Assembly (NCBI GenBank): GCA_963989385.1
Contig: OZ022500.1
Coordinates: forward strand, 24,690,460 to 24,754,459
DNA length: 64,000 bases
Reading direction: 5' to 3'
Source: Ctena decussata
Lineage: Eukaryota > Mollusca > Bivalvia > Lucinida > Lucinidae
Below are positions 1 to 64,000 of this stretch, in pieces. The notes below the pieces were generated by a model that saw nothing but the letters and a program-made list of their open reading frames with translations, was not told where the DNA came from and ran no database searches. Position numbers and translations under genes: made by a program. How positions within the stretch are numbered: the first letter of the stretch is position 1; each line of letters starts with the position of its first letter.

Positions 1-2076
1 TTCAGGGTGGGTTTACAGCAACGGCCTGATCAAACTGAGTGGATGGGCAGACTGGCCTTTGCCTTCTCTGTTCGTATATGCTAAAAGCGTTCTTTTATTG
101 TGTCGTTTCAAATAATCTGAATCTTACTGTTACATCCGGCTCTAAGTCATATTTTCTTGAGCCGCTAGCCACAGTAACAAACATAAGAACTAGCCCACAC
201 ATACAACACGTGCAACCTATCACAAAGAAAGCAGCTAATCATAAAGTAAACTGGCATAGACAATCACTTACATATACATGTACATGAACGATGTCAGTAA
301 ATGGAACCAAAGCATAAAATATAACTATCAAAACAACTAAACATAAAACCTGAATAAGAATATCCCGATAGATACCCAAACTAATTTTCAGTCATATACT
401 TAAATAAACATATTTTCACAACTACATATACATGTAAAGAGTACGGGATCTAATGGTATAAACGATGTTTGCGTTATAAATTGGCTATCATACCTGTATA
501 ATATTAATCTTATATCAGTACATACTTATAATCGGACACTTAATTTGGTCACAATGTTGCTTTAAGGCATGCATATATATACACACACTATAAAAGTGCT
601 CAGTCCACCACATATAACAACTTAAACCGCAATGTCAACAAATGAGTTTCAAAAAAGATGTATTTTTCCATATTGGAAGAGGGATCACAACTGTACCAAT
701 TTCTGGGCGTTCATATTTAAAGCATATACATGTACATGCTCCGTAGAATTGACATGGATTCTCATTATATACAATTTCGCGCCGGTTTGTGTGTGTGCTG
801 GGACTGGTAGCCGATTCGCATCTAAGAGAGTTATGTTGTCCAAATGTCGACTAAAGAGTACTCAGGGTATAGAAAAGTTCGTAGATATTATTAAGTTTTT
901 GTTAGCTTCTGCATGAAAGTTGTATGGGGCTGTTTGTCAGTTTAATTATTGCTGATTAAATTCTTTTGTAAACAAGAGCGAATACTAATATATTCTGTGG
1001 CAAAAGAATACCTAAGGGTCAAATATCTGATACCTGACGGTTAAATATCTGCCTGACTTCATTTTTCTGTCAAATTTTTGTTGAACTGTCTAAGCAAACT
1101 CATTTATCTGTCAAGTTTAATGACGGACAAGACCATATTGTGACTGGATTCTCTGTAATTATTTTTTTTCATGATTGAATTGCAGCCTTATAAGTATAAA
1201 TTATACATATGTCTCTGAAATAAACACTTAATTACGTTCTCCGAAGCGTACACCAATGAAAAGAATAACTTTATTGATCTTTGAACTTTATTGATCTTTG
1301 AACAAATACTTCTCTTTTGTTTTAACAAATTAAAAACAGTTATTCAATATCCAACTATCTTAATACCGGTATTTCCAATGACTTTATGTTACCTGTCCAC
1401 GAAGTTTCTTTATCCTCCAGTATTACTGAAAAAGCAGATAAACACTGTAATAAATTATTAGAGCGTCCAGTTTTAAACAGTTTGCTGTATAGAAAAGAAA
1501 TCTTTTTTTCATAAGGGTATTAAAAAGTGTATTAAGGTTGCCTTTGGAAACAATGAATGCATACGGAAATGAAAATCGGAGTCCCTAAAGCCTAGAAATA
1601 AGGTAAAAGGACTAGCGTATGATTACATAAATACAGGACCATGTTATTATGAAACGCAGGAAGACGAAATAACGAAATGCAAAACAACCAACCCCGTCAT
1701 CTCAAACGAGGGGAACACAATAGGACTTGAAGACCATAATACATGTAACAAGGTACAAACATGACATAACGTGAAAACCTCGGCGAGAATGAACAGCCTC
1801 AGACCAGCGATATGTAATGATAACCACTGCGGTGTTAAAGCAATTTTACAAATGCTCAATTTTTTGCCCTATTATCCGATTTGTTACCTAAGAGATTACA
1901 ATGGGTATCAGTTACAAACAGTATTAGTTTTAAGTTGGAATCTAAGTAAATCATGAAATATGTACCCCGCTCATATATGGATGATTCAAATGTTCATTAG
2001 GTTTCCAACTTCTATGTGGATATAGGAAAACAATACAACGGGTATCCTCTAAAATACACAGCCGTATAAATTTAAC

Positions 2077-2079
<3 letters not shown>

Positions 2080-2122
<43 letters not shown>
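2080..2122. repeat. (GA)n microsatellite
   Basis: About 21 uninterrupted GA dinucleotides. Confidence 0.97.
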
Positions 2123-2125
<3 letters not shown>

Positions 2126-2599
2126 AAACAAAGTAAACTAGTTTCTACCTGAGAATTAATTTTTGCTTCACCGCCCTTTTTAATTTTCTTTAACGGTAGA
2201 GCCGATATTGAAACCGATGAAACTTAAAAGTTGTACAGCATCTTTAGTACAGCCTATCTACGTGATAGTCGTGTAGCATTGTTACTATAACATTAATTTG
2301 TTACACACACTAGAATAAACGCACTACGGTTCTCAGTTATTATTTGTGGTGAGTTGAGCGTTTACTAATCTATGGCAGCTACCTGTCTGCCCTATGCTGA
2401 GACAACAATAAGTTGGAATGGAAGGAAAGAAACCTCTGAAAATTTTATTAGAAAATTATATGTCTCACTCACGTTATGTTAATACAAATAGACAATTACT
2501 ATACAAGTTTTGCCCTGCAGCAGCTACCATATCAGTAAGTTTTGAAATACTGGGCACGTTTGGCATACCGTAATTACTTGGTATTATGTCCATTAGCTA

Positions 2600-2865
2600 C
2601 CTGGCCTCAAGGTTATAAAACTTTTTTCAATGCTCAACTCAGCTGAGCCTGAAATTTTACCTGCTAATAGATAGCAAACTATTGATAAGTACAGTTGTTT
2701 AGTTGTTCAGTTTAGCTGAGCATGCAATTTTCTCTGCTTATGAATATGAAAATGCCAACTAATGTTAAGTTAGTTATTAGATGGCATTTCATATTCATAA
2801 GCAGAGACAATTTCATGCTCAGCTGAGTTTAGCATGAAAAAAGTTTTATTACCTCGGGGCCTGGT
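2600..2865. mobile_element. Foldback MITE
   Basis: The outer arm CTGGCCTCAAGGTTATAAAA at 2600 matches the reverse complement of the stretch ending at about 2862, including AAAACTTTTTTCA and CTCAGCTGAGC. A second inner arm pair (TTCATATTCATAAGCAGAGA) surrounds a short loop. No coding capacity. Confidence 0.75.
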
Positions 2866-5800
2866 ATAGCTCATACATATCTTTCAGTAGCTCGAGGACG
2901 AGAAGTACCCAGACATTCAAGATGTGTATATAAATATTTTTGAGTACCCCGAGGAGTACCAGGGTATTGCTGGGGTTTATCCGAGTAATTATGTCGAACG
3001 CGCCCTTTGATGACCCACATTCATAATGTTTAGTGTGATGCACTTTATCATGTTACTTCTTATGTAGCGTCTTGCAAAGGTGGCATCTTTATTGCAAAGT
3101 GAAATAACTCTTGTTTATCGATTATAAATTTTGCTTGTCTCAGCAAAGAGCAGCTTTAGCCTTTTTATACGGGATCGGGTTGATTCTGTCATACACTTAC
3201 TATCAACAACGCTGGTTTCGCCAAACCTGAGAACCTATCAAACTATGTATATCTGAGCCGTGACAAGAGAAAAGGTTGCGTTAAGGCACTTGTAAATAGC
3301 CAGAATCTGTATCAAAGACCTGATCAGTCTTTGCTTTTTGCTGGTCGATTTTTCAAAGATTGATAAATATTGACGCGAACAGGGAAGAATCTGATCAGAT
3401 ACAGCGGATGCATAGGCTGATCTGAATCTTCTTTGTTCACGCATGCCATAACATACTTTCCTTGTGTCAACGGCTCGTTCAAACAGCAAAACAGCAGAAA
3501 TGTCATGATCTAGCAAATGTTACAAACGAACATTTTGGAATTACATGAATTACGATGAGTCGTTGAATGTATGGTTATTGATATATGTATGAGTCTGTAC
3601 CATGCCATCTTTGCTGTTTGAGATATACACAGTTTATCCTCTTCTTCTAACTAGATAGACACGCACTTAACAATCCTCAGAGTAGAAAAGGGATAAAGAG
3701 CAAAGGGAAGATTGTCTGTTTATTAAGCTTAATGGGTGCTCTAATGAGGAAAGAGCGTGGAAACAATAAATGAGGTATCGGTATAGGTTGCAACTGAGAC
3801 ATCATACAGGTTTATAAAAATCAATTCATCAACAAATTACCTTTGAAGAACAGTGAAGCCTACCTGATTACTGTATAAGGGGCTTACTTGTTGAAATGAC
3901 CGTTGACTCTATTCGAAACTGAGCCAAAGTTAAAGTTTCCGCTGGAAAACCTGAGTTTTCATATTTTTCTGAACATACAATGTCATCATGCTATTCACAG
4001 GTCAGTTTAAAAACAGTTACTCATCATTGTTTGAATTTTGCATCATTTCCTTTGTCATACCGTTAATTAAGTATTTTGTTCAATTACATTATCGTTTCCT
4101 TTTAAAATGTTGTGCTAATAAGGATATGTTTGAGCGGTTCAACCCAAAAATCCTATTCTTGAGACGCATAGCTTACTATAATTGTAATGTTCGAAAAACT
4201 GCACATGACAGACATGTATGTGTTGGTTAACACGGATGATTAACCTTGAACAGTGGCATTTGTTCTAGAACAATACTTAAGTTTGTATGCCAGCTCGTGC
4301 TTGTAATCATTTTTAGTTGTTAGTTCGCTGGTGCTCTGCGTATATATTTCTGTTTTTCTAATACACTTTGTGTTTGGTCGTGTGTCTTACGAAAGCGTTG
4401 CATGAACGAGAGAAACTTTCTGGAACATCTTGCTAGCTCTAAGTATAAAAATATCAAATCTACTATTTCAGGAATAATAAAAACAAAACTAGACAGCTAA
4501 AGAGTGAAAGATATACAAAATTCCAGATGTAAAAGTCCTGGATCTATTGTTTTAGTGCTTGCATTTTATAACAACTTTCTCAAGGTGTGCAAGGTCAGTA
4601 TCTTCGTTAGGTATATTGGAACCTGCACAATACGCAAATAGTCAGCTCGACTATCGAGAAACTAAAGCAATATAGACCATTACATGAACATTGAAAAACA
4701 ATTTGGACTTACAGCTTGAAATGAGAAAGATTTACACGAGAAACGGAGGTGGTTGGTTTTCTCATATGACAGAGATTCGTCGGTTATTGTTCTTTTAATA
4801 CTGTATGAATAAATATTATTTAAGCCTAGTCTTACGAAGAATTTTTTGTTATAAAATGCAAGTACCAATACTATTACTAGCTTTCTACAGATAAAAATGT
4901 GAAATAGTGATGGAAACTGTCAGAGAAGAGGTGTAGTACTCGTCTTTGAGATGAGGAGAAAGTACATATAATACATGGATGAGAGAGTGAAACGAGCAAT
5001 TACACGAGGAAATGTACGTGATGGCTACAAGTGTCAGTAAGTTTCGAAGATATGCTATAATAGTGCACATTCCTCCCTATTCTTACAGTAGAATTCTAAG
5101 AATTGACAGGATGATATTCAATTTTCTAAAGCAACTGGGATACGTACTTTTATAGCAAATTATAAAACATGACTGTCACCTGTGTGTCGGAAGCCATTCC
5201 CTTGTGTTTAAGCTCGCATATAGAAAAAAGATCACATAGAAAACCAGTCTATCAATAATATCGTTGTACCATCTTGTTTCACGCGGTACTCTGTAGAAAA
5301 GAATAAGAAAAGAGTCGAAGAAGAACCACACCATAACGTTTTTTAGACTCTCTATTACCATACTATTGTTCCTTATCGTAAGATTGATGGATAAACCAAA
5401 AGGGAGAACACTCTGACCTGTAAGCAACTGCCTTCTATCTCATTTGGAAGCACTGTTAAATGAAATAATTCGCTCCCAGTCAAGTACCAGGGAATATACT
5501 GTAAGTAAATTAGACTGTATACGTTCGGCATAATTACTTACATAATTACTTAATATGTCTTCGAGTACATGTAACCCGACTTATACCTGGGTACTCCTCG
5601 TGTAGCAATACCCAGGTATTTTTCGGGCTACTCAAAGATATATTTCTTGCACACCAGATAAGGATATCCGCATGCTTCCCCTGTACCTACAAATCTTATC
5701 TGACCCATATTATCTCACCCAGGACCGGACAAAACCACGAGCATTCAATGCATTGGTTGTATTGGAGATCACGTATCTGCATCGTCAAATGACGTTGGCT

Positions 5801-6002
5801 TTTTAGATAATGACGTCACGAAGACAGCAAAAAATGACGTCAGTTTATGCACGCCAGACTTTGACGTAAAGAACCGAATTGCGGTCTTTGAAAGCGGCGC
5901 CTTCTTTCAAAATCAAAAAGAAACCTCTCGAGCAATAAAAAATTAGCCATGTAAACAAGTTCTAAAGTTAGTTTATAAAAATAAAACGCGGTGTGCAAGA
6001 AA

Positions 6003-6131
6003 AAGTATCTATCATTGGTGTGAGGTGAGGACAGAAAAATCCGTCACTTGGGATCACTGTTCGGCATCGCCGAACAATGACCCTCGTGACAGATGTTTCT
6101 ATCTACACCTCACACCCATGAAAGATACTTA
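6003..6131. mobile_element. Palindromic element
   Basis: AAGTATCTATCATTGGTGTG at the left pairs with CACACCCATGAAAGATACTT at the right, with a centre GTTCGGCATCGCCGAAC. A near-complete hairpin of about 130 bp. Confidence 0.75.
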
Positions 6132-6346
6132 TAATCTTCGAGTAGCTTGGTATTCCTCGGGTTTATCGACGTTATTATGCCACACGTGCCCACTTATAAA
6201 CTAGTATCAAAGTTTTATTGCATTACGAGTCTTGTTGCATTATTTTTTCGTTTCTACAAGGTTAAAGTAGCCTCTCTTTAAAATAGAAGACAAAAACTAT
6301 TCAACTTAGAGTGTTCTTTCTTTTAGCCGTATCACAACATCTTAAC

Positions 6347-6352
6347 TTTATT
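6347..6352 (-). terminator. Candidate poly(A) signal of the nAChR gene
   Basis: AATAAA on the minus strand, 110 bp beyond the stop codon. It is the first canonical hexamer I see after exon 7. No transcript end can be seen directly. Confidence 0.5.
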
Positions 6353-6461
6353 CCGTCTTGATGACCACTGCGTCTTTTTTGTCATGAACATGACCTTGAA
6401 CTTGAAGAGAATGGTTCTCCGCAGTGACGGTAAGTATATCACACAACCAACCCAGTTAATA

Positions 6462-6872
6462 TCATGTGCTCATGAAAATAACTGGTAGGACCACAGATAA
6501 CGACACAACGATAGTCACAAGATACACTGTGAAAAATATCCTGTCAAATATAAGCCCAACAGCTTTCCATTCCTTGGCTATCTTTTCCTTTTTGTCTTTA
6601 TCTTCTATCCTCTCTTTATATATAAAAAGAAAATCTCTTATTTCGGTCAATTTACTATCTATCTCTGCCCACTGAGGGTCTATCTCAATTTCATAATTCT
6701 TTCTGGATAACAACTCCGATGAGCCTTTCCAGTTTTTGGTCCATTTACTGTCGCCATTAACAAACCCCATCCCAGGAATAGCAGGAGGTATAAGTCTTTT
6801 CTTATCTGCCTCCAAAAACGGGCGAACTAAATTGTCCATACACAATATTCGAGCAAAGAATTGGAACATCAC
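6462..6872 (-). CDS. nAChR exon 7: cytoplasmic loop, TM4 and stop
   Basis: Residues 354-489 and a TGA stop at 6464-6462. Acceptor TTTTATAG. It starts [13 protein letters not shown], matching the post-TM3 amphipathic region of nAChRs, then a short variable loop of about 75 residues, a charged pre-TM4 helix ([21 protein letters not shown]) and TM4 with the conserved W...FDRIFF motif (Trp455, Asp463, Arg464). The protein ends three residues after the hydrophobic stretch. The loop is short compared with many nAChRs. Confidence 0.94.
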   Translation of the reverse strand: MMFQFFARILCMDNLVRPFLEADKKRLIPPAIPGMGFVNGDSKWTKNWKGSSELLSRKNYEIEIDPQWAEIDSKLTEIRDFLFIYKERIEDKDKKEKIAKEWKAVGLIFDRIFFTVYLVTIVVSLSVVLPVIFMST

Positions 6873-9800
6873 CTATAAAAAAAAGACCATTAAAATTTGT
6901 CAGACAAATACAAATTTTACACAAAAAACAAGTGTTCTGATATTTACGTCCTTACATAATTAGGGTAACTTAATTAAGTCACATTTTGTGGCAATACAAA
7001 CGCTGAAAATGCAATCTGTGACATATATCCTATAAATGTAATACATACCTGAAGAATCAGAGCAGCTAGGCGGAATTCAAGGAATTCTTGTCATTTTCTG
7101 GTTAGAAAGTTTAAGGTTACAGTAAGGCATCCTAGCATTTAGGTCATGCACTCAAAAATACTCTTCGACATCTCTATAACTTATTTAGCGAGTATTTAAA
7201 GCATGAGACTGTTGTGTGACGGCAACTATGTTTTAAAAGCTTATTATCAACGTAAATTTGATACCTTCAGAAATTCGACCCAAACCGGCAAATATATTAG
7301 GCAAATCAGTAATTACCATCAAACACGACAAACGTCATACATTGTTATCGCCGACTTCATTTAACAGCGGTAGTGCACCGACCGTCGTATTGTACTACAA
7401 CTGGCTTTATTTAACAACGGTAATACACCGACCGTCGTATTCTATTACCGCCGGCTTCATTTAACAGCGGTAATACACCGACAAACATCGTTTTCTTTAT
7501 CGCCGGCTTCATTAAGATTTTATTTTATTTAACAGCAGTATAGGTCGTTTGGAGGGAAAAATTTAATTTCTTTTTTTACCGAATAAATCATGAAACTGTG
7601 CATATATGAATCTATTACCCATACGAACTCAAGCAAGGAAATTCAGATTTGTTTTACTTTTATATAAAAGTTACTTTATTAATTGTTACCGTTGTCCTTC
7701 TCAATTTTGTGCCATTCTAACATAGGAGGTAACCATGAAGGTACAACAGCTATGTTGCTTCTATAGTTACTATATTAATACTATTGTTCATTCACAAATT
7801 ACCACGTGGTCTGAAATGTGTTCATTCACTACCAGGTAAAAAAGGGGCTTTAGCAATAATTGGCCAATCACTTGAAAAGAGTTATCTTATATGTTTCTCC
7901 TTAATAGGGAGTAAATGCCCATATAAGGGATGCAAATTATTAGTCTGTACAACACTGACTGTCCCGAAAACTGCACCAACCAAGCATACAATCTCAAAGG
8001 TTAGGGACATTTTTTACATGTAATTGATCTGACAATTTTTTATTTACTAGTCAGAAAATTCTGAATTTCCTTGCCTGAGATAGTATGGGTAACAGATAAA
8101 GGTTTGCAAAGTTTCATGAAAATATACTGAGTAGTAAAAAATTGAATCAATTTTTTGCCCTCCATTTTTTCATCAACGACTTATAATCACTGACGCATAT
8201 TGCACTCTGTCGTGACGGTATTTGCCAATTTTTACCATTATGGACATGAGCTTTAAGGATACACGATGGATACTTACAGTTCTCAATAATTTTGGCACTG
8301 GTGCTCTCGCTCCATAAAACGACAAATTGACGACAAATACATTAAGGAATGTTGATAATGTGATAAGAATCATGTTGAGACAGTAGTATGTTCCTGAAAT
8401 ATATACAAGCACATACCTCTGATATGAAAGAATACTACACTTACAATGACAGCTTCAGATGAAACTAACTGAGTATATTTCCTGGTAAATATGTGTGTTT
8501 GTGTGGGTGTGCGTGTGCGTTTGTGTTTCTTTATTCATATCTTGAATGCATTTCACCGACCCTTGATAGAATCAAATCCTGTAAAGAAAAATGTTATTGA
8601 CATAGCTTGCCATTATGTCTAACCACATAGTTATTCACGAAATGAACCCAGAATATTGTGTCTCTAAGGCGCTGGTGATACCCATTCTTAACTTCTGTCT
8701 ATCACACATATTTTAGATGGTTTGAAACTGTGGAAGGAATTTAAAAACACTACTACTACCTTCCCTTTATTTACGGATAATTGTCTAAGCTCAAGATGTT
8801 GTCCGTTTATCAAAACTAATTTTACCTTCTGTCGCACGCACATCTTCAATAAGTCTCTAACATATTTGCAAAGTTTAAATCTGAGGAAAGTGTGGAAGAA
8901 GTTGGTTATACAAACAAATCACCCCATAATAGTAAATGTTGTACAAAATTGTCTAAGTTCAAAAGGTTATATTTTTGTTATATTTTTTGTTGACATCTAA
9001 AATGACATAGTCACATCTTGAGTATGTCTATAACATCTGTGCGCAGTTTCAACTGATAGGCAGATATCTACTGGAAAAATGTTATCTTACAAACTTGCCA
9101 AGAATCTAACTATTCAGAACTGATTTGTCATTCTGGCAATGCTGAACTAGTACTAAACTTACGAAGTCCAAAAAAACTTTTATTTTGTTTAAATATGTTC
9201 ACCACATGCATAGGTCGTTGTAGTATGTACCGATAACATCTGTGCAAAGGTGGAACTGATGGACTGAAAATTATGTGAGGAATTGATTATTCAAACTTGG
9301 TGACCTGTGTTAGTGAATAACCCCTTTAATTATGAGTACCGTGCCGTAATTTTGACAAAGAAGTGTGTTTATCTCCAAAACGTCACATGCACAGCCTCAA
9401 CACATTTTTGACATCTGTGAAAAGTTTCAAAATGATTCCTTGAAAACTGTAGGAAGAGATGATTATACATATGTTTTAGGTGCGACAGACGGACAGACAG
9501 ATGGACAGGGATAAAACATATACTTAGCAACAATAAAAACTTGACAGTCGCTATTTTTCATCCTACGGTAGTCGGGAAAAAGTGAGGCGTAAAAATTCTT
9601 TTAATTTCAGAAAAAGTACTCAGTTGGTAATATCATGGTCACACAAAAATCAAGATTCTTTAGAAACAGCAAGAGTGAGGCTATTGTAAACGTCCCAAGG
9701 ATACCTTGGCGTTTTCTATGCTCAAAACCAAACAATTACCAAATTTAAAATTGTTGAGGTCTGCTTAAATGATAAAATTTCTGTTGGCAATGCCTTTCCA

Positions 9801-12800
9801 TTATTAAATCCAATCTGAATGGACTTGTTAGCTAAATGTATGCCGATGCACGGTCGACGAGGTGGCCTGGAGGACCAGACGAAAAACCTTAGTCCACGCC
9901 ATTATGAAGTCAGAAATTGAGTTTCAGTGGAATTCTTAATAAACTTTAAAGTCTTTATGGGAGTTTAAGAAATGGCTTTCAAATAAATTTAGTAATAAAG
10001 ACATTGAGTTTGCAAGACAATTAAACAACTCCTCAAGGAAGTAACAAAAAAGACACGAGTTACGCAGTTATTGGTGGGTGGCACCTCTCTATCAACAAGG
10101 CCTTGATATTTGAAGAAAGGCTCTAGTATATCGGACAGCGAGAGATAAACTTGGTATTTATACTCAGAATGAATGAGCCTTGTGAGAAGCTTTCCCTTGT
10201 CAATATAGAGAAAACAATTAAAGTATGAGACAAGTGAATTGGATTATGCAATTCCTTTAATTTTACATATACATGTACATTGTAATAATAAATTCTTTAG
10301 ATAAAAAATGCCGACCATGTTTTATTATTGAATTCGATTGATAAAAAGACAACGGTAAAAGCCTAGTTGCCGTAAGACCAGTGACACTTAGAGTTCCACC
10401 ACATCTTTTGCTCGGCATATAATAGGCAAAGCCCATCTCTTTTTTTTGTGATCTTAATCCTAACTCGAATCTAAAAGTATTCATTTACGGCTAGGTTGAC
10501 AGATAGAGATAGTCGCCGGCTATATGAACGGCGATTAGAACACGCGAGCTTCTGTACCAAAAACAAGTGACTCTAACCACTTGACCATGCGCCTCCCCGG
10601 ATTGACATTATTGCTTAAATAATTCAATATCTTAAAATGTTTTAATATACTTAAGGACAAAAGTTCTGCACGGACGTTCCTTTAACATCCATGCAGATCA
10701 TTTGTCCTTAGGTATATATATTACACGGTCGGTATGTTTTTTTTTTCATTATATTTTACAACTCCTCGTAAAATCAAAAGGTTTAAGTACGGAAGGCTCA
10801 GCTGCAAAATAATCTCAGCAGCCGTTCGTGCCACAATGCTGATTAAGAGATGACGTACTGTTAATTACACTTTTTAGTCACTCATACATTTTTTCTTGAC
10901 TTCATAGGACAGCTTGATTGCAGGGCTGCCGCCATGCATTCCAAGTTATATTTGACTTGTATGTTCTTGTAAATTTTCATTTCTCTTAACATTTTACCAT
11001 CTTAAATTATATGATATTGTCAAATAATGAACAAACAAACAAAATAGTGTCTTCCGTTTTTACATCAAAAGTTTGGTTCATCAGTCCGGAATGCATAATA
11101 TTAAACAAAACAGAATACACCATTGCCTTAGACTAGTATTAAATTTCTGTGTTTCAATTGCGGTCTTGTTAGATTCAACATTATTTTACTTTCAGAGCAA
11201 GCCTAAGGTAGCCTACATACAGCTAACATGCATGTACAAGACTTGCTCCCGTTATCATGTATATTCATTTCAGAAGCTTGTTTCAATAGCAGCGAAAACA
11301 CAAATTCTGATCTATATGCTAAACTACACATCAAAAGCACAAAAGCTGCGATATCTATTTTTTCCTATTGGCCGCATGGTAAATGTAAAGTATTTGTTTG
11401 ACAATTAATTAAAATAAATTTCATCGTTTTATCAGTAAAATCTGGATCTCAAATACTAATATTAGTGATTAAACATCTGATGATTTAAAACTATGAATCC
11501 CGACTTCAATTCTCTGACCCTGTCGGCGATTATGTGTACAGGTTTACTGATCAACTAGGCGACTTTTTCATTTTCACATAATAAGAAAGAGATATACGGG
11601 TACACTGAGACTAAAATAGGACACTTACTTCGGGTAATTACACATAATTTTCATAATGATTCCACCAAAATTTAGAGAAAAGTCATGCTAAAACTTCATG
11701 CAAAGTGACTAACTTACCTAGGTTGGGTATATTACAAGACGCGATGCATATCGTCAACTCTTTTAGACATGTGAATTTCAAGACGCAGGAAGCCTGTCGG
11801 CAAATTTCCTAGAATAAATTTATTATTACAAGACGCAGGCGGTATATTGGCAACTTTCTTAGAATAATTGTTTTACAAGACGCATGAGGCTTATTAGCAA
11901 CTTACCTAGAATAGGTATATTACTAGACGCAGGAGGCATATTGGCTTCAAAAAGTAACAGTAACACAAAGAACGCCATGAAGATGCTCATGCCTGGAAAA
12001 AAGGTTAAACAGACTCTCACAACTCTTGATTTTGCGGCAAACATACACAAAATCTGAAAACATATCTTTATAGTGCGACTGAGAACTTTGTAATTTAAAG
12101 CTTATGTAGCTTCATGCACATTTGAAAAGAACGAAATACCGAAAGCTCCAAAAAGAACGTTTAGAAGAGTCATATATTTTAGGAACGACATAATAAATGC
12201 CAGCAGCATGTCCTAAAGCGCTGCTTATTGCAACTTAAATCATGTATGACTGGCGTCGCGTGAAAAACAACCTTTAGTCATGTGCGTAAAGTAAATATTA
12301 TAATCAGACTGTGCAGTCAAATGAACTGATCAGAGTATTCATGTTTCATTTTCAGATTGCCCGAGACAAGATATAAAGATGGTTTTGACAAAAAGGAGAA
12401 AATCTGATCAGACTGCGCAGAGAAGTTTGAGAGTTTTTCTTGTTGGCATATGCCAAAACGTATCTTCTGGTGCGACCCATATTTCAGTTCTTTAGACATA
12501 TTCGTTTTTTTTTTTTGTTTTTTTTTTGTTGCACAATAATAAGAGAGACAAACTTTCATCCCGAACAGTAGGATTATTTAGAGCTCTCAAACAAGAATTC
12601 TTTTTTGAAGCATCATCATCTCGAATTATGTATCGAAAAGCTATCTGATGGTAGTTTCTCATGCTGGTCATTACAACCAATTACTGTTGCTCAGTCGCAC
12701 TATATAGAACCAACTGAGATGCACAAAACGCCAAACACAACATGAATGTTTTCATGCCTGTTATACAAGTCCATCGCTGTACACTTCAAGTGAAACAGTT

Positions 12801-15800
12801 TCCTGCAAGAGACACTTACCTAATATTGGTACGTTACCAGAGGCAGTCGTATTGGCTTCAAAAATAAGTAGTAGCACAAAGAAGGCCATGAATACACTCA
12901 TGCCTGCAAGATAGTTCAATACATTTGAGCCACGTCATGGTTAAACCTGATGAGTGTTGATTGCTAGCGCCTTTGCATTGTTTGGACAGGGCAAACAAAG
13001 TTCACCCGAGAAATAACTGTTTTTAAGAGTCAATACAGTGAACTGCATGTGCCCTCACCAGACTGCACAATTGCACAGACTGCTTTGGACGTACCCACTT
13101 TTAGTTTCCCTACTTTCAAAACAGGTTTTGCCAGGTCTCGGCTCATTTTATACATGCGTAGGTATACAATGTCTAGTCACAAGACTTACCCATAATTGGC
13201 ATGTTATCAGAAGCAGGTGGCATATTGACCTCAAAAATTAATAGCAGCACAAAGAATGCCATGAAGATGCTCATACCTGTAATTTACACATTTGTATGAA
13301 CGTATCTAAGAATCAAGTTCTTTTCACTCTTTTTTTTCTCGTGGCATAACATCAGCGTTTTTGAATCGTGATAATGAATTTGTCGAATAACCCGAAAATC
13401 ATAAACGATACCCAAAGCTTCTCAGAAAACTAATAAAAGCAAATTAACTGTCGTGTAAATTGACATCGAGATAATAGTTTTAATTATTTATTTGATCAAA
13501 AACTACAACCAGATTTTATGAATAAATACAATTTAACAAAGTACTTATCATTATTTGGAATTTAAGCTAATGTTGATTTAAACTCATTTTGCGTTCCTAT
13601 TGTGCAACTTTGTTGCATATCAAATTAAAAATATCTCAGTAGAGCAACGTCTGTTTTGCCTTTGGCTGGGCAGATGTCTCTCTATATTCTTTAGTATATA
13701 TGTCCACCTGCAAAAGAATCCTAAAAATGAACAAATGTAAAATATTTTTTTCTATTTGCAGCAGGCTAAACTGCATAGCTATATCAGATACTTTGGCCAC
13801 CTTATGCAGATTTCATATTCAGTGTCAGACGTCTTATTTGCTGCTTTTAAAGTTAATTTGAAATTATAGTAGATTGAACTATGTCAACATTGTTTAATCG
13901 CAATAAATGTGCGTATTCTGCAGTTGGAAAGAATTATAACCTACAAACAAGGTACATATTCTACAACAGTCCGAGAAATAAAAAAGCAGTACCTCAATAT
14001 GTATCCTTAATATGTGCCATTAAGACAAAATACATGTACCAGCATTGATTATAATCTAAAATTAATCAAACTTGCAGGTTTTTGATAAAGAAAATATTTA
14101 GTAGTTTCACCTAAGTGTTCCGATTCCCAGCTAAATGCTTTAAAGAAATATGCCTTTTTTCACAGCGTAAACTTTAAAATACGGTTCATCTACAGACATC
14201 AATAGGTTATGAAGAATACCTACATAGCAATGAAATATTAAAGGAGTTTTCAAAGATTAAATTTCAATAAACATATCGACTATGACACTTGATTCATTTT
14301 GGTTCAAGTAGTATACCCTGCATCCGAGCAGTGACATCATTTTAGATAACTGGCGATTGGTTCGAAACATTTCCGCGGACAAAATAGTTACTACTCAGTA
14401 ATTATTTTATACAAATGCTAAAATAAGAAGAAAGCTTACACAAAAACATAAAAGACAAGGTATTTAAAATCATCTTAACAACTGTATGGTATTTATATTG
14501 TTTATACAAAGAAAATTGACATTTATGCACAACGGTAATGCATGTACATGTACATAGCGTGCACGTTCTATGTTACTGCAAGAGGAATATTTTTGTTAAA
14601 TCTGAACGAAACCTTTTAACTGTTTATGTCAATTATAAGCTTGAGCTATTATTAGCAGAATATACCATTACAAAGCCTCTTTAGAAAAGGGACACCGACA
14701 CCAAAGACTCTGATAAGACTGAGTGAATGCCTAGGCTGATAGGAGTCTTCGATGGGCGCATATGCCATTTTGTTCCTTTTGTCGTGTCATGGCTCAATTA
14801 TATGGATGGATACACCCCATGTCTTAGCCACTACATTTTAAGGGCGACAAAAGCAGAACAGTATTTTTTTTAAACTGAAACCGTTATGCAGTACATGGAT
14901 TATTTTTTGTAAAAGTTGTTCCGTGTAATAAGGGATATAACTGGTTTCAGATAGGCATGATGTACCTAGAGTGTATTCATACGCCTTAAAAATTCAAGAT
15001 TGATTTTATACTAAGTTACCAGAAATGTGTTAAGCATGTGTTTTACAGGAAGAATATACAGAAGGAAATAAATAATACATTGAAACTTAGCCGATAAAAT
15101 AATTGTGATTTCATGACTATTTCAATTTTGTAGTAATTTGCAAACAGATTTTAAGCATATTCTAGAAACTGGATATAACTGGTAGTTGCTTTATGCAAAG
15201 ATTTGTTGTGCCTTCAGCGGCAGTCACGTTTTGTTTCTAGTAGTTTGGTATAGCATAACACATGGTTTAAGTAAACTGCAATTGATTCGTTATTATACAG
15301 AATATCTAAAATTAGTGATTGCTTATTCCGTTTACACCAAGCGCTTCTTACAATGAGATATTGGCAAACCTGATCAGTGCTTGTTATGTTTGTGATAAAT
15401 TCAAGAACTTCTAGAAAAAAAATATAAAAAGCTGATAGCCCCTTCGGAAGACATAATTTAGGTCTGCAAAATTTAAAAAAAAACTAAAAATATTTTTCAG
15501 AGAAAAGCATATGTCCCACACCAGCCCATACTTATCCCCTCGAATCCCCCATAAGTGTGTTCTCAACCACTTGTGTTATTATCCTAAAAGTTAAAAACTT
15601 TGCTGTGATGATTAAATCTATCACGTTTGGTCTAGAGAGATGTCAATACATTCAAGAGCATTTAAAATCCTTCTGAGACCTTGCTAATGGAGTCAAGCTC
15701 ACCAAAATGCATCATCTCTTTTGCTTCTTATAGTTCTATATCCAGAAAAGTCTGATAACATTCCATCCCCTGGTTCAGGAAATATATTCTTAGTGAAAAT

Positions 15801-18800
15801 TACTTAGTGCTAATATGGCCTTGAAAATGGGGTCAAGGTCATCAAAATCTAGTCAGCTCTTGAGCTTATCTCAATGATGTCCATTCAAATATAGAGAAAA
15901 TCCATTCTCTGGTTCAATAGCTATCCTATACACATGACTATGACCTTAAAAAAGGGGTCAATGTTGCCAAAAATTAATCATGTCTTAAACCTGTCCGAAT
16001 GATAAACCCATGCAAGTCTGATGAATATCTATCCATTGGTTCAAGAAATATCTCATTGTTTGGGAAAAGTTGGGTATTCACCATGAAAATGGGGTCAAGG
16101 TCACCAAATCACAGTCAACTCTTGTGACTGTCCAAACGGTATATCTATGAAAATTTTATGGAAATGAAGGCAAATATTCAAGTGATATATCGATTTTATT
16201 GAAATTTTCACATATTTAAGTCCTGCTGTGATCTTTAAAATGAGGTCAAGGTCATCAAAATGTAATAAGCTCGTACAGTTTGTCTAAATGATATTAATAT
16301 TCTTAGTTTGGAGAAATTCCATCCACTGATTAAAAAGATATCCTACATACAAGACTATGACTTTGGAAAAGGGGTCAAGGTCACCAAAAACTATACACGT
16401 CTTTAGCCTGCCACAATTGTATAGTCTGATAAAGATCAATCCATATGTTGAAGAAATGTCTCATTTATAGGAAAAAATAACATTTGCTAGTTGGCATTTG
16501 ATCTTGAAAATTTGGTCAAGGTCACCAAAACGTAGTCAACTCTTGAGATGATCCCAAACATATATCTATGCAAGCCAAATGTTCAAGAGATATATTAATT
16601 TTAGTGAAATTTGAACATATTTAAGTCCTCCTGTGACCTTGAAAATGGGGTCAAGATCATTCAAATCTTATCACCTCTTAAGCTTATCCAAATGATATAT
16701 CCATGCAAGTTTCGTGAAATTGCATTTCGTGAAATTCCATCCATTTGTTGAAGAGATATCGTGCATACAAGAAAGTGTGACGCCGACGCCCGGGATCCGC
16801 ACCCAAACAAAATGTCCCCCATCACCTTTTTGGGTGGGACGTAATGCATCGAAGCTATATTTTATTTGAGATTTCAAAGACTATAGGGCGTATAGAGTAG
16901 ACCCAGCTAAGGCGGCTCAACTGGATCCACGCTGTCTGCAAATTCAGCTGTTTTCATTTAAGACACTTTGAGCCGCGACACTACAAAACAAAGTGGCATA
17001 TGCGCCAAGCAAAGACTCAGATCAGTCTGATCACAGGCTTTGCTGTCCGCATGGAGGTAGCTCAGACCCTTAGCTAAATTGTACCATTTAAGCGCACAGC
17101 GAAGTGTCTGAACAGACTTGGCGGATGCTCAGGCTGATCTGAGTCTTCGCACAGCGCACATGCCACTTTGTTAGTTTTGTCGTGTCGCTGCTCATTAGTC
17201 TTTAAGTGTTGAGCTTGATCGCTCTTATATAGAATAAAATACCTACCAAGAGCCATTTTTGTGGGTGATTCAGGTGGAATCCAATATAGAACCAATGTAA
17301 GAGATGTAAGTAACACACATGGAAGTATCAAGATATAGGTGTAAAATGTCGCCGATCTCCGAAATATCACCTCGTACGTCAAATCGATGTAAACCTCGGG
17401 ACAACATGCATACTTTAAAACATTTTTCTTGGCAGATGTTTCTAAAACTTTCCAGGCTTTGTTAGGAACAAAATAATCATCCGTTTTCATTTTTGCTTCG
17501 CCGAGAAAATCTAAGTCGAGTTTGGTACCGTCATGTGTCCATGAGCCGAATTTCAACGAACAGTGCTGTTTATCAAATGGAAATGTTGTGACGTCAATGT
17601 TGCACGTGCTCATATAAATAGCCTGAGGGATCCATGTGACGTTTCCATCATACGACACTATACACAGTGCATTACGTTTTTCTTCCAGTCGAATGTCTGC
17701 ACTGAAAATTGTAATGTAAAGGTATTAGAAACCTGGAAGTGATGTATAGTGGAGCTTATGGAACATTTTAGTTCCAGTTCTTGAATATTAAGTTGACTGA
17801 ATATACATTCATGTTTTTTTCTGCCATTTATACGAAGGAAAATATTTTCTTGACTTCTGTAAAGAGGACTGTAGTCTGGAAGGAAATAAATTTGCTTCTA
17901 GAGGATCAAACTAATTTCTTCAAGCGTTCACCTCCATTGAGAAGGTAGTAAATAATAATATGTGGAATTGCCTCCCCTAAAAGTACATCCATTTATCTTA
18001 AGTGATGTTTTTTCTACGGAATTATGATTTATTTTGTCAGCAATGAAGTCGACGTTTGGGGAAAATATCATATATGTTATTAAATTATACACATGTTGAG
18101 ATCCTATGCTAGAACTACATGTACTTTACCACGGTGGGTCTGGTCAAAAGCTCTTTATTGGTTATGTCGGAAATAATGCGAATTATCTCCGAATTTTAAG
18201 AAAAAGAACTATGTTTTATAGTATGGATAAAATGACAGAATACAACACATACGAGGGTTGATCCAGAAGTAATGTCACTACAGCTATAAAATCGTGTTGA
18301 ATAAAGAGAGAGCAACAAAATTTCGTATTCATGTACCTTATTCTATTTGCAGTATAGTCTGAAAATGTCATCAAATTATAGTGCACAGTCATCGAGATAT
18401 CAAGATAGACAGAAGGCATGGTAACATGACGTTGTTGACGTTGCAGACGAAGTTTGGATATTGTGTCATGTCTTACGTAGCATATTTATTGATCTAGCAT
18501 AGCATTTATGTCTGTTCACTTATGTTTATCTCGTTTTTCAAAATTATTTAAAATGCCCCGCAGCTCATGTTCAAGAATTTACAAAATCTTCGAATTGCAG
18601 AACATCGATCTTCATATATGGGGTCCAAGCAAGATTGATTCATTGTCTGACATTGCACATAAAGGTCTTCCGGTTTTCGGACGATCCTCTAGCGACACAT
18701 CTGCACCCTTACAGCGCTGATTGCACCTTTACACAAGCCTCATAATCATGGTTATACAACCGCATGTCTAATTCAACATCCAAGAGTCTCTAATGGTAAA

Positions 18801-21800
18801 TATAACTAATTTGTGGCAAAACCGCATATGTATCTGCAGACGCGTTTGTCGGAAATCAGCTTTTTTTCACTTGAAAGTTACAAGCATTAGCACTGCCTGG
18901 CGAACTTCAAACTGCAATGCCGATATCAAAGTTTCAACAGTGGGTGGCAGGAATATATTTTGTCATCGTATCAAATTTTCATCTGATCTGGCGCGTTAGT
19001 TTGATTTTGATTTGTGTTTCCTTTGAAAATTTTGTTCATGTAATTGACGTTATTCTTACGTGCGGCGCGATGGCGACGGTGGCATACTTTGAACGTCTCT
19101 ATAACTGGAACGGGAAAAGATTCCAACTATATATCAATTCTGTTAATCAGAACTGAATTACAGTGTATCTTGATACATGTATAATTTTAATAACAATGCT
19201 ACGATAAAAATGGACACAGTGACATTACTTCTGGATCAACCCTTGTCATGTAAATCGTAAATTTACTCGGGCCTATTTCAAATAGAAACACCATCAGTAA
19301 CATGAAGTTCATTTGGACTTTTATAAACTGCTTTTCGAATTGAACGTAAAATTACATTATGTATAAATTATTATCGTTACAAGTAAATCTTGCTTTTAAG
19401 TTTAACATTTAGCTCATTAGCTAAACATGTAAGAATCTAATCTTATATACGAGTACAGTTGCTTTTGAATGGAATTGTCATTTTGTGTATACACTTACTA
19501 GTTATAAAGTCTGATGTCAGGCGTCCAAATTTTGTGAGATGGTATTCGAATTTCGTTGACTCCTTCATAGTCGGCCGGATTCCATTCAAGAAATTCGTCC
19601 TTCCAAAGCTTTATTAAATAAAAGAGGAAGCATGGTACATTACAACGATTAAGTCAACATTATCATCAGCGAGTTCCATAAAATATCGGGTTCCAGTTGT
19701 TCAAAAATAACGACGTCGTTAGTTAGTGAGTCGTTAAAATTTCAAACGTTTATATAAAACCAATATTTTTGTCGAGAAAATGTGCAAACGCTTCTCACGT
19801 TTTTCAACAAAAATATCAGAGTGTATTTGTATATAGAGTGGTAAAACACTTAACGAGTTGACCGCTTAACAAGCTCGATGCTTTGAACAACTGGACCTTG
19901 GTGGAAATACTTCTGAAGAACAGTTCCAGTGCAGCTTGAAATTGCACTATTGCACGATTACTTGGATGTCTTCTCATATTACATGACGTAGCTTTAAATA
20001 GCCATCTATGCCAGTAACGTGGGGCAAAAAGATGTCTTGTTGTTTTCAGAAATCAAATTTTAAGCATATCAAACACATTTTCTATCATTGAAAGCTCCTG
20101 GAAATGACATAAAAATATAAATTTTAAGGTTATTGAATTGATATTGTAGAAGAGCTAGTGTAAGAAAAAGAATCGGAGGAATACACCGTAGATGTGATTG
20201 TATAAGACATATGAATACTTACATAGTTTGTCCAAACGTTGATTTTGAAAACTTGGTCTTTTTCGCTGAGATCCATAATTTGAATAAGCTGCAACTGGAA
20301 TTTGACAGGGACTGCCTTACTGTAATTGAAGACTGGGCGTCCATAAGTGCCTCGTTTGTGATATGACGTCAGGAGGTTTGAAATAAGAACGCCCTCTGGG
20401 GATACATGGTCAGGAAAATGGCCGCCAATATTACCTGGAAAGAGAAGCAAAACAGACATAAATTTTAAATCGAAACTTTTAAAAAGACCCCAAAACGCTG
20501 TCAGGCAGATACTGTAAAAGATATGATCAAAAGCGAGCATGGCCTGTTCAATAGCGCATTACCGAAACCAGAGTTCCATGGACACTTTTTTAACATGACA
20601 GCGCTGTGTGACTCATCGTCGGTAACAAATTGAACAGTAATTAGTTAAAATAAATAAATGTGTTCCAAGCTTTATGGCAATAATGGCACCTTTGCTGGCG
20701 TTTGCTGAAAGATATAATGGTTGTACTGAAATGGTATTATGCGGGCTCTATTACTGCGCAAACCTCATATTACCAGTGAGTCACGCCTCAGGAAAATGCA
20801 TATAAGGATATGTACCAATGTTTAAGTCAAACGAGCCTCTGAAGTTTTGATGTCTATTTGTTTTTCTTTTTTTTTTCACAAATACCTCAGGATCCAAACC
20901 GTTGAGGCAAACAAGAAAGATTTTTATTTTATGGGCATGTGCGCCAAGCGAAGACAGCCGCCCAGTCTCACCAGGGTGTTCACTGCCCGCTCTATGGCTA
21001 GCTAAGAATCTAAGTTAGGTCTATGCGGACAGCGAAGACTCTAATCAGACTAGCGGATGCTCAGGCTGATCTGAGTCTTCGCTGGGCGCACGTGCCATTT
21101 TGTTGGATTTGTCGTATCGCGGCTCAATAAGGGTGTATGGCTTATTTAGGGAGAGCAACTACCATTTTCTTTTTTGCCGCCTCTCCCCAATCGTGGTCAA
21201 CTCTTAAGGGAAAAATTTGCTCATAGGGGAGGAATTTTTTTTCGAACTGAGCCCATTTTAAAAGAGCTACGTCGTCCAGGGAAGCTAACATGAGTTCCCA
21301 AAGTTGTTTCTTTTTATAAAACTGGCGAAAACAAAACAAAAAAAACAAACAACGCGACACGACAAAACCAACAATGTGGTTGTGCGCCCAGCGCAGACTC
21401 AGATCAGCCTGGGCATGCGCCCAGCCTGAACAGAGTCTTCACTGTCCGCATGGAGGTAGCTTAGACCCTTGGCTACCCTTTAAGCGCTTAGCGAAGGGTC
21501 TGATAAAACTGGGCGTATGCCCAGGCTGATCTGAGTCTGCGCTGGGCGCACAGCCACATTGTTGGTTTTGTCGTGTCGCGGCTCATATGAAGTTATACCC
21601 ACGCATCTTTAACAGAATCACGGCCGTGAACCTTCACCATAAGGCACTTTTTTCATGCCACGCTTTTTTTCTTTTCTTTTTTTTATTTTCCAAAACAGAC
21701 GAAATGCCATTATTCAATTAAGAACAGCCATTAAAAACTGTAATACCATTATTTTTGCAAACATAATTTTCATTGTTAAATTGGAGCTAAAACAATTTAT

Positions 21801-23559
21801 CGTTGAATTATCGCACTGAGAGGTATTTGGTAAAATGTAATAAAACCATAATGTCTCAGATTATATCTTTACTGCATAAGGGAAAAATGAATTTACTTTT
21901 AGAAATTGTTAAGCTAGAAAGACGAAATTAAGTAATCTCAATGCATGTAAGTTCATCTGTACAAATGTATCAGCGACGAGAAAAGAAACCAGTATCATGT
22001 ACAATCGCACAGTTTAATCTGAGTCGTCCACGTTAGCTTCAACGATATTATGTGAAAAATTAAGACTGACAAAATGCCTATGCTGATCTGAGTCTTGGTC
22101 GTATTCATATTCACCACCTCTAGTAGTTTCACTCTATTTAAAATGAATGGGTACATTTATTATAATACGATTCTAAAAAAGAGAAACATCCGTTTGCTTT
22201 CCAGCACGATGCCGACCTTTCGCAGTTTAGTTACCTATTAAGAGCAAAGATTTATCCTAGGTGCAAATACTATCCTTTTAAGAGGTAGGTCAGGTTATTT
22301 CCTTTAAACAGAAGGAAGCTGGGCTGCAAAAATTAAAAAAAAAAATTGGCAGAATCGCTCTCCTAAAATGTTTACCCATTAATAGCTGCAGAACACTTCT
22401 ATCACACATTTTCGACAGGTGCATGTTTGCTACCAATATAACTGGTGTTTGATTTTATTCCTTTTATCAAAATAATAAAATAAATCTGCATTCAATGCCA
22501 ACATTGTAGGCTCTGATCAGACGCCAGAGAACATCATATAGATAGATAAAGATACTTAGGGGAGGTCACACACCATTGAAAGACATCAGCATAATCATAC
22601 ATTTTCGATCGATAATGGTAACAAATTTCAAAATAAAGAAAATCCACTGAAGTGCCTAAAAAGATTCAAAAGACTCAAGTTAGTGACCTATGAAACCTAT
22701 GAACCATTCGGTAATTTTTTCTCTAAAATTCACTTAACGTTTAATTCATTTTTGTTTAAGCTAGTAATTTTAATCACATTTTGCGATTCGAATATTCGTA
22801 GTAAGAGTTTTCTTTCAACATCTGATTACGGTAAATCAATTTGTAAACAAATGAATTAGTGGAAAATTCAAGCATTTTGGTGCTCTTAAATCAATTTTCT
22901 ATTCAGCTTTTATTGTACGCACATTCTTTAAGATAAGAATTTAAGGAAATCTGAAGAAAACGAATGAAAACGAATGAATGAGAAAAAATAAGTGAACTGG
23001 GGCCATATTTATAAAACGACTTAAGTTGTTGCTATGCTGGTGCTAAGGCTTAATTTATATAAAGGAGATTTCCTACAACAATGAAATTTGCTCTGGAGGA
23101 ACAGTCTTTTTCAGACTGATCCTCCAGAGCAAATTTCATAGTTGTTGGGAATCTCCCTCATAGAAATTTAGCCCTAGCAACAGCATAGCAACCACTTAAG
23201 TCGTTTTATAAATACGGCTCCTGGACTTGGAGACTTTATGTACTTTTATCAAAGAAATGATCGAATTCTCCAAGGTTATGGGGACTAACTCTGCCATTTT
23301 CACTTTTGCCACCCTTCCCCATTGGGAACAACTTTTAAAGAAAAGGAATTTGCCCGCCTCAGAAGCAAATTTTTTTCTTTAAGAGTTGATCCCATTTAGG
23401 AAGGGCTAAGTCTTCCATGTAAGCAAACGGGAAGTTAGAAATGCTTTGCCTCCGTGAACTTGTCGAGAAAACATAGTGGTCTACAGTATCCATACACGTT
23501 GAAAACTTCTCACAGATGTAAATTCATACAATTAAACCTTTAAATTTGTATCATTTTGC

Positions 23560-23613
<54 letters not shown>

Positions 23614-26600
23614 GGACTGAGAGAGACAGAAAAATTAACAAAGTGACTGCAAGCAGCACATTTGTACTTTAATCTGAATTTTTCACTCTTTTACAAAGGT
23701 CTCTAATTACGTTTGTGGAGTTGAACGGGTTAAATTACCAAAGCGGTGTAACTAGATGTCAGTCTAGGATATAAAATTACCAAAGCCAGACAAATTTTGC
23801 CCATGAGCGGGAACATAATGAAATATAGATGAAGCAGGTATTACGAAACTCGCTTTATATAGGAAATATGTATGATCAAAATGTACTCTTTAAGACGAGA
23901 AATACATCTACACAGTGTAATTAACCGGAAGCAAACGCAAACTTTAAGCATAGTTCCCAGACCAACCATCCAGGTCATATTTGCATTCAAAGAAGGTTAC
24001 TTTTTGTTCCAACCTCATGCTTCGCTACATATCTCAAAACTATTTCCATGCATCCCTTCCGTCCTCACTCCATCCTCCACCCACCCCACGACTCCATTCC
24101 ACCCCGTCTGTGAGACTGGAATACTAGTCCTTTCATTTTTTCTAGTTTTCTTCGTATAATCATTCAACGACTTTGATCCTGATCCGCGATGCCACTGAAT
24201 ATCTGAGACTACGAGGGGTCGCTCGGACTTTCTAGTGCCAATCAATGCGTGTCTGGTTTTGACAGAAAAAATACTTGCAGTAACAGCCTTTGTTAAATTT
24301 AGTTCTGAATCACTTGTACATATGTGATAAATAGTTTGTTTTCTTTCTTTCTTCTTCATCTAAAATATACAACTAAGCAGATAAATTATCAGGTCTTGCT
24401 CTCGGTGAGAAAATAATAGAATCTAAAATGGTATTGAGACCGACACATTGAAGTTTCAGGATAGTTGTAAGATTTTTAGTCTCATCCTTGGCAAGCCTCG
24501 CACAAGACTTAAATAATCTGAAAACGAACATGAGATTTCTTTGTCGAGTTCTCAACTCCATCAATGATTATTTTTCTCATCCATTATCTTTTAATAAATC
24601 ACTGTATCCATAAAATGCTTAACCTTTTGTTCAGGCCATTACTGTATACTTCATGCTAATTTTCTATTAATTGTTCTTTCATGATAATTCTATCATATGC
24701 ATGCATTTTACATGACTGACAGCTAATTAGAAATCTATGGTGACATTTTCTGCACAGCAAAGGCTGTCAGTGTTTCACATATTGCATGCAATTCACATGA
24801 CAGGTAATACATGTAAGTGAAGCTGTTGAAATTAACATGACTGACAGATAAAGACAGCTTTCAGAGCCCAGGCTGAGACAGCAGACCGATACAAATAAAT
24901 CTCAGACAGCTCTAGGAAGGGGTGGTCGTGTCCAGAGGGTCAGAATACAAACTCCTGATTCAATCAGTATGTTCTTAAAAATCAATGGCGGAACCGTGCA
25001 GTCATCTGACCAACATAAAAAAAAACTTTCTGCATTTTTGCGGCAAAATAAGTATACATATTTTGAAACTATAGATCTCCGTTCTGTTAGATCTATCAAA
25101 TGATGTAAATATAAGTAAGATATGTCATTTTGATTTATTACCGTCTCATAACTTGATTCCTTTGTTTAATCTACGTCTCGACTTTAGAATCGATCTCTGT
25201 TAAACCGTATACTTATGGATATTTTCATATTTAATTGTATTACTCAGACATATTCATCCCTGGTTAATTATATATATATACAAGGGCTGTTACGAAACGA
25301 AAAGATGATTCGAAACGGAAAAGAGTCATAGTTACCAAACGACCAGATGACCAGGTCGTTTGGTAACTATGACTCTTTTCGTAGAAAACCAAGTGTAATA
25401 TTTTAATATCCAATTCATGGTGTGCATACGGTCACAACGGAAGGGCTGCGATAGCATATCTGAGATAACCACAATATAATGTTTTCATCGAAAAACAGTT
25501 CACATTAATTTGCTATAAAGATTAGATTACAGACGACAAGCGGACATAAAAAAGCCCACACGAGGCAAGCTCGCTGTTGTAATATTTCAGTATGGGAACT
25601 CCGTATATTATATTCTTAGCGAAGAAATACAAGGATTTCTTGTCAATATAAATATGCTTTTTCCCACTTCTATACGAAGATTTGTTTCCTCGAGTGAAAT
25701 GGATCTCTTCACTGTAAAACATTTCCGTAGATTTTATGGTAGAATACCTGGCAACCAGCTGCCAGTCCATTTCCCGTTATTTTTACGGGCGCCCGTAAAC
25801 ATTGGCGGAATCATCACGCAGAGTAGGGTGGAATAAGACAAGTGTTGATTTGGTCATATACTAGTAGCCTACCTTCAACACTATAAAGGTATTTTCGAGT
25901 GCGGTCAGTTAGGGCGCGTTTACACGAGCAAAGTTTCCATGTCACAGAAACTTTAACAAAGAAAGTATGACAAACATTTTGCGTTTACACGGAGCAAATT
26001 ATTTGTTACAGAGAATGTGCCATAGAATCTTCGTCACATAAAGTTTGGCAATGAAATGTTTGCTGCAGTGTTCACACGACCAAATATTATTCGTCAAAGG
26101 TTACCTGCAGCGATGAAACAAAATCTTTGTCACATTTTCCACGCTTATAGTAAAGTTCTTCGTTACATAATCTTTAGCAAAGTTCTCCGTTTACACGGAC
26201 AAATTTAATTTATCGAAGTAACTTTACCATATATATTTGTCATAGAAACATTGTCATATTTTGGCATTTACATGAGCAATTTTTTCTGTGACAAACCTAC
26301 TTTGTCATAGAAACTTTGGACGTGTAAACGCGCCCTTAATACAACTCTACCAATTGAGATTTAAAAATATGTTCTACAGGCAGACGCCCGTAAACATAAC
26401 GGGAAATGGACTAGCAGCTGGTTGCCAGGCATTCCACCGTAAAATCTACGATTTTTTTTTACGGTGAGTAGCTTGGTTAGCTTCCCCATAACATTGGGAT
26501 ATTGGTCATAAATCTACGGCCGGGTACGGGCTTTTACAAGTTCTTTCCCATGTTGATCTTTCCACTGCAGGTGCAGCTATAAAAACACGTCGGAGTTGCC

Positions 26601-29600
26601 TTTTATGATCTGAAGAAAACAACAGACGCTGTCTTGCAGAATGTCGAACATATAACTAACTTTGGTGCGTATTTGTGGCGTGTGAGCATGAATGATTTTA
26701 CTAATTTGTGTATTTTGTGGGGGACTACATAGCATTTTATCACACACGCTCCTCAATGTGCAATAAGAACCGTTTCATTCAGATCATCTGGCAGACGGTC
26801 TTCGAGTCTTGGATCGTCGGGACCAGTAGCCGTACGGAAAATGATTGTAAAGGCAAAATGCCGGTTCCAAAGGCCAGTAAATTATTCTTATTTTAACAAA
26901 CCTTGACCCTTTCGAAAAACAAAACGGAGGTCAAAACAATTCAAATTTCATGACTGTATTTCTTCGCGCTATTGTGTACAGGCTCTTGGAAGGACACTTA
27001 AAATATAAAAACAGATGGAAATATTCTTTCAATGTAAGACATACGAATGTAATATACAGTTTATAAAATCGTTCCATTTAAGGTATGGGATTTATAAATC
27101 TCGGACGGTTTCAAGATCCGATAAAGAAACTCGTCATTCGGACTCGTCTTACATCTCTCTCGGTTTATAAGTGGGAAGATTATTAAACTCTGTAAACAGC
27201 CTCTCTATCTACAAGTCGATTGATACACATTTCAAGGGAAGCAACTTTTTCATTTTGTATTTTTGCCTTCCTTCTGGGAGTGCATCAACTCTTGAAGAAA
27301 AGAATAAGCTCCCCACGACCCCTATTTGGAATGGCTTCGTTGTCCAGGGAAGCAAACAGGAAGATCCGCAGTATATCAATCTCATAATTGACGGAAAACA
27401 ACGCGGTGTAGCCAATCACCTTAAAATTAAAAATACTCACCTAGCAGGCACACAACCTTGAATCAACCTTAATTCAACGTCATGGCGTTGAACCAAGGTT
27501 GATTCATGGTTGTGTGCCCAGTGGGTGAGTATACTATTTCGCGATTTGTCAGAAAATAATGGCTGAAGTGATGCGTCAAACAATGTTGGCGCAGTGGCAA
27601 ATTAGTCCAGTGCTCCACACAAAAGCGGCAATAGGGATACTTTAGGGATAATTGTCCATATTTCTGAAAAAAAAAAGTTATGTTGTTAACCTTCATTTGA
27701 ACCGTCTCACCGAGACGGTTCTAATGAGGGGTCGTAACATAGGTTTTCGTCAAAAAATAAGGATTTTTTTTTTTTTTCAGAAAAAGTCATCTCGAGCACT
27801 GCTAATCCCGAAATATCCAGATGGCTAGAGCATTTTGTCCCGCCCGGTATTAATGTTATTTAGGTTTTCACTAGGCACAAAGATAGATCTTAGAGTAACT
27901 CCATCGAGATGTTATCAAACGCATTGTTGCTCGGCAGAAAATGAGATAAAAGAAGTTCGCCAACGTGTTTTGAATCGTTGAAGTTTTACGAAGGAATATA
28001 GCAGAGTTATGGTGCATTGCTTCATTAATAATAGGTATAATGTCAAGTTTTATGGCCGTCTTTATCGTCTACGCCGCCTGCGAGGTAGACAATGTTAGGA
28101 ATAACTTTTGGTCCGGGAGCATTTTAGAAAAGATCATGACTGGTTGAAGTTATTTCTATTGAATGGTTATCATTGGTATTTTGCGCAGGTTTGATTAGGT
28201 CCACAAGTGCCTGAAAAGGATCGACATGTACACGGTCTAGTAGTATCAGAAAGTGCCGAACATTTCTAAACACAGGTCACTTCTGTTTGGTGACCAAACC
28301 TGAAGGCTGATTAGCTTAGGGTACAGGACTGTATTTACATGTGAGCATGAGTTTAGAAAACCAACCCAAAATCTGCTAGATTCAAACCGAGAATGCGCAG
28401 TAAGACCGTGGTGAAGACTGACTAAATTCAGTAGAGGTCCGATTTGACGTTCATTGTTTACTGACATAAGCAAGGCGCCATGCCAATATCCAATTATTAT
28501 TGGATAATGGCACAAGGGTGATAACCTACGTCATAGCGCTGACGTCATAATCGTTTTATCAACGGCCATCTTGAACTAAATAAGATAAAGATCTTGCACA
28601 TTTAAAGTTTGGCAAACACTGAAACAACCAAATAACTAGTTGATGGGGTACGGATAGATGTTTTGGACTCAAATATTACCAGAATAAACCATTAAGTACT
28701 TGCTAACTCTTCAAATACTTCACTACAATGATCTGTACCGACTCTACTGGACACATGCTTATCTCAGATGTCCACATCAAAAAATGTAGTGAGGTGTTTT
28801 ATAATTTCTCACCTTTTGAAGAGTCGTGTCCTTTATATCTCGACCATATGCACATGTAGGCACCTTATTGCCATATTATCTTGTGTTACAATCTTGTCTC
28901 TTGTATGTTACAAACAGAAAATCTGTCAGAGTCTTCAAAATGGCCGTCGAATGAGCAATTTCAGCACGCGCGCTCTGACGTAGGTTGTTACCCCTGATGG
29001 ATATGAGGTTTTGCTAAGTCAGTATACAATGAACGCCATTGACAGGTATCCCTGTGAAGTACCATAAATTACCTACTGACCGCTTTGGCGGAATTTTTTT
29101 ACCCTGATATTTTTTCATTGAAAATACAGACGCATTAAGCATGGCCTAGTGCTTCGTCCAGTTACACTACAATGAAAAATTAATACGAGTAAAACTAATT
29201 TAAAATCAAAGCAAAAAAATTGATAAAAAACGAAAAGTAAAAAATATCATAATTAGAGAGAACACAAAATAAACGGTTATGATAGCTGGACTTTCTGTGT
29301 TCGATTTAGAGTCAGTATTTTTGTCTTAAATAGTCACTGTATCATATACATGTTAGTTGATTTTCGGTGAAACTTACTTCAAGATAAAGTACTCAGGAAA
29401 AAAAACAACACTCAAACTCTTCAACGTTAAAATAAAGGGCATTGCATTTATCATTGTCAAAACAAAACAAAAAACAAGTTATTTAAATGATTTATTTTGT
29501 TTTACAGATCTCGATTTGAATTATATTCCACAAATATAATAAAATGTCTTGCATTTTGTTTATTTGTCTTACAAATTGGGACACTTAATCAATAAGCTCT

Positions 29601-32600
29601 TAGACACACCATATTTACCCTACCTATAAGGACAGCTTAACCATTCCTGTAACCCCCCTGCCCCGCAAAAGAAAAATATAAGGAGGTCAAGTTGTTCAAA
29701 ACATTGTTAAGTGAACTACAAAGACTACAGACCAAAGTAAGATTGTTCCTCAAAAACTTTTCACACTCTTTTTCCTGTCATTGTGGTATAGATTAAACCA
29801 GACAGCTGATTTAATCACATACTGAAATACCTTACTGTGGAGGCGTAGAAAATGGAACTAACCCAGTTTTGGTATCGACAAATTACGATTTTCTTTGGCT
29901 GTAAAGCATTGTCACTGATAGTGTTCTATTAAAAGCAGTTCCACCTATCAAAACGTTTCTGTTAAATCAAGACCATGGGAAAGTACATATCTTTACTTTC
30001 AATTTCATCCAATTTGTCATTGTAGAATTACTACTAGACGGTATATAAAACCTACAGTTACGAAACTGACAAAACAATAGCATTTGTCGTGTTAAAGATA
30101 CTGTTTACATAAAAATACTACAAGTACATGTAAAAACAGAGATTCACTGAGGATTCGTTCCTATGAAAATGACATCAGTTATCTGAAAATGCATTCTCTA
30201 TGTAATTGCGTGTTATTATACCGTATACGCGGTAATTTTCGCAGATTTAAAGATTTAAATTTTCGCGGTTTAGGGTATAAACATAAATATTAATTTTCGC
30301 GATTTTTATTTTTCGCGGTAAGCAACATGCGCGAAAAGTAAATTGCTTCTTGTTTTTGTTTTTTTTTGTTTTGTTTTCACGTGAGCCTTTTATTTCATTA
30401 ACCTGTGGAAGGCATTAACCTGCGGCCCTGCCGCAGGTTAATGGCAGGACTGGCTCAAGTAAAAAGTACCAGAAGTTACCGAAGCAAATGGAAAAAAAAT
30501 ATCTGGGCACTGTGCCTACCGGAGATACTTTGTAAGAAACATAAAATTATTCCGCGATTTTAGTATCGCGGTTTCTAAGTGACCGCGAAAAATATATACC
30601 GCCAAAATTGGAACAACGCGAAAATTAACGCGTATACGGTATACGGGAAAGTGTGTTTATATACAATGAATATATATCAAGACTGAGGACAAAACTGACC
30701 TCTGTCAGGGAAAAAAGTCTGACTATAGGTATTGGCTCTTACAAATCATACGAGAAATCTTCCTGAATTAGACGTTTACCTTTTAAAAGCCTATATCTAC
30801 CAAGACGGACGGAACCGAAAACCAACTTTTCACGTAAATAAAACCGAAACGTAAGAATATTATTACTCTACAAAATGATCTTGTATTCCATTGCTACTCG
30901 TTTGACTTTTACACAGGTGAAATATGACTGATTTGCATTAGCTCTATTGAAAACAGTAAGGTGATGAAAAAACTCTTTTGAGTAGTCTATTTTATAAAGC
31001 ATTTCTTATATGGACAATCAAACCAGTCTTACGTGTATATGAAGGCAGAAGAGTAAATTATGGCGAATCGGTATACTTTCGGACAAAGCAACTCCGCCAT
31101 TTTCGTTTTGGAACCCTTCTCCCTCGGGATCAACTCTCAATTAGTCCATTTAAGAAAAGGCTGTTTTGGAAGGTCTGAATAGTTCAGAAAAGAAAGTAAC
31201 AAGTCAATAAAGTTATCTTCCGCTTTTTATAAAACAGATTGAAATAATAATAATAATAACAAAACTTGGAAATTTAGATATAACCTATCTGTGTCCCTAC
31301 ATACGTATATTGGTAGTTATTATTCATCTGAACATTGCAAGGAACATTTGAGCCGTCACACGACAAAACCAACAATGTGGTTATGCGCTCAGCGCAGACT
31401 CAGATCAGCCTGGGCATCCGCCCAGTTTGATCAGACTCTTCGTTAAGTGCTCAAAGGGTAGCTAATCGTCTAAGCTACCTCCATGCGCACAGCGAAGGCT
31501 CTGATCAGACTGGGTGGATGCCCAGGCTGATCTGAGTCTGCGCTGTGCGCACAACCACATTGTTGGTTTTCTCGTGTCGTGGCTCATTTGCTTTTGTACT
31601 CTTATTGATTGCCTGCTGAATGGAACTAAACAGACAAGAGGGCTAATAGCCTGCCATTCTCTAAGTCGCCATTGGGGTTCATTTGTCAAACGCTTTATCA
31701 AACGAATTTCTGAATCATTAACCGAATAAAAATCCTGTATGAAGGGGGAAGATTTAGTGTAAGACAACTGTTCTCAAATATTGTTATAATGCTATTCCAA
31801 ATTGCCAACCACAGTTACAACTTAGGCTATAGTAGACTACGAGTACTGTGCGAACATACAAACAGTAAAATTTATCGTCGTTAGGGTATCGAATATTAAA
31901 ATGAAGCAAAAAAATAAAAAATAAAATAACTTACACATTAAAACAGACAAGTTATGAGACCGCAAAAAATAATAAATAAATAAATAATAATAATAATCTT
32001 GTCTCAGGTATGCTTTAAACTTATATAATTTAGCCACGTGTGATAAAAAATTCATAGTCATCATCAGTTACTACTTTTATTCTTAAAAGAATAGGTTTTC
32101 TTGCAATTAAACAAGCTAACAAATATTTTGCTTGTACATATGATTTACTCAATTTACATCACAATTTCCCGGTATAAAACATTTAATCAGCTACGCACCT
32201 GTGGCATTCTTTGCCCCCTATTTCGATGCTATTTTCTTATATTACATTCTTAGCAAAGAAATACAAGGATTTCTTGCCAATATAAATATGCTATTTCCTA
32301 GGTCTCTGGGGAAATAAATCCCTGTAGATTGGTTGCCTTCTCCATAATTTTAAGAGATCGACCGGATACCGGCTTTTAGAACTACTTTTCAAAGCCGTGT
32401 ATCTTTCGACTGCAGCTGAAGCTATACAAACACGTCAGAATTGTCTTTTATGATATTGAGAAAACAACAGACGCTAAATTACGAAATGTCAAACCTATAA
32501 TAAACTTTTGTGTGTATTACTGGCGTGTTCAACTGAATAATTCTTCGAATCGTCAGTTTTATGTAGGACTGCGTTGCCGTTTATCACACACGCTCCGCAT

Positions 32601-35600
32601 TGTGCTATAAGAAACATATCATTCAGTTCAAAGCCGTGAGACTTTCTTCGAGCCTTGGATCGTCGGGACCAGTAGCCGTACAGACAATGATTGTAAAGTA
32701 TGATGTAGGTTCCATAGGAAAGTAAATTATTCTTATTTTGACGAAAATTGGCCCTTTCAGAAAACATTATTTCAATTTTCGTGTATTCTTTCGCTCTATT
32801 GTGTACAGGCTCACAGAAGGACTCTTGAAAACATAAAAACAGATGGAAATATTCTTTAGTTGTAGGACATACGAATGTAATATACAGTTTATAGAATCGT
32901 CTCATTTTAAATATGGGGTTTATAAACCTCGGGCGGTTTAAAGATCCGATAAAGAAACTCGTCATTCGGACTCGTTTCTTTATCGGATCTTTAAGCCTCC
33001 CTCGGTTTATACATCCCATATTTTAAATGGGACGATTAATAAACTCTATATATCTTCATGTCTTCTACATTCTGTTACTGATAATAAATACACCGGGCTT
33101 TACAACATTTTGTTAAAAGATTCAGATCAGTATGTGTTTCGCATGAAGAAGCTAAGTATACTAGCGAATTAATAACAAGAATTGTCAGAAGCGAATAAAG
33201 CGCGACTAGCAGGAGCTTGACAAGTTTAATATGGACCATACAGGCCAAGTGAAATGAGATCAACTGCAGTGTAAGAATAAACAGGTCTCCTAAAAGTAAT
33301 TAAAACCGCTACATTATTGTGAGATAAGACAATATCAATGAACAGTGAAATATACAATGTAGGTCACGGTGACCGGAATGATGTGAGGTCCATCACTTTA
33401 TACGAATGTACAATAATACCAAGTATAAATGAAGTCAATGAAATAGTTTTAGAGATATTGGCTTAGATTACTGGACTGGGAAATATAGGCCAGACATGGC
33501 CCAATATGCATCGCTTTTTGTAGAAAAACTTTCCCAGACGTATCTATGGAGCTAGTCTGAAGACATTGGCCCTGGTAGTTACCTAGAAACTGAACTAAAC
33601 GCAACTGGTGAATATATTTTTTTCTATGTTCAATCAACCGTGAACTTAAGTTGACCCGATATCCATCGCTGCGATCCGTATATCTTCCCCAGACGTATCT
33701 GTAGAGAAAGTTTGAAGACTCCAGCCCTTGCGGTTACTTAGAAACCGAATATAATGCAACAGGTGAATATTTTTATAAAGGCACACTCGCACTAGCACGC
33801 ACGCGCGCACTAGTATGCGCACACGGACGTTCACGAAGTGTACTGCGTAAGCCCGTCATTGCTTCACAAAGTCGCGCTGAAAATGAGCAGTGATTACTGA
33901 TAAGTCGGAGCTGATCTTCAAGTTGATTTGAGTATTAACAGTACTCACAAGGCTAAATGTTCCTTTTTTACGCGACACCAAACATAAATATGCACCGTAT
34001 AAATCCTGATATGATAATAGGCACTGCCTTTAGGCGAGCACATCGCTTTTTACAATTATGGGTGGTATGATAAAACCTCTTTGGCTGTTACCATGTTAAC
34101 TCTAAAGTTTCAGACAAAAATGCATAGTCGAAGTGTAAACCCTGATCTGACTACTCACTGTACGATTCTGGTGCCGAGTGCACAAAGCATACGTAAGCCT
34201 ACGCCCGACGTACGTCCGTCGTAAAAATATCGCAGAATTTTAATCCGTGTGCACAACCGAGGCGTGTCGTAAACTAAGTCGTAAAATTGCTTTAAAACTC
34301 ACAAATCGCTTCGTGCGCTTGGATTCAAATACAGTCGTACATGTAGTACAGACTTAGTTGCGCCGACGTTCGTAAGCTACGCCGGCGTAGTTTACGCCTG
34401 CTCTGTTCACCCAGCCCCTGCTGGATACAATCTCACAAGTAGTCGTTTGAAATTTGTAATAAAATTATTGCAACGCAACAATTGCGAACTCCGTCTGACA
34501 AACGGATGAGAAACTGACCGAGAACAGCTTTCCCCACCTAATCTTTCCACTCGGAAAACTGGCTATATTTTTTTTCAGTTTCTTCTCTGCGGCGCTTTCT
34601 GTTTCCTTCAAACTTCACTTAGCGCTCAGCCTTCTTGCATTTTGTGAATCACCATGTAGTGATCTACGCACAAAAGCGGTGTACGTTGACGCCATCTTGA
34701 TTTATAGGAACGGAGCGTTTGACGTCATTACGTAACGTAGTGACAGAGATACCTCGCTATAATCGCCCGTGCTCTAATAAATGCCCATTTGCCTCTTTTC
34801 CAAAAATTATTTTATAATTACCTGTATGAATTCCTGCTTGCTTTTTAGATGACGCAGCTGTTTGAAACGGGGTCTATAATTATATAATTATATGCATGAA
34901 TTCCTACTTGCTTTTTGGATGAGGTAGCTGTTTGAAATGGGGTCTACTCTTAAAGGAACGACTTTGCTCCTAGCAAAAACGAATTTGCAATCTCTGCCAT
35001 CCTCAGATGAACCTTAACAGAACCACCAACAAGGGGCCGTATTTATAAAATGACTTAAGTGGTTGCTATGCTGTTGCTAAGGCTAAATTTCTATGAAGGA
35101 GACTCCCTACAACTATGAAATTTGCTCTTGAGGAAAGTCTGAAAAAGACTGTTCCTCCAGACAAATTTCATAGTTGTAGGGAATCTCCTTCAAAGAAATT
35201 TAGCCTTACCAACAGCATACATGTAGCAACCACTTATACGGCCCCTGGGGCAGTCAGTACGACACAACCGAAATGTTCTGTTCAAGTTTTTGTCATAAAG
35301 AGTATAGCTCCACTGAATTTATACAATTACTTCAAATTTGAATAGTTTGTCATGTAACAAATATATCTGCATAGTTGAAGAAACAAATGTTAGCAAAAGA
35401 CTTGTGAAAAGATAACATGACATACTTCATGTGGAAATAATATTCTTAACTAACAAAAGCTATTGCATGTTACTTGCTTAAACACAAAGAGTAATGGCCT
35501 GGATATTTATTGCTTATATAGATAATAAAGTTTTTTCCCCTTATTTCTCTGTGTCAAACACTGTTAGAGTACTTTTCTATCATTTCACGCTTTATCTTGC

Positions 35601-38600
35601 AAGCCAATCAAGTTTGCGTCTTTCTGAATTCATCTTTGAGAGGTGTCATTGATAAAGACGATTATGTTTGTTTAGTTCGTCATGGTTTGATAACAGTTCG
35701 TTCCGGGATTATAAAGAAAAACTAATTTAGTCTAAGGTTAACGCACAATACTTAGGCGTGTCTTGAAAAATATCTTTACTAAACACATACAGAATCAGGA
35801 GGTATATACATATATACCAATTCAAACATTTATGTAAAAATTGTGACCTGAGAGTTCATCTGATAGGAAATATATAGAGGAACAACGCGATAAAGCATCT
35901 AGTATTTGACTCTAATTAGTGAGTTATAAAGTAAACTCAGAAATTGTCACAGAGACAAAAACAATCACATTCACATTCAAATGCGAAAAAATTAGGAAGG
36001 CACGTCACAGCAAGACGATACATGTGGACAGCTAAGATACCATATCTTTCTCGGGTAAATTTAAAGAGTAACTACACTCCAGGAACTGACTGAATCAGAT
36101 CCCAAACCCTATCCCCAACATCAAAGGGAAATATTGACAAAGACATCCCAACAAACAATGAATTACAAGTGATAAGCCGAGTCAGCAGCTCTTTCCCAAA
36201 TAGGTGGCAACCCAGCCATCCCCACTGAACCAAACAACCCAGACCAACAGAAGGGCCACAACAGACCAAGCAAACTACACGAAAAAAGTTCACAAACCAT
36301 TTTTACCTATTTTCTATTTTCATTATCGAAGGGCCAAAATGAGAACACAACAAACAAAACAGCACCGAACATAAAACAAACGCAACCGCAACGAAAGCAC
36401 CGCCCTAGGTAAGTGGCCACTAAGCTAGCAACACAGCCAAAACATTGAAGACAGAAACGAAGACAAGACAATCACTAAACAACAAAAATGAGCCAAAACA
36501 GAAGCACCGCCCGGGATCGGTAAGCGAAAAAAAGTATAACGGATTGGAGAGGAGAGCAAAGGGTGTCTAGACCGGTTATGTCTGTGTTTAAGATTAAACA
36601 CAGAATCTAGGGCGAGGATTACTATGCGCGATTTACATGTATTACTGACCGTTTCAAGGCGTTACTTAGCTGTACTATTAGGCCATGAGCCAGAAATGGT
36701 TTACCTCCCCCCCCCAGGGGGAATTTTGTAGACCATACTTTTCTTATAGCCCAGCATCTTAGAAGTATTTTGCAGCATGTTAGCCCTCTGGCGAGTGGGG
36801 CGTTAAGCTGTAACAGCCTGTTACAAACGTTACCCATTAAAAAAATAAACATAAAATAAAAATAATCAAAAATTATTAAAAAATAGATATCACTTTCCTA
36901 TGTTTAAAATTATAGTAGAGTCTAATAGAACAATCCAGTAGCTAAAAGTTATGATGTTTGACAGGTCACTTTAGCCCACATGGTGTCATATACGTGACAT
37001 TTGTCTTTACACTCCATTAAAATTGCTATTTCTATCCAAAATACTTTCTTTTTGTAAGTTACTCCTTTATTATTAGACCATATGTTTGTTACTGTATTGA
37101 AGACAATTTATTGATCTTTTCAGATCTGCAAAAATTATTATCCTATCATGTATACTTTGGAAGAAATAGGATGTTTAACACAGTACCCCCTTATAAATGT
37201 TCCATATTACAATTATCACTTTCTGTATAATTCAAGTGCTTGAACTACACTGTATGAATTAAAAAACAACAGGAAAAGGTAATATTGAATATGCCAGCCT
37301 ATCTAAACAGCAAGGAACAGTTCCACAATATTTTGAACGCATTTAGTCGGCCATAATGATCGATTATATACGTTACCGAGGGCTATTTTTGTTAAACTCA
37401 CATAATTTGATGATAGAATCACTTTATTTTCGTTGGTAGCAGTTTCTTCATGAAAGAATCTTTTAATATAAAAGAAAAAATGCATTCTGCTTTATTTTCT
37501 ATTATAAGTTATTACTAGAAGTAACGTAAATAACATTAACATTTAAATATTTCATTATAAACCTTTAATCAGGTTTTCATTATAATACCTTTAATCAGGT
37601 TTTTCCCACTAAAAACAATAACATATATAAGTCTGGGTGTTCTTATGATATACTGTGTACTTAGACCTAGCAACACTTCTCTCAGGGATTCATGAGGTGT
37701 GTTTTATACGTGATTAAACACAATATACTACAAATTGTAATGTTAAGGGAACTGACATATTCTGCACATGTAATACGGGTTTTTGGCTGGCAAATTTGTT
37801 ATTATATCAAAAATAAAAGTATTTCATAATGGCGTTGCCCAGTTTGTTTCTTTTACAATTTGTACATTTGAGTTCTAAAGACAGTAACATACGTGAAATT
37901 TTGTTATATACAACTTAAAAAAATAAACAAAATACCACATCAGAAAAGATAAAAAAGATAAAGCCGCAGCTAAGCCAGCATAGATTTTGCATATAGGGCT
38001 CGAATAAAATGATATACAATCAGTATGATAACATTAAAACATTGGCATGTTTAGTATAAAATTATAAAATAGTCAGAAATTAACAATGCAAATGTAGTAC
38101 AACCTTGTTTACTGACAGGATTTGGTATAGTTTTTACGTGCACACTGAGAGAACCATAAAGCAGAACAGTAAACCTGAAGTTTGAAGACTTAAGCCAAAT
38201 ACAGTTTTGCATCAAAGCTAATGTAGATATTTGCTGGCAGCGTATTCTTACTTTTGTAAGACTATCGTATATTTTACGTTACCAAGGGAAACGACATTGT
38301 TGAGTTACAGTTAAGAAACAAACTTTTGAAAATAATTAATGGTAGTGTCATTACATTGCTTTATTTAGTTCATTTATGTATTTAACAATAATGTGTCAAC
38401 AAGGTGTTTGGGGAGAATAGTATCAGAAACATTTAATACAGAAAAGAGACACTGGCAGTTTACTAGCATACTGTAGCAATCTATAAATGCTATGTTTAAG
38501 ATGATCTATATTTCTATGCTTTTGTTTCTTTCTTTTTAAAGTCTAAATACTTTTGATAATCTCTTAAAGAATCTAACTACATTCAACCATCTATTAAAGT

Positions 38601-41600
38601 ATCTATTCACCAAAGAACATAAAGATATGTTTAGTTGGACAAAAATGTTTCAGGGACAGTATTCCAGTAGCTCTGCACACATAATGAAATGGCAAATGAA
38701 AATGGCAGAATATATTAATGTTAGTCCTCGCTGTTCAGATATCTATGAGCAAATCTTCGTTGTTCTCCTTCAGAATGTATTCGCCTACACCGTAGTTATG
38801 CTTTGCAGCATAATATTGAGAAAAAAAAAGATAAAAAAAGAAGAGAAAGGCCGAACAAGTAACGTATACAACGTTTTCATTGCGAGTTTATGGATTCTTC
38901 ATTTCCGATATCCTAAACTAGCAAAACAGTATTTCTAAAGAGCAAATAATCAAACAATAGTAATAGTTCATACCTATACATGCCAAGATATGGTTAACAT
39001 AAATAACTTACTGCATTTGATCTCTGTGACTTTGTATTACCATATTTTTTACTTTTTAGCAATAAATATGGTTGAAAACTGCTTATTATGACATCTTACT
39101 GCTTATTTTATCATCTTTGTCCAAATTTGTTAAATACTGTTAGGGAATACAGCATCTTGGCAATGTCCAAACAACAATTTTAGTTGCTTACATATTGAAA
39201 AATTGTCTGACTGAAATTTGTATTTCGTAACACCTTTAGTCCGTGATAGTAAAAACAAGTGGGAATAAAACCATGGGGTTTGCAAAATTACCTGACCAGT
39301 TAAATATTTGTAACAACATAATGAAAAATAGAATTCCTGAACAAGCTGATGACAGAATGATGTATGCTTTATAAAGTATGTCACTTTCTATCAGCCTTAA
39401 ATGTTCACATTGTTAATAGTTTGTAATGTATTTGATGGCTGGGAGCTGCATAAACAGATCACGTAGATCACAAATTAATATGTCAGTTATGATCACAGGA
39501 GCCAGACATATTTGCTAATCTATGTAAAACAGTTACTGTGCAAAGAGTCTGGTGGCTGACGATTCGACTGACCGCATAGAAAAAATGGTGTTTATCCTTG
39601 TTGGGAGAGTTGGTACTGCTTTTGATTGCCTCGGCTGGCAGTCACAGTTCCATATTTGTATGTAGGGTAATTGAATGGCTCAGCCAACAGCACAGGTAGC
39701 GAAATTGGTTTTATCCCCATCATGACGAGAACCTAAATATTAATCAGTTGCAGCATATATCAACTCTTACTTATTTCATTCTATGCATAAGATTTAAAAA
39801 TAAATCATCTTTATGAAGTCACTTTTAAGTGAAACTGAATTGAAGGCAGGGTCGAAATGCTTCAGCTATAACAATCTATGTGCGTCTTGCTGAGTTTTTG
39901 TGTATTTCAAAGAGCTAAATTGCCATCTGACTACCAGTGGTAAGCTAATACTACAGCAATGAATAATTCATATTGCCCGGGACTAAATTTTTGATAACAG
40001 ATGACTCACAAATCTTATCCCCCGACATATAACAATTATGTAACGTAACATTACTGTTAGATTGCTTTGAAAATATACACTATCCGATGATATATTTTTT
40101 TATAGTTTGAGGACACATAAAATTGGCGTTTCTACATATTTTTACATATACAACAGTGTCTACTTAAGACATAATATAGAAAATGTGAAAAATGAAATGC
40201 AGCTGATGTTGGCTTTCTTAGCTTTTCTCGTCATTTTGTAGGTTAAATTCTTCAAAAAATAAGATAGTTTCTGTCCACATTTAATATATCCACTGCTAAC
40301 TGCTGCCTAACTTATCTAAGCTGTGCATGAATCAAAGAAGAATGATGGAGCACGTATAAACTTCAGTCCACCAATTCAGAGATATAGTCTGGTTGTTTTT
40401 TCCGAATTTTTGTTGTGGTTATATACGTTACATATTTATCATGACTGCTGATGAGTTTTGTAAGACTTTAGTTTGTTTGTTTTTTATACTAGACTATTGA
40501 AACAGTCATATATATGACAATTACTTTTCTCTTCACTTCATTCTTACAATTTGCTCCTTATATTACATGTATTTAGACACTGAAGGGGAAAAACGTCAAA
40601 TACAACGTAAACTACGTTATACGGGTTAGTCAACTTATCGCTGACAATGTCAATTACCTTGAAACAGCGATTTATGTACTAGCAGACAAAACCCAACACT
40701 ATTTAGGGCGAATACTCACATGTGTATACCAATGTGTATTTTTCTATTATAACGTGAATATGTAAATTTGGGTAGTGTAAGTAACGTTGACGTTACACGT
40801 TAATGCCCCAACGTACAGAGGGCTAACATGTGTCATTTTGTTTCGTATATAATGTAGTTTCAGAAAATCATACTGTCCAAAATTCCCCCTGGGGGGGGGA
40901 GGGGGGTCTATGGTCAGCTCAAGGTCTATATAATTATGGCCTTATATCTACCTTATGTACATTACTTAGAATAGCATCGCGGCCATCTGCTGGGAAAGAG
41001 CTGACCTTTTGGCTTTTCACTCGTCATGTTACGCGTCTATTTGGTGTTCAGAGCAGGACGCGGTTATCGATTCTGTCTGATCCCCTTGTTATTGCCTTAT
41101 CTCCTATTTTGACATGTCAACCCTCCTCTCAGATTATGTCATGGTCATCAGAACACAAATGTTTTTTTAGCTCACCTGAGCACGAAGTGCTCAAGGTGAG
41201 CTTTTGTGATCGATATTTGTCCGTCGTCCGTCGTCCGTCCGTCCGTCCGTCCGTCTGTCCGTCGTCAACAATTTCTTCAAACGACATCTCCTCCTAGACC
41301 AGTAGGCCAATTTCAAAATAATTTCACACAAATGTTTCTGTAATAGCCCTGAACCAAAATTGCTAAAATGGTTCCGCTCCGCTGAACAAAATGACCGCCA
41401 GAGCTAAACATAGAAAAACCTTTAATCGCCATCTTCTCTGAAGCCAGTGGCTCGATTTCAAAAAAATTTCACAGAAATGTTTGACTCATAGCCCTGAACC
41501 AAAATTGCTAAAACGGTTCCACTCCGCTGAACAAAATGGCCGCCAGAGCTAAAAATAGAAATCTAAAAATAGAAAAACCTTTAAACGACATCTCATCTGA

Positions 41601-44600
41601 AGCCAATGGCTCGATTTCAAAATAATTTCACAGAAAAGTTTGACTCATGTCTCTTAACCAAAATTGCTAAAACGGTTTCGCTCGGTTGAACAAAATGGCC
41701 GCCAGAGCTAAAAATAGAAATAAATCTTAGAATGACACAGAGGGCACAGTTTTGACCCAATCTTCATGAAACTTTGTCAGAATGTTTATCTTTATGAAAT
41801 CAAGATCAAGTTAGACACTGGGTCATGTGGGGTCAAAAACTAGGTCACTAGGTCAAATCTTAGAAAAACCTTGTGTACACTCTAGAAGGCATAGTTTTGA
41901 CCCAATCATCATGAAACTTTGTCAGATTGTTAATCTTAATGTAATCTAGACCAAGTTTGAAACTGGGTCATGTGGGGTCAAAAACTAGGTCACTAGGTCA
42001 AATCTTAGAAAAACCTTGTGTACACTCTAGAAGGTACAGTTTTGACCCAATCATCATGAAACTTTGTCAGAATGTTTATCTTAATGAAATCTAGACCAAG
42101 TTTGAAACTGGGTCATGTGGGGTATAAAACTAGGTCACTAGGTCAAATCTTAGAAAAACCTTATGTACACTCTAGAAGGCACAGTTATGACCCAATCATC
42201 ATAAAACTTTGTCAGAATGTTTATCTTAATGAAATCTAGACCAAGTTTGAAACTGGGTCATGTGGGGTCTAAAACTAGGTCACTAGGTCAAATCTTAGAA
42301 AAACCTTGTGTACACTCTAAAGGGCACAGTTATGATCCAATCTTCATGAAACTTTGTCAGAATGTTTATCCATATACAATCTAGGCCAAGATTGAAACTG
42401 AGTCAAGTAGGGCTAAAACTAGGTCACTAGGTCAAATCTTAGAAAAACCTTGTGTACACTCTAGAAGGCATAGTTTTGACCCAATCATCATGAAACTTTG
42501 TCAGAATGTTTATCTTAATGAAATCTAGACCAAGTTTGAAACTGGGTCATGTGGGGTCAAAAACTAGGTCACTAGGTCAAATCTTAGAAAAGCCTTGTGT
42601 ACACTCTAGAAGGCACAGTTTTGACCCAATCATCATAAAACTTTGTCAGAATGTTTATTTTAATAAAATATAGATCAAGTTTGAAACTGGGTCATGTGGG
42701 GTCAAAAACTAGGTCACTAGGTCAAATCTAAGAAAAACCTTGTGTACACTCTAGAAGGCACAGTTTTGACCCAATCATCATGAAACTTCGTCAGAATGTT
42801 TATCTTAATAAAATCTAGACCAAGTTTGAAACTGGGTCATAAGGGGTCTAAAACTAGGTCACTAGGTCAAATCTTAGAAAAACCTTATGTACACTCTAGA
42901 AGGCACAGTTATGACCCAATCATCAGGAAACTTTGTCAGAATGTTTATCTTAATGAAATCTAGACCAAGTTTGAAACTGGGTCATGTGGGGTCTAAAACT
43001 AGGTCACTAGGTCAAATCTTAGAAAAACCTTGTGTACACTCTAAAGGGCACAATTATAATCCAATCTTCATGAAACTTTGTCAGAATGTTTACCCATATA
43101 CAATCTAGGCCAAGATTGAAACTGGGTCAAGTAGGGTCATAAACTAGGTCACTAGGTCAAATCTTAGAAAAACCTTGTGTACACTCTAGAAGGCATAGTT
43201 TTGACCCAATCATCATGCAACTTTGTCAGAATGTTTATCTTAATAAAATCTAGACCAAGTTTGAAACTGGGTCATGTGGGGTCAAAAACTATGTCACTAG
43301 GTCAAATCTTAGAAAAACCTTGTGTACATTCTAGAAGGCACAGTTTTAACCCAATCATCATGAAACTTTGTCAGAATGTTTATCTTAATGAAATCTAGAC
43401 CAAGTTTGAAACTGGGTCATGTGGGGTATAAAACTAGGTCATTAGGTCAAATCTTAGAAAAACCTTGTGTACACTCTAGAGGGCACAGTTATGACCCAAT
43501 CATCATGAAACTTTGTCAGAATGTTTATCTTAATGAAATCTAGACCAAGTTTGAAACTGGGTCATGTGGGGTCTAAAACTAGGTCACTAGGTCAAATCTT
43601 AGAAAAACCTTGTGTACACTCTAGAGGGCACAGTTATGATCCAATCTTCATGAAACTTTTGCCAGAATGTTTATCCATATACAATCTAGGCCAAGATTGA
43701 AACTGAGTCAAGTAGGATCAAAAACTAGGTCACTAGGTCAAATCTTAGAAAAACCATGTGTACACTCTGGAGGGCACAGTTATGATTCAATCTTCATGAA
43801 ACTTTGTCAGAATGCTTATCTTTTTGTAATCTGGACCATGTCAGGTCAAAAACTAGGTAACTAGGTCAGATCTTAGAAAAACCAGTGAATGCTCTAGAGG
43901 GCACAATTTTGTTCCAATCTTCATGAAACTTTGTCAAAATGTTTATCTCCAACAAATCTAGACCAAGGGTGCAACTGGGTCTTGTTGGATCAAAAACTAG
44001 GTCAGTAGGTCAAACCTTAGAAAAACATTGTGTATACTCTAGAGGGCACAGTTTTGGTTCAATATTCATGAAACTTTGTCAGAATGATTATCTTAATGAA
44101 ATCTAGGCCAAGATTGGAACTGGGTATTGTCAGGTCAAAAACTACCGGTGTTTATTGTGCATTGAATCATCATGAAAATGTCAGAATGTGTATCTTCATG
44201 AAATATAGGCCAAGTTTGAAACTGAATAATGTCTGATCAAAAACTAGATTGCCTGGTCAGATCTTAGAAAAACATTGTGTACACTCTAGAAGGCACAGTT
44301 TTGATCCAATCTGAATGAAACTTTGTCAGAATATAGATAAGAAAGTGCAAAACTGCTCCAATTGAACCATCATCAAATAGATGATCTTCCATGTTATTTC
44401 ATCATAACTCAGGTGAGCGATTTAGGTCCATCATGGACCTCTTTTTTTTGTATATATCATCTATCTCTTTATATACACATATAAAAAGTTAAGCACCACC
44501 AATTATTTTTGCAGAAGTTTTATCTAAACTTTTCACAACTTTTCACTGACAGTTTTTCCAAACCATTTATTTTCATAATTATTAATGGGCATTAGTTGGA

Positions 44601-46273
44601 AGTAAATCAGTTAAAATTTTAATTGAAAGCGCGCTCTATGATTTAAACGAACAAAGCGGCTTGTTTAAGTTTGGGGCTGCAATCAAGGAACTTCGTTGTT
44701 CATTGTTTTTTTGTCTTTTTTCAGAAGTGACTGATTTGACAAGCACTTGAAGTATAAAGCTTGTAAAAGTTATGTAACTCAATTAGTCAGTGAATAACAG
44801 TGTCAAGTTCAACCCGTACATAAAATAGGGCTGTCTTGCTATTCCGGAAAAAGTATAATCGTTTTGACAAATGATGGTCCCAAATTCAATCAGAACATGT
44901 TAGATGTTCCGATCTTTGAATCGCTTTTAAAATCAGTTTCAGCATCTGCTTTTTCTTTCTTTGATGCTCGATAGAAGAAAAAAAAAGAAATATTTTTAAT
45001 GGTGGTGCTTATTTTTTTCCAGGTGTAAATGTAAGGACGGTCAGTAACAAATTTACTGGGAGGCTTTGCCGTTTTTTTGGGACATGACAGTTCTGGGCAT
45101 AGGTTTTGCCATGGCTCACGTGAAGGCTTTCTAGGATAACTATGAATCGTTGTTACCAAAAAAAAAAAAAAAAAAAAGGTTGCATTTGGTATCAAACGCG
45201 CTTTACCAATAATTTTATAGTAATTATACACTAAGACACGGCAGGACTAGCAGTAGCTACCCTAAAGTTACACAGCAAGTCGAAATGAGTCCGTTCATTT
45301 CTATATAAAAACACACATTATATTTAGGAATCATTTTGCAAAATTAATATACAGGAATAATACAGGAACACGGTTAATTCAATGTGAAAGTGTTATAAAC
45401 CCCCCCCCCCTTTTCGCACAACAGTCGAGAACATACACAAACAGAAAACAACCTGTAATATCAAAACAATCTGTACATGTAGCATGACTGATTTTTCTGT
45501 TTTAGATTAAAAGGTCTTAAGGTCGACAGTTTGTGCCACAATGTCTCCAATACTAGCCAGAAATAGAATGCACATGGTCTAGAAGCAAATGACATAATTA
45601 ACTTTGCCAGACGAGCTAGACACTCGGCCAGAAAGCAAAAAAACAAAAGACGTGATATACGTGCTCTTTGGAGTCAATACATAACTGGTTAACCGAATTC
45701 TGCTATTCAGAGACATTATGTTATGCAGCACAGGTCCATTCAGAAAGAAATGCCCCAGAAGTTAACAGAGATCAAAATTTTCTGATATTACTCTATTCTA
45801 TTTCCTCGGACATAACATTTTCCTGGAGATTCAACCTAGTATCATATACTTAAGGACAAAAGTTCTGCACGGATGTTAAATTAACATCCGTGCAAAACTT
45901 TTATCCTTAAGTATATATAAAGAATACAACATTCAATAGAAAGATTTTATTCTTCATTTTTGTCTGTTGGTGCCTCAAACTTCACAGTTTGTGAGTGAAC
46001 AGCAAATGTTCAAAACAAACTGCAGGGTGATCAAAGTGGTGGCCGACGTCTGCGTATACTGCATGGCTCGGCTCATCATAAGGGACCATGGGAAAAAAGT
46101 CCTACTAAAATCTCCACATGCTCTGCAGATCCAGACGTTACCAGATCCCATATTTCATTCAGACCTGTTAAAAGAAGGCATAATTTTTACTTACCATTAC
46201 AGCCGACGAATGTGAAGGTCGCTATGACTGCCAAGAGTAAAAGTTTTAATGACCAGTGAAACTGGCAGTCCAT
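6462..46273 (-). CDS. Nicotinic acetylcholine receptor alpha-type subunit, whole gene (7 coding segments, alternative TM2 exons)
   Basis: This is a ligand-gated ion-channel subunit of the Cys-loop family, acting in the plasma membrane as part of a pentamer that opens on acetylcholine binding. Join 46273-46195, 20434-20223, 19608-19499, 17701-17247, one TM2 exon (A, B or C), 8393-8278 and 6872-6462. Phases match at every junction, giving 489 residues with TM2 exon A or C and 488 with B. Visible features are a signal peptide (1 to about 25), loop D Trp99, loop A Tyr132, Cys-loop Cys167-Cys181 with 13 residues between, loop B Trp188, loop C Tyr231, Cys233-Cys234 and Tyr238, TM1 about 252-274 with its conserved Pro261, TM2 about 283-303, TM3 about 317-339, and TM4 about 462-486. 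Likely N-glycosylation sequons are at Asn63 and Asn154. The vicinal cysteines make it alpha-type. The TM1-TM2 linker lacks the usual Gly-Glu, so anion selectivity is inferred. The exact molluscan orthologue is not known to me. Confidence 0.93.
6873..8277 (-). other. nAChR intron between exons 7 and 6
   Basis: A 1405-bp intron with consensus ends. It contains a tandem repeat at 7340-7512 and otherwise low-complexity AT-rich DNA. No further exon is seen. Confidence 0.85.
7340..7512. repeat. Short tandem repeat, units of about 50-57 bp
   Basis: Three to four units built around CTTCATTTAACAGCGG, TAATACACCGACCGTCGTAT and CGCCGGCTTCATT. Confidence 0.8.
8278..8393 (-). CDS. nAChR exon 6: TM3
   Basis: Residues 316-353. 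Acceptor ATATTTCAG, donor GTAAGTAT. It reads [19 protein letters not shown] then [19 protein letters not shown], which is the family-typical third transmembrane helix followed by the conserved start of the cytoplasmic loop ([10 protein letters not shown]). It starts with the two bases that complete the Gly left by any of the three TM2 exons and ends in phase 0. Confidence 0.94.
8720..9530 (-). repeat. Degenerate tandem array with terminal microsatellite
   Basis: Recurring phrases (TATAACATCTGTGC, CAGTTTCAACTGATAG, TGGAAAAATGTTAT and variants) repeat at roughly 150-200 bp. The array ends at 9484-9512 with GACAGACGGACAGACAGATG. Read from the minus strand this is a (CTGT/CCGT)n tract followed by long tandem units, the same order as in the elements at 41.2 kb and 62.4 kb. 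Confidence 0.6.
10528..10598 (-). mobile_element. tRNA-like SINE head, degenerate
   Basis: On the minus strand, GGGGAGGCGCATGGTCAAGT followed by GGTTAGAGTC resembles an A box of tRNA-derived SINEs. GTGTTCTAATC sits where the B box (GGTTCGAATC) should be, with changes. It is unlikely to be a working tRNA gene. Confidence 0.5.
10646..10718. mobile_element. 72-bp palindromic MITE, copy 1
   Basis: TATACTTAAGGACAAAAGTT at the left pairs with the right end. Near-identical copies are at 45845-45917 and 60247-60316. Confidence 0.8.
11712..11905 (-). repeat. Tandem fragments of the TM2 exon 3' half and donor
   Basis: Four units of 45-50 bp start at about 11712, 11757, 11802 and 11852, and exon A's own end forms the fifth at 11900. 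Each unit contains a version of CAAGACGCAGGAGGCATATT and of the donor side (TTACCTAGAATA). The unit at 11712 keeps an intact CTTACC donor complement. They carry no usable acceptor and would not code. Confidence 0.75.
11906..11992 (-). CDS. nAChR TM2 exon, copy A (alternative)
   Basis: An 87-bp exon in phase 1, acceptor TTTTTTCCAG, donor GTAAGTTG. It encodes [17 protein letters not shown] and the linker [17 protein letters not shown]. Its pyrimidine tract is the strongest of the three copies. Reading past the donor gives [15 protein letters not shown] and then a stop, so the donor is needed. Its 3' half and donor are the last unit of a tandem array of about 47-bp pieces reaching down to 11712. 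Confidence 0.93.
11993..12819 (-). other. Intron between TM2 copies B and A, with a decayed exon copy and an inverted repeat
   Basis: An 827-bp spacer. Around 12717-12755 the minus strand reads GGCATGAAAACATTCATG then TTTGGCGTTTTGTGCATC, which resembles the start of a TM2 exon with an insertion. A perfect 15-bp inverted repeat (TATAGTGCGACTGAG) lies at 12069-12083 and 12690-12704. A divergent piece of the 235-bp palindrome family is at 12330-12460. Just upstream of copies A and B the flanks share GGTTAAAC, a trace of the duplication. Confidence 0.6.
12820..12903 (-). CDS. nAChR TM2 exon, copy B (alternative, one codon shorter)
   Basis: An 84-bp exon of 27 whole codons with the same phase 1 boundaries as copies A and C. 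Acceptor CTTGCAG, donor GTAAGTGT. It encodes [17 protein letters not shown] and the linker [16 protein letters not shown]. It is one codon shorter than the others: the Met-Pro-Pro of the TM2-TM3 linker is replaced by Thr-Thr, removing the proline pair. It also has Val at 7'. The exon is open, with intact splice sites. It lies 286 bp beyond copy C and 827 bp before copy A. Confidence 0.92.
12904..13189 (-). other. Short intron between TM2 copies C and B
   Basis: 286 bp, with no recognisable element. Such a short spacer may matter for whether both exons can be spliced together. Confidence 0.85.
13190..13276 (-). CDS. nAChR TM2 exon, copy C (alternative)
   Basis: An 87-bp exon of 28 whole codons, entering and leaving in phase 1. 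Acceptor TTACAG, donor GTAAGTCT. It begins [17 protein letters not shown], the pore-lining second transmembrane helix, followed by the linker [17 protein letters not shown]. Relative to copy A it differs at 17' (Ile), 20' (Val), and in the linker, where it has an extra Asp and two Met. It is the first copy met by the splicing machinery after exon 4, across a 3970-bp intron. Nothing in it is broken. Confidence 0.92.
14701..14796. mobile_element. 235-bp palindrome family, partial copy
   Basis: Matches the right half of the family (AGGCTGAT..GAGTCTTCG, GGGCGCATATGCCA, TTTGTCGTGTCATGGCTCA). Confidence 0.75.
15540..16830. repeat. Degenerate tandem array, units of about 140 bp
   Basis: TGACCTTGAAAATGGGGTCA followed by AGGTCACCAAAA recurs about every 140 bp (near 15835, 15960, 16090, 16230, 16370, 16510 and 16640). 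It ends in a GC-rich stretch ACGCCGACGCCCGGGATCC and a small hairpin at about 16800-16840. The unit shares phrases such as GGTCAAGGTCACC with many mollusc repeats. Confidence 0.75.
16970..17194. mobile_element. 235-bp palindromic MITE copy, close to exon 4 donor
   Basis: Starts GAGCCGCGACACTACAAAAC and ends TTTTGTCGTGTCGCTGCTCA. The two halves are near reverse complements, so the whole element can fold into a hairpin of about 110 bp. It ends 52 bp from the exon 4 donor. Confidence 0.85.
17247..17701 (-). CDS. nAChR exon 4: Cys-loop, loops B and C, TM1 and TM1-TM2 linker
   Basis: Residues 135-285 plus one base of Gly286. Acceptor ATTTTCAG, donor GTAGGTAT. In order it holds [11 protein letters not shown] (with an N-glycosylation sequon), the Cys-loop from Cys167 to Cys181 with the FPFD motif, FGSWTHDG (loop B Trp188), YACCPEVY (loop C, vicinal Cys233-Cys234, both tyrosines), and TM1 with LPCVLLTSL. 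The exon ends inside the start of TM2 (KMAL). The linker reads IPPESPTKM where cation-selective nAChRs have a Gly-Glu-Lys filter. A palindromic MITE begins only 52 bp past the donor (16970-17194). The frame continues beyond the donor into intron and MITE sequence, which is not coding. Confidence 0.95.
17702..19498 (-). other. nAChR intron between exons 4 and 3
   Basis: A 1797-bp intron, of which about 1 kb is a mariner-like element (18252-19245). The rest is unremarkable. Confidence 0.85.
18252..19245. mobile_element. Mariner-like element, decayed
   Basis: Both ends carry AGGGTTGATCCAGAAGTAAT extended by GTCACT in inverted orientation, a TIR of about 28 bp of the mariner type. The length of about 1 kb suits a shortened mariner. 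The frames inside (18508-18720, 18917-19156) are broken and I cannot see the DDD catalytic motifs, so it is non-autonomous. Confidence 0.7.
19499..19608 (-). CDS. nAChR exon 3: loop D and loop A of the acetylcholine site
   Basis: Residues 98-133 plus two bases of Tyr134. Acceptor AATAAAG, donor GTAAGTGT. It carries the family-typical [17 protein letters not shown] segment (loop D Trp99) and [10 protein letters not shown] (loop A, Tyr132). At 110 bp it matches the short, widely conserved nAChR exon that ends at the LYN motif. It was too short to stand out as an open frame and was found by joining phases between exons 2 and 4. Confidence 0.93.
19609..20222 (-). other. nAChR intron between exons 3 and 2
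   Basis: 614 bp of AT-rich DNA with no recognisable element. Confidence 0.85.
20223..20434 (-). CDS. nAChR exon 2: N-terminal helix and first beta strands
   Basis: Residues 28-97, acceptor CTTTCCAG and donor GTAAGTAT. The exon encodes the N-terminal alpha helix of the mature subunit ([19 protein letters not shown]), an Asn-Tyr-Ser glycosylation sequon at Asn63, and the strand ending in the NVW motif just before loop D. The reading frame runs open to about 20540 upstream and 20130 downstream. Those extensions lie outside the splice sites and do not resemble the family. It starts with the two bases that complete Gly27 from exon 1 and ends in phase 0. Confidence 0.92.
20931..21126. mobile_element. 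235-bp palindromic MITE copy (5' truncated)
   Basis: GGGCATGTGCGCCAAGCGAA to CGTATCGCGGCTCA. Its left terminal bases are replaced by unrelated sequence. Confidence 0.8.
21352..21585. mobile_element. 235-bp palindromic MITE copy
   Basis: ACGCGACACGACAAAACCAA to TTTGTCGTGTCGCGGCTCA, in full palindromic form, about 225 bp from the previous copy. Confidence 0.85.
22999..23222. mobile_element. Palindromic MITE (TTTATAAAACGACTTAAG family), copy 1
   Basis: The left half, from GGGGCCATATTTATAAAACG to GAGGAACAGTCTTTTTCAG, mirrors the right half, which ends CGTTTTATAAATACGGCTCC. A second copy is at 35033-35246. Confidence 0.85.
23260..23440. repeat. Dispersed repeat (CAACTCTTAAAGGAA family)
   Basis: The pattern GGGGACTAACTCTGCCATTT, then GGGAACAACTTTTAAAG, then an inverted partner ending AAGTCTTCCATG. 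Related copies sit at about 21150-21300, 27230-27360, 31080-31175, 34930-35000 and 53250-53410. Confidence 0.6.
23563..23612. repeat. (GA)n microsatellite
   Basis: About 25 GA dinucleotides. Confidence 0.97.
25319..25379. repeat. Perfect hairpin with 26-bp arms
   Basis: AAAAGAGTCATAGTTACCAA at the left is exactly mirrored at the right (TTGGTAACTATGACTCTTTT), around a 9-base loop. Confidence 0.9.
25726..26450. mobile_element. Outer foldback element interrupted by a nested insertion
   Basis: A 70-bp arm at 25726-25795 (CGTAGATTTTATGGTAGAAT, CCTGGCAACCAGCTGCCAGT) is repeated inverted at 26381-26450 with few changes. The element at 25912-26335 sits between the arms. Confidence 0.75.
25912..26335. 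mobile_element. Nested TIR element with TTA target duplication
   Basis: TIR GGGCGCGTTTACACG at the left and CGTGTAAACGCGCCC at the right, flanked on both sides by TTA. A 3-bp TTA/TAA duplication is typical of PIF/Harbinger-type MITEs. Internal phrases such as GTTTACACGGA, CTTTGTCACA and TCATAGAAAC repeat. No coding capacity. Confidence 0.8.
26555..27180. repeat. Dispersed 0.6-kb repeat, copy 1
   Basis: Shares with 32390-33050 the order ACTGCAG..AGCTATA, ACACGTC..AATTG/GTTG, AAAACAACAGACGCT, TTATCACACACGCTCC, GGATCGTCGGGACCAGTAGC and GATCCGATAAAGAAACTCGT. Confidence 0.75.
27448..27528. repeat. Palindrome
   Basis: AGGCACACAACCTTGAATCA at the left pairs with TGATTCATGGTTGTGTGCCC at the right, around ACGTCATGGCGTTG. 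Related wording recurs near 56150 and 58430-58520. Confidence 0.75.
28514..28996. mobile_element. TIR element of about 480 bp
   Basis: Left end CAAGGGTGATAACCTACGTC, with ATAGCGC following, matches the reverse complement of the right end (GACGTAGGTTGTTACCCCTG). No transposase. Confidence 0.75.
30218..30643. mobile_element. TIR MITE of about 425 bp
   Basis: TATACCGTATACGCGGTAAT at the left and GCGTATACGGTATA at the right, with sub-terminal TTTTCGCG/CGCGAAAA repeats. A small hairpin (TTAACCTGCGGC / GCCGCAGGTTAA) is inside at about 30416-30441. Confidence 0.8.
31350..31586. mobile_element. 235-bp palindromic MITE copy
   Basis: GAGCCGTCACACGACAAAAC to TCGTGTCGTGGCTCA, full length. Several reading frames over it on both strands are by-products. 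Confidence 0.85.
32390..33050. repeat. Dispersed 0.6-kb repeat, copy 2, with terminal hairpin
   Basis: Second copy of the repeat at 26555-27180. It ends in a clear hairpin at 32925-33020 (GATCCGATAAAGAAACTCGT and its complement). A 174-codon minus frame crosses it and is not a convincing gene. Confidence 0.75.
34168..34425. mobile_element. Putative MITE with imperfect TIRs
   Basis: GAGTGCACAAAGCATACGTA at the left resembles the reverse complement of the right end (TTTACGCCTGCTCTGTTCAC). Many CGTAAG/ACGCC motifs lie inside. Confidence 0.5.
34811..34950. repeat. Direct repeat of about 68 bp, two units
   Basis: ATGAATTCCTGCTTGCTTTT..GAAACGGGGTCTA is repeated as ATGAATTCCTACTTGCTTTT..GAAATGGGGTCTA. 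Confidence 0.85.
35033..35246. mobile_element. Palindromic MITE (TTTATAAAACGACTTAAG family), copy 2
   Basis: Same structure as 22999-23222 but the right end lacks about 18 bp (AAGTCGTTTTATAAATAC). An apparent 76-codon frame is a by-product. Confidence 0.85.
36080..36560. repeat. Dispersed repeat (TCTTTCCCA..GGTGGCAACC family)
   Basis: Contains GATCCCAAACCCTATCCCC, CAGCTCTTTCCCA and ACCTATTTTCTATTTTCATT. Related pieces with the same order occur at about 52085-52215 and 59045-59300. Confidence 0.55.
36610..40985. mobile_element. Large element of about 4.4 kb with long terminal inverted repeats
   Basis: The left arm (about 36640-36850) and right arm (about 40770-40985) match in inverted orientation. 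Shared marks are CCCCCCCCAGGGGGAATTTT, GTTAGCCCTCTG, GTGGGGCGTTAA against its complement, and TAAGGCCAT-like ends. The middle is AT-rich. One 103-codon plus frame at 38627-38938 ([16 protein letters not shown]) has no family I recognise, and no transposase motif is visible. It is non-autonomous or strongly decayed. Confidence 0.65.
41169..44450 (+). mobile_element. Array-bearing element: 5' hairpin, (CCGT)n, tandem units, 3' hairpin
   Basis: It opens with a 15-bp stem at 41169-41201 (AGCTCACCTGAGCAC / GTGCTCAAGGTGAGCT). A (CCGT)n tract at 41218-41268 follows, then three units of about 130-160 bp (41281-41720) and about 17-18 units of 145 bp (41721-44337). It closes with CTCAGGTGAG, inverse of the start, and a small hairpin AGGTCCATCATGGACCT before a T run. 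The layout resembles the Helitron-related or pearl elements with tandem cores described in bivalves. No protein is encoded. Confidence 0.8.
41721..44337. repeat. 145-bp tandem array with a five-unit higher-order pattern
   Basis: The anchor TAGGTCACTA occurs at 41841, 41986, 42131, 42276, 42420, 42565, 42710, 42855, 43000, 43145, 43290 (ATGTCACTA variant), 43435, 43580 and 43726, a spacing of 144-146 bp. Later units are more decayed (43854, 43998). The variant with CCATATACAATCTAGGCCAA falls just before 42420, 43145 and 43726, that is five and four units apart. Confidence 0.95.
45845..45917. mobile_element. 72-bp palindromic MITE, copy 2
   Basis: TATACTTAAGGACAAAAGTT, centre ATGTTAAATTAACAT, right end mirrored. 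About 280 bp past the exon 1 donor, inside intron 1. Confidence 0.85.
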
Positions 46274-46315
46274 TCTACTCAACTTTCAAACCGGGAGGTC
46301 CTTAGATCAGGACAC
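46195..46315 (-). CDS. nAChR exon 1: short 5' UTR and signal peptide (CDS 46195-46273)
   Basis: The ATG at 46273 opens 26 residues with a charged or polar start (MDCQFHW) and a hydrophobic core ([13 protein letters not shown]) ending Gly-Cys-Asn, typical of a cleaved signal peptide. The exon ends one base into a Gly codon and is followed by GTAAGT, which matches the phase of exon 2 exactly. Upstream of the ATG, a pyrimidine tract with CAG at 46318-46316 suggests the exon begins at 46315 with 42 bases of 5' UTR. A further non-coding 5' exon would then lie at higher coordinates. I could not locate it or the transcription start. An opposite-strand reading frame over this exon (45967-46215) has no recognisable family and is left out. 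Confidence 0.85.
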
Positions 46316-46390
46316 CTGCAAAAGACACGACACGCAGTTAGTTTTGAACAGTCTATAAGGATGACACATGAAGCCTGCCTGAAAGCAGAT

Positions 46391-46626
46391 TAGCCGCGAC
46401 ACGACAAAACCAACAAAATGGTTGTGCGCCCAGCGCAGACTCAGATCAGCCTGGGCATCCGCCCATTCTGATCAGAGTCTTCACTGTTCGCATGGAGGTA
46501 GCTTAGGTCCTTAGTTACTCTTTAAGCACTTAGCGAAGATTCTGATCCGACTTGGTGGCTGGCCAGGCTGATCTGAGTCTGCTTTGGGCGCGAACCACTT
46601 TGTTGATTTTCTCGTATCGCGGCTCA
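46391..46626. mobile_element. 235-bp palindromic MITE copy, 75 bp above exon 1
   Basis: TAGCCGCGACACGACAAAAC to CTCGTATCGCGGCTCA. Its near edge is 75 bp from the inferred exon 1 acceptor. Confidence 0.85.
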
Positions 46627-47109
46627 GATGACAGCCCTACCGCAGATGAATCCACTGAGCGGCATTTGCTTAAACTGTAATTTGCATGTTACTTTGTTGT
46701 GAGATGTATGATTTCACACGAAAAAAATTGCTTTGTTTGATCTTACGTTGTTATTCAATATAAGATTTAATTAATGTTTTATTATTAAAATTTTGATCTG
46801 TGTTTTGGTAAAATCTTTACTGAGCTGGTTCGGCTTTTAACTGAGATGCAAAATGTTTGACAGCGGACACAGCTTATTTTTCTTAGGTGAATGTTTTCTT
46901 CTATACAGTTCTCGTTTAAGTACGTAAACACGCTGTTAGTGAACATGAGTTTTAATTGGCTTGTTTGTGTGTGTGTATATAGGCCTATCTGCCATACTGA
47001 AATCACGCGTTTATATTTACAAGTCGAGTCTTACGATTTTCATCATATTCAGACACTATGTTAAATTACGTGTAAGTTACTGTAGCGCAACCATAACTTT
47101 AAGGGCTGT

Positions 47110-47290
47110 ATGAATTAGGGGACAACTGTATTGAAAATTGTCATTCAAGGAGGTAAATCGTTTTATAGTCACAAATTTCGTTTTACGGCGACGCGCTAGC
47201 GGAACCGTAAAACACAATTTGCGACCATAAAACCGACGATTTACCTCCCAAAATGACAATTTTAGATACAGTTATCCCCATTCTAATGCA
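47110..47290. mobile_element. Palindromic element
   Basis: GGGGACAACTGTATTGAAAA and AGGAGGTAAATCGTTTTATA pair with the right half (TTTACCTCC, TTTTAGATACAGTTATCCCC) around GGCGACGCGCTAGCGGAACC. Confidence 0.75.
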
Positions 47291-47339
47291 CTTTTCACAT
47301 TTTCACCTCTAAAAGTGTGCTACTTTGCACACATTGCAA

Positions 47340-47470
47340 ACGCTTTCAGCGACGTAAAACCAGACGTCAGCCAATGAGAAGCGACGTCACGTAATGACGT
47401 CGGATTTCCGACAGTAAATCGCGGAATATACTGTCGCAAATTTTTGACGCTATCCAATCAGACGTCGCGT
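47340..47470. promoter_or_regulatory. Cluster of CRE-like and CCAAT sites upstream of the nAChR gene
   Basis: CCAGACGTCAGCCAATGAG, GCGACGTCACGTAATGACGT and ATCCAATCAGACGTCGCG occur within 130 bp, about 1.0-1.2 kb upstream of exon 1 on the gene's strand. The flanks CTAATGCAC (47283) and GTGCATTAG (about 47482) are inverted copies, so the patch may be part of a repeat. A promoter role is inference only. Confidence 0.3.
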
Positions 47471-50371
47471 TACATACGTAAGTGCATTAGAATTGACTAT
47501 AAACGTAAAAAAATTTCAGATAATCTGTCCTACTGTCCGCGGTATTATTCAGTAGAAGTAAAAGCCCGCCACAAGTAACAGGTTTGGTGCTTAGAAATGG
47601 CGGACAAATTCTGTTGCCAAAGTATACTAAAATATGGGCGGATTAATGCATTAATTGTCGTAGCAAACATGATATTTTTTAAGAGAAATAAATCTCTGTG
47701 CTATTTAAGTTTAAATCTGTTTTCAAAGTGATGCAATTGAAGCTTTCTTTAATTGCTGATACTTTTCTCTGCGAAACTGATTGTTTTTTATGCAAAATTG
47801 ATTTTTTTTTCTAAAATTAATTGTTTATTGGTTTATGTAATGAATGTATTAGCTCAGTAAACTGCGTAAATGTAACAAAAATTTTGTCCTGTGAAATTTA
47901 CTGAATCGTATAAAGAAATATTTTTCCAAGTTGGCAAAAGATATTTCCAAATATGATTATGCAAATACTACAGACTTAACTCTTTAAGAATTGTATTAGA
48001 ATACATGATCAAACAATACTAAAGTTCGTTTAAATAGATGAACACTGAAGGAAATATGATTGGGATCATATTCGACTGTACAGTCTATCTTTTTGTAAAT
48101 CATTTATATCTGCTATTTAAGTACTTCTTTCTATCGTTTAATTAATATACATGCTTAAATTAATATTACATGTATAACTTTCAATATTTTTGGTTGGATC
48201 ATTTCATTTAATGTGAATCAATTAAAGTGTTAAAATTAAAAGACTTTTAATGATTATCGTTAATAGTTAGTATACCAGCGGTACAGCGTTGGGTTGCTTT
48301 TAGCAATTGTTGATATTTTATGGTTTGTTAAGTTTATCATTCTCTGACAGTGTGTTTTCGAAGTTATTAACTGTTATATCATTCCAAAAGGAAAAAATAA
48401 TGGAAAAACCTCCTCGCAATAATTATTTTTCATAAGCAGTCACTTTTGAGTTATTTCATATAATGCTTCCCGTGCAAACTTTTATCCTCGGAAGCAGGTC
48501 GAAATACATTTTGTCGCAAGGAAAATTAAGTGTCTCCAACGATATAGATATTTTGATTGCAGGTTCCGTTAAAATTCCGAAAAAGAATTTCACTATAAAC
48601 TTAGTCCTTTTCACTTCTTTATTATCCTTCTGTTTATCGAATATCCTGTGGCAATCTCTTAACAAGACACAAAAATACATCATACCATACTTTTCCTAAA
48701 CATTTGGTCAGGATTCCTATACAAACAATGTAGATGCAGATCAGACTATTCCTTTAACAGTCTAATGAGAGTCTGAAGTATTTGTTATTCCACCAGCAAT
48801 TTTGACACCTTGCCGATGGTAATTCAATTTGTCCGAAACTTAGAATAACAACAATAATTGGTTTGAGTGTCCAAAAATCAAGGTATCAAATGGTACAAGA
48901 ACCAGTTTCCGAAACTTCGTTAAAAGGGATTATCTATTATTGATGGAAAGCACTCTGGCAATTTGGTTACATTATGTTATTAAGCTCTAACTGCAGGTAA
49001 ACATATCCCACAGGATTTGGACGCTAATTTATTAGAATTTATTACACACCTTTATGTACTTGCTCAATGATTTGTAATTACACTGTAATAAAGTTAGCTC
49101 AGAGTCACTGTAAGGACAGAAAATTTGTTACAAACGTATAGAATTCACATCTGAAATGTGAAAAGGTCATATATATCAGAAAATATGATTATTTGAGAAT
49201 GAATTATAGGTTTGAGAAAATTACACTTTTCCATTGTATGAATTTCAGGTAGCGTCTAACTTATAAGTCGGAGGATCATATCATACACTGTATGCCATGC
49301 TCCGGTACCAGTGACGTCATATAGCACCAAAATCAACAAAATATTTGTAATTGTAATATGTATGTTCATGAAATTTGGTAGTTTATTCTATACCATAAAA
49401 ATGGTCCATAATTGGCTAATAAATATCTTATCTTATCTTATCTTATATCTATTACCATGAAATAAGCAACAGTTGTGCTTAGTACCTTAGCTGAATGACG
49501 TCTTGCTAACATGACTTTGACATCAATAGTAACTCTATGTTGCTCTGGCATCAGATCTATGACGTCTTTGGTATCGGAGCATCTCATACAGTATGCCATG
49601 CTCCGCCAATTTTTCAATGACATTACAAACTAAAATACTCTCGATAGAAACTTCAGGTTTTGTCAATAAAAATGTTTCTCAAGTCATTTAATTCGGTGTT
49701 ATATGAACATTGCCTAATAAAACAACTTCGTATACATTGAGTATGAAAGATTTAGCCTAATGCTCTGTCAGCCAGAAACATTGAAAAGATGTCTAGGAAG
49801 CGCCAAAGTAAAAGATCATAGTCCTCGTTTGGAATGAAAAAGACAGTTTACTCTAATAAAAATCTTAGCATACAAGCACAATGACCAGCTCCATCTTCCC
49901 GTCGAGAAATGTTGACAATGTAAATAATAATAATAATAACAAAAAAACAAAAACAAAAACATAAAAAGAAATGTGGCTACAAAGCCATAACTATCAGATA
50001 GTGTTATATAATTATGCGGCCTTTCGCCAGAAAACCAAACAAAAATCAAATAACATCTAAACCAACTCTTTAGAATGGTCAGTAAATAAAATAATGATAA
50101 AAATGATAATAATATAACAGGTGAGTGGGGCGGAAGAGTTGGCAGTTAATAATGTTCTACTATGCACAATTCTTCACTCTTGATGTCGTTTCTGTTCTGG
50201 CTACACATACGGGTTCGGATATTACAATATGTGGACCACTGTTTTAAAAATTATTGCAGACACTAAACATTTAAATACAATGCGGAGGAGCTCATGTGTC
50301 ATCGTGCAAACCAACCTCAAAACAGCAATGGAGTATATGTGATAAGAAGATACTCCACGACGATGCTAAAA

Positions 50372-50605
50372 TGAGCCGCGACACGAGAAAACCAACGAAG
50401 TGGTTGTGCACCCAGCGCAGACTCAGATCAGCCTGGGCATCTGCCAAGTCTGACCAGAGTCTTTCCTAAGCGCCTAAAGGGTAGCTAAGGGTACAAGCTA
50501 CCTTCATGCGGACAGCGAAGGCTCTGATCAGACTGAGCGGATGTCCAGGTTGATCTGAGTCAGCGCTGGGCGCACAACCACTTTGTTTTCTCGTATCGCG
50601 GCTCA
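50372..50605. mobile_element. 235-bp palindromic MITE copy
   Basis: TGAGCCGCGACACGAGAAAA to TTTTCTCGTATCGCGGCTCA. Confidence 0.85.
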
Positions 50606-50950
50606 AATATAGATAACAATAATGAGGAAAGGACAAAGTTACAGAAGACAACACATCTAAGACACTTAAAGAAGAAACGTGAAACCAAATGACAAAAAGA
50701 AGCAGAACAGTTGTAAAAACAGATGCTGCCAGTCTGCAAGAACAGTACAACGAGTAACTGTAATACGAGGAAATGAGTTCTATAAGACATATGCTTTCAT
50801 AGAGTGCAACACGAGCTTCAACTAAAGTCAGTTCAGCCCCAGTTTTACATTTTCGAACTTGTACGCAACGATCGACGTTTTTGTCACATATCCTTTTATT
50901 AGGCATGCTATGTAATATGATTTCACATTTTGTTGCTGAATTTTATCTTG

Positions 50951-51026
50951 AAAATGGAACGAAAACACAAGTGGTTCCAAACATGTGCCTTACGTTTGGA
51001 ACCACTTGTGTTTTCGTTCCATTTTT
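50951..51026. repeat. Perfect hairpin with 32-bp arms
   Basis: AAAATGGAACGAAAACACAA followed by GTGGTTCCAAAC is mirrored without mismatch on the right, around a 12-base loop. Confidence 0.92.
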
Positions 51027-52214
51027 AGTGTTAAAATTTTTGTTATTCATGTTTTTAGAGATAGCTGCAGATTAAAATGGCAGCTGTTGGTGAATTTCAT
51101 GCATCGTGAAGATGTATATAATTGATAAAGATCGGTAAAAACTTCTGTAATACTGTGACACAATTTCGGTGAACTACGTCTGACAAATTTCGGCTTTTGC
51201 AGTGAACAAAACAGTTTGCCAGACAACAAGCACAACGAAATGCTATCTTCGCTGAAATTAAATTGATGTTGTTGCTGAAATATTATGACTCTCCATGGAT
51301 TTGATTTAGTTGTAGAACGTACATTTAGTACTCGCATTTGTTCTCATATTATAATGGCTGTTTTTTGTTCATGACAGATATGGATCGTTTTAATTAGAAC
51401 TAGCACCATAAACTGTCGTGTAGACAAGAATTAAGGTTATATAAATGGCATGTTTTAATGAGAGTGCATGTCACAAAAACAGTTAGTGTGGATCTTGATC
51501 AAATATACCTAGTGAGTTATTTTCTCGATGGGAAACTAAGCAACTGTCAATTTAATACGCAGTTATGATCTAGTTACATTGTCCAATATTAATCTGAACA
51601 GCTACAAACTTTAATATTGAGGACCAAGTATGCAATCAGTTAATAAATTGCTTTCATTCCTTTTGCACAAAATTAACTAACAAAAAAAGTTATCGAATTA
51701 CATATCATGAATTAAAGGATCTGCGACAAATGTCGATCGTTGTTGACAAGTTCGAAAAAGTAAAAATGAGGGTCATCTAAATTCAGCCGAGGCTGAAGTT
51801 GCACTTAGAGGGCTTCATAGGTAAGGCTGAGCTTCAGTGTTATCCGTTGAATTCGCCCGTCAAGTGTTTATCTTAGCTCAGCTGAGCCTCAATATTCATA
51901 TTGTTCTTCAAATTGAGCCTCATGTCTATACCAATAATCTCAATTTAGGAACTTGAGATTTAAAACTTATTCCCATATTTAGAAGAAGCAAGCATAAGCT
52001 ATCTTATTTCTAACAGTCTAACTTAAACGCAAAAACGCTGAATGCATATTAAGTAAATGATAGGCAATGATCAGGAACTAATGAAATCAGATCCCATTAC
52101 CCGCCCTCAAAACCAGACAAAAAATTTACGAAAGACACGCACGGTAAACCGAATGAAAAGCTCTTCCACATGAAAGCAACAGTAATATCTACCTTCACCA
52201 ATTTTCCATTTTAA

Positions 52215-52425
52215 ATTACAAAACAAAACAGAAAGCAAAGTGGAAATCTATACAGTGTATAGGTTAAACAAAACAGAAAAAATCGTACAGTGTATAGCTA
52301 AAACAAAACAGAAAGCAAAGCGGAAAGCTATACAGTGTATAGCTTAAACAAAACAGAAAGCAAAGTGGAAAGCTATATACAGTGTATAGCTTTCCACTTT
52401 GCTTTCTGTTTTGTTTTGTAATTTA
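52215..52425. repeat. Tandem AAACAGAAAGCAAAG / CAGTGTATAGC units ending in a hairpin
   Basis: Four units of roughly 40-50 bp (AAAACAGAAAGCAAAGTGGA, TATACAGTGTATAG). The last is followed by its own inverted copy (TCCACTTTGCTTTCTGTTTT). Confidence 0.85.
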
Positions 52426-52492
52426 TATACTACAGGTGACCATATTACCGTCAATTAGCTGTTTTATTCATACTCTTATACATGTACGAGAG

Positions 52493-52654
52493 TGAGTGAG
52501 TGAACTCGGGTTTAACGTCCCACCAACAACGAGGCCATATGGAGACGGGACCCCGGTTTAAAGTCTCATCCGAAAGACCGGAGAAGCGGGGGATCGAACC
52601 TGCGACCCCTGGATTGGTAGTCTGGAGTGTTATCCACTACGCTACAGCCGCTCC
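52493..52654 (-). mobile_element. tRNA-derived SINE
   Basis: On the minus strand it opens GGAGCGGCTGTAGCGTAGTG (A box), then GGTTCGATCC (B box, 52600-52591), then TCGGATGAGACTTTAAACCG and TTAAACCCGAGTTCACTCAC. The second part is a conserved central domain seen in mollusc SINEs of the V-SINE type. Confidence 0.75.
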
Positions 52655-54354
52655 TACGAGTAGAAGCATACAAAGCTGCAGCCTCATTCACGGAAAAATA
52701 CACTTGGGCATTTGGGAATTTCAGCAGGGGAAACATTGTTTTATCATTTAGCTGCATTAAATATGTATGCGATAATGCAATAAGTAAGGTTCACTTGTCA
52801 GCTATACTCAGCTTTAAAGCTTTCCTTAGTTAATCCGTGGTCAAGGCTGTTTCTTATTCTTTCTTTTTTTTGTTTCTTCGTTTTTCAGAAGCCACTGTTT
52901 CTTACTGTTTCATGAAGTCATAATTCGCTCTGTGATTTCCCGGGTCACGTTGGGATAGAAAAGTTTAGACAGGTATATTAAGCATATAGTTTTTCACTGT
53001 AAGGACTTAATTCCAACATTTGAAAATCCTCAGCTGGTAAAGACCAACATTTACATGTAATCTGTGCTAAAGGGTAAAACAATGTTCAGCATTATGTGCA
53101 AACATCCTGATCCAAAACGCCCCGATTATTTACTGGCGAGCTGTAAAATCAGCGTATTTTCAGTGCACTTGAGTCTGTATAATACCAGAGAGAGAGAATT
53201 AATCATTATAACATGCTGTCAAGCTGGTCTGAATCAAACCTAAATTGATACACTTTAAGGGGAAGCAACTTTGTCATTTCCGCTTTTGCCTTTCTTTTAA
53301 AACGGGATTCAACTCTTAAAGGAACGAACTTGTTAACAGCAAATTCTTTCCTATGAAAGAGCAAACCCAATTTTGGAAAAGCTACGTCGACCAAGGAAGG
53401 GAACAGTTAGTCACAAAAGTTGCCCCCTTCATGATAATGAAATAAAAGCATGGAGATGAATCCATTTACCTTAAGCTATTTGCACGCCTACTACAGTGTG
53501 TACATATTTTATCTGACTGTGCGGACAGTCCTGTATCAGAGCATGCGTAGCTGCCTCTATAATATATTCAAATAATAGAAGTTTTCTTCTCATATATAAA
53601 CGCAATGTACCATTAAGGAAAAATTATCATTTATTCATTAGCATGCACATTAATTCAATGAAATATGGCTAATAAATTGTACAAAACAACACATTCCAGG
53701 AAACATATGTGTAGTGAAGGCGTGTTTGTAAACCTGCAACACGTTACTAATGAATATTTTAAGTCGAATTCCCTGGCGATCCACTGAAGCGGGTCTGGTT
53801 TCTGCCAACACAGCCTGCTTGTCTATCTCACTAAATGACGTAACTGGCTATTAATGAACAAAGTCGTTTATAATTAATTAGAACTGTATTCACTGATCAG
53901 CACTTAAATGCCCATTTGAGTTACGCCATTCTTGATTTTGACTTGAAGTCAATAAGATATCTGCTTAATAATTCAAAGGGCAAATTTCATTACGAAAAGC
54001 GAAGTAATAATAGACAATATTGTATTCTTACACTTGTATAATAGGCAGAACTGAAATAGTAAGATCACGAGTATTACTTGCTATAGAACGTTTTAACAGT
54101 TTATAATGAAATGCTCAAAGCAAGAAGGGCTGATAGGAATAGTTAAGAGAAAACTGTCCATATTTCTGCATAAAATATATGTTGTGAACCTTTTTTAAAA
54201 CTGTCTCGACTAGACATAAATATATATAATGGTTGAATGATTAGAAATAATATTTATTTCAGAATTATCCTCATAACCGCAATCATCTGGAGCTTTTGGA
54301 ACTTTATAAGAATCCAATAGTTTAGTATTTAGTACTTCCTCGACAGATCTGCTT

Positions 54355-54830
54355 TTCAGATACATGTAGCAGGGAGGGTGCAGTTTTGCATGGGAAAACA
54401 CAATGTTGGAACAACTCTGCATTGACGTTGAGGCGACGCGGTGTGCTAATCGTGCGTGCAGCTGCTCTGTTTCGTAAAATGCGGCGGTAAACGTGTGCTC
54501 GAAGGGCTAATTTCATATTGTCGAAATTTTTGGGCTTAGCAACAATGATGGATAGACGATCGACTAGCAATATTACGTCCTTTTCAACAGTATTTTAATC
54601 AACCGTCGATGGGAGGATGAAGATGAAAGGCTGTGTGCAGTGGAACCTTGTTTACGATTAAAAAGATTTCTGCCTCCAGCAGGAATCGAACCAGGATCGC
54701 TAGCTTAGTAGGTCAGCGCTTACCTCACGAAAAGCACACCACGTCGCCTCAACGTCAATGCAAAGTTGTTCCAAAATTGTGAAATTCCCTTGATAAAACG
54801 CACCCTCCCTGCTACATGTATCATTTCAAA
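54355..54830. mobile_element. Foldback element with an internal tRNA-like segment
   Basis: TACATGTAGCAGGGAGGGTG at the left is inverted at the right (CACCCTCCCTGCTACATGTA). A second inverted pair is TGACGTTGAGGCGACG / CGTCGCCTCAACGTCA. Inside, at 54672-54733, the minus strand has GGTTCGATTCCTGCTGG, a tRNA-like B box region. Confidence 0.7.
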
Positions 54831-55839
54831 GTTGTGCCATCGCTTTGAATTCTGCGTTTTTGTTTTCATTCGCTATTGTTTCCGCTCGTAACGATGCAGT
54901 CAGTTCATTGGTCCAGCATAAGGTAAGAATCAGGACAGTTCTATGGTGAGTAAATCTTCGCAAGCCAAGGTTTGTTCCCTATGTAAGTAAAGAAATGGAC
55001 TTACTACCCTCGGCTTACGAAGACTAGTGCGATGATCCGCACCTAAGACAAATGCCGACATCGTCCAAAATCTGTTACAGAAGGAATGTGCTATAGAGGG
55101 TGGGGCACCTGACCACAGATTGGTTTTGTTAGGACACATCGTAAAAGAACAAACAGTTTCTGTTTGTCTGACTTCCTGGGCCCTTACGAAGAAGCGGAAA
55201 CGCCTATTTGTTTTAATTGTGTACATGTACATGTATCTGTAAACAAGTTAGAAACCGCTGGGGGACTTACACTCGCCTTTTGCTCGCAAAAACCTAATGT
55301 AAAACCCAACGGTTTTTAATACTGTCGATTCGAAGTTGGAAGCTTCCGATGCGGATCCGATCAGCATTTGTAGAATATATTTTAAACTATTTTTCATGTT
55401 ATTTTGTATTGCATATTACTTTACTTTTGATGTTTGTTGTATTAATGTATATTTCCTCCGTGTTGGACTGGTTGGTTGTTTGGGTTTAACGGCCCTTTAA
55501 GGCAGCATTTCAGTCTAAACCAGTCGTCCTTCAGAGAGAGGGAGAAGAAAGAGAGAGATATGATAGACGAGAGAAAAATGTCCAAACAACCCCCACCCGC
55601 ACCTACATATAGTGCAAGCATAGAAGGCCCTTGCCCTAATACTATCCAAATTAATAGGACGCCCCGGCAATGAAAGTTACCCAGTACCATCGCCCGACCC
55701 AACCACCCCTGAGTGTGTCTTTTATCGAATCTTAAGTGTTCTATTTTTTCGTTTGTGTTTCTCCTTTTTTCTTTGCTCGGCAGTTTGCCTTGTACTTTAT
55801 GACTGTGCCCTTTCGAGAGCATTTAATATCTTGTTTACA

Positions 55840-56079
55840 TGAGCCGCGACATTACAAAACCAACAGAGTGGCTTGTGCGCCAAGCGAAGACTCAGATCAG
55901 CCTTGGCATGCACCCAGTCTAATCAAACTCTTTGCTTTGCGCGTAAAGGGTAGCTAAGCATCTAAGCTAGCTCCATGCTGACAGCGAATACTCTGAGCAG
56001 ACAGTATGGATGCTCAGGCTGCTCTGAATCTTCGCTGGGCGCACATGCCACTTTGTTGGCTTTGTCGTGTCGCGGCTCA
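55840..56079. mobile_element. 235-bp palindromic MITE copy
   Basis: TGAGCCGCGACATTACAAAA to TTTGTCGTGTCGCGGCTCA. Confidence 0.85.
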
Positions 56080-56840
56080 AATACTTGTAAATACATTACC
56101 TAACAAACATACTACTCTGTACCCAGCCTTTCTACCATAACAAACCCAGCAGGCACGAAACAAACGTTGCGCTGACGCTAGTTTGACGCTATGACGTAGA
56201 ATCAACGTTCATTCATCGTAATGTCAAATCGTAAATCAACTAGGAAGTTAGTATAAGCCTTTAATATTACCAATAGTAATTTCTTTAGTATTAATAAATT
56301 TCAAAAAGCTTTTAATTGCCATTGTCATACGATATCTAATTTAAGTCCTTTGCTTGGGGTAGGTGGGGCGAAAATAGAATGTTCGGTTGTGGGACGGTTT
56401 TTAGTACGACAAGGGCCGTCTTTGCTTGTATGCGTTATTTATGTATGGCTTTACCCATTTATCAAAGCTTTCTTTTCTTTCTTCCTCTGTCCAGCGGACC
56501 ACTCGATAGACTAACATATAGTTTAAAAGGACCTTTAGAAAAGTTAATGTCCCCAATGTTCCAGAATTGAAACTAAGAGATCTACCATAAGTACTGTATT
56601 GCTCAAAGAAATGTTAGAACCATTTACGTACTCTGTTGGTTTACGGAGTTATGAAGTCTGGCTTCAGCTTTACGAATGGTCCAAAACCTTAAATGCGTTT
56701 GCTCTTTGTTCAGTAGGAAACTAAAGCAATATATAAAAACGTTTTTTCTAGGGACTGCATTGATACATTATTTATTACCGAACATTTATGTGCCGCATTC
56801 ATTTGTAAGACCCATTGTACATCAACGCTGGTTTTCTATT

Positions 56841-57053
56841 TGGGCCGCGACACGAGAAAACCAACAAAGTGGTTGTGCGCCCAGCGCAGACTGGGCATCC
56901 ACCCAGTCTAATCAGAGTCTTCGCTGCCCGCATGAAGGTAGCTCAGACCTTGACCTACCCTTTAAGCGCTTATGCAAGACTCTGCTTAGACTGAGCGGAT
57001 GCACAGGCTGATCTGAGTATGGGCTTTGTTGGTTTTCTCGTGTAGTGGCTCAT
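56841..57053. mobile_element. 235-bp palindromic MITE copy, slightly shortened
   Basis: TGGGCCGCGACACGAGAAAA to TTTTCTCGTGTAGTGGCTCA, with small internal deletions in both halves. Confidence 0.8.
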
Positions 57054-60000
57054 TCAATGTAGAGCCATCAAACTGTATTGAATTACAGTGAAAAACGTCA
57101 ATCTCATGATGGATATATGCTCATAAAATATTTAATGTACTCCTTACTTTTTTAGAGTGCTTCGACGCCTATTTTATTCAGCCTGGACTTTACGGCGCAA
57201 GTAAACAAAGGTGGAAATGAAAACTGTAAAGAAAATACATCAGGACAAAGTTTCATCAAGATCAATCTCAAAGACGTGAATCAAGTAAAGAGTTGTCGAA
57301 AACAGTCACTTTGCAATGAAGCTTATTATCAGACAAACGTGTTCTTAGAGTCTTCCAACAACCTGAATTCTGATAATAAAAACGTTGTTTTCTTTGTATT
57401 TTCTTTTTTTCCTTTCTTGTGAAGCTGCCTTGAGTTCGCTTTATGTCTGATCTCAGAAACGATTTTCAGCAATGCCAGTATTATCTAATCTCCCAGATGA
57501 ATACTCTTACCACTAAATTACTCAAGCAGATTTTGACCATATGTGTAAGCCATACATATATCCGACCCGCCTATAGGGAATACTTGCTTCATTTAAATTA
57601 ATCCTGTTTTCCGGCAGAATAAAACAAGAGCTCTTGTCTCAGTGAGTTGTGCTGCCAACAAACAAAACAAACACTTACGGCATAAACAACATTAAAAGGG
57701 TCAGACCAGACTGCTCGTCCGCGCAGTCTCCTCGAAGTCTTTGTTGTTTCACAAATCATATATGGACACTGAAACAATCTGCAGGCACAAACCGAAAGCT
57801 GTATCTAGATTGCACGGAATCAGATACTTGTTTCGGAACCTTTCGCGTGACACGCATATATTACTGATCCTAAACAGGGTAAATACTGATGAGCAAACTG
57901 TGTGTCTGGTTTCTTACTTATTTTTATTTCTTGCTAGAAAAAGGGCAAAAGAGATATATGAAACCAAATGGTGGTGTACTAAGCTGCATGTGTCTTCACA
58001 TTAGTTTTGTATTTTTCGCATCAACTATTGCTTAAAAGAGTACTCAAAAGGTCGACTATCTTTACCTGAGCGCGGGAAATTTTCATTAGCAAATCAATTT
58101 ATTATCTAAGACGGTATAGCTTCGTCAAGTTAACACTAATAAGCTCACTACGAAACTAAAAGGCCCTTAAGTGACGCTGGGCTATACTCCGAAAAGATTA
58201 GAAGCAACCACATTGCAGGGATCAGTGAAGCATGTTGTCTCCCATAAAAGCCATTTACAAATTTTTTGCCCTCCGATAACTACTGATTTATTCTGAAATC
58301 AAGAAATCACCATGTCATCTTAAAATTTTATAATCAAGGAACACCAAATGATTAATAAAACGCAATGTAACTGGGCGGATGATTCTTTGATACATCAGCA
58401 TCGCATCTTATACCCCAGCAGATGCATAACATCACAATGAAATTTAACCAACGGTGATGCAAATTTATCACATCGTACCAACGTTGACCTTGAATCAACG
58501 TTTCTTGATTCTATGATGTTTTAACACTGTGTATTAACTGGGACATATGCTTTTAAAATATCCTTTGTTATTTGAGAAAATCTGACCGGCATCATAAAGA
58601 TATTAGTCTTCATTAGATCTTTCCCTGTCGAAATAATCAAATTTAAACTGAAACAACTGAGATCAGCATTTCAAGTGCATGCAGCCCATTGCGAACAAAC
58701 TTGTTACCCTACATTTCAATGTAAACAACATGTTTTTGTTGCAATGAAATAATCAAATACTTTTCCAGAATTCCCGACAAAGTCAGGAGGAAAGTGGATT
58801 GGCAGCAGGTTTGGTCATATAAGATTGCTTACTTCGCAAAGTCCTGCACTCAATTTGTCTTCGGAGCTTTACCTACCTAGGAGCAGATGGACGTTTTATG
58901 TGCCCGACCACTCAAAGATGCCTGGTACCTGCATATCGTTACCTTAGGTCGTGTCACAGAACAATAAAGTTTATGATATCAAACAAAGATTTTGTTCAGT
59001 AGAGTTCTGCCAATAAGTCAAGAAATGTAAGGGAAAGAATTATACACACGAATGAGAACAATTCACGAAATACACGCACGGTGGTAAACCGAATGAACAG
59101 CTCTTTCCCAGACAGTTTGTCATTCAGCTATCCCAATTGGAAATACTTCTCAAACAGGTAAACGAAAGCCGAGACATGAACAACCAGAACAAGTAACAGT
59201 ACATGCAACATGTTTTTACCTATTTTCTAATTAGTATTACAATCAAAGTGGGCAGCTATACAGGTAACTACATTGCTAGAGGTTCACAGAGGAGCGGGCA
59301 GAAAAACAAGAGAGATTAAGGAACGATGAAGTCTTTGAGGAAAGAGGTGCCGCAACATGTATAATACGGCCTTTGGTTTTTTAAATGGCTGAGTTTTCAT
59401 CCCTTGCCAAGCGATATTGTAACAGGGTTGAATTTGATCTTTTTTATAATTATCATTTTAACCTATTTGATCCAATATAGTTTCTGGAGGAGAACCTGGG
59501 TATTGAATTCTGATTAGTATATGTCATGTCTACATGTAAGATGATCTGAATTCTAAGAGTATAATAAGCAATAAGTTTTGCAAATGATAGTTGCTCACAT
59601 ATTGAATATTCTTACTGTGTACTTTCTATCTTCTGCATGTGGATTTGAATTTCATGTTACTATACTTTGCATGATGTATCAATGACGGTCTGAGGCAAAA
59701 TGTACATTGTTCTATACTATGGAGATTACTACATTAAACGTAGCCATTATACGCATGTCAGTAAAATATTAGTTATTTGGTTACTAGGATATGATTCATG
59801 ATTGGTAGAAAAATATTTTATATCATCATTTCATAGACCTTTCTTTGCTCTGTCTCCTGATTATCAGATGCTCACGAGTGACCAACGACATAATGAGTGG
59901 CTCCTTATAACAGACTCAGATGAAAAACAGAAAACACCTATTTACTAATTTTTTGTAAGGGTGTCATTTATTTATTTAGTTTACTTACTCAATAACCATC

Positions 60001-60246
60001 TTACTTATTGAGTTTCTTTGTTCGTTTGTCAAGCTCGTGATACAAATTTGACTGTAATGATATACCTTCGCCCAAAGGCTTTTGTCACTGTTTTATTTTT
60101 GAAATCACTGCATCAAAACACAATAAAAGCAAGTCGATTCTGACAAACAGATACTATTGTAAAATTTTCCAGAATGTTTTTGCTGTAAGTGTCCTTTATT
60201 TGATAGGTACTCTTTACCAAAGGCTTTGAAATATGTGAAAACTATC

Positions 60247-60316
60247 TATACTTCAGGACAAAAGTTCTGCATGAATGTTAAATTAATATCCGTGCAGATC
60301 TTTTGTCCTTCAGTAC
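60247..60316. mobile_element. 72-bp palindromic MITE, copy 3
   Basis: TATACTTCAGGACAAAAGTT, centre ATGTTAAATTAATAT, mirrored end TTTTGTCCTTCAGTAC. Confidence 0.85.
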
Positions 60317-62024
60317 ATTTAAGAGACAAAACAAGAAGACAAAATAACAATTTTAAACCGAGCCGGAAACACAAGTTTAGGTTTCGGTTATGGTTGTGCC
60401 TAAAATTACTATTTTAACCCATTACAAATACCTTTGCACTCATAACATATAAATGCAAACTTTCTGCGCTCATGTTTATAACTGACCATTGTTCTTTTTT
60501 TTAAGTTCAAAAATAAAAGAAACACAATAAAATAAAAAGCTTTTACGCTCTTGGACAATCTTTACTAATGTTATACGAAACGCTTAGGACACGCACAAGC
60601 GTCTGGCCCATACTAGGTGTTTTTGTCTATTTGGACATTGACACCAGCAGGGCACATTGTTGCTTCGTACTGAGTAGCCATATGTACCATAAAGTGTCAT
60701 AATTTTAATCAGGATGATATATGATTACACACATTGCTCGCATTTTCGTAATTTATTATCGCAATCTTTCTTGTTCAACGAGGCTAAAGTCCCTATGCGG
60801 CAAGAATACTGGTCTAAGACACCAATCGTGATGCTGCAAGGGACTTAGCGCTTTCTGTTTCATCGAACATCTCAACAGCCATACTAATAATGGGGCTTTT
60901 ATACTGAAGTCACATTCAGATCCAAATTTGATTGTCGCCCGTGAAATCAAATTAATACAATGCCTGTTGACGATGCCCTTTTTATACCGGTCTTCTTCTT
61001 CAACCATTGACATGAAATAACTGACCTACAAACTACAGGTCCCGTCTATTAATTTACTGCATCAGATTCTGCTATCATAAAGTTGAATCATCGTAGATTC
61101 ACTGTGTATCTTATCAACGTAGTGTGGCTGAGGGGTTCAAATGTCCGAAAACATATATACCCCCTTGAGACTTCGCACATAGAACGGATTCAAATCATCC
61201 CGCTACATCAATTATTTAAACCTTGAAGCGATTACAACGATTTTCTTGTCAGTTTCACTCAACGTTGTGTCCCGCTAAAACAGAGCTAAGAATTAGTTCA
61301 CACTCATTTCAAGGCTACTCAAGAACATTGACAATCAAACGTGCTATAAATAAACGTATACTTGTTTTTGGTTGTCCATGATCTTACAGCAATTTATATC
61401 ATGTTTTCACCAGACCAATCAGAGACTGCTCATTTTGGGACACTTTGAGGTCATTTTATACGTAACGCATATGAAACACACAAGCATCATACATAGATCG
61501 AAAGCTGTAAATTCTTTCAATACTCGCATGAGTTCCTAACTGTGGCTGTGTTTTATCAACATGACCAATACTTAAAGCGAACAGGTAATTCTTCATGTTT
61601 AACCGCCTACTGTCTATCGTTCAGCCAAGTTACATTTTATCCGCGTGAGTAGTTAGCCAAAACGTACGTGTAGACAGCTTTTCTTGTTATTGAAGAGATA
61701 CGCTGCGATTCTTTCCTCCCAATAAGTAAAATCACTTAGGCGGAGTGTTTAACAACCTATTTTCCTACTCTCGTGTTTATTAGCAAAGAACATTCTCTCA
61801 CTTAATCAACACCGACGCAGCAATTTGTCAGAAAACATTCTCAATGATATATTTATTCAAGTCAGAGTAAATAAGCTCCCGTAGACAAGGTAATGTTTTT
61901 TCTCATACTTATTTCAATACCGCTCGCACACTGTGGAGCAAAGTTGAGGACACTGTGCAGTTGAAGCCAGAAGTTAAAGAAACCACTTGCTGGGCTATTT
62001 ATAGGGATCAAACATAAACGTTTG

Positions 62025-62096
62025 CAGGGTCCCGAGGGTGATGTTGAACACTTTGGCCGAGGTTTTCAACATCACCTGAGGGACCTTGCAAACGTT
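62025..62096. repeat. Hairpin of about 72 bp
   Basis: CGTTTGCAGGGTCCCGAGGG, TGATGTTGAA and their inverted partners (TTCAACATCACCTGAGGGAC, CTTGCAAACG). Confidence 0.8.
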
Positions 62097-62362
62097 AATG
62101 CATTGAAAAAAAAATGTTTGATCGCTATTATTGCATTAATTCAACTACAATGCTACAAAAATAACGAAAATGTTGGCGTACTATTTTTCGGCCTCATTGC
62201 CATTACCTTGCTGATTCCTACACGCATTATGCATATCTATAATAATCCTCGTTTCAGGCCATTGTCAGCTACCTTGAATTTTTGTGCAATCTTGTCTATG
62301 GTCTCTGGCGGTTTGGTCACCTGTATTGCTGCTGCCCAATCTGCCTTCTGTTTTGTTTTGTT

Positions 62363-62416
62363 ATGCCCCCGTGACGATAGTCAGGGGGCATTAAGATTTG
62401 CCCCTGTCTGTCTGTC

Positions 62417-62447
<31 letters not shown>

Positions 62448-63460
62448 TCGTCACGCTTTATGGTATAGAGTTTGTGTAATCAACTCCTCCCACAGTTTTC
62501 AATGGATCTGTTTTAAACTTTGCATACATGTTGGGGACATATTGAAGATGTGCATGTGGATTTTTGTTGGACCTAAAATTAATTTTGACAGAATTACGGC
62601 CTTTTGAACTTAGTCATTTTAGGCAAATTTTTGCATTGTAGGGTATAGAGTTTGTGTAATCAACTCCTACCACAGTTTTCAACGGATCTTTTTCAAACCT
62701 TGCATACATGTTATGGACATATTGAAGATGTGCATGTGGATTTTTGTTGGACCTAAAATTAATTTTGACAGAATTACGGCCTTTTGAACTTAGTCATTTT
62801 AGGCAAATTTTTGCATTGTAGGGTATAGAGTTTGTGTAATCAACTCCTTCCACAGTTTTCAATGGATCTTTTTCAAACCTTTCATACATGTTGTGGACAT
62901 ATTGAAGATGTGCATGTGGATTTTTGTTGGACCTATAATTAATTTTGACAGAATTACGGCCTTTTGAACTTAGTCATTCTAGGCAAATTTTTGCATTGTA
63001 GGGTATAGAGTTTGTGTAATCAACTCCTCTCACAGTTTTCAACGGATCTTTTTCAAACTTTGCATACATGCTATGAATGTATTGAAAATGTGCATGTGGG
63101 TTTTTGATGGCACTAGAATTAATTTTGACAGAATTATGGCCTTTTGAACTTAGTCATTCTAGGGAAATTTTGCATTGTAGGGTATGGATTTTGTGTTATC
63201 AACTTGCTCCACAGTTTTCAATGGATCTTTTTCAAACCTTGTCTACATATGGTGGACATATTTGAAGATATGATGAGGCATATTGATAGGTCTAGAATTA
63301 ATTTTGACAGAATCACAGCCTTTTTAACTTAGTCATTTTGGGCAGTTTTTTTCATGGCAGGTTACGTTTTCAATGGATTCTTTGTAGGTGCTTTATGGAT
63401 ATACATATCATGTGACAGGCGCTGCACGGGGGCATCATTAGTGTCTTACAGACACAATTT
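62363..63460 (+). mobile_element. Array-bearing element: 5' hairpin, (CTGT/CCGT)n, 180-bp tandem units, 3' hairpin
   Basis: A hairpin at 62363-62392 (ATGCCCCCGTGAC / AGTCAGGGGGCA) is followed by a CTGT/CCGT tract (62403-62450). Five units of 180 bp then start at about 62462, 62641, 62821, 63001 and 63180 (GGGTATAGAGTTTGTGTAAT). The last unit decays. The end has GGGGGCAT and the small hairpin GTGTCTTACAGACAC at about 63440. The 148-codon frame at 62022-62468 merely runs into this repeat. Confidence 0.85.
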
Positions 63461-64000
63461 TCTAGTTTTGTAATTAAAATAAAAAAAATAACAAAAATAG
63501 ATGTTGATGCTGTTATTGGGGTAGCTGAATTGTGTCAATTTCTGTGTGTATGTGCTTCTTTCCCTCTTTGCTTTGAGAGCGGATTGTGGGATTTGATTGC
63601 ATTAATTCCTGACCATTGCCCATCTTTTTACTTTAGCAGCATTTCACAAGTCATAATCGTGTTCATCAAAGTTTTCACTCTCGATGTCGTCTGCACTTTC
63701 ATTTTTACATTTCGACGTTGTGTGCCCGCTTGGTTTTGTTGTTCCCTTCTTCTAACCATTATTTGTGTTTCTAACTGTAACATTCCTAGATATCTTCATT
63801 TATATTTTTGTGGGCGTGGTCTTCCTTGAGTATTTTCGTTTGATACTAAATATACTGGCCATGCGGCTGTACATAGTACGATCTGTTGGAAATATCTGTT
63901 GTAATATGTAAGCTCTGCGGTAAATGTTTTGGCACTACAATCGCAAGACGTTTACGCCTTAATATATTCATATCTTCCCATAGGGAATCATTGCCTTATT

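What the first reader, a model, noticed from the sequence alone, without database searches (positions are those of the whole stretch)
11906..13276. Three tandem, intact, same-phase TM2 exons in one nAChR gene
Copies C, B and A each have a good acceptor and donor, are open, begin and end in phase 1, and each fits between exon 4 and exon 6. All encode the same pore helix core (MS[IV]FMAFFVLLL). They differ at 7' (Ile/Val), 17' (Leu/Ile), 20' (Ala/Val) and strongly in the TM2-TM3 linker ([35 protein letters not shown]). The pore-facing 6', 9', 13' and 16' positions are the same in all three, so choice of exon would tune the outer end of the helix and the coupling of binding to gating, not the gate. 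The insect alpha6 nAChR gene is known to have alternative exons 8a/8b/8c for the TM2 region. Here the same solution appears in a mollusc gene of a different, anion-like type, which suggests convergence.
Basis: partly seen in the sequence, partly recalled or inferred. Interest (0 to 1): 0.92.

Follow-up and report, generated by a model that had tools for sequence, protein, structure and literature searches.

The report
Three swappable pore exons, clam receptor
A bivalve mollusc gene for an acetylcholine-gated channel carries three interchangeable copies of the exon that builds the channel pore, and one copy seen in a transcript-like sequence lacks a proline that related channels almost always keep, so splicing may retune how the channel opens.

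Summary
One nAChR-type gene on the minus strand (start codon 46273, stop 6462) has three tandem TM2 exons, A 13276-13190, B 12903-12820 and C 11992-11906. All are open, phase 1 to phase 1, with AG/GT borders. P0001, a transcript-like public protein, equals the spliced gene with exon B at 485 of 488 residues. A and C have no transcript evidence here. The arrangement is not confined to this genome: Crassostrea virginica isoforms X1 and X2 of the ortholog differ only in this exon, and a Pinctada model carries two TM2 exons in series. Two paralogues show one 87-nt phase-1 TM2 exon in the stretches fetched. So an inherited exon was duplicated in this gene lineage, probably more than once. Best reading: mutually exclusive exons that tune the M2 cap of a putatively anion-selective ACh receptor. 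Exclusivity, use of A and C, and anion selectivity are inferred.

The parts
46195..46273 (-). coding part of exon 1 (signal peptide, [26 protein letters not shown] + 1 nt); donor GTAAGT
   Evidence: matches the N-terminus of P0001 except residue 8 (S in genome, L in P0001)
20223..20434 (-). exon 2, ligand-binding domain
   Evidence: residues identical to P0001
19499..19608 (-). exon 3, ligand-binding domain
   Evidence: residues identical to P0001
17247..17701 (-). exon 4, Cys-loop, YACC, M1, SPTKMAL; ends phase 1, donor GTAGGT
   Evidence: two residues (226, 227) differ from P0001
13190..13276 (-). TM2 exon A, 87 nt, phase 1-1 (V20', P23')
   Evidence: acceptor TTACAG with 10 of 20 pyrimidines upstream, donor GTAAGTCT; no transcript seen
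12820..12903 (-). TM2 exon B, 84 nt, phase 1-1 (A20', T23', cap one residue shorter)
   Evidence: present in transcript-like protein P0001
11906..11992 (-). TM2 exon C, 87 nt, phase 1-1 (A20', P23'); closest of the three to other heterodont orthologs
   Evidence: identities 25/29 with Dreissena and with Mya (A 23/29 with each); most pyrimidine-rich acceptor of the three (14 of 20); no transcript seen
8278..8393 (-). exon 6, end of the M2-M3 linker and M3
6462..6872 (-). exon 7, intracellular loop, M4 and stop
11712..11945 (-). decayed tandem copies (unit about 47 nt) of the 3' half of exon C with its donor; the last copy keeps GTAAGTT at 11717
   Evidence: TRF 11779-11945, 3.5 copies, 77% matches; score 48 against a maximum of 30 in 50 shuffles

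Best explanation
The gene encodes an alpha-type (vicinal-Cys) nicotinic receptor subunit of the molluscan group with Pro-Ala or Pro-Thr before M2 (putatively chloride-selective). It makes three subunit isoforms by splicing one of three tandem TM2 exons between exon 4 and exon 6. The residues before M2 (exon 4) and 6', 9', 13' and 16' are the same in all three; the exon swaps 7', 17', 20' and the M2-cap/M2-M3 residues. Exon B removes the 23' proline and shortens the cap by one residue, so B-containing receptors should have a shifted gating equilibrium. Shown here: exon anatomy, use of B in one transcript-like sequence, and the same kind of exon swap annotated in an oyster ortholog. Inferred: use of A and C, strict exclusivity, chloride permeation and the effect on gating. 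Since all three exons are multiples of 3 with equal phase, including two would keep the frame, so exclusion must be enforced actively. The introns between copies (286 and 827 nt) look too long for steric hindrance, and the donors are GTAAGT or GTAGGT, which argues against U2/U12 incompatibility (both arguments from general knowledge). Competing RNA pairing or trans-acting repressors remain.
For: Intact borders, phases and frames. P0001 = e1-e2-e3-e4-B-e6-e7, 3 of 488 residues different. Pairwise NG86 dN 0.10-0.15 against dS 1.10-1.26; YN00 gives A-C 0.13 against 0.52, B-C 0.11 against 1.04 and no value for A-B. 2, 10 and 6 of 20000 neutral simulations show as few replacements without a stop (A-C, A-B, B-C). 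Of 6 comparisons of 200-nt flanks, the most alike (upstream B-C) was matched by 7 of 200 shuffles and the others by 27 to 147 of 200, so the resemblance is confined to the exons. C. virginica X1/X2 are identical outside TM2; Pinctada P0017 has two TM2 exons in series; a tree without TM2 puts these in one bivalve group with the window gene, 98/95. P at 23' in 114 of 116 homologues.
Against: Only exon B has transcript-like support in this species. Copy-by-copy tests are weak: replacement changes A 4 of 7 (P 0.15), B 5 of 9 (P 0.15), C 2 of 6 (P 0.02). A docking/selector pairing scan of parts of the introns was no better than shuffled controls. Acceptor A is pyrimidine-poor (10 of 20). The isoforms named in other species are gene models, and four models (P0022, P0026, P0037, P0116) skip TM2 altogether, so annotation error is possible. 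The motif before M2 is Pro-Thr, not Pro-Ala.
Confidence: 0.8

Rival explanations
1. Only B (with or without C) is a working exon; A, and perhaps C, are old copies that keep open frames by chance and are skipped.
For: B is the only copy seen in a transcript-like sequence. Acceptor A is weak. Per-copy constraint on A is not significant. In silkworm alpha6 only cDNAs with exon 8b and none with 8c were found (PMC1919356, passages).
Against: A and C have consensus donors, correct phases and no stops; A and C differ by 17 nt but only 5 residues (2 of 20000 neutral simulations); C is the copy most like the exons of other heterodont orthologs.
Confidence: 0.14
2. Two or three TM2 exons are spliced in series, giving a subunit with an extra helix.
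For: Frames permit it; Pinctada model P0017 shows two TM2 exons in series.
Against: P0001 has one, as do in all 115 of the 116 homologues in which the exon could be read. A subunit with an extra helix would break the four-helix topology (general knowledge). P0017 may be a predictor joining alternative exons.
Confidence: 0.03
3. Assembly artefact, or three separate genes.
For: None found beyond the repetition itself.
Against: Exons 4, 6 and 7 each match once in the window; the own-genome search lists one exon-6 match at this locus; copies differ by 17-20 nt and have unrelated flanks, unlike duplicated haplotypes.
Confidence: 0.02

Closest known systems
Insect nAChR alpha6 exon 8 cluster (8a/8b/8c)
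   Same: Three alternative exons that change TM2, thought to come from tandem duplication; 8c replaces a conserved TM2 glutamate (PMC2064938, PMC1919356, passages).
   Different: Different gene group: a molluscan gene with SPTK before M2 in place of GEK. Here the swap removes the 23' proline in one copy. Use of A and C is not shown. Insect exon sequences were not compared residue by residue here.
Molluscan and schistosome acetylcholine-gated chloride channels (Lymnaea anionic nAChRs, SmACC-1)
   Same: nAChR-like subunits with Pro in place of the M2-entry Glu motif; a Lymnaea nAChR protein, P0025, has SPAK and is 54% identical. Whether P0025 is one of the subunits recorded as anionic was not established.
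   Different: Pro-Thr in place of Pro-Ala in this gene and in 5 homologues beside P0001; no function measured.
Bivalve orthologs: Crassostrea virginica alpha-5-like X1/X2, Pinctada imbricata FSP39_006302
   Same: Same bivalve group in the tree; more than one TM2 exon in one gene.
   Different: Two variants seen in each, 29 and 28 residues; the short ones keep Pro at 23'. A, B and C group with heterodont exons (82/96), so the heterodont and oyster duplications are probably separate.

Membership tests
Cys-loop nicotinic receptor subunit | ligand-binding and transmembrane domains | tested here: met
   P0001: PF02931 203 bits, PF02932 77.9 bits; of the 50 PDB matches listed for its model, 48 are titled nAChR and the other two (8zrn, 8zrp) are nAChR entries
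Cys-loop nicotinic receptor subunit | two Cys separated by 13 residues | tested here: met
   [15 protein letters not shown] in exon 4
nAChR alpha-type subunit | vicinal cysteines in loop C | tested here: met
   KYACCPE; C233 C234 invariant in the 34-row alignment
Cys-loop receptor | proline at 23' of M2 | tested here: inconclusive
   met in A and C, not met in B; kept as a family member on the domains, the Cys-loop and the fold
ACh-gated chloride channel | Pro-Ala replacing the M2-entry Glu | tested here: inconclusive
   Glu absent and Pro present, but Thr follows Pro (SPTK). Among 122 homologues: PA 106, PS 9, PT 6, not in view 1
ACh-gated chloride channel | measured Cl- permeability | not testable with these tools
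   needs electrophysiology
Mutually exclusive exon cluster | adjacent homologous exons of like length, same phase, intact sites | tested here: met
Mutually exclusive exon cluster | transcripts with exactly one copy, each copy used | tested here: inconclusive
   B alone in P0001; A and C not seen; X1/X2 models in C. virginica
Mutually exclusive exon cluster by competing RNA pairing | docking site pairing with a selector at each copy | tested here: inconclusive
   best candidates lie within the range of 12 shuffled controls in each of three set-ups, which covered 1.4-kb docking stretches and 280 nt beside each exon
Insect alpha6 ortholog | nearest relatives are insect alpha6, with GEK before M2 | tested here: not met

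The most novel reading that the evidence does not exclude
Splicing switches the M2-cap proline itself: an inhibitory-type ACh receptor subunit is made with or without the 23' proline by exon choice. The same inherited 87-nt TM2 exon has been duplicated repeatedly, in insects, in heterodont bivalves and in oysters, as a preferred site for tuning channel gating.
Probability: 0.4. Interest if true: 0.78.

Novelty: new variant of a known kind. Interest (0 to 1): 0.64.

Why it matters
Alternative TM2 exons were known from insect alpha6. Finding them in a putatively anion-selective molluscan receptor, with a proline-less cap in the copy that appears in a transcript-like sequence, gives a natural swap at a position where mutations of the muscle receptor shift gating by a thousandfold or more (PMC2429975, passages). 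It also suggests that bivalves diversify cholinergic signalling by splicing, beside the large nAChR gene expansions already described in them (PMC6896357, passages). It is directly testable by cDNA sequencing and oocyte recording.

Tried and rejected
A fourth, degenerate TM2 copy at 12760-12741 was considered and rejected: score 20 against shuffle means of 18.0 (C as query) and 18.5 (B), maxima 26 and 28. Docking/selector pairing: three set-ups, none better than 12 shuffled controls each; only parts of the introns were scanned and only one genome was at hand, so this is weak evidence of absence. An exon-only tree gives weak resolution (2 of 15 inner branches well supported). Rfam and tRNA scans of the window were empty. 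Ten other ORFs of the window, out of the 111, gave no Pfam match. A count of further TM2 clusters over the whole genome could not be done because the genome search stayed unavailable. The species was not identified; 'heterodont bivalve' rests on the tree.

P0001 stands for a cluster of 5 member sequences of which only this one can be seen; others might carry A or C.

The AlphaFold model of P0001 (mean pLDDT 80.1) has low confidence around the M2 cap (block 301-310 mean 62), so it was not used to argue about the cap.

Literature searches bearing on tandem TM2 exons in molluscan nAChRs: their listings showed no paper whose title or abstract start describes them. The library holds open-licence PMC papers only, and van Nierop 2005 is not held. 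In PMC6896357, the bivalve nAChR survey, 'splic' occurs once, in the reference list.
Full report
What is there. The window lies in an unnamed animal genome of 1.66 Gb (G000:C3:24690460-24754459). On the minus strand one nicotinic-receptor gene runs from a start codon at 46273 to a stop codon at 6462. Its coding exons are e1 46273-46195, e2 20434-20223, e3 19608-19499, e4 17701-17247, e6 8393-8278 and e7 6872-6462. Between e4 and e6 lie three copies of the TM2 exon: A 13276-13190, B 12903-12820 and C 11992-11906. Introns: e4-A 3970, A-B 286, B-C 827 and C-e6 3512 nt. Splicing any single copy gives an open frame, 488 residues with B and one more with A or C.

Is it one gene of a known kind. P0001, a 488-residue protein from an unnamed source with a 2256-base contig, equals the spliced gene with exon B; residues 8, 226 and 227 differ from the genome. 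Its short contig and exact exon joins mark it as transcript-derived, by inference; the source label itself does not say so. Pfam finds PF02931 and PF02932, and a predicted model matches solved nAChR structures. The Cys-loop and the vicinal cysteines are present. Before M2 stands SPTK, with no glutamate; acetylcholine-gated chloride channels of Lymnaea and Schistosoma have Pro-Ala there (PMC4055736, passages). Among the 122 homologues fetched, 106 have Pro-Ala, 9 Pro-Ser and 6 Pro-Thr, and one lacks the region; the six with Pro-Thr are P0001, P0002, P0003, P0004, P0008 and P0087, bivalve where named. Anion selectivity is therefore likely but untested.

Are the copies more than chance. Pairwise they differ at 17-20 nucleotides and 5-7 residues; NG86 dN is 0.10-0.15 and dS 1.10-1.26, and YN00 gives a lower dS for A-C (0.52). 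Neutral simulation reaches so few replacements with no stop in 2 (A-C), 10 (A-B) and 6 (B-C) of 20000 runs. The flanking 200 nt show no clear similarity (6 comparisons; the closest, upstream B-C, was reached by 7 of 200 shuffles), so the duplications are old. Copy-specific changes alone are too few to prove constraint on each copy: A 4 replacements of 7 changes, B 5 of 9, C 2 of 6.

Relatives. Two paralogues in the same genome, at C3:97.81 Mb and C3:24.565 Mb, each show one TM2 exon in the stretches fetched, 87 nt, phase 1-1, AG/GT. For the first, the whole interval from exon 4 to exon 6 was in hand; for the second, exon 4 was not found in the 10 kb, so a further copy upstream is not excluded. 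The exon is thus an inherited unit. A tree made without TM2 joins the window gene with orthologs from Mya, Dreissena, Ruditapes, Mactra, scallops, mussels, oysters and Pinctada (20 rows, 98/95). In that group, C. virginica X1 and X2 (P0013, P0019) are identical except for TM2, 29 against 28 residues; Pinctada P0017 carries two TM2 exons in series; Ostrea X3, Pecten X3 and Argopecten X4 lack TM2. P0012, next to Mytilus in the tree, has a TM2 exon only 16/29 identical to that of Mytilus edulis although the proteins share 350 of 483 aligned residues, which hints at an alternative exon there too. An exon tree places A, B and C with the heterodont exons (82/96) and the short oyster exon with the second Pinctada exon and P0012, weakly (41/72). 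So at least two duplications in bivalves is the better reading, without proof.

What the swap does. Positions 6', 9', 13' and 16' are the same in A, B and C. B has Thr-Thr where A and C have Met-Pro-Pro, losing the 23' proline and one residue. Among 116 homologues in which the exon could be read (6 of 122 could not), 114 have Pro at 23'; the two others are P0001, which is exon B itself, and P0012, which has Pro at 24'. A mutational study of the muscle receptor' a completely conserved proline in all Cys-loop receptors, finds it among the most gating-sensitive residues of M2, and found Gly, Ala, Ser, Thr and Lys tolerated there (PMC2429975, abstract and passages). A B subunit should therefore work, but with another gating equilibrium. 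This is inference by homology.

How one copy is chosen. Double inclusion would keep the frame, so something must prevent it. The 286- and 827-nt spacings argue against steric hindrance and the donors (GTAAGT, GTAGGT) against U12 introns; both arguments rest on general knowledge. A scan for competing pairings was negative. Acceptors grow in pyrimidine content from A (10 of 20) to B (11) to C (14); other acceptors of the gene range from 11 to 17. C may be the default and A and B may need activation; this is conjecture, and the one transcript-like sequence seen uses B.

Compared with insects. In insect alpha6, exons 8a, 8b and 8c change TM2; RT-PCR in Tribolium found all six combinations of exon 3 and exon 8 (PMC2064938, passages), and the duplications were dated before the insect orders split (PMC1919356, passages). 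The bivalve gene is not its ortholog by motif or by the nearest relatives listed. The likeness is best read as parallel duplication of the same kind of exon.

Noticed in passing
11712-11945, minus strand: Just 3' of exon C stands a decayed tandem array of the exon's 3' half with its donor. The last unit keeps an intact GTAAGTT at 11717; its use would lengthen exon C by 188 nt and bring in a stop after 15 codons, so it could be a decoy or poison site. It also shows the local duplication process at work.
   Followed up: partly
12820-12903: Exon B lacks the 23' M2-cap proline that 114 of 116 homologues have.
   Followed up: yes
G000:C3:24565329-24565466 (L006, L011), about 125 kb from the window: A paralogous nAChR gene on the other strand with one TM2 exon seen; two stops in the longer match lie beyond its donor.
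   Followed up: partly
P0022, P0026, P0037, P0116: Gene models whose TM2 exon is skipped in frame, giving subunits with no pore helix: annotation errors or dominant-negative isoforms.
   Followed up: no
P0012: A mussel relative with an unusual TM2 exon (Thr at 23', Pro at 24'), possibly another alternative copy in mussels.
   Followed up: partly
9' position of A, B and C: The pore gate residue is Met, where the muscle receptor has Leu; among 116 homologues 9' is V 59, M 19, I 15, T 13, L 9, S 1.
   Followed up: no
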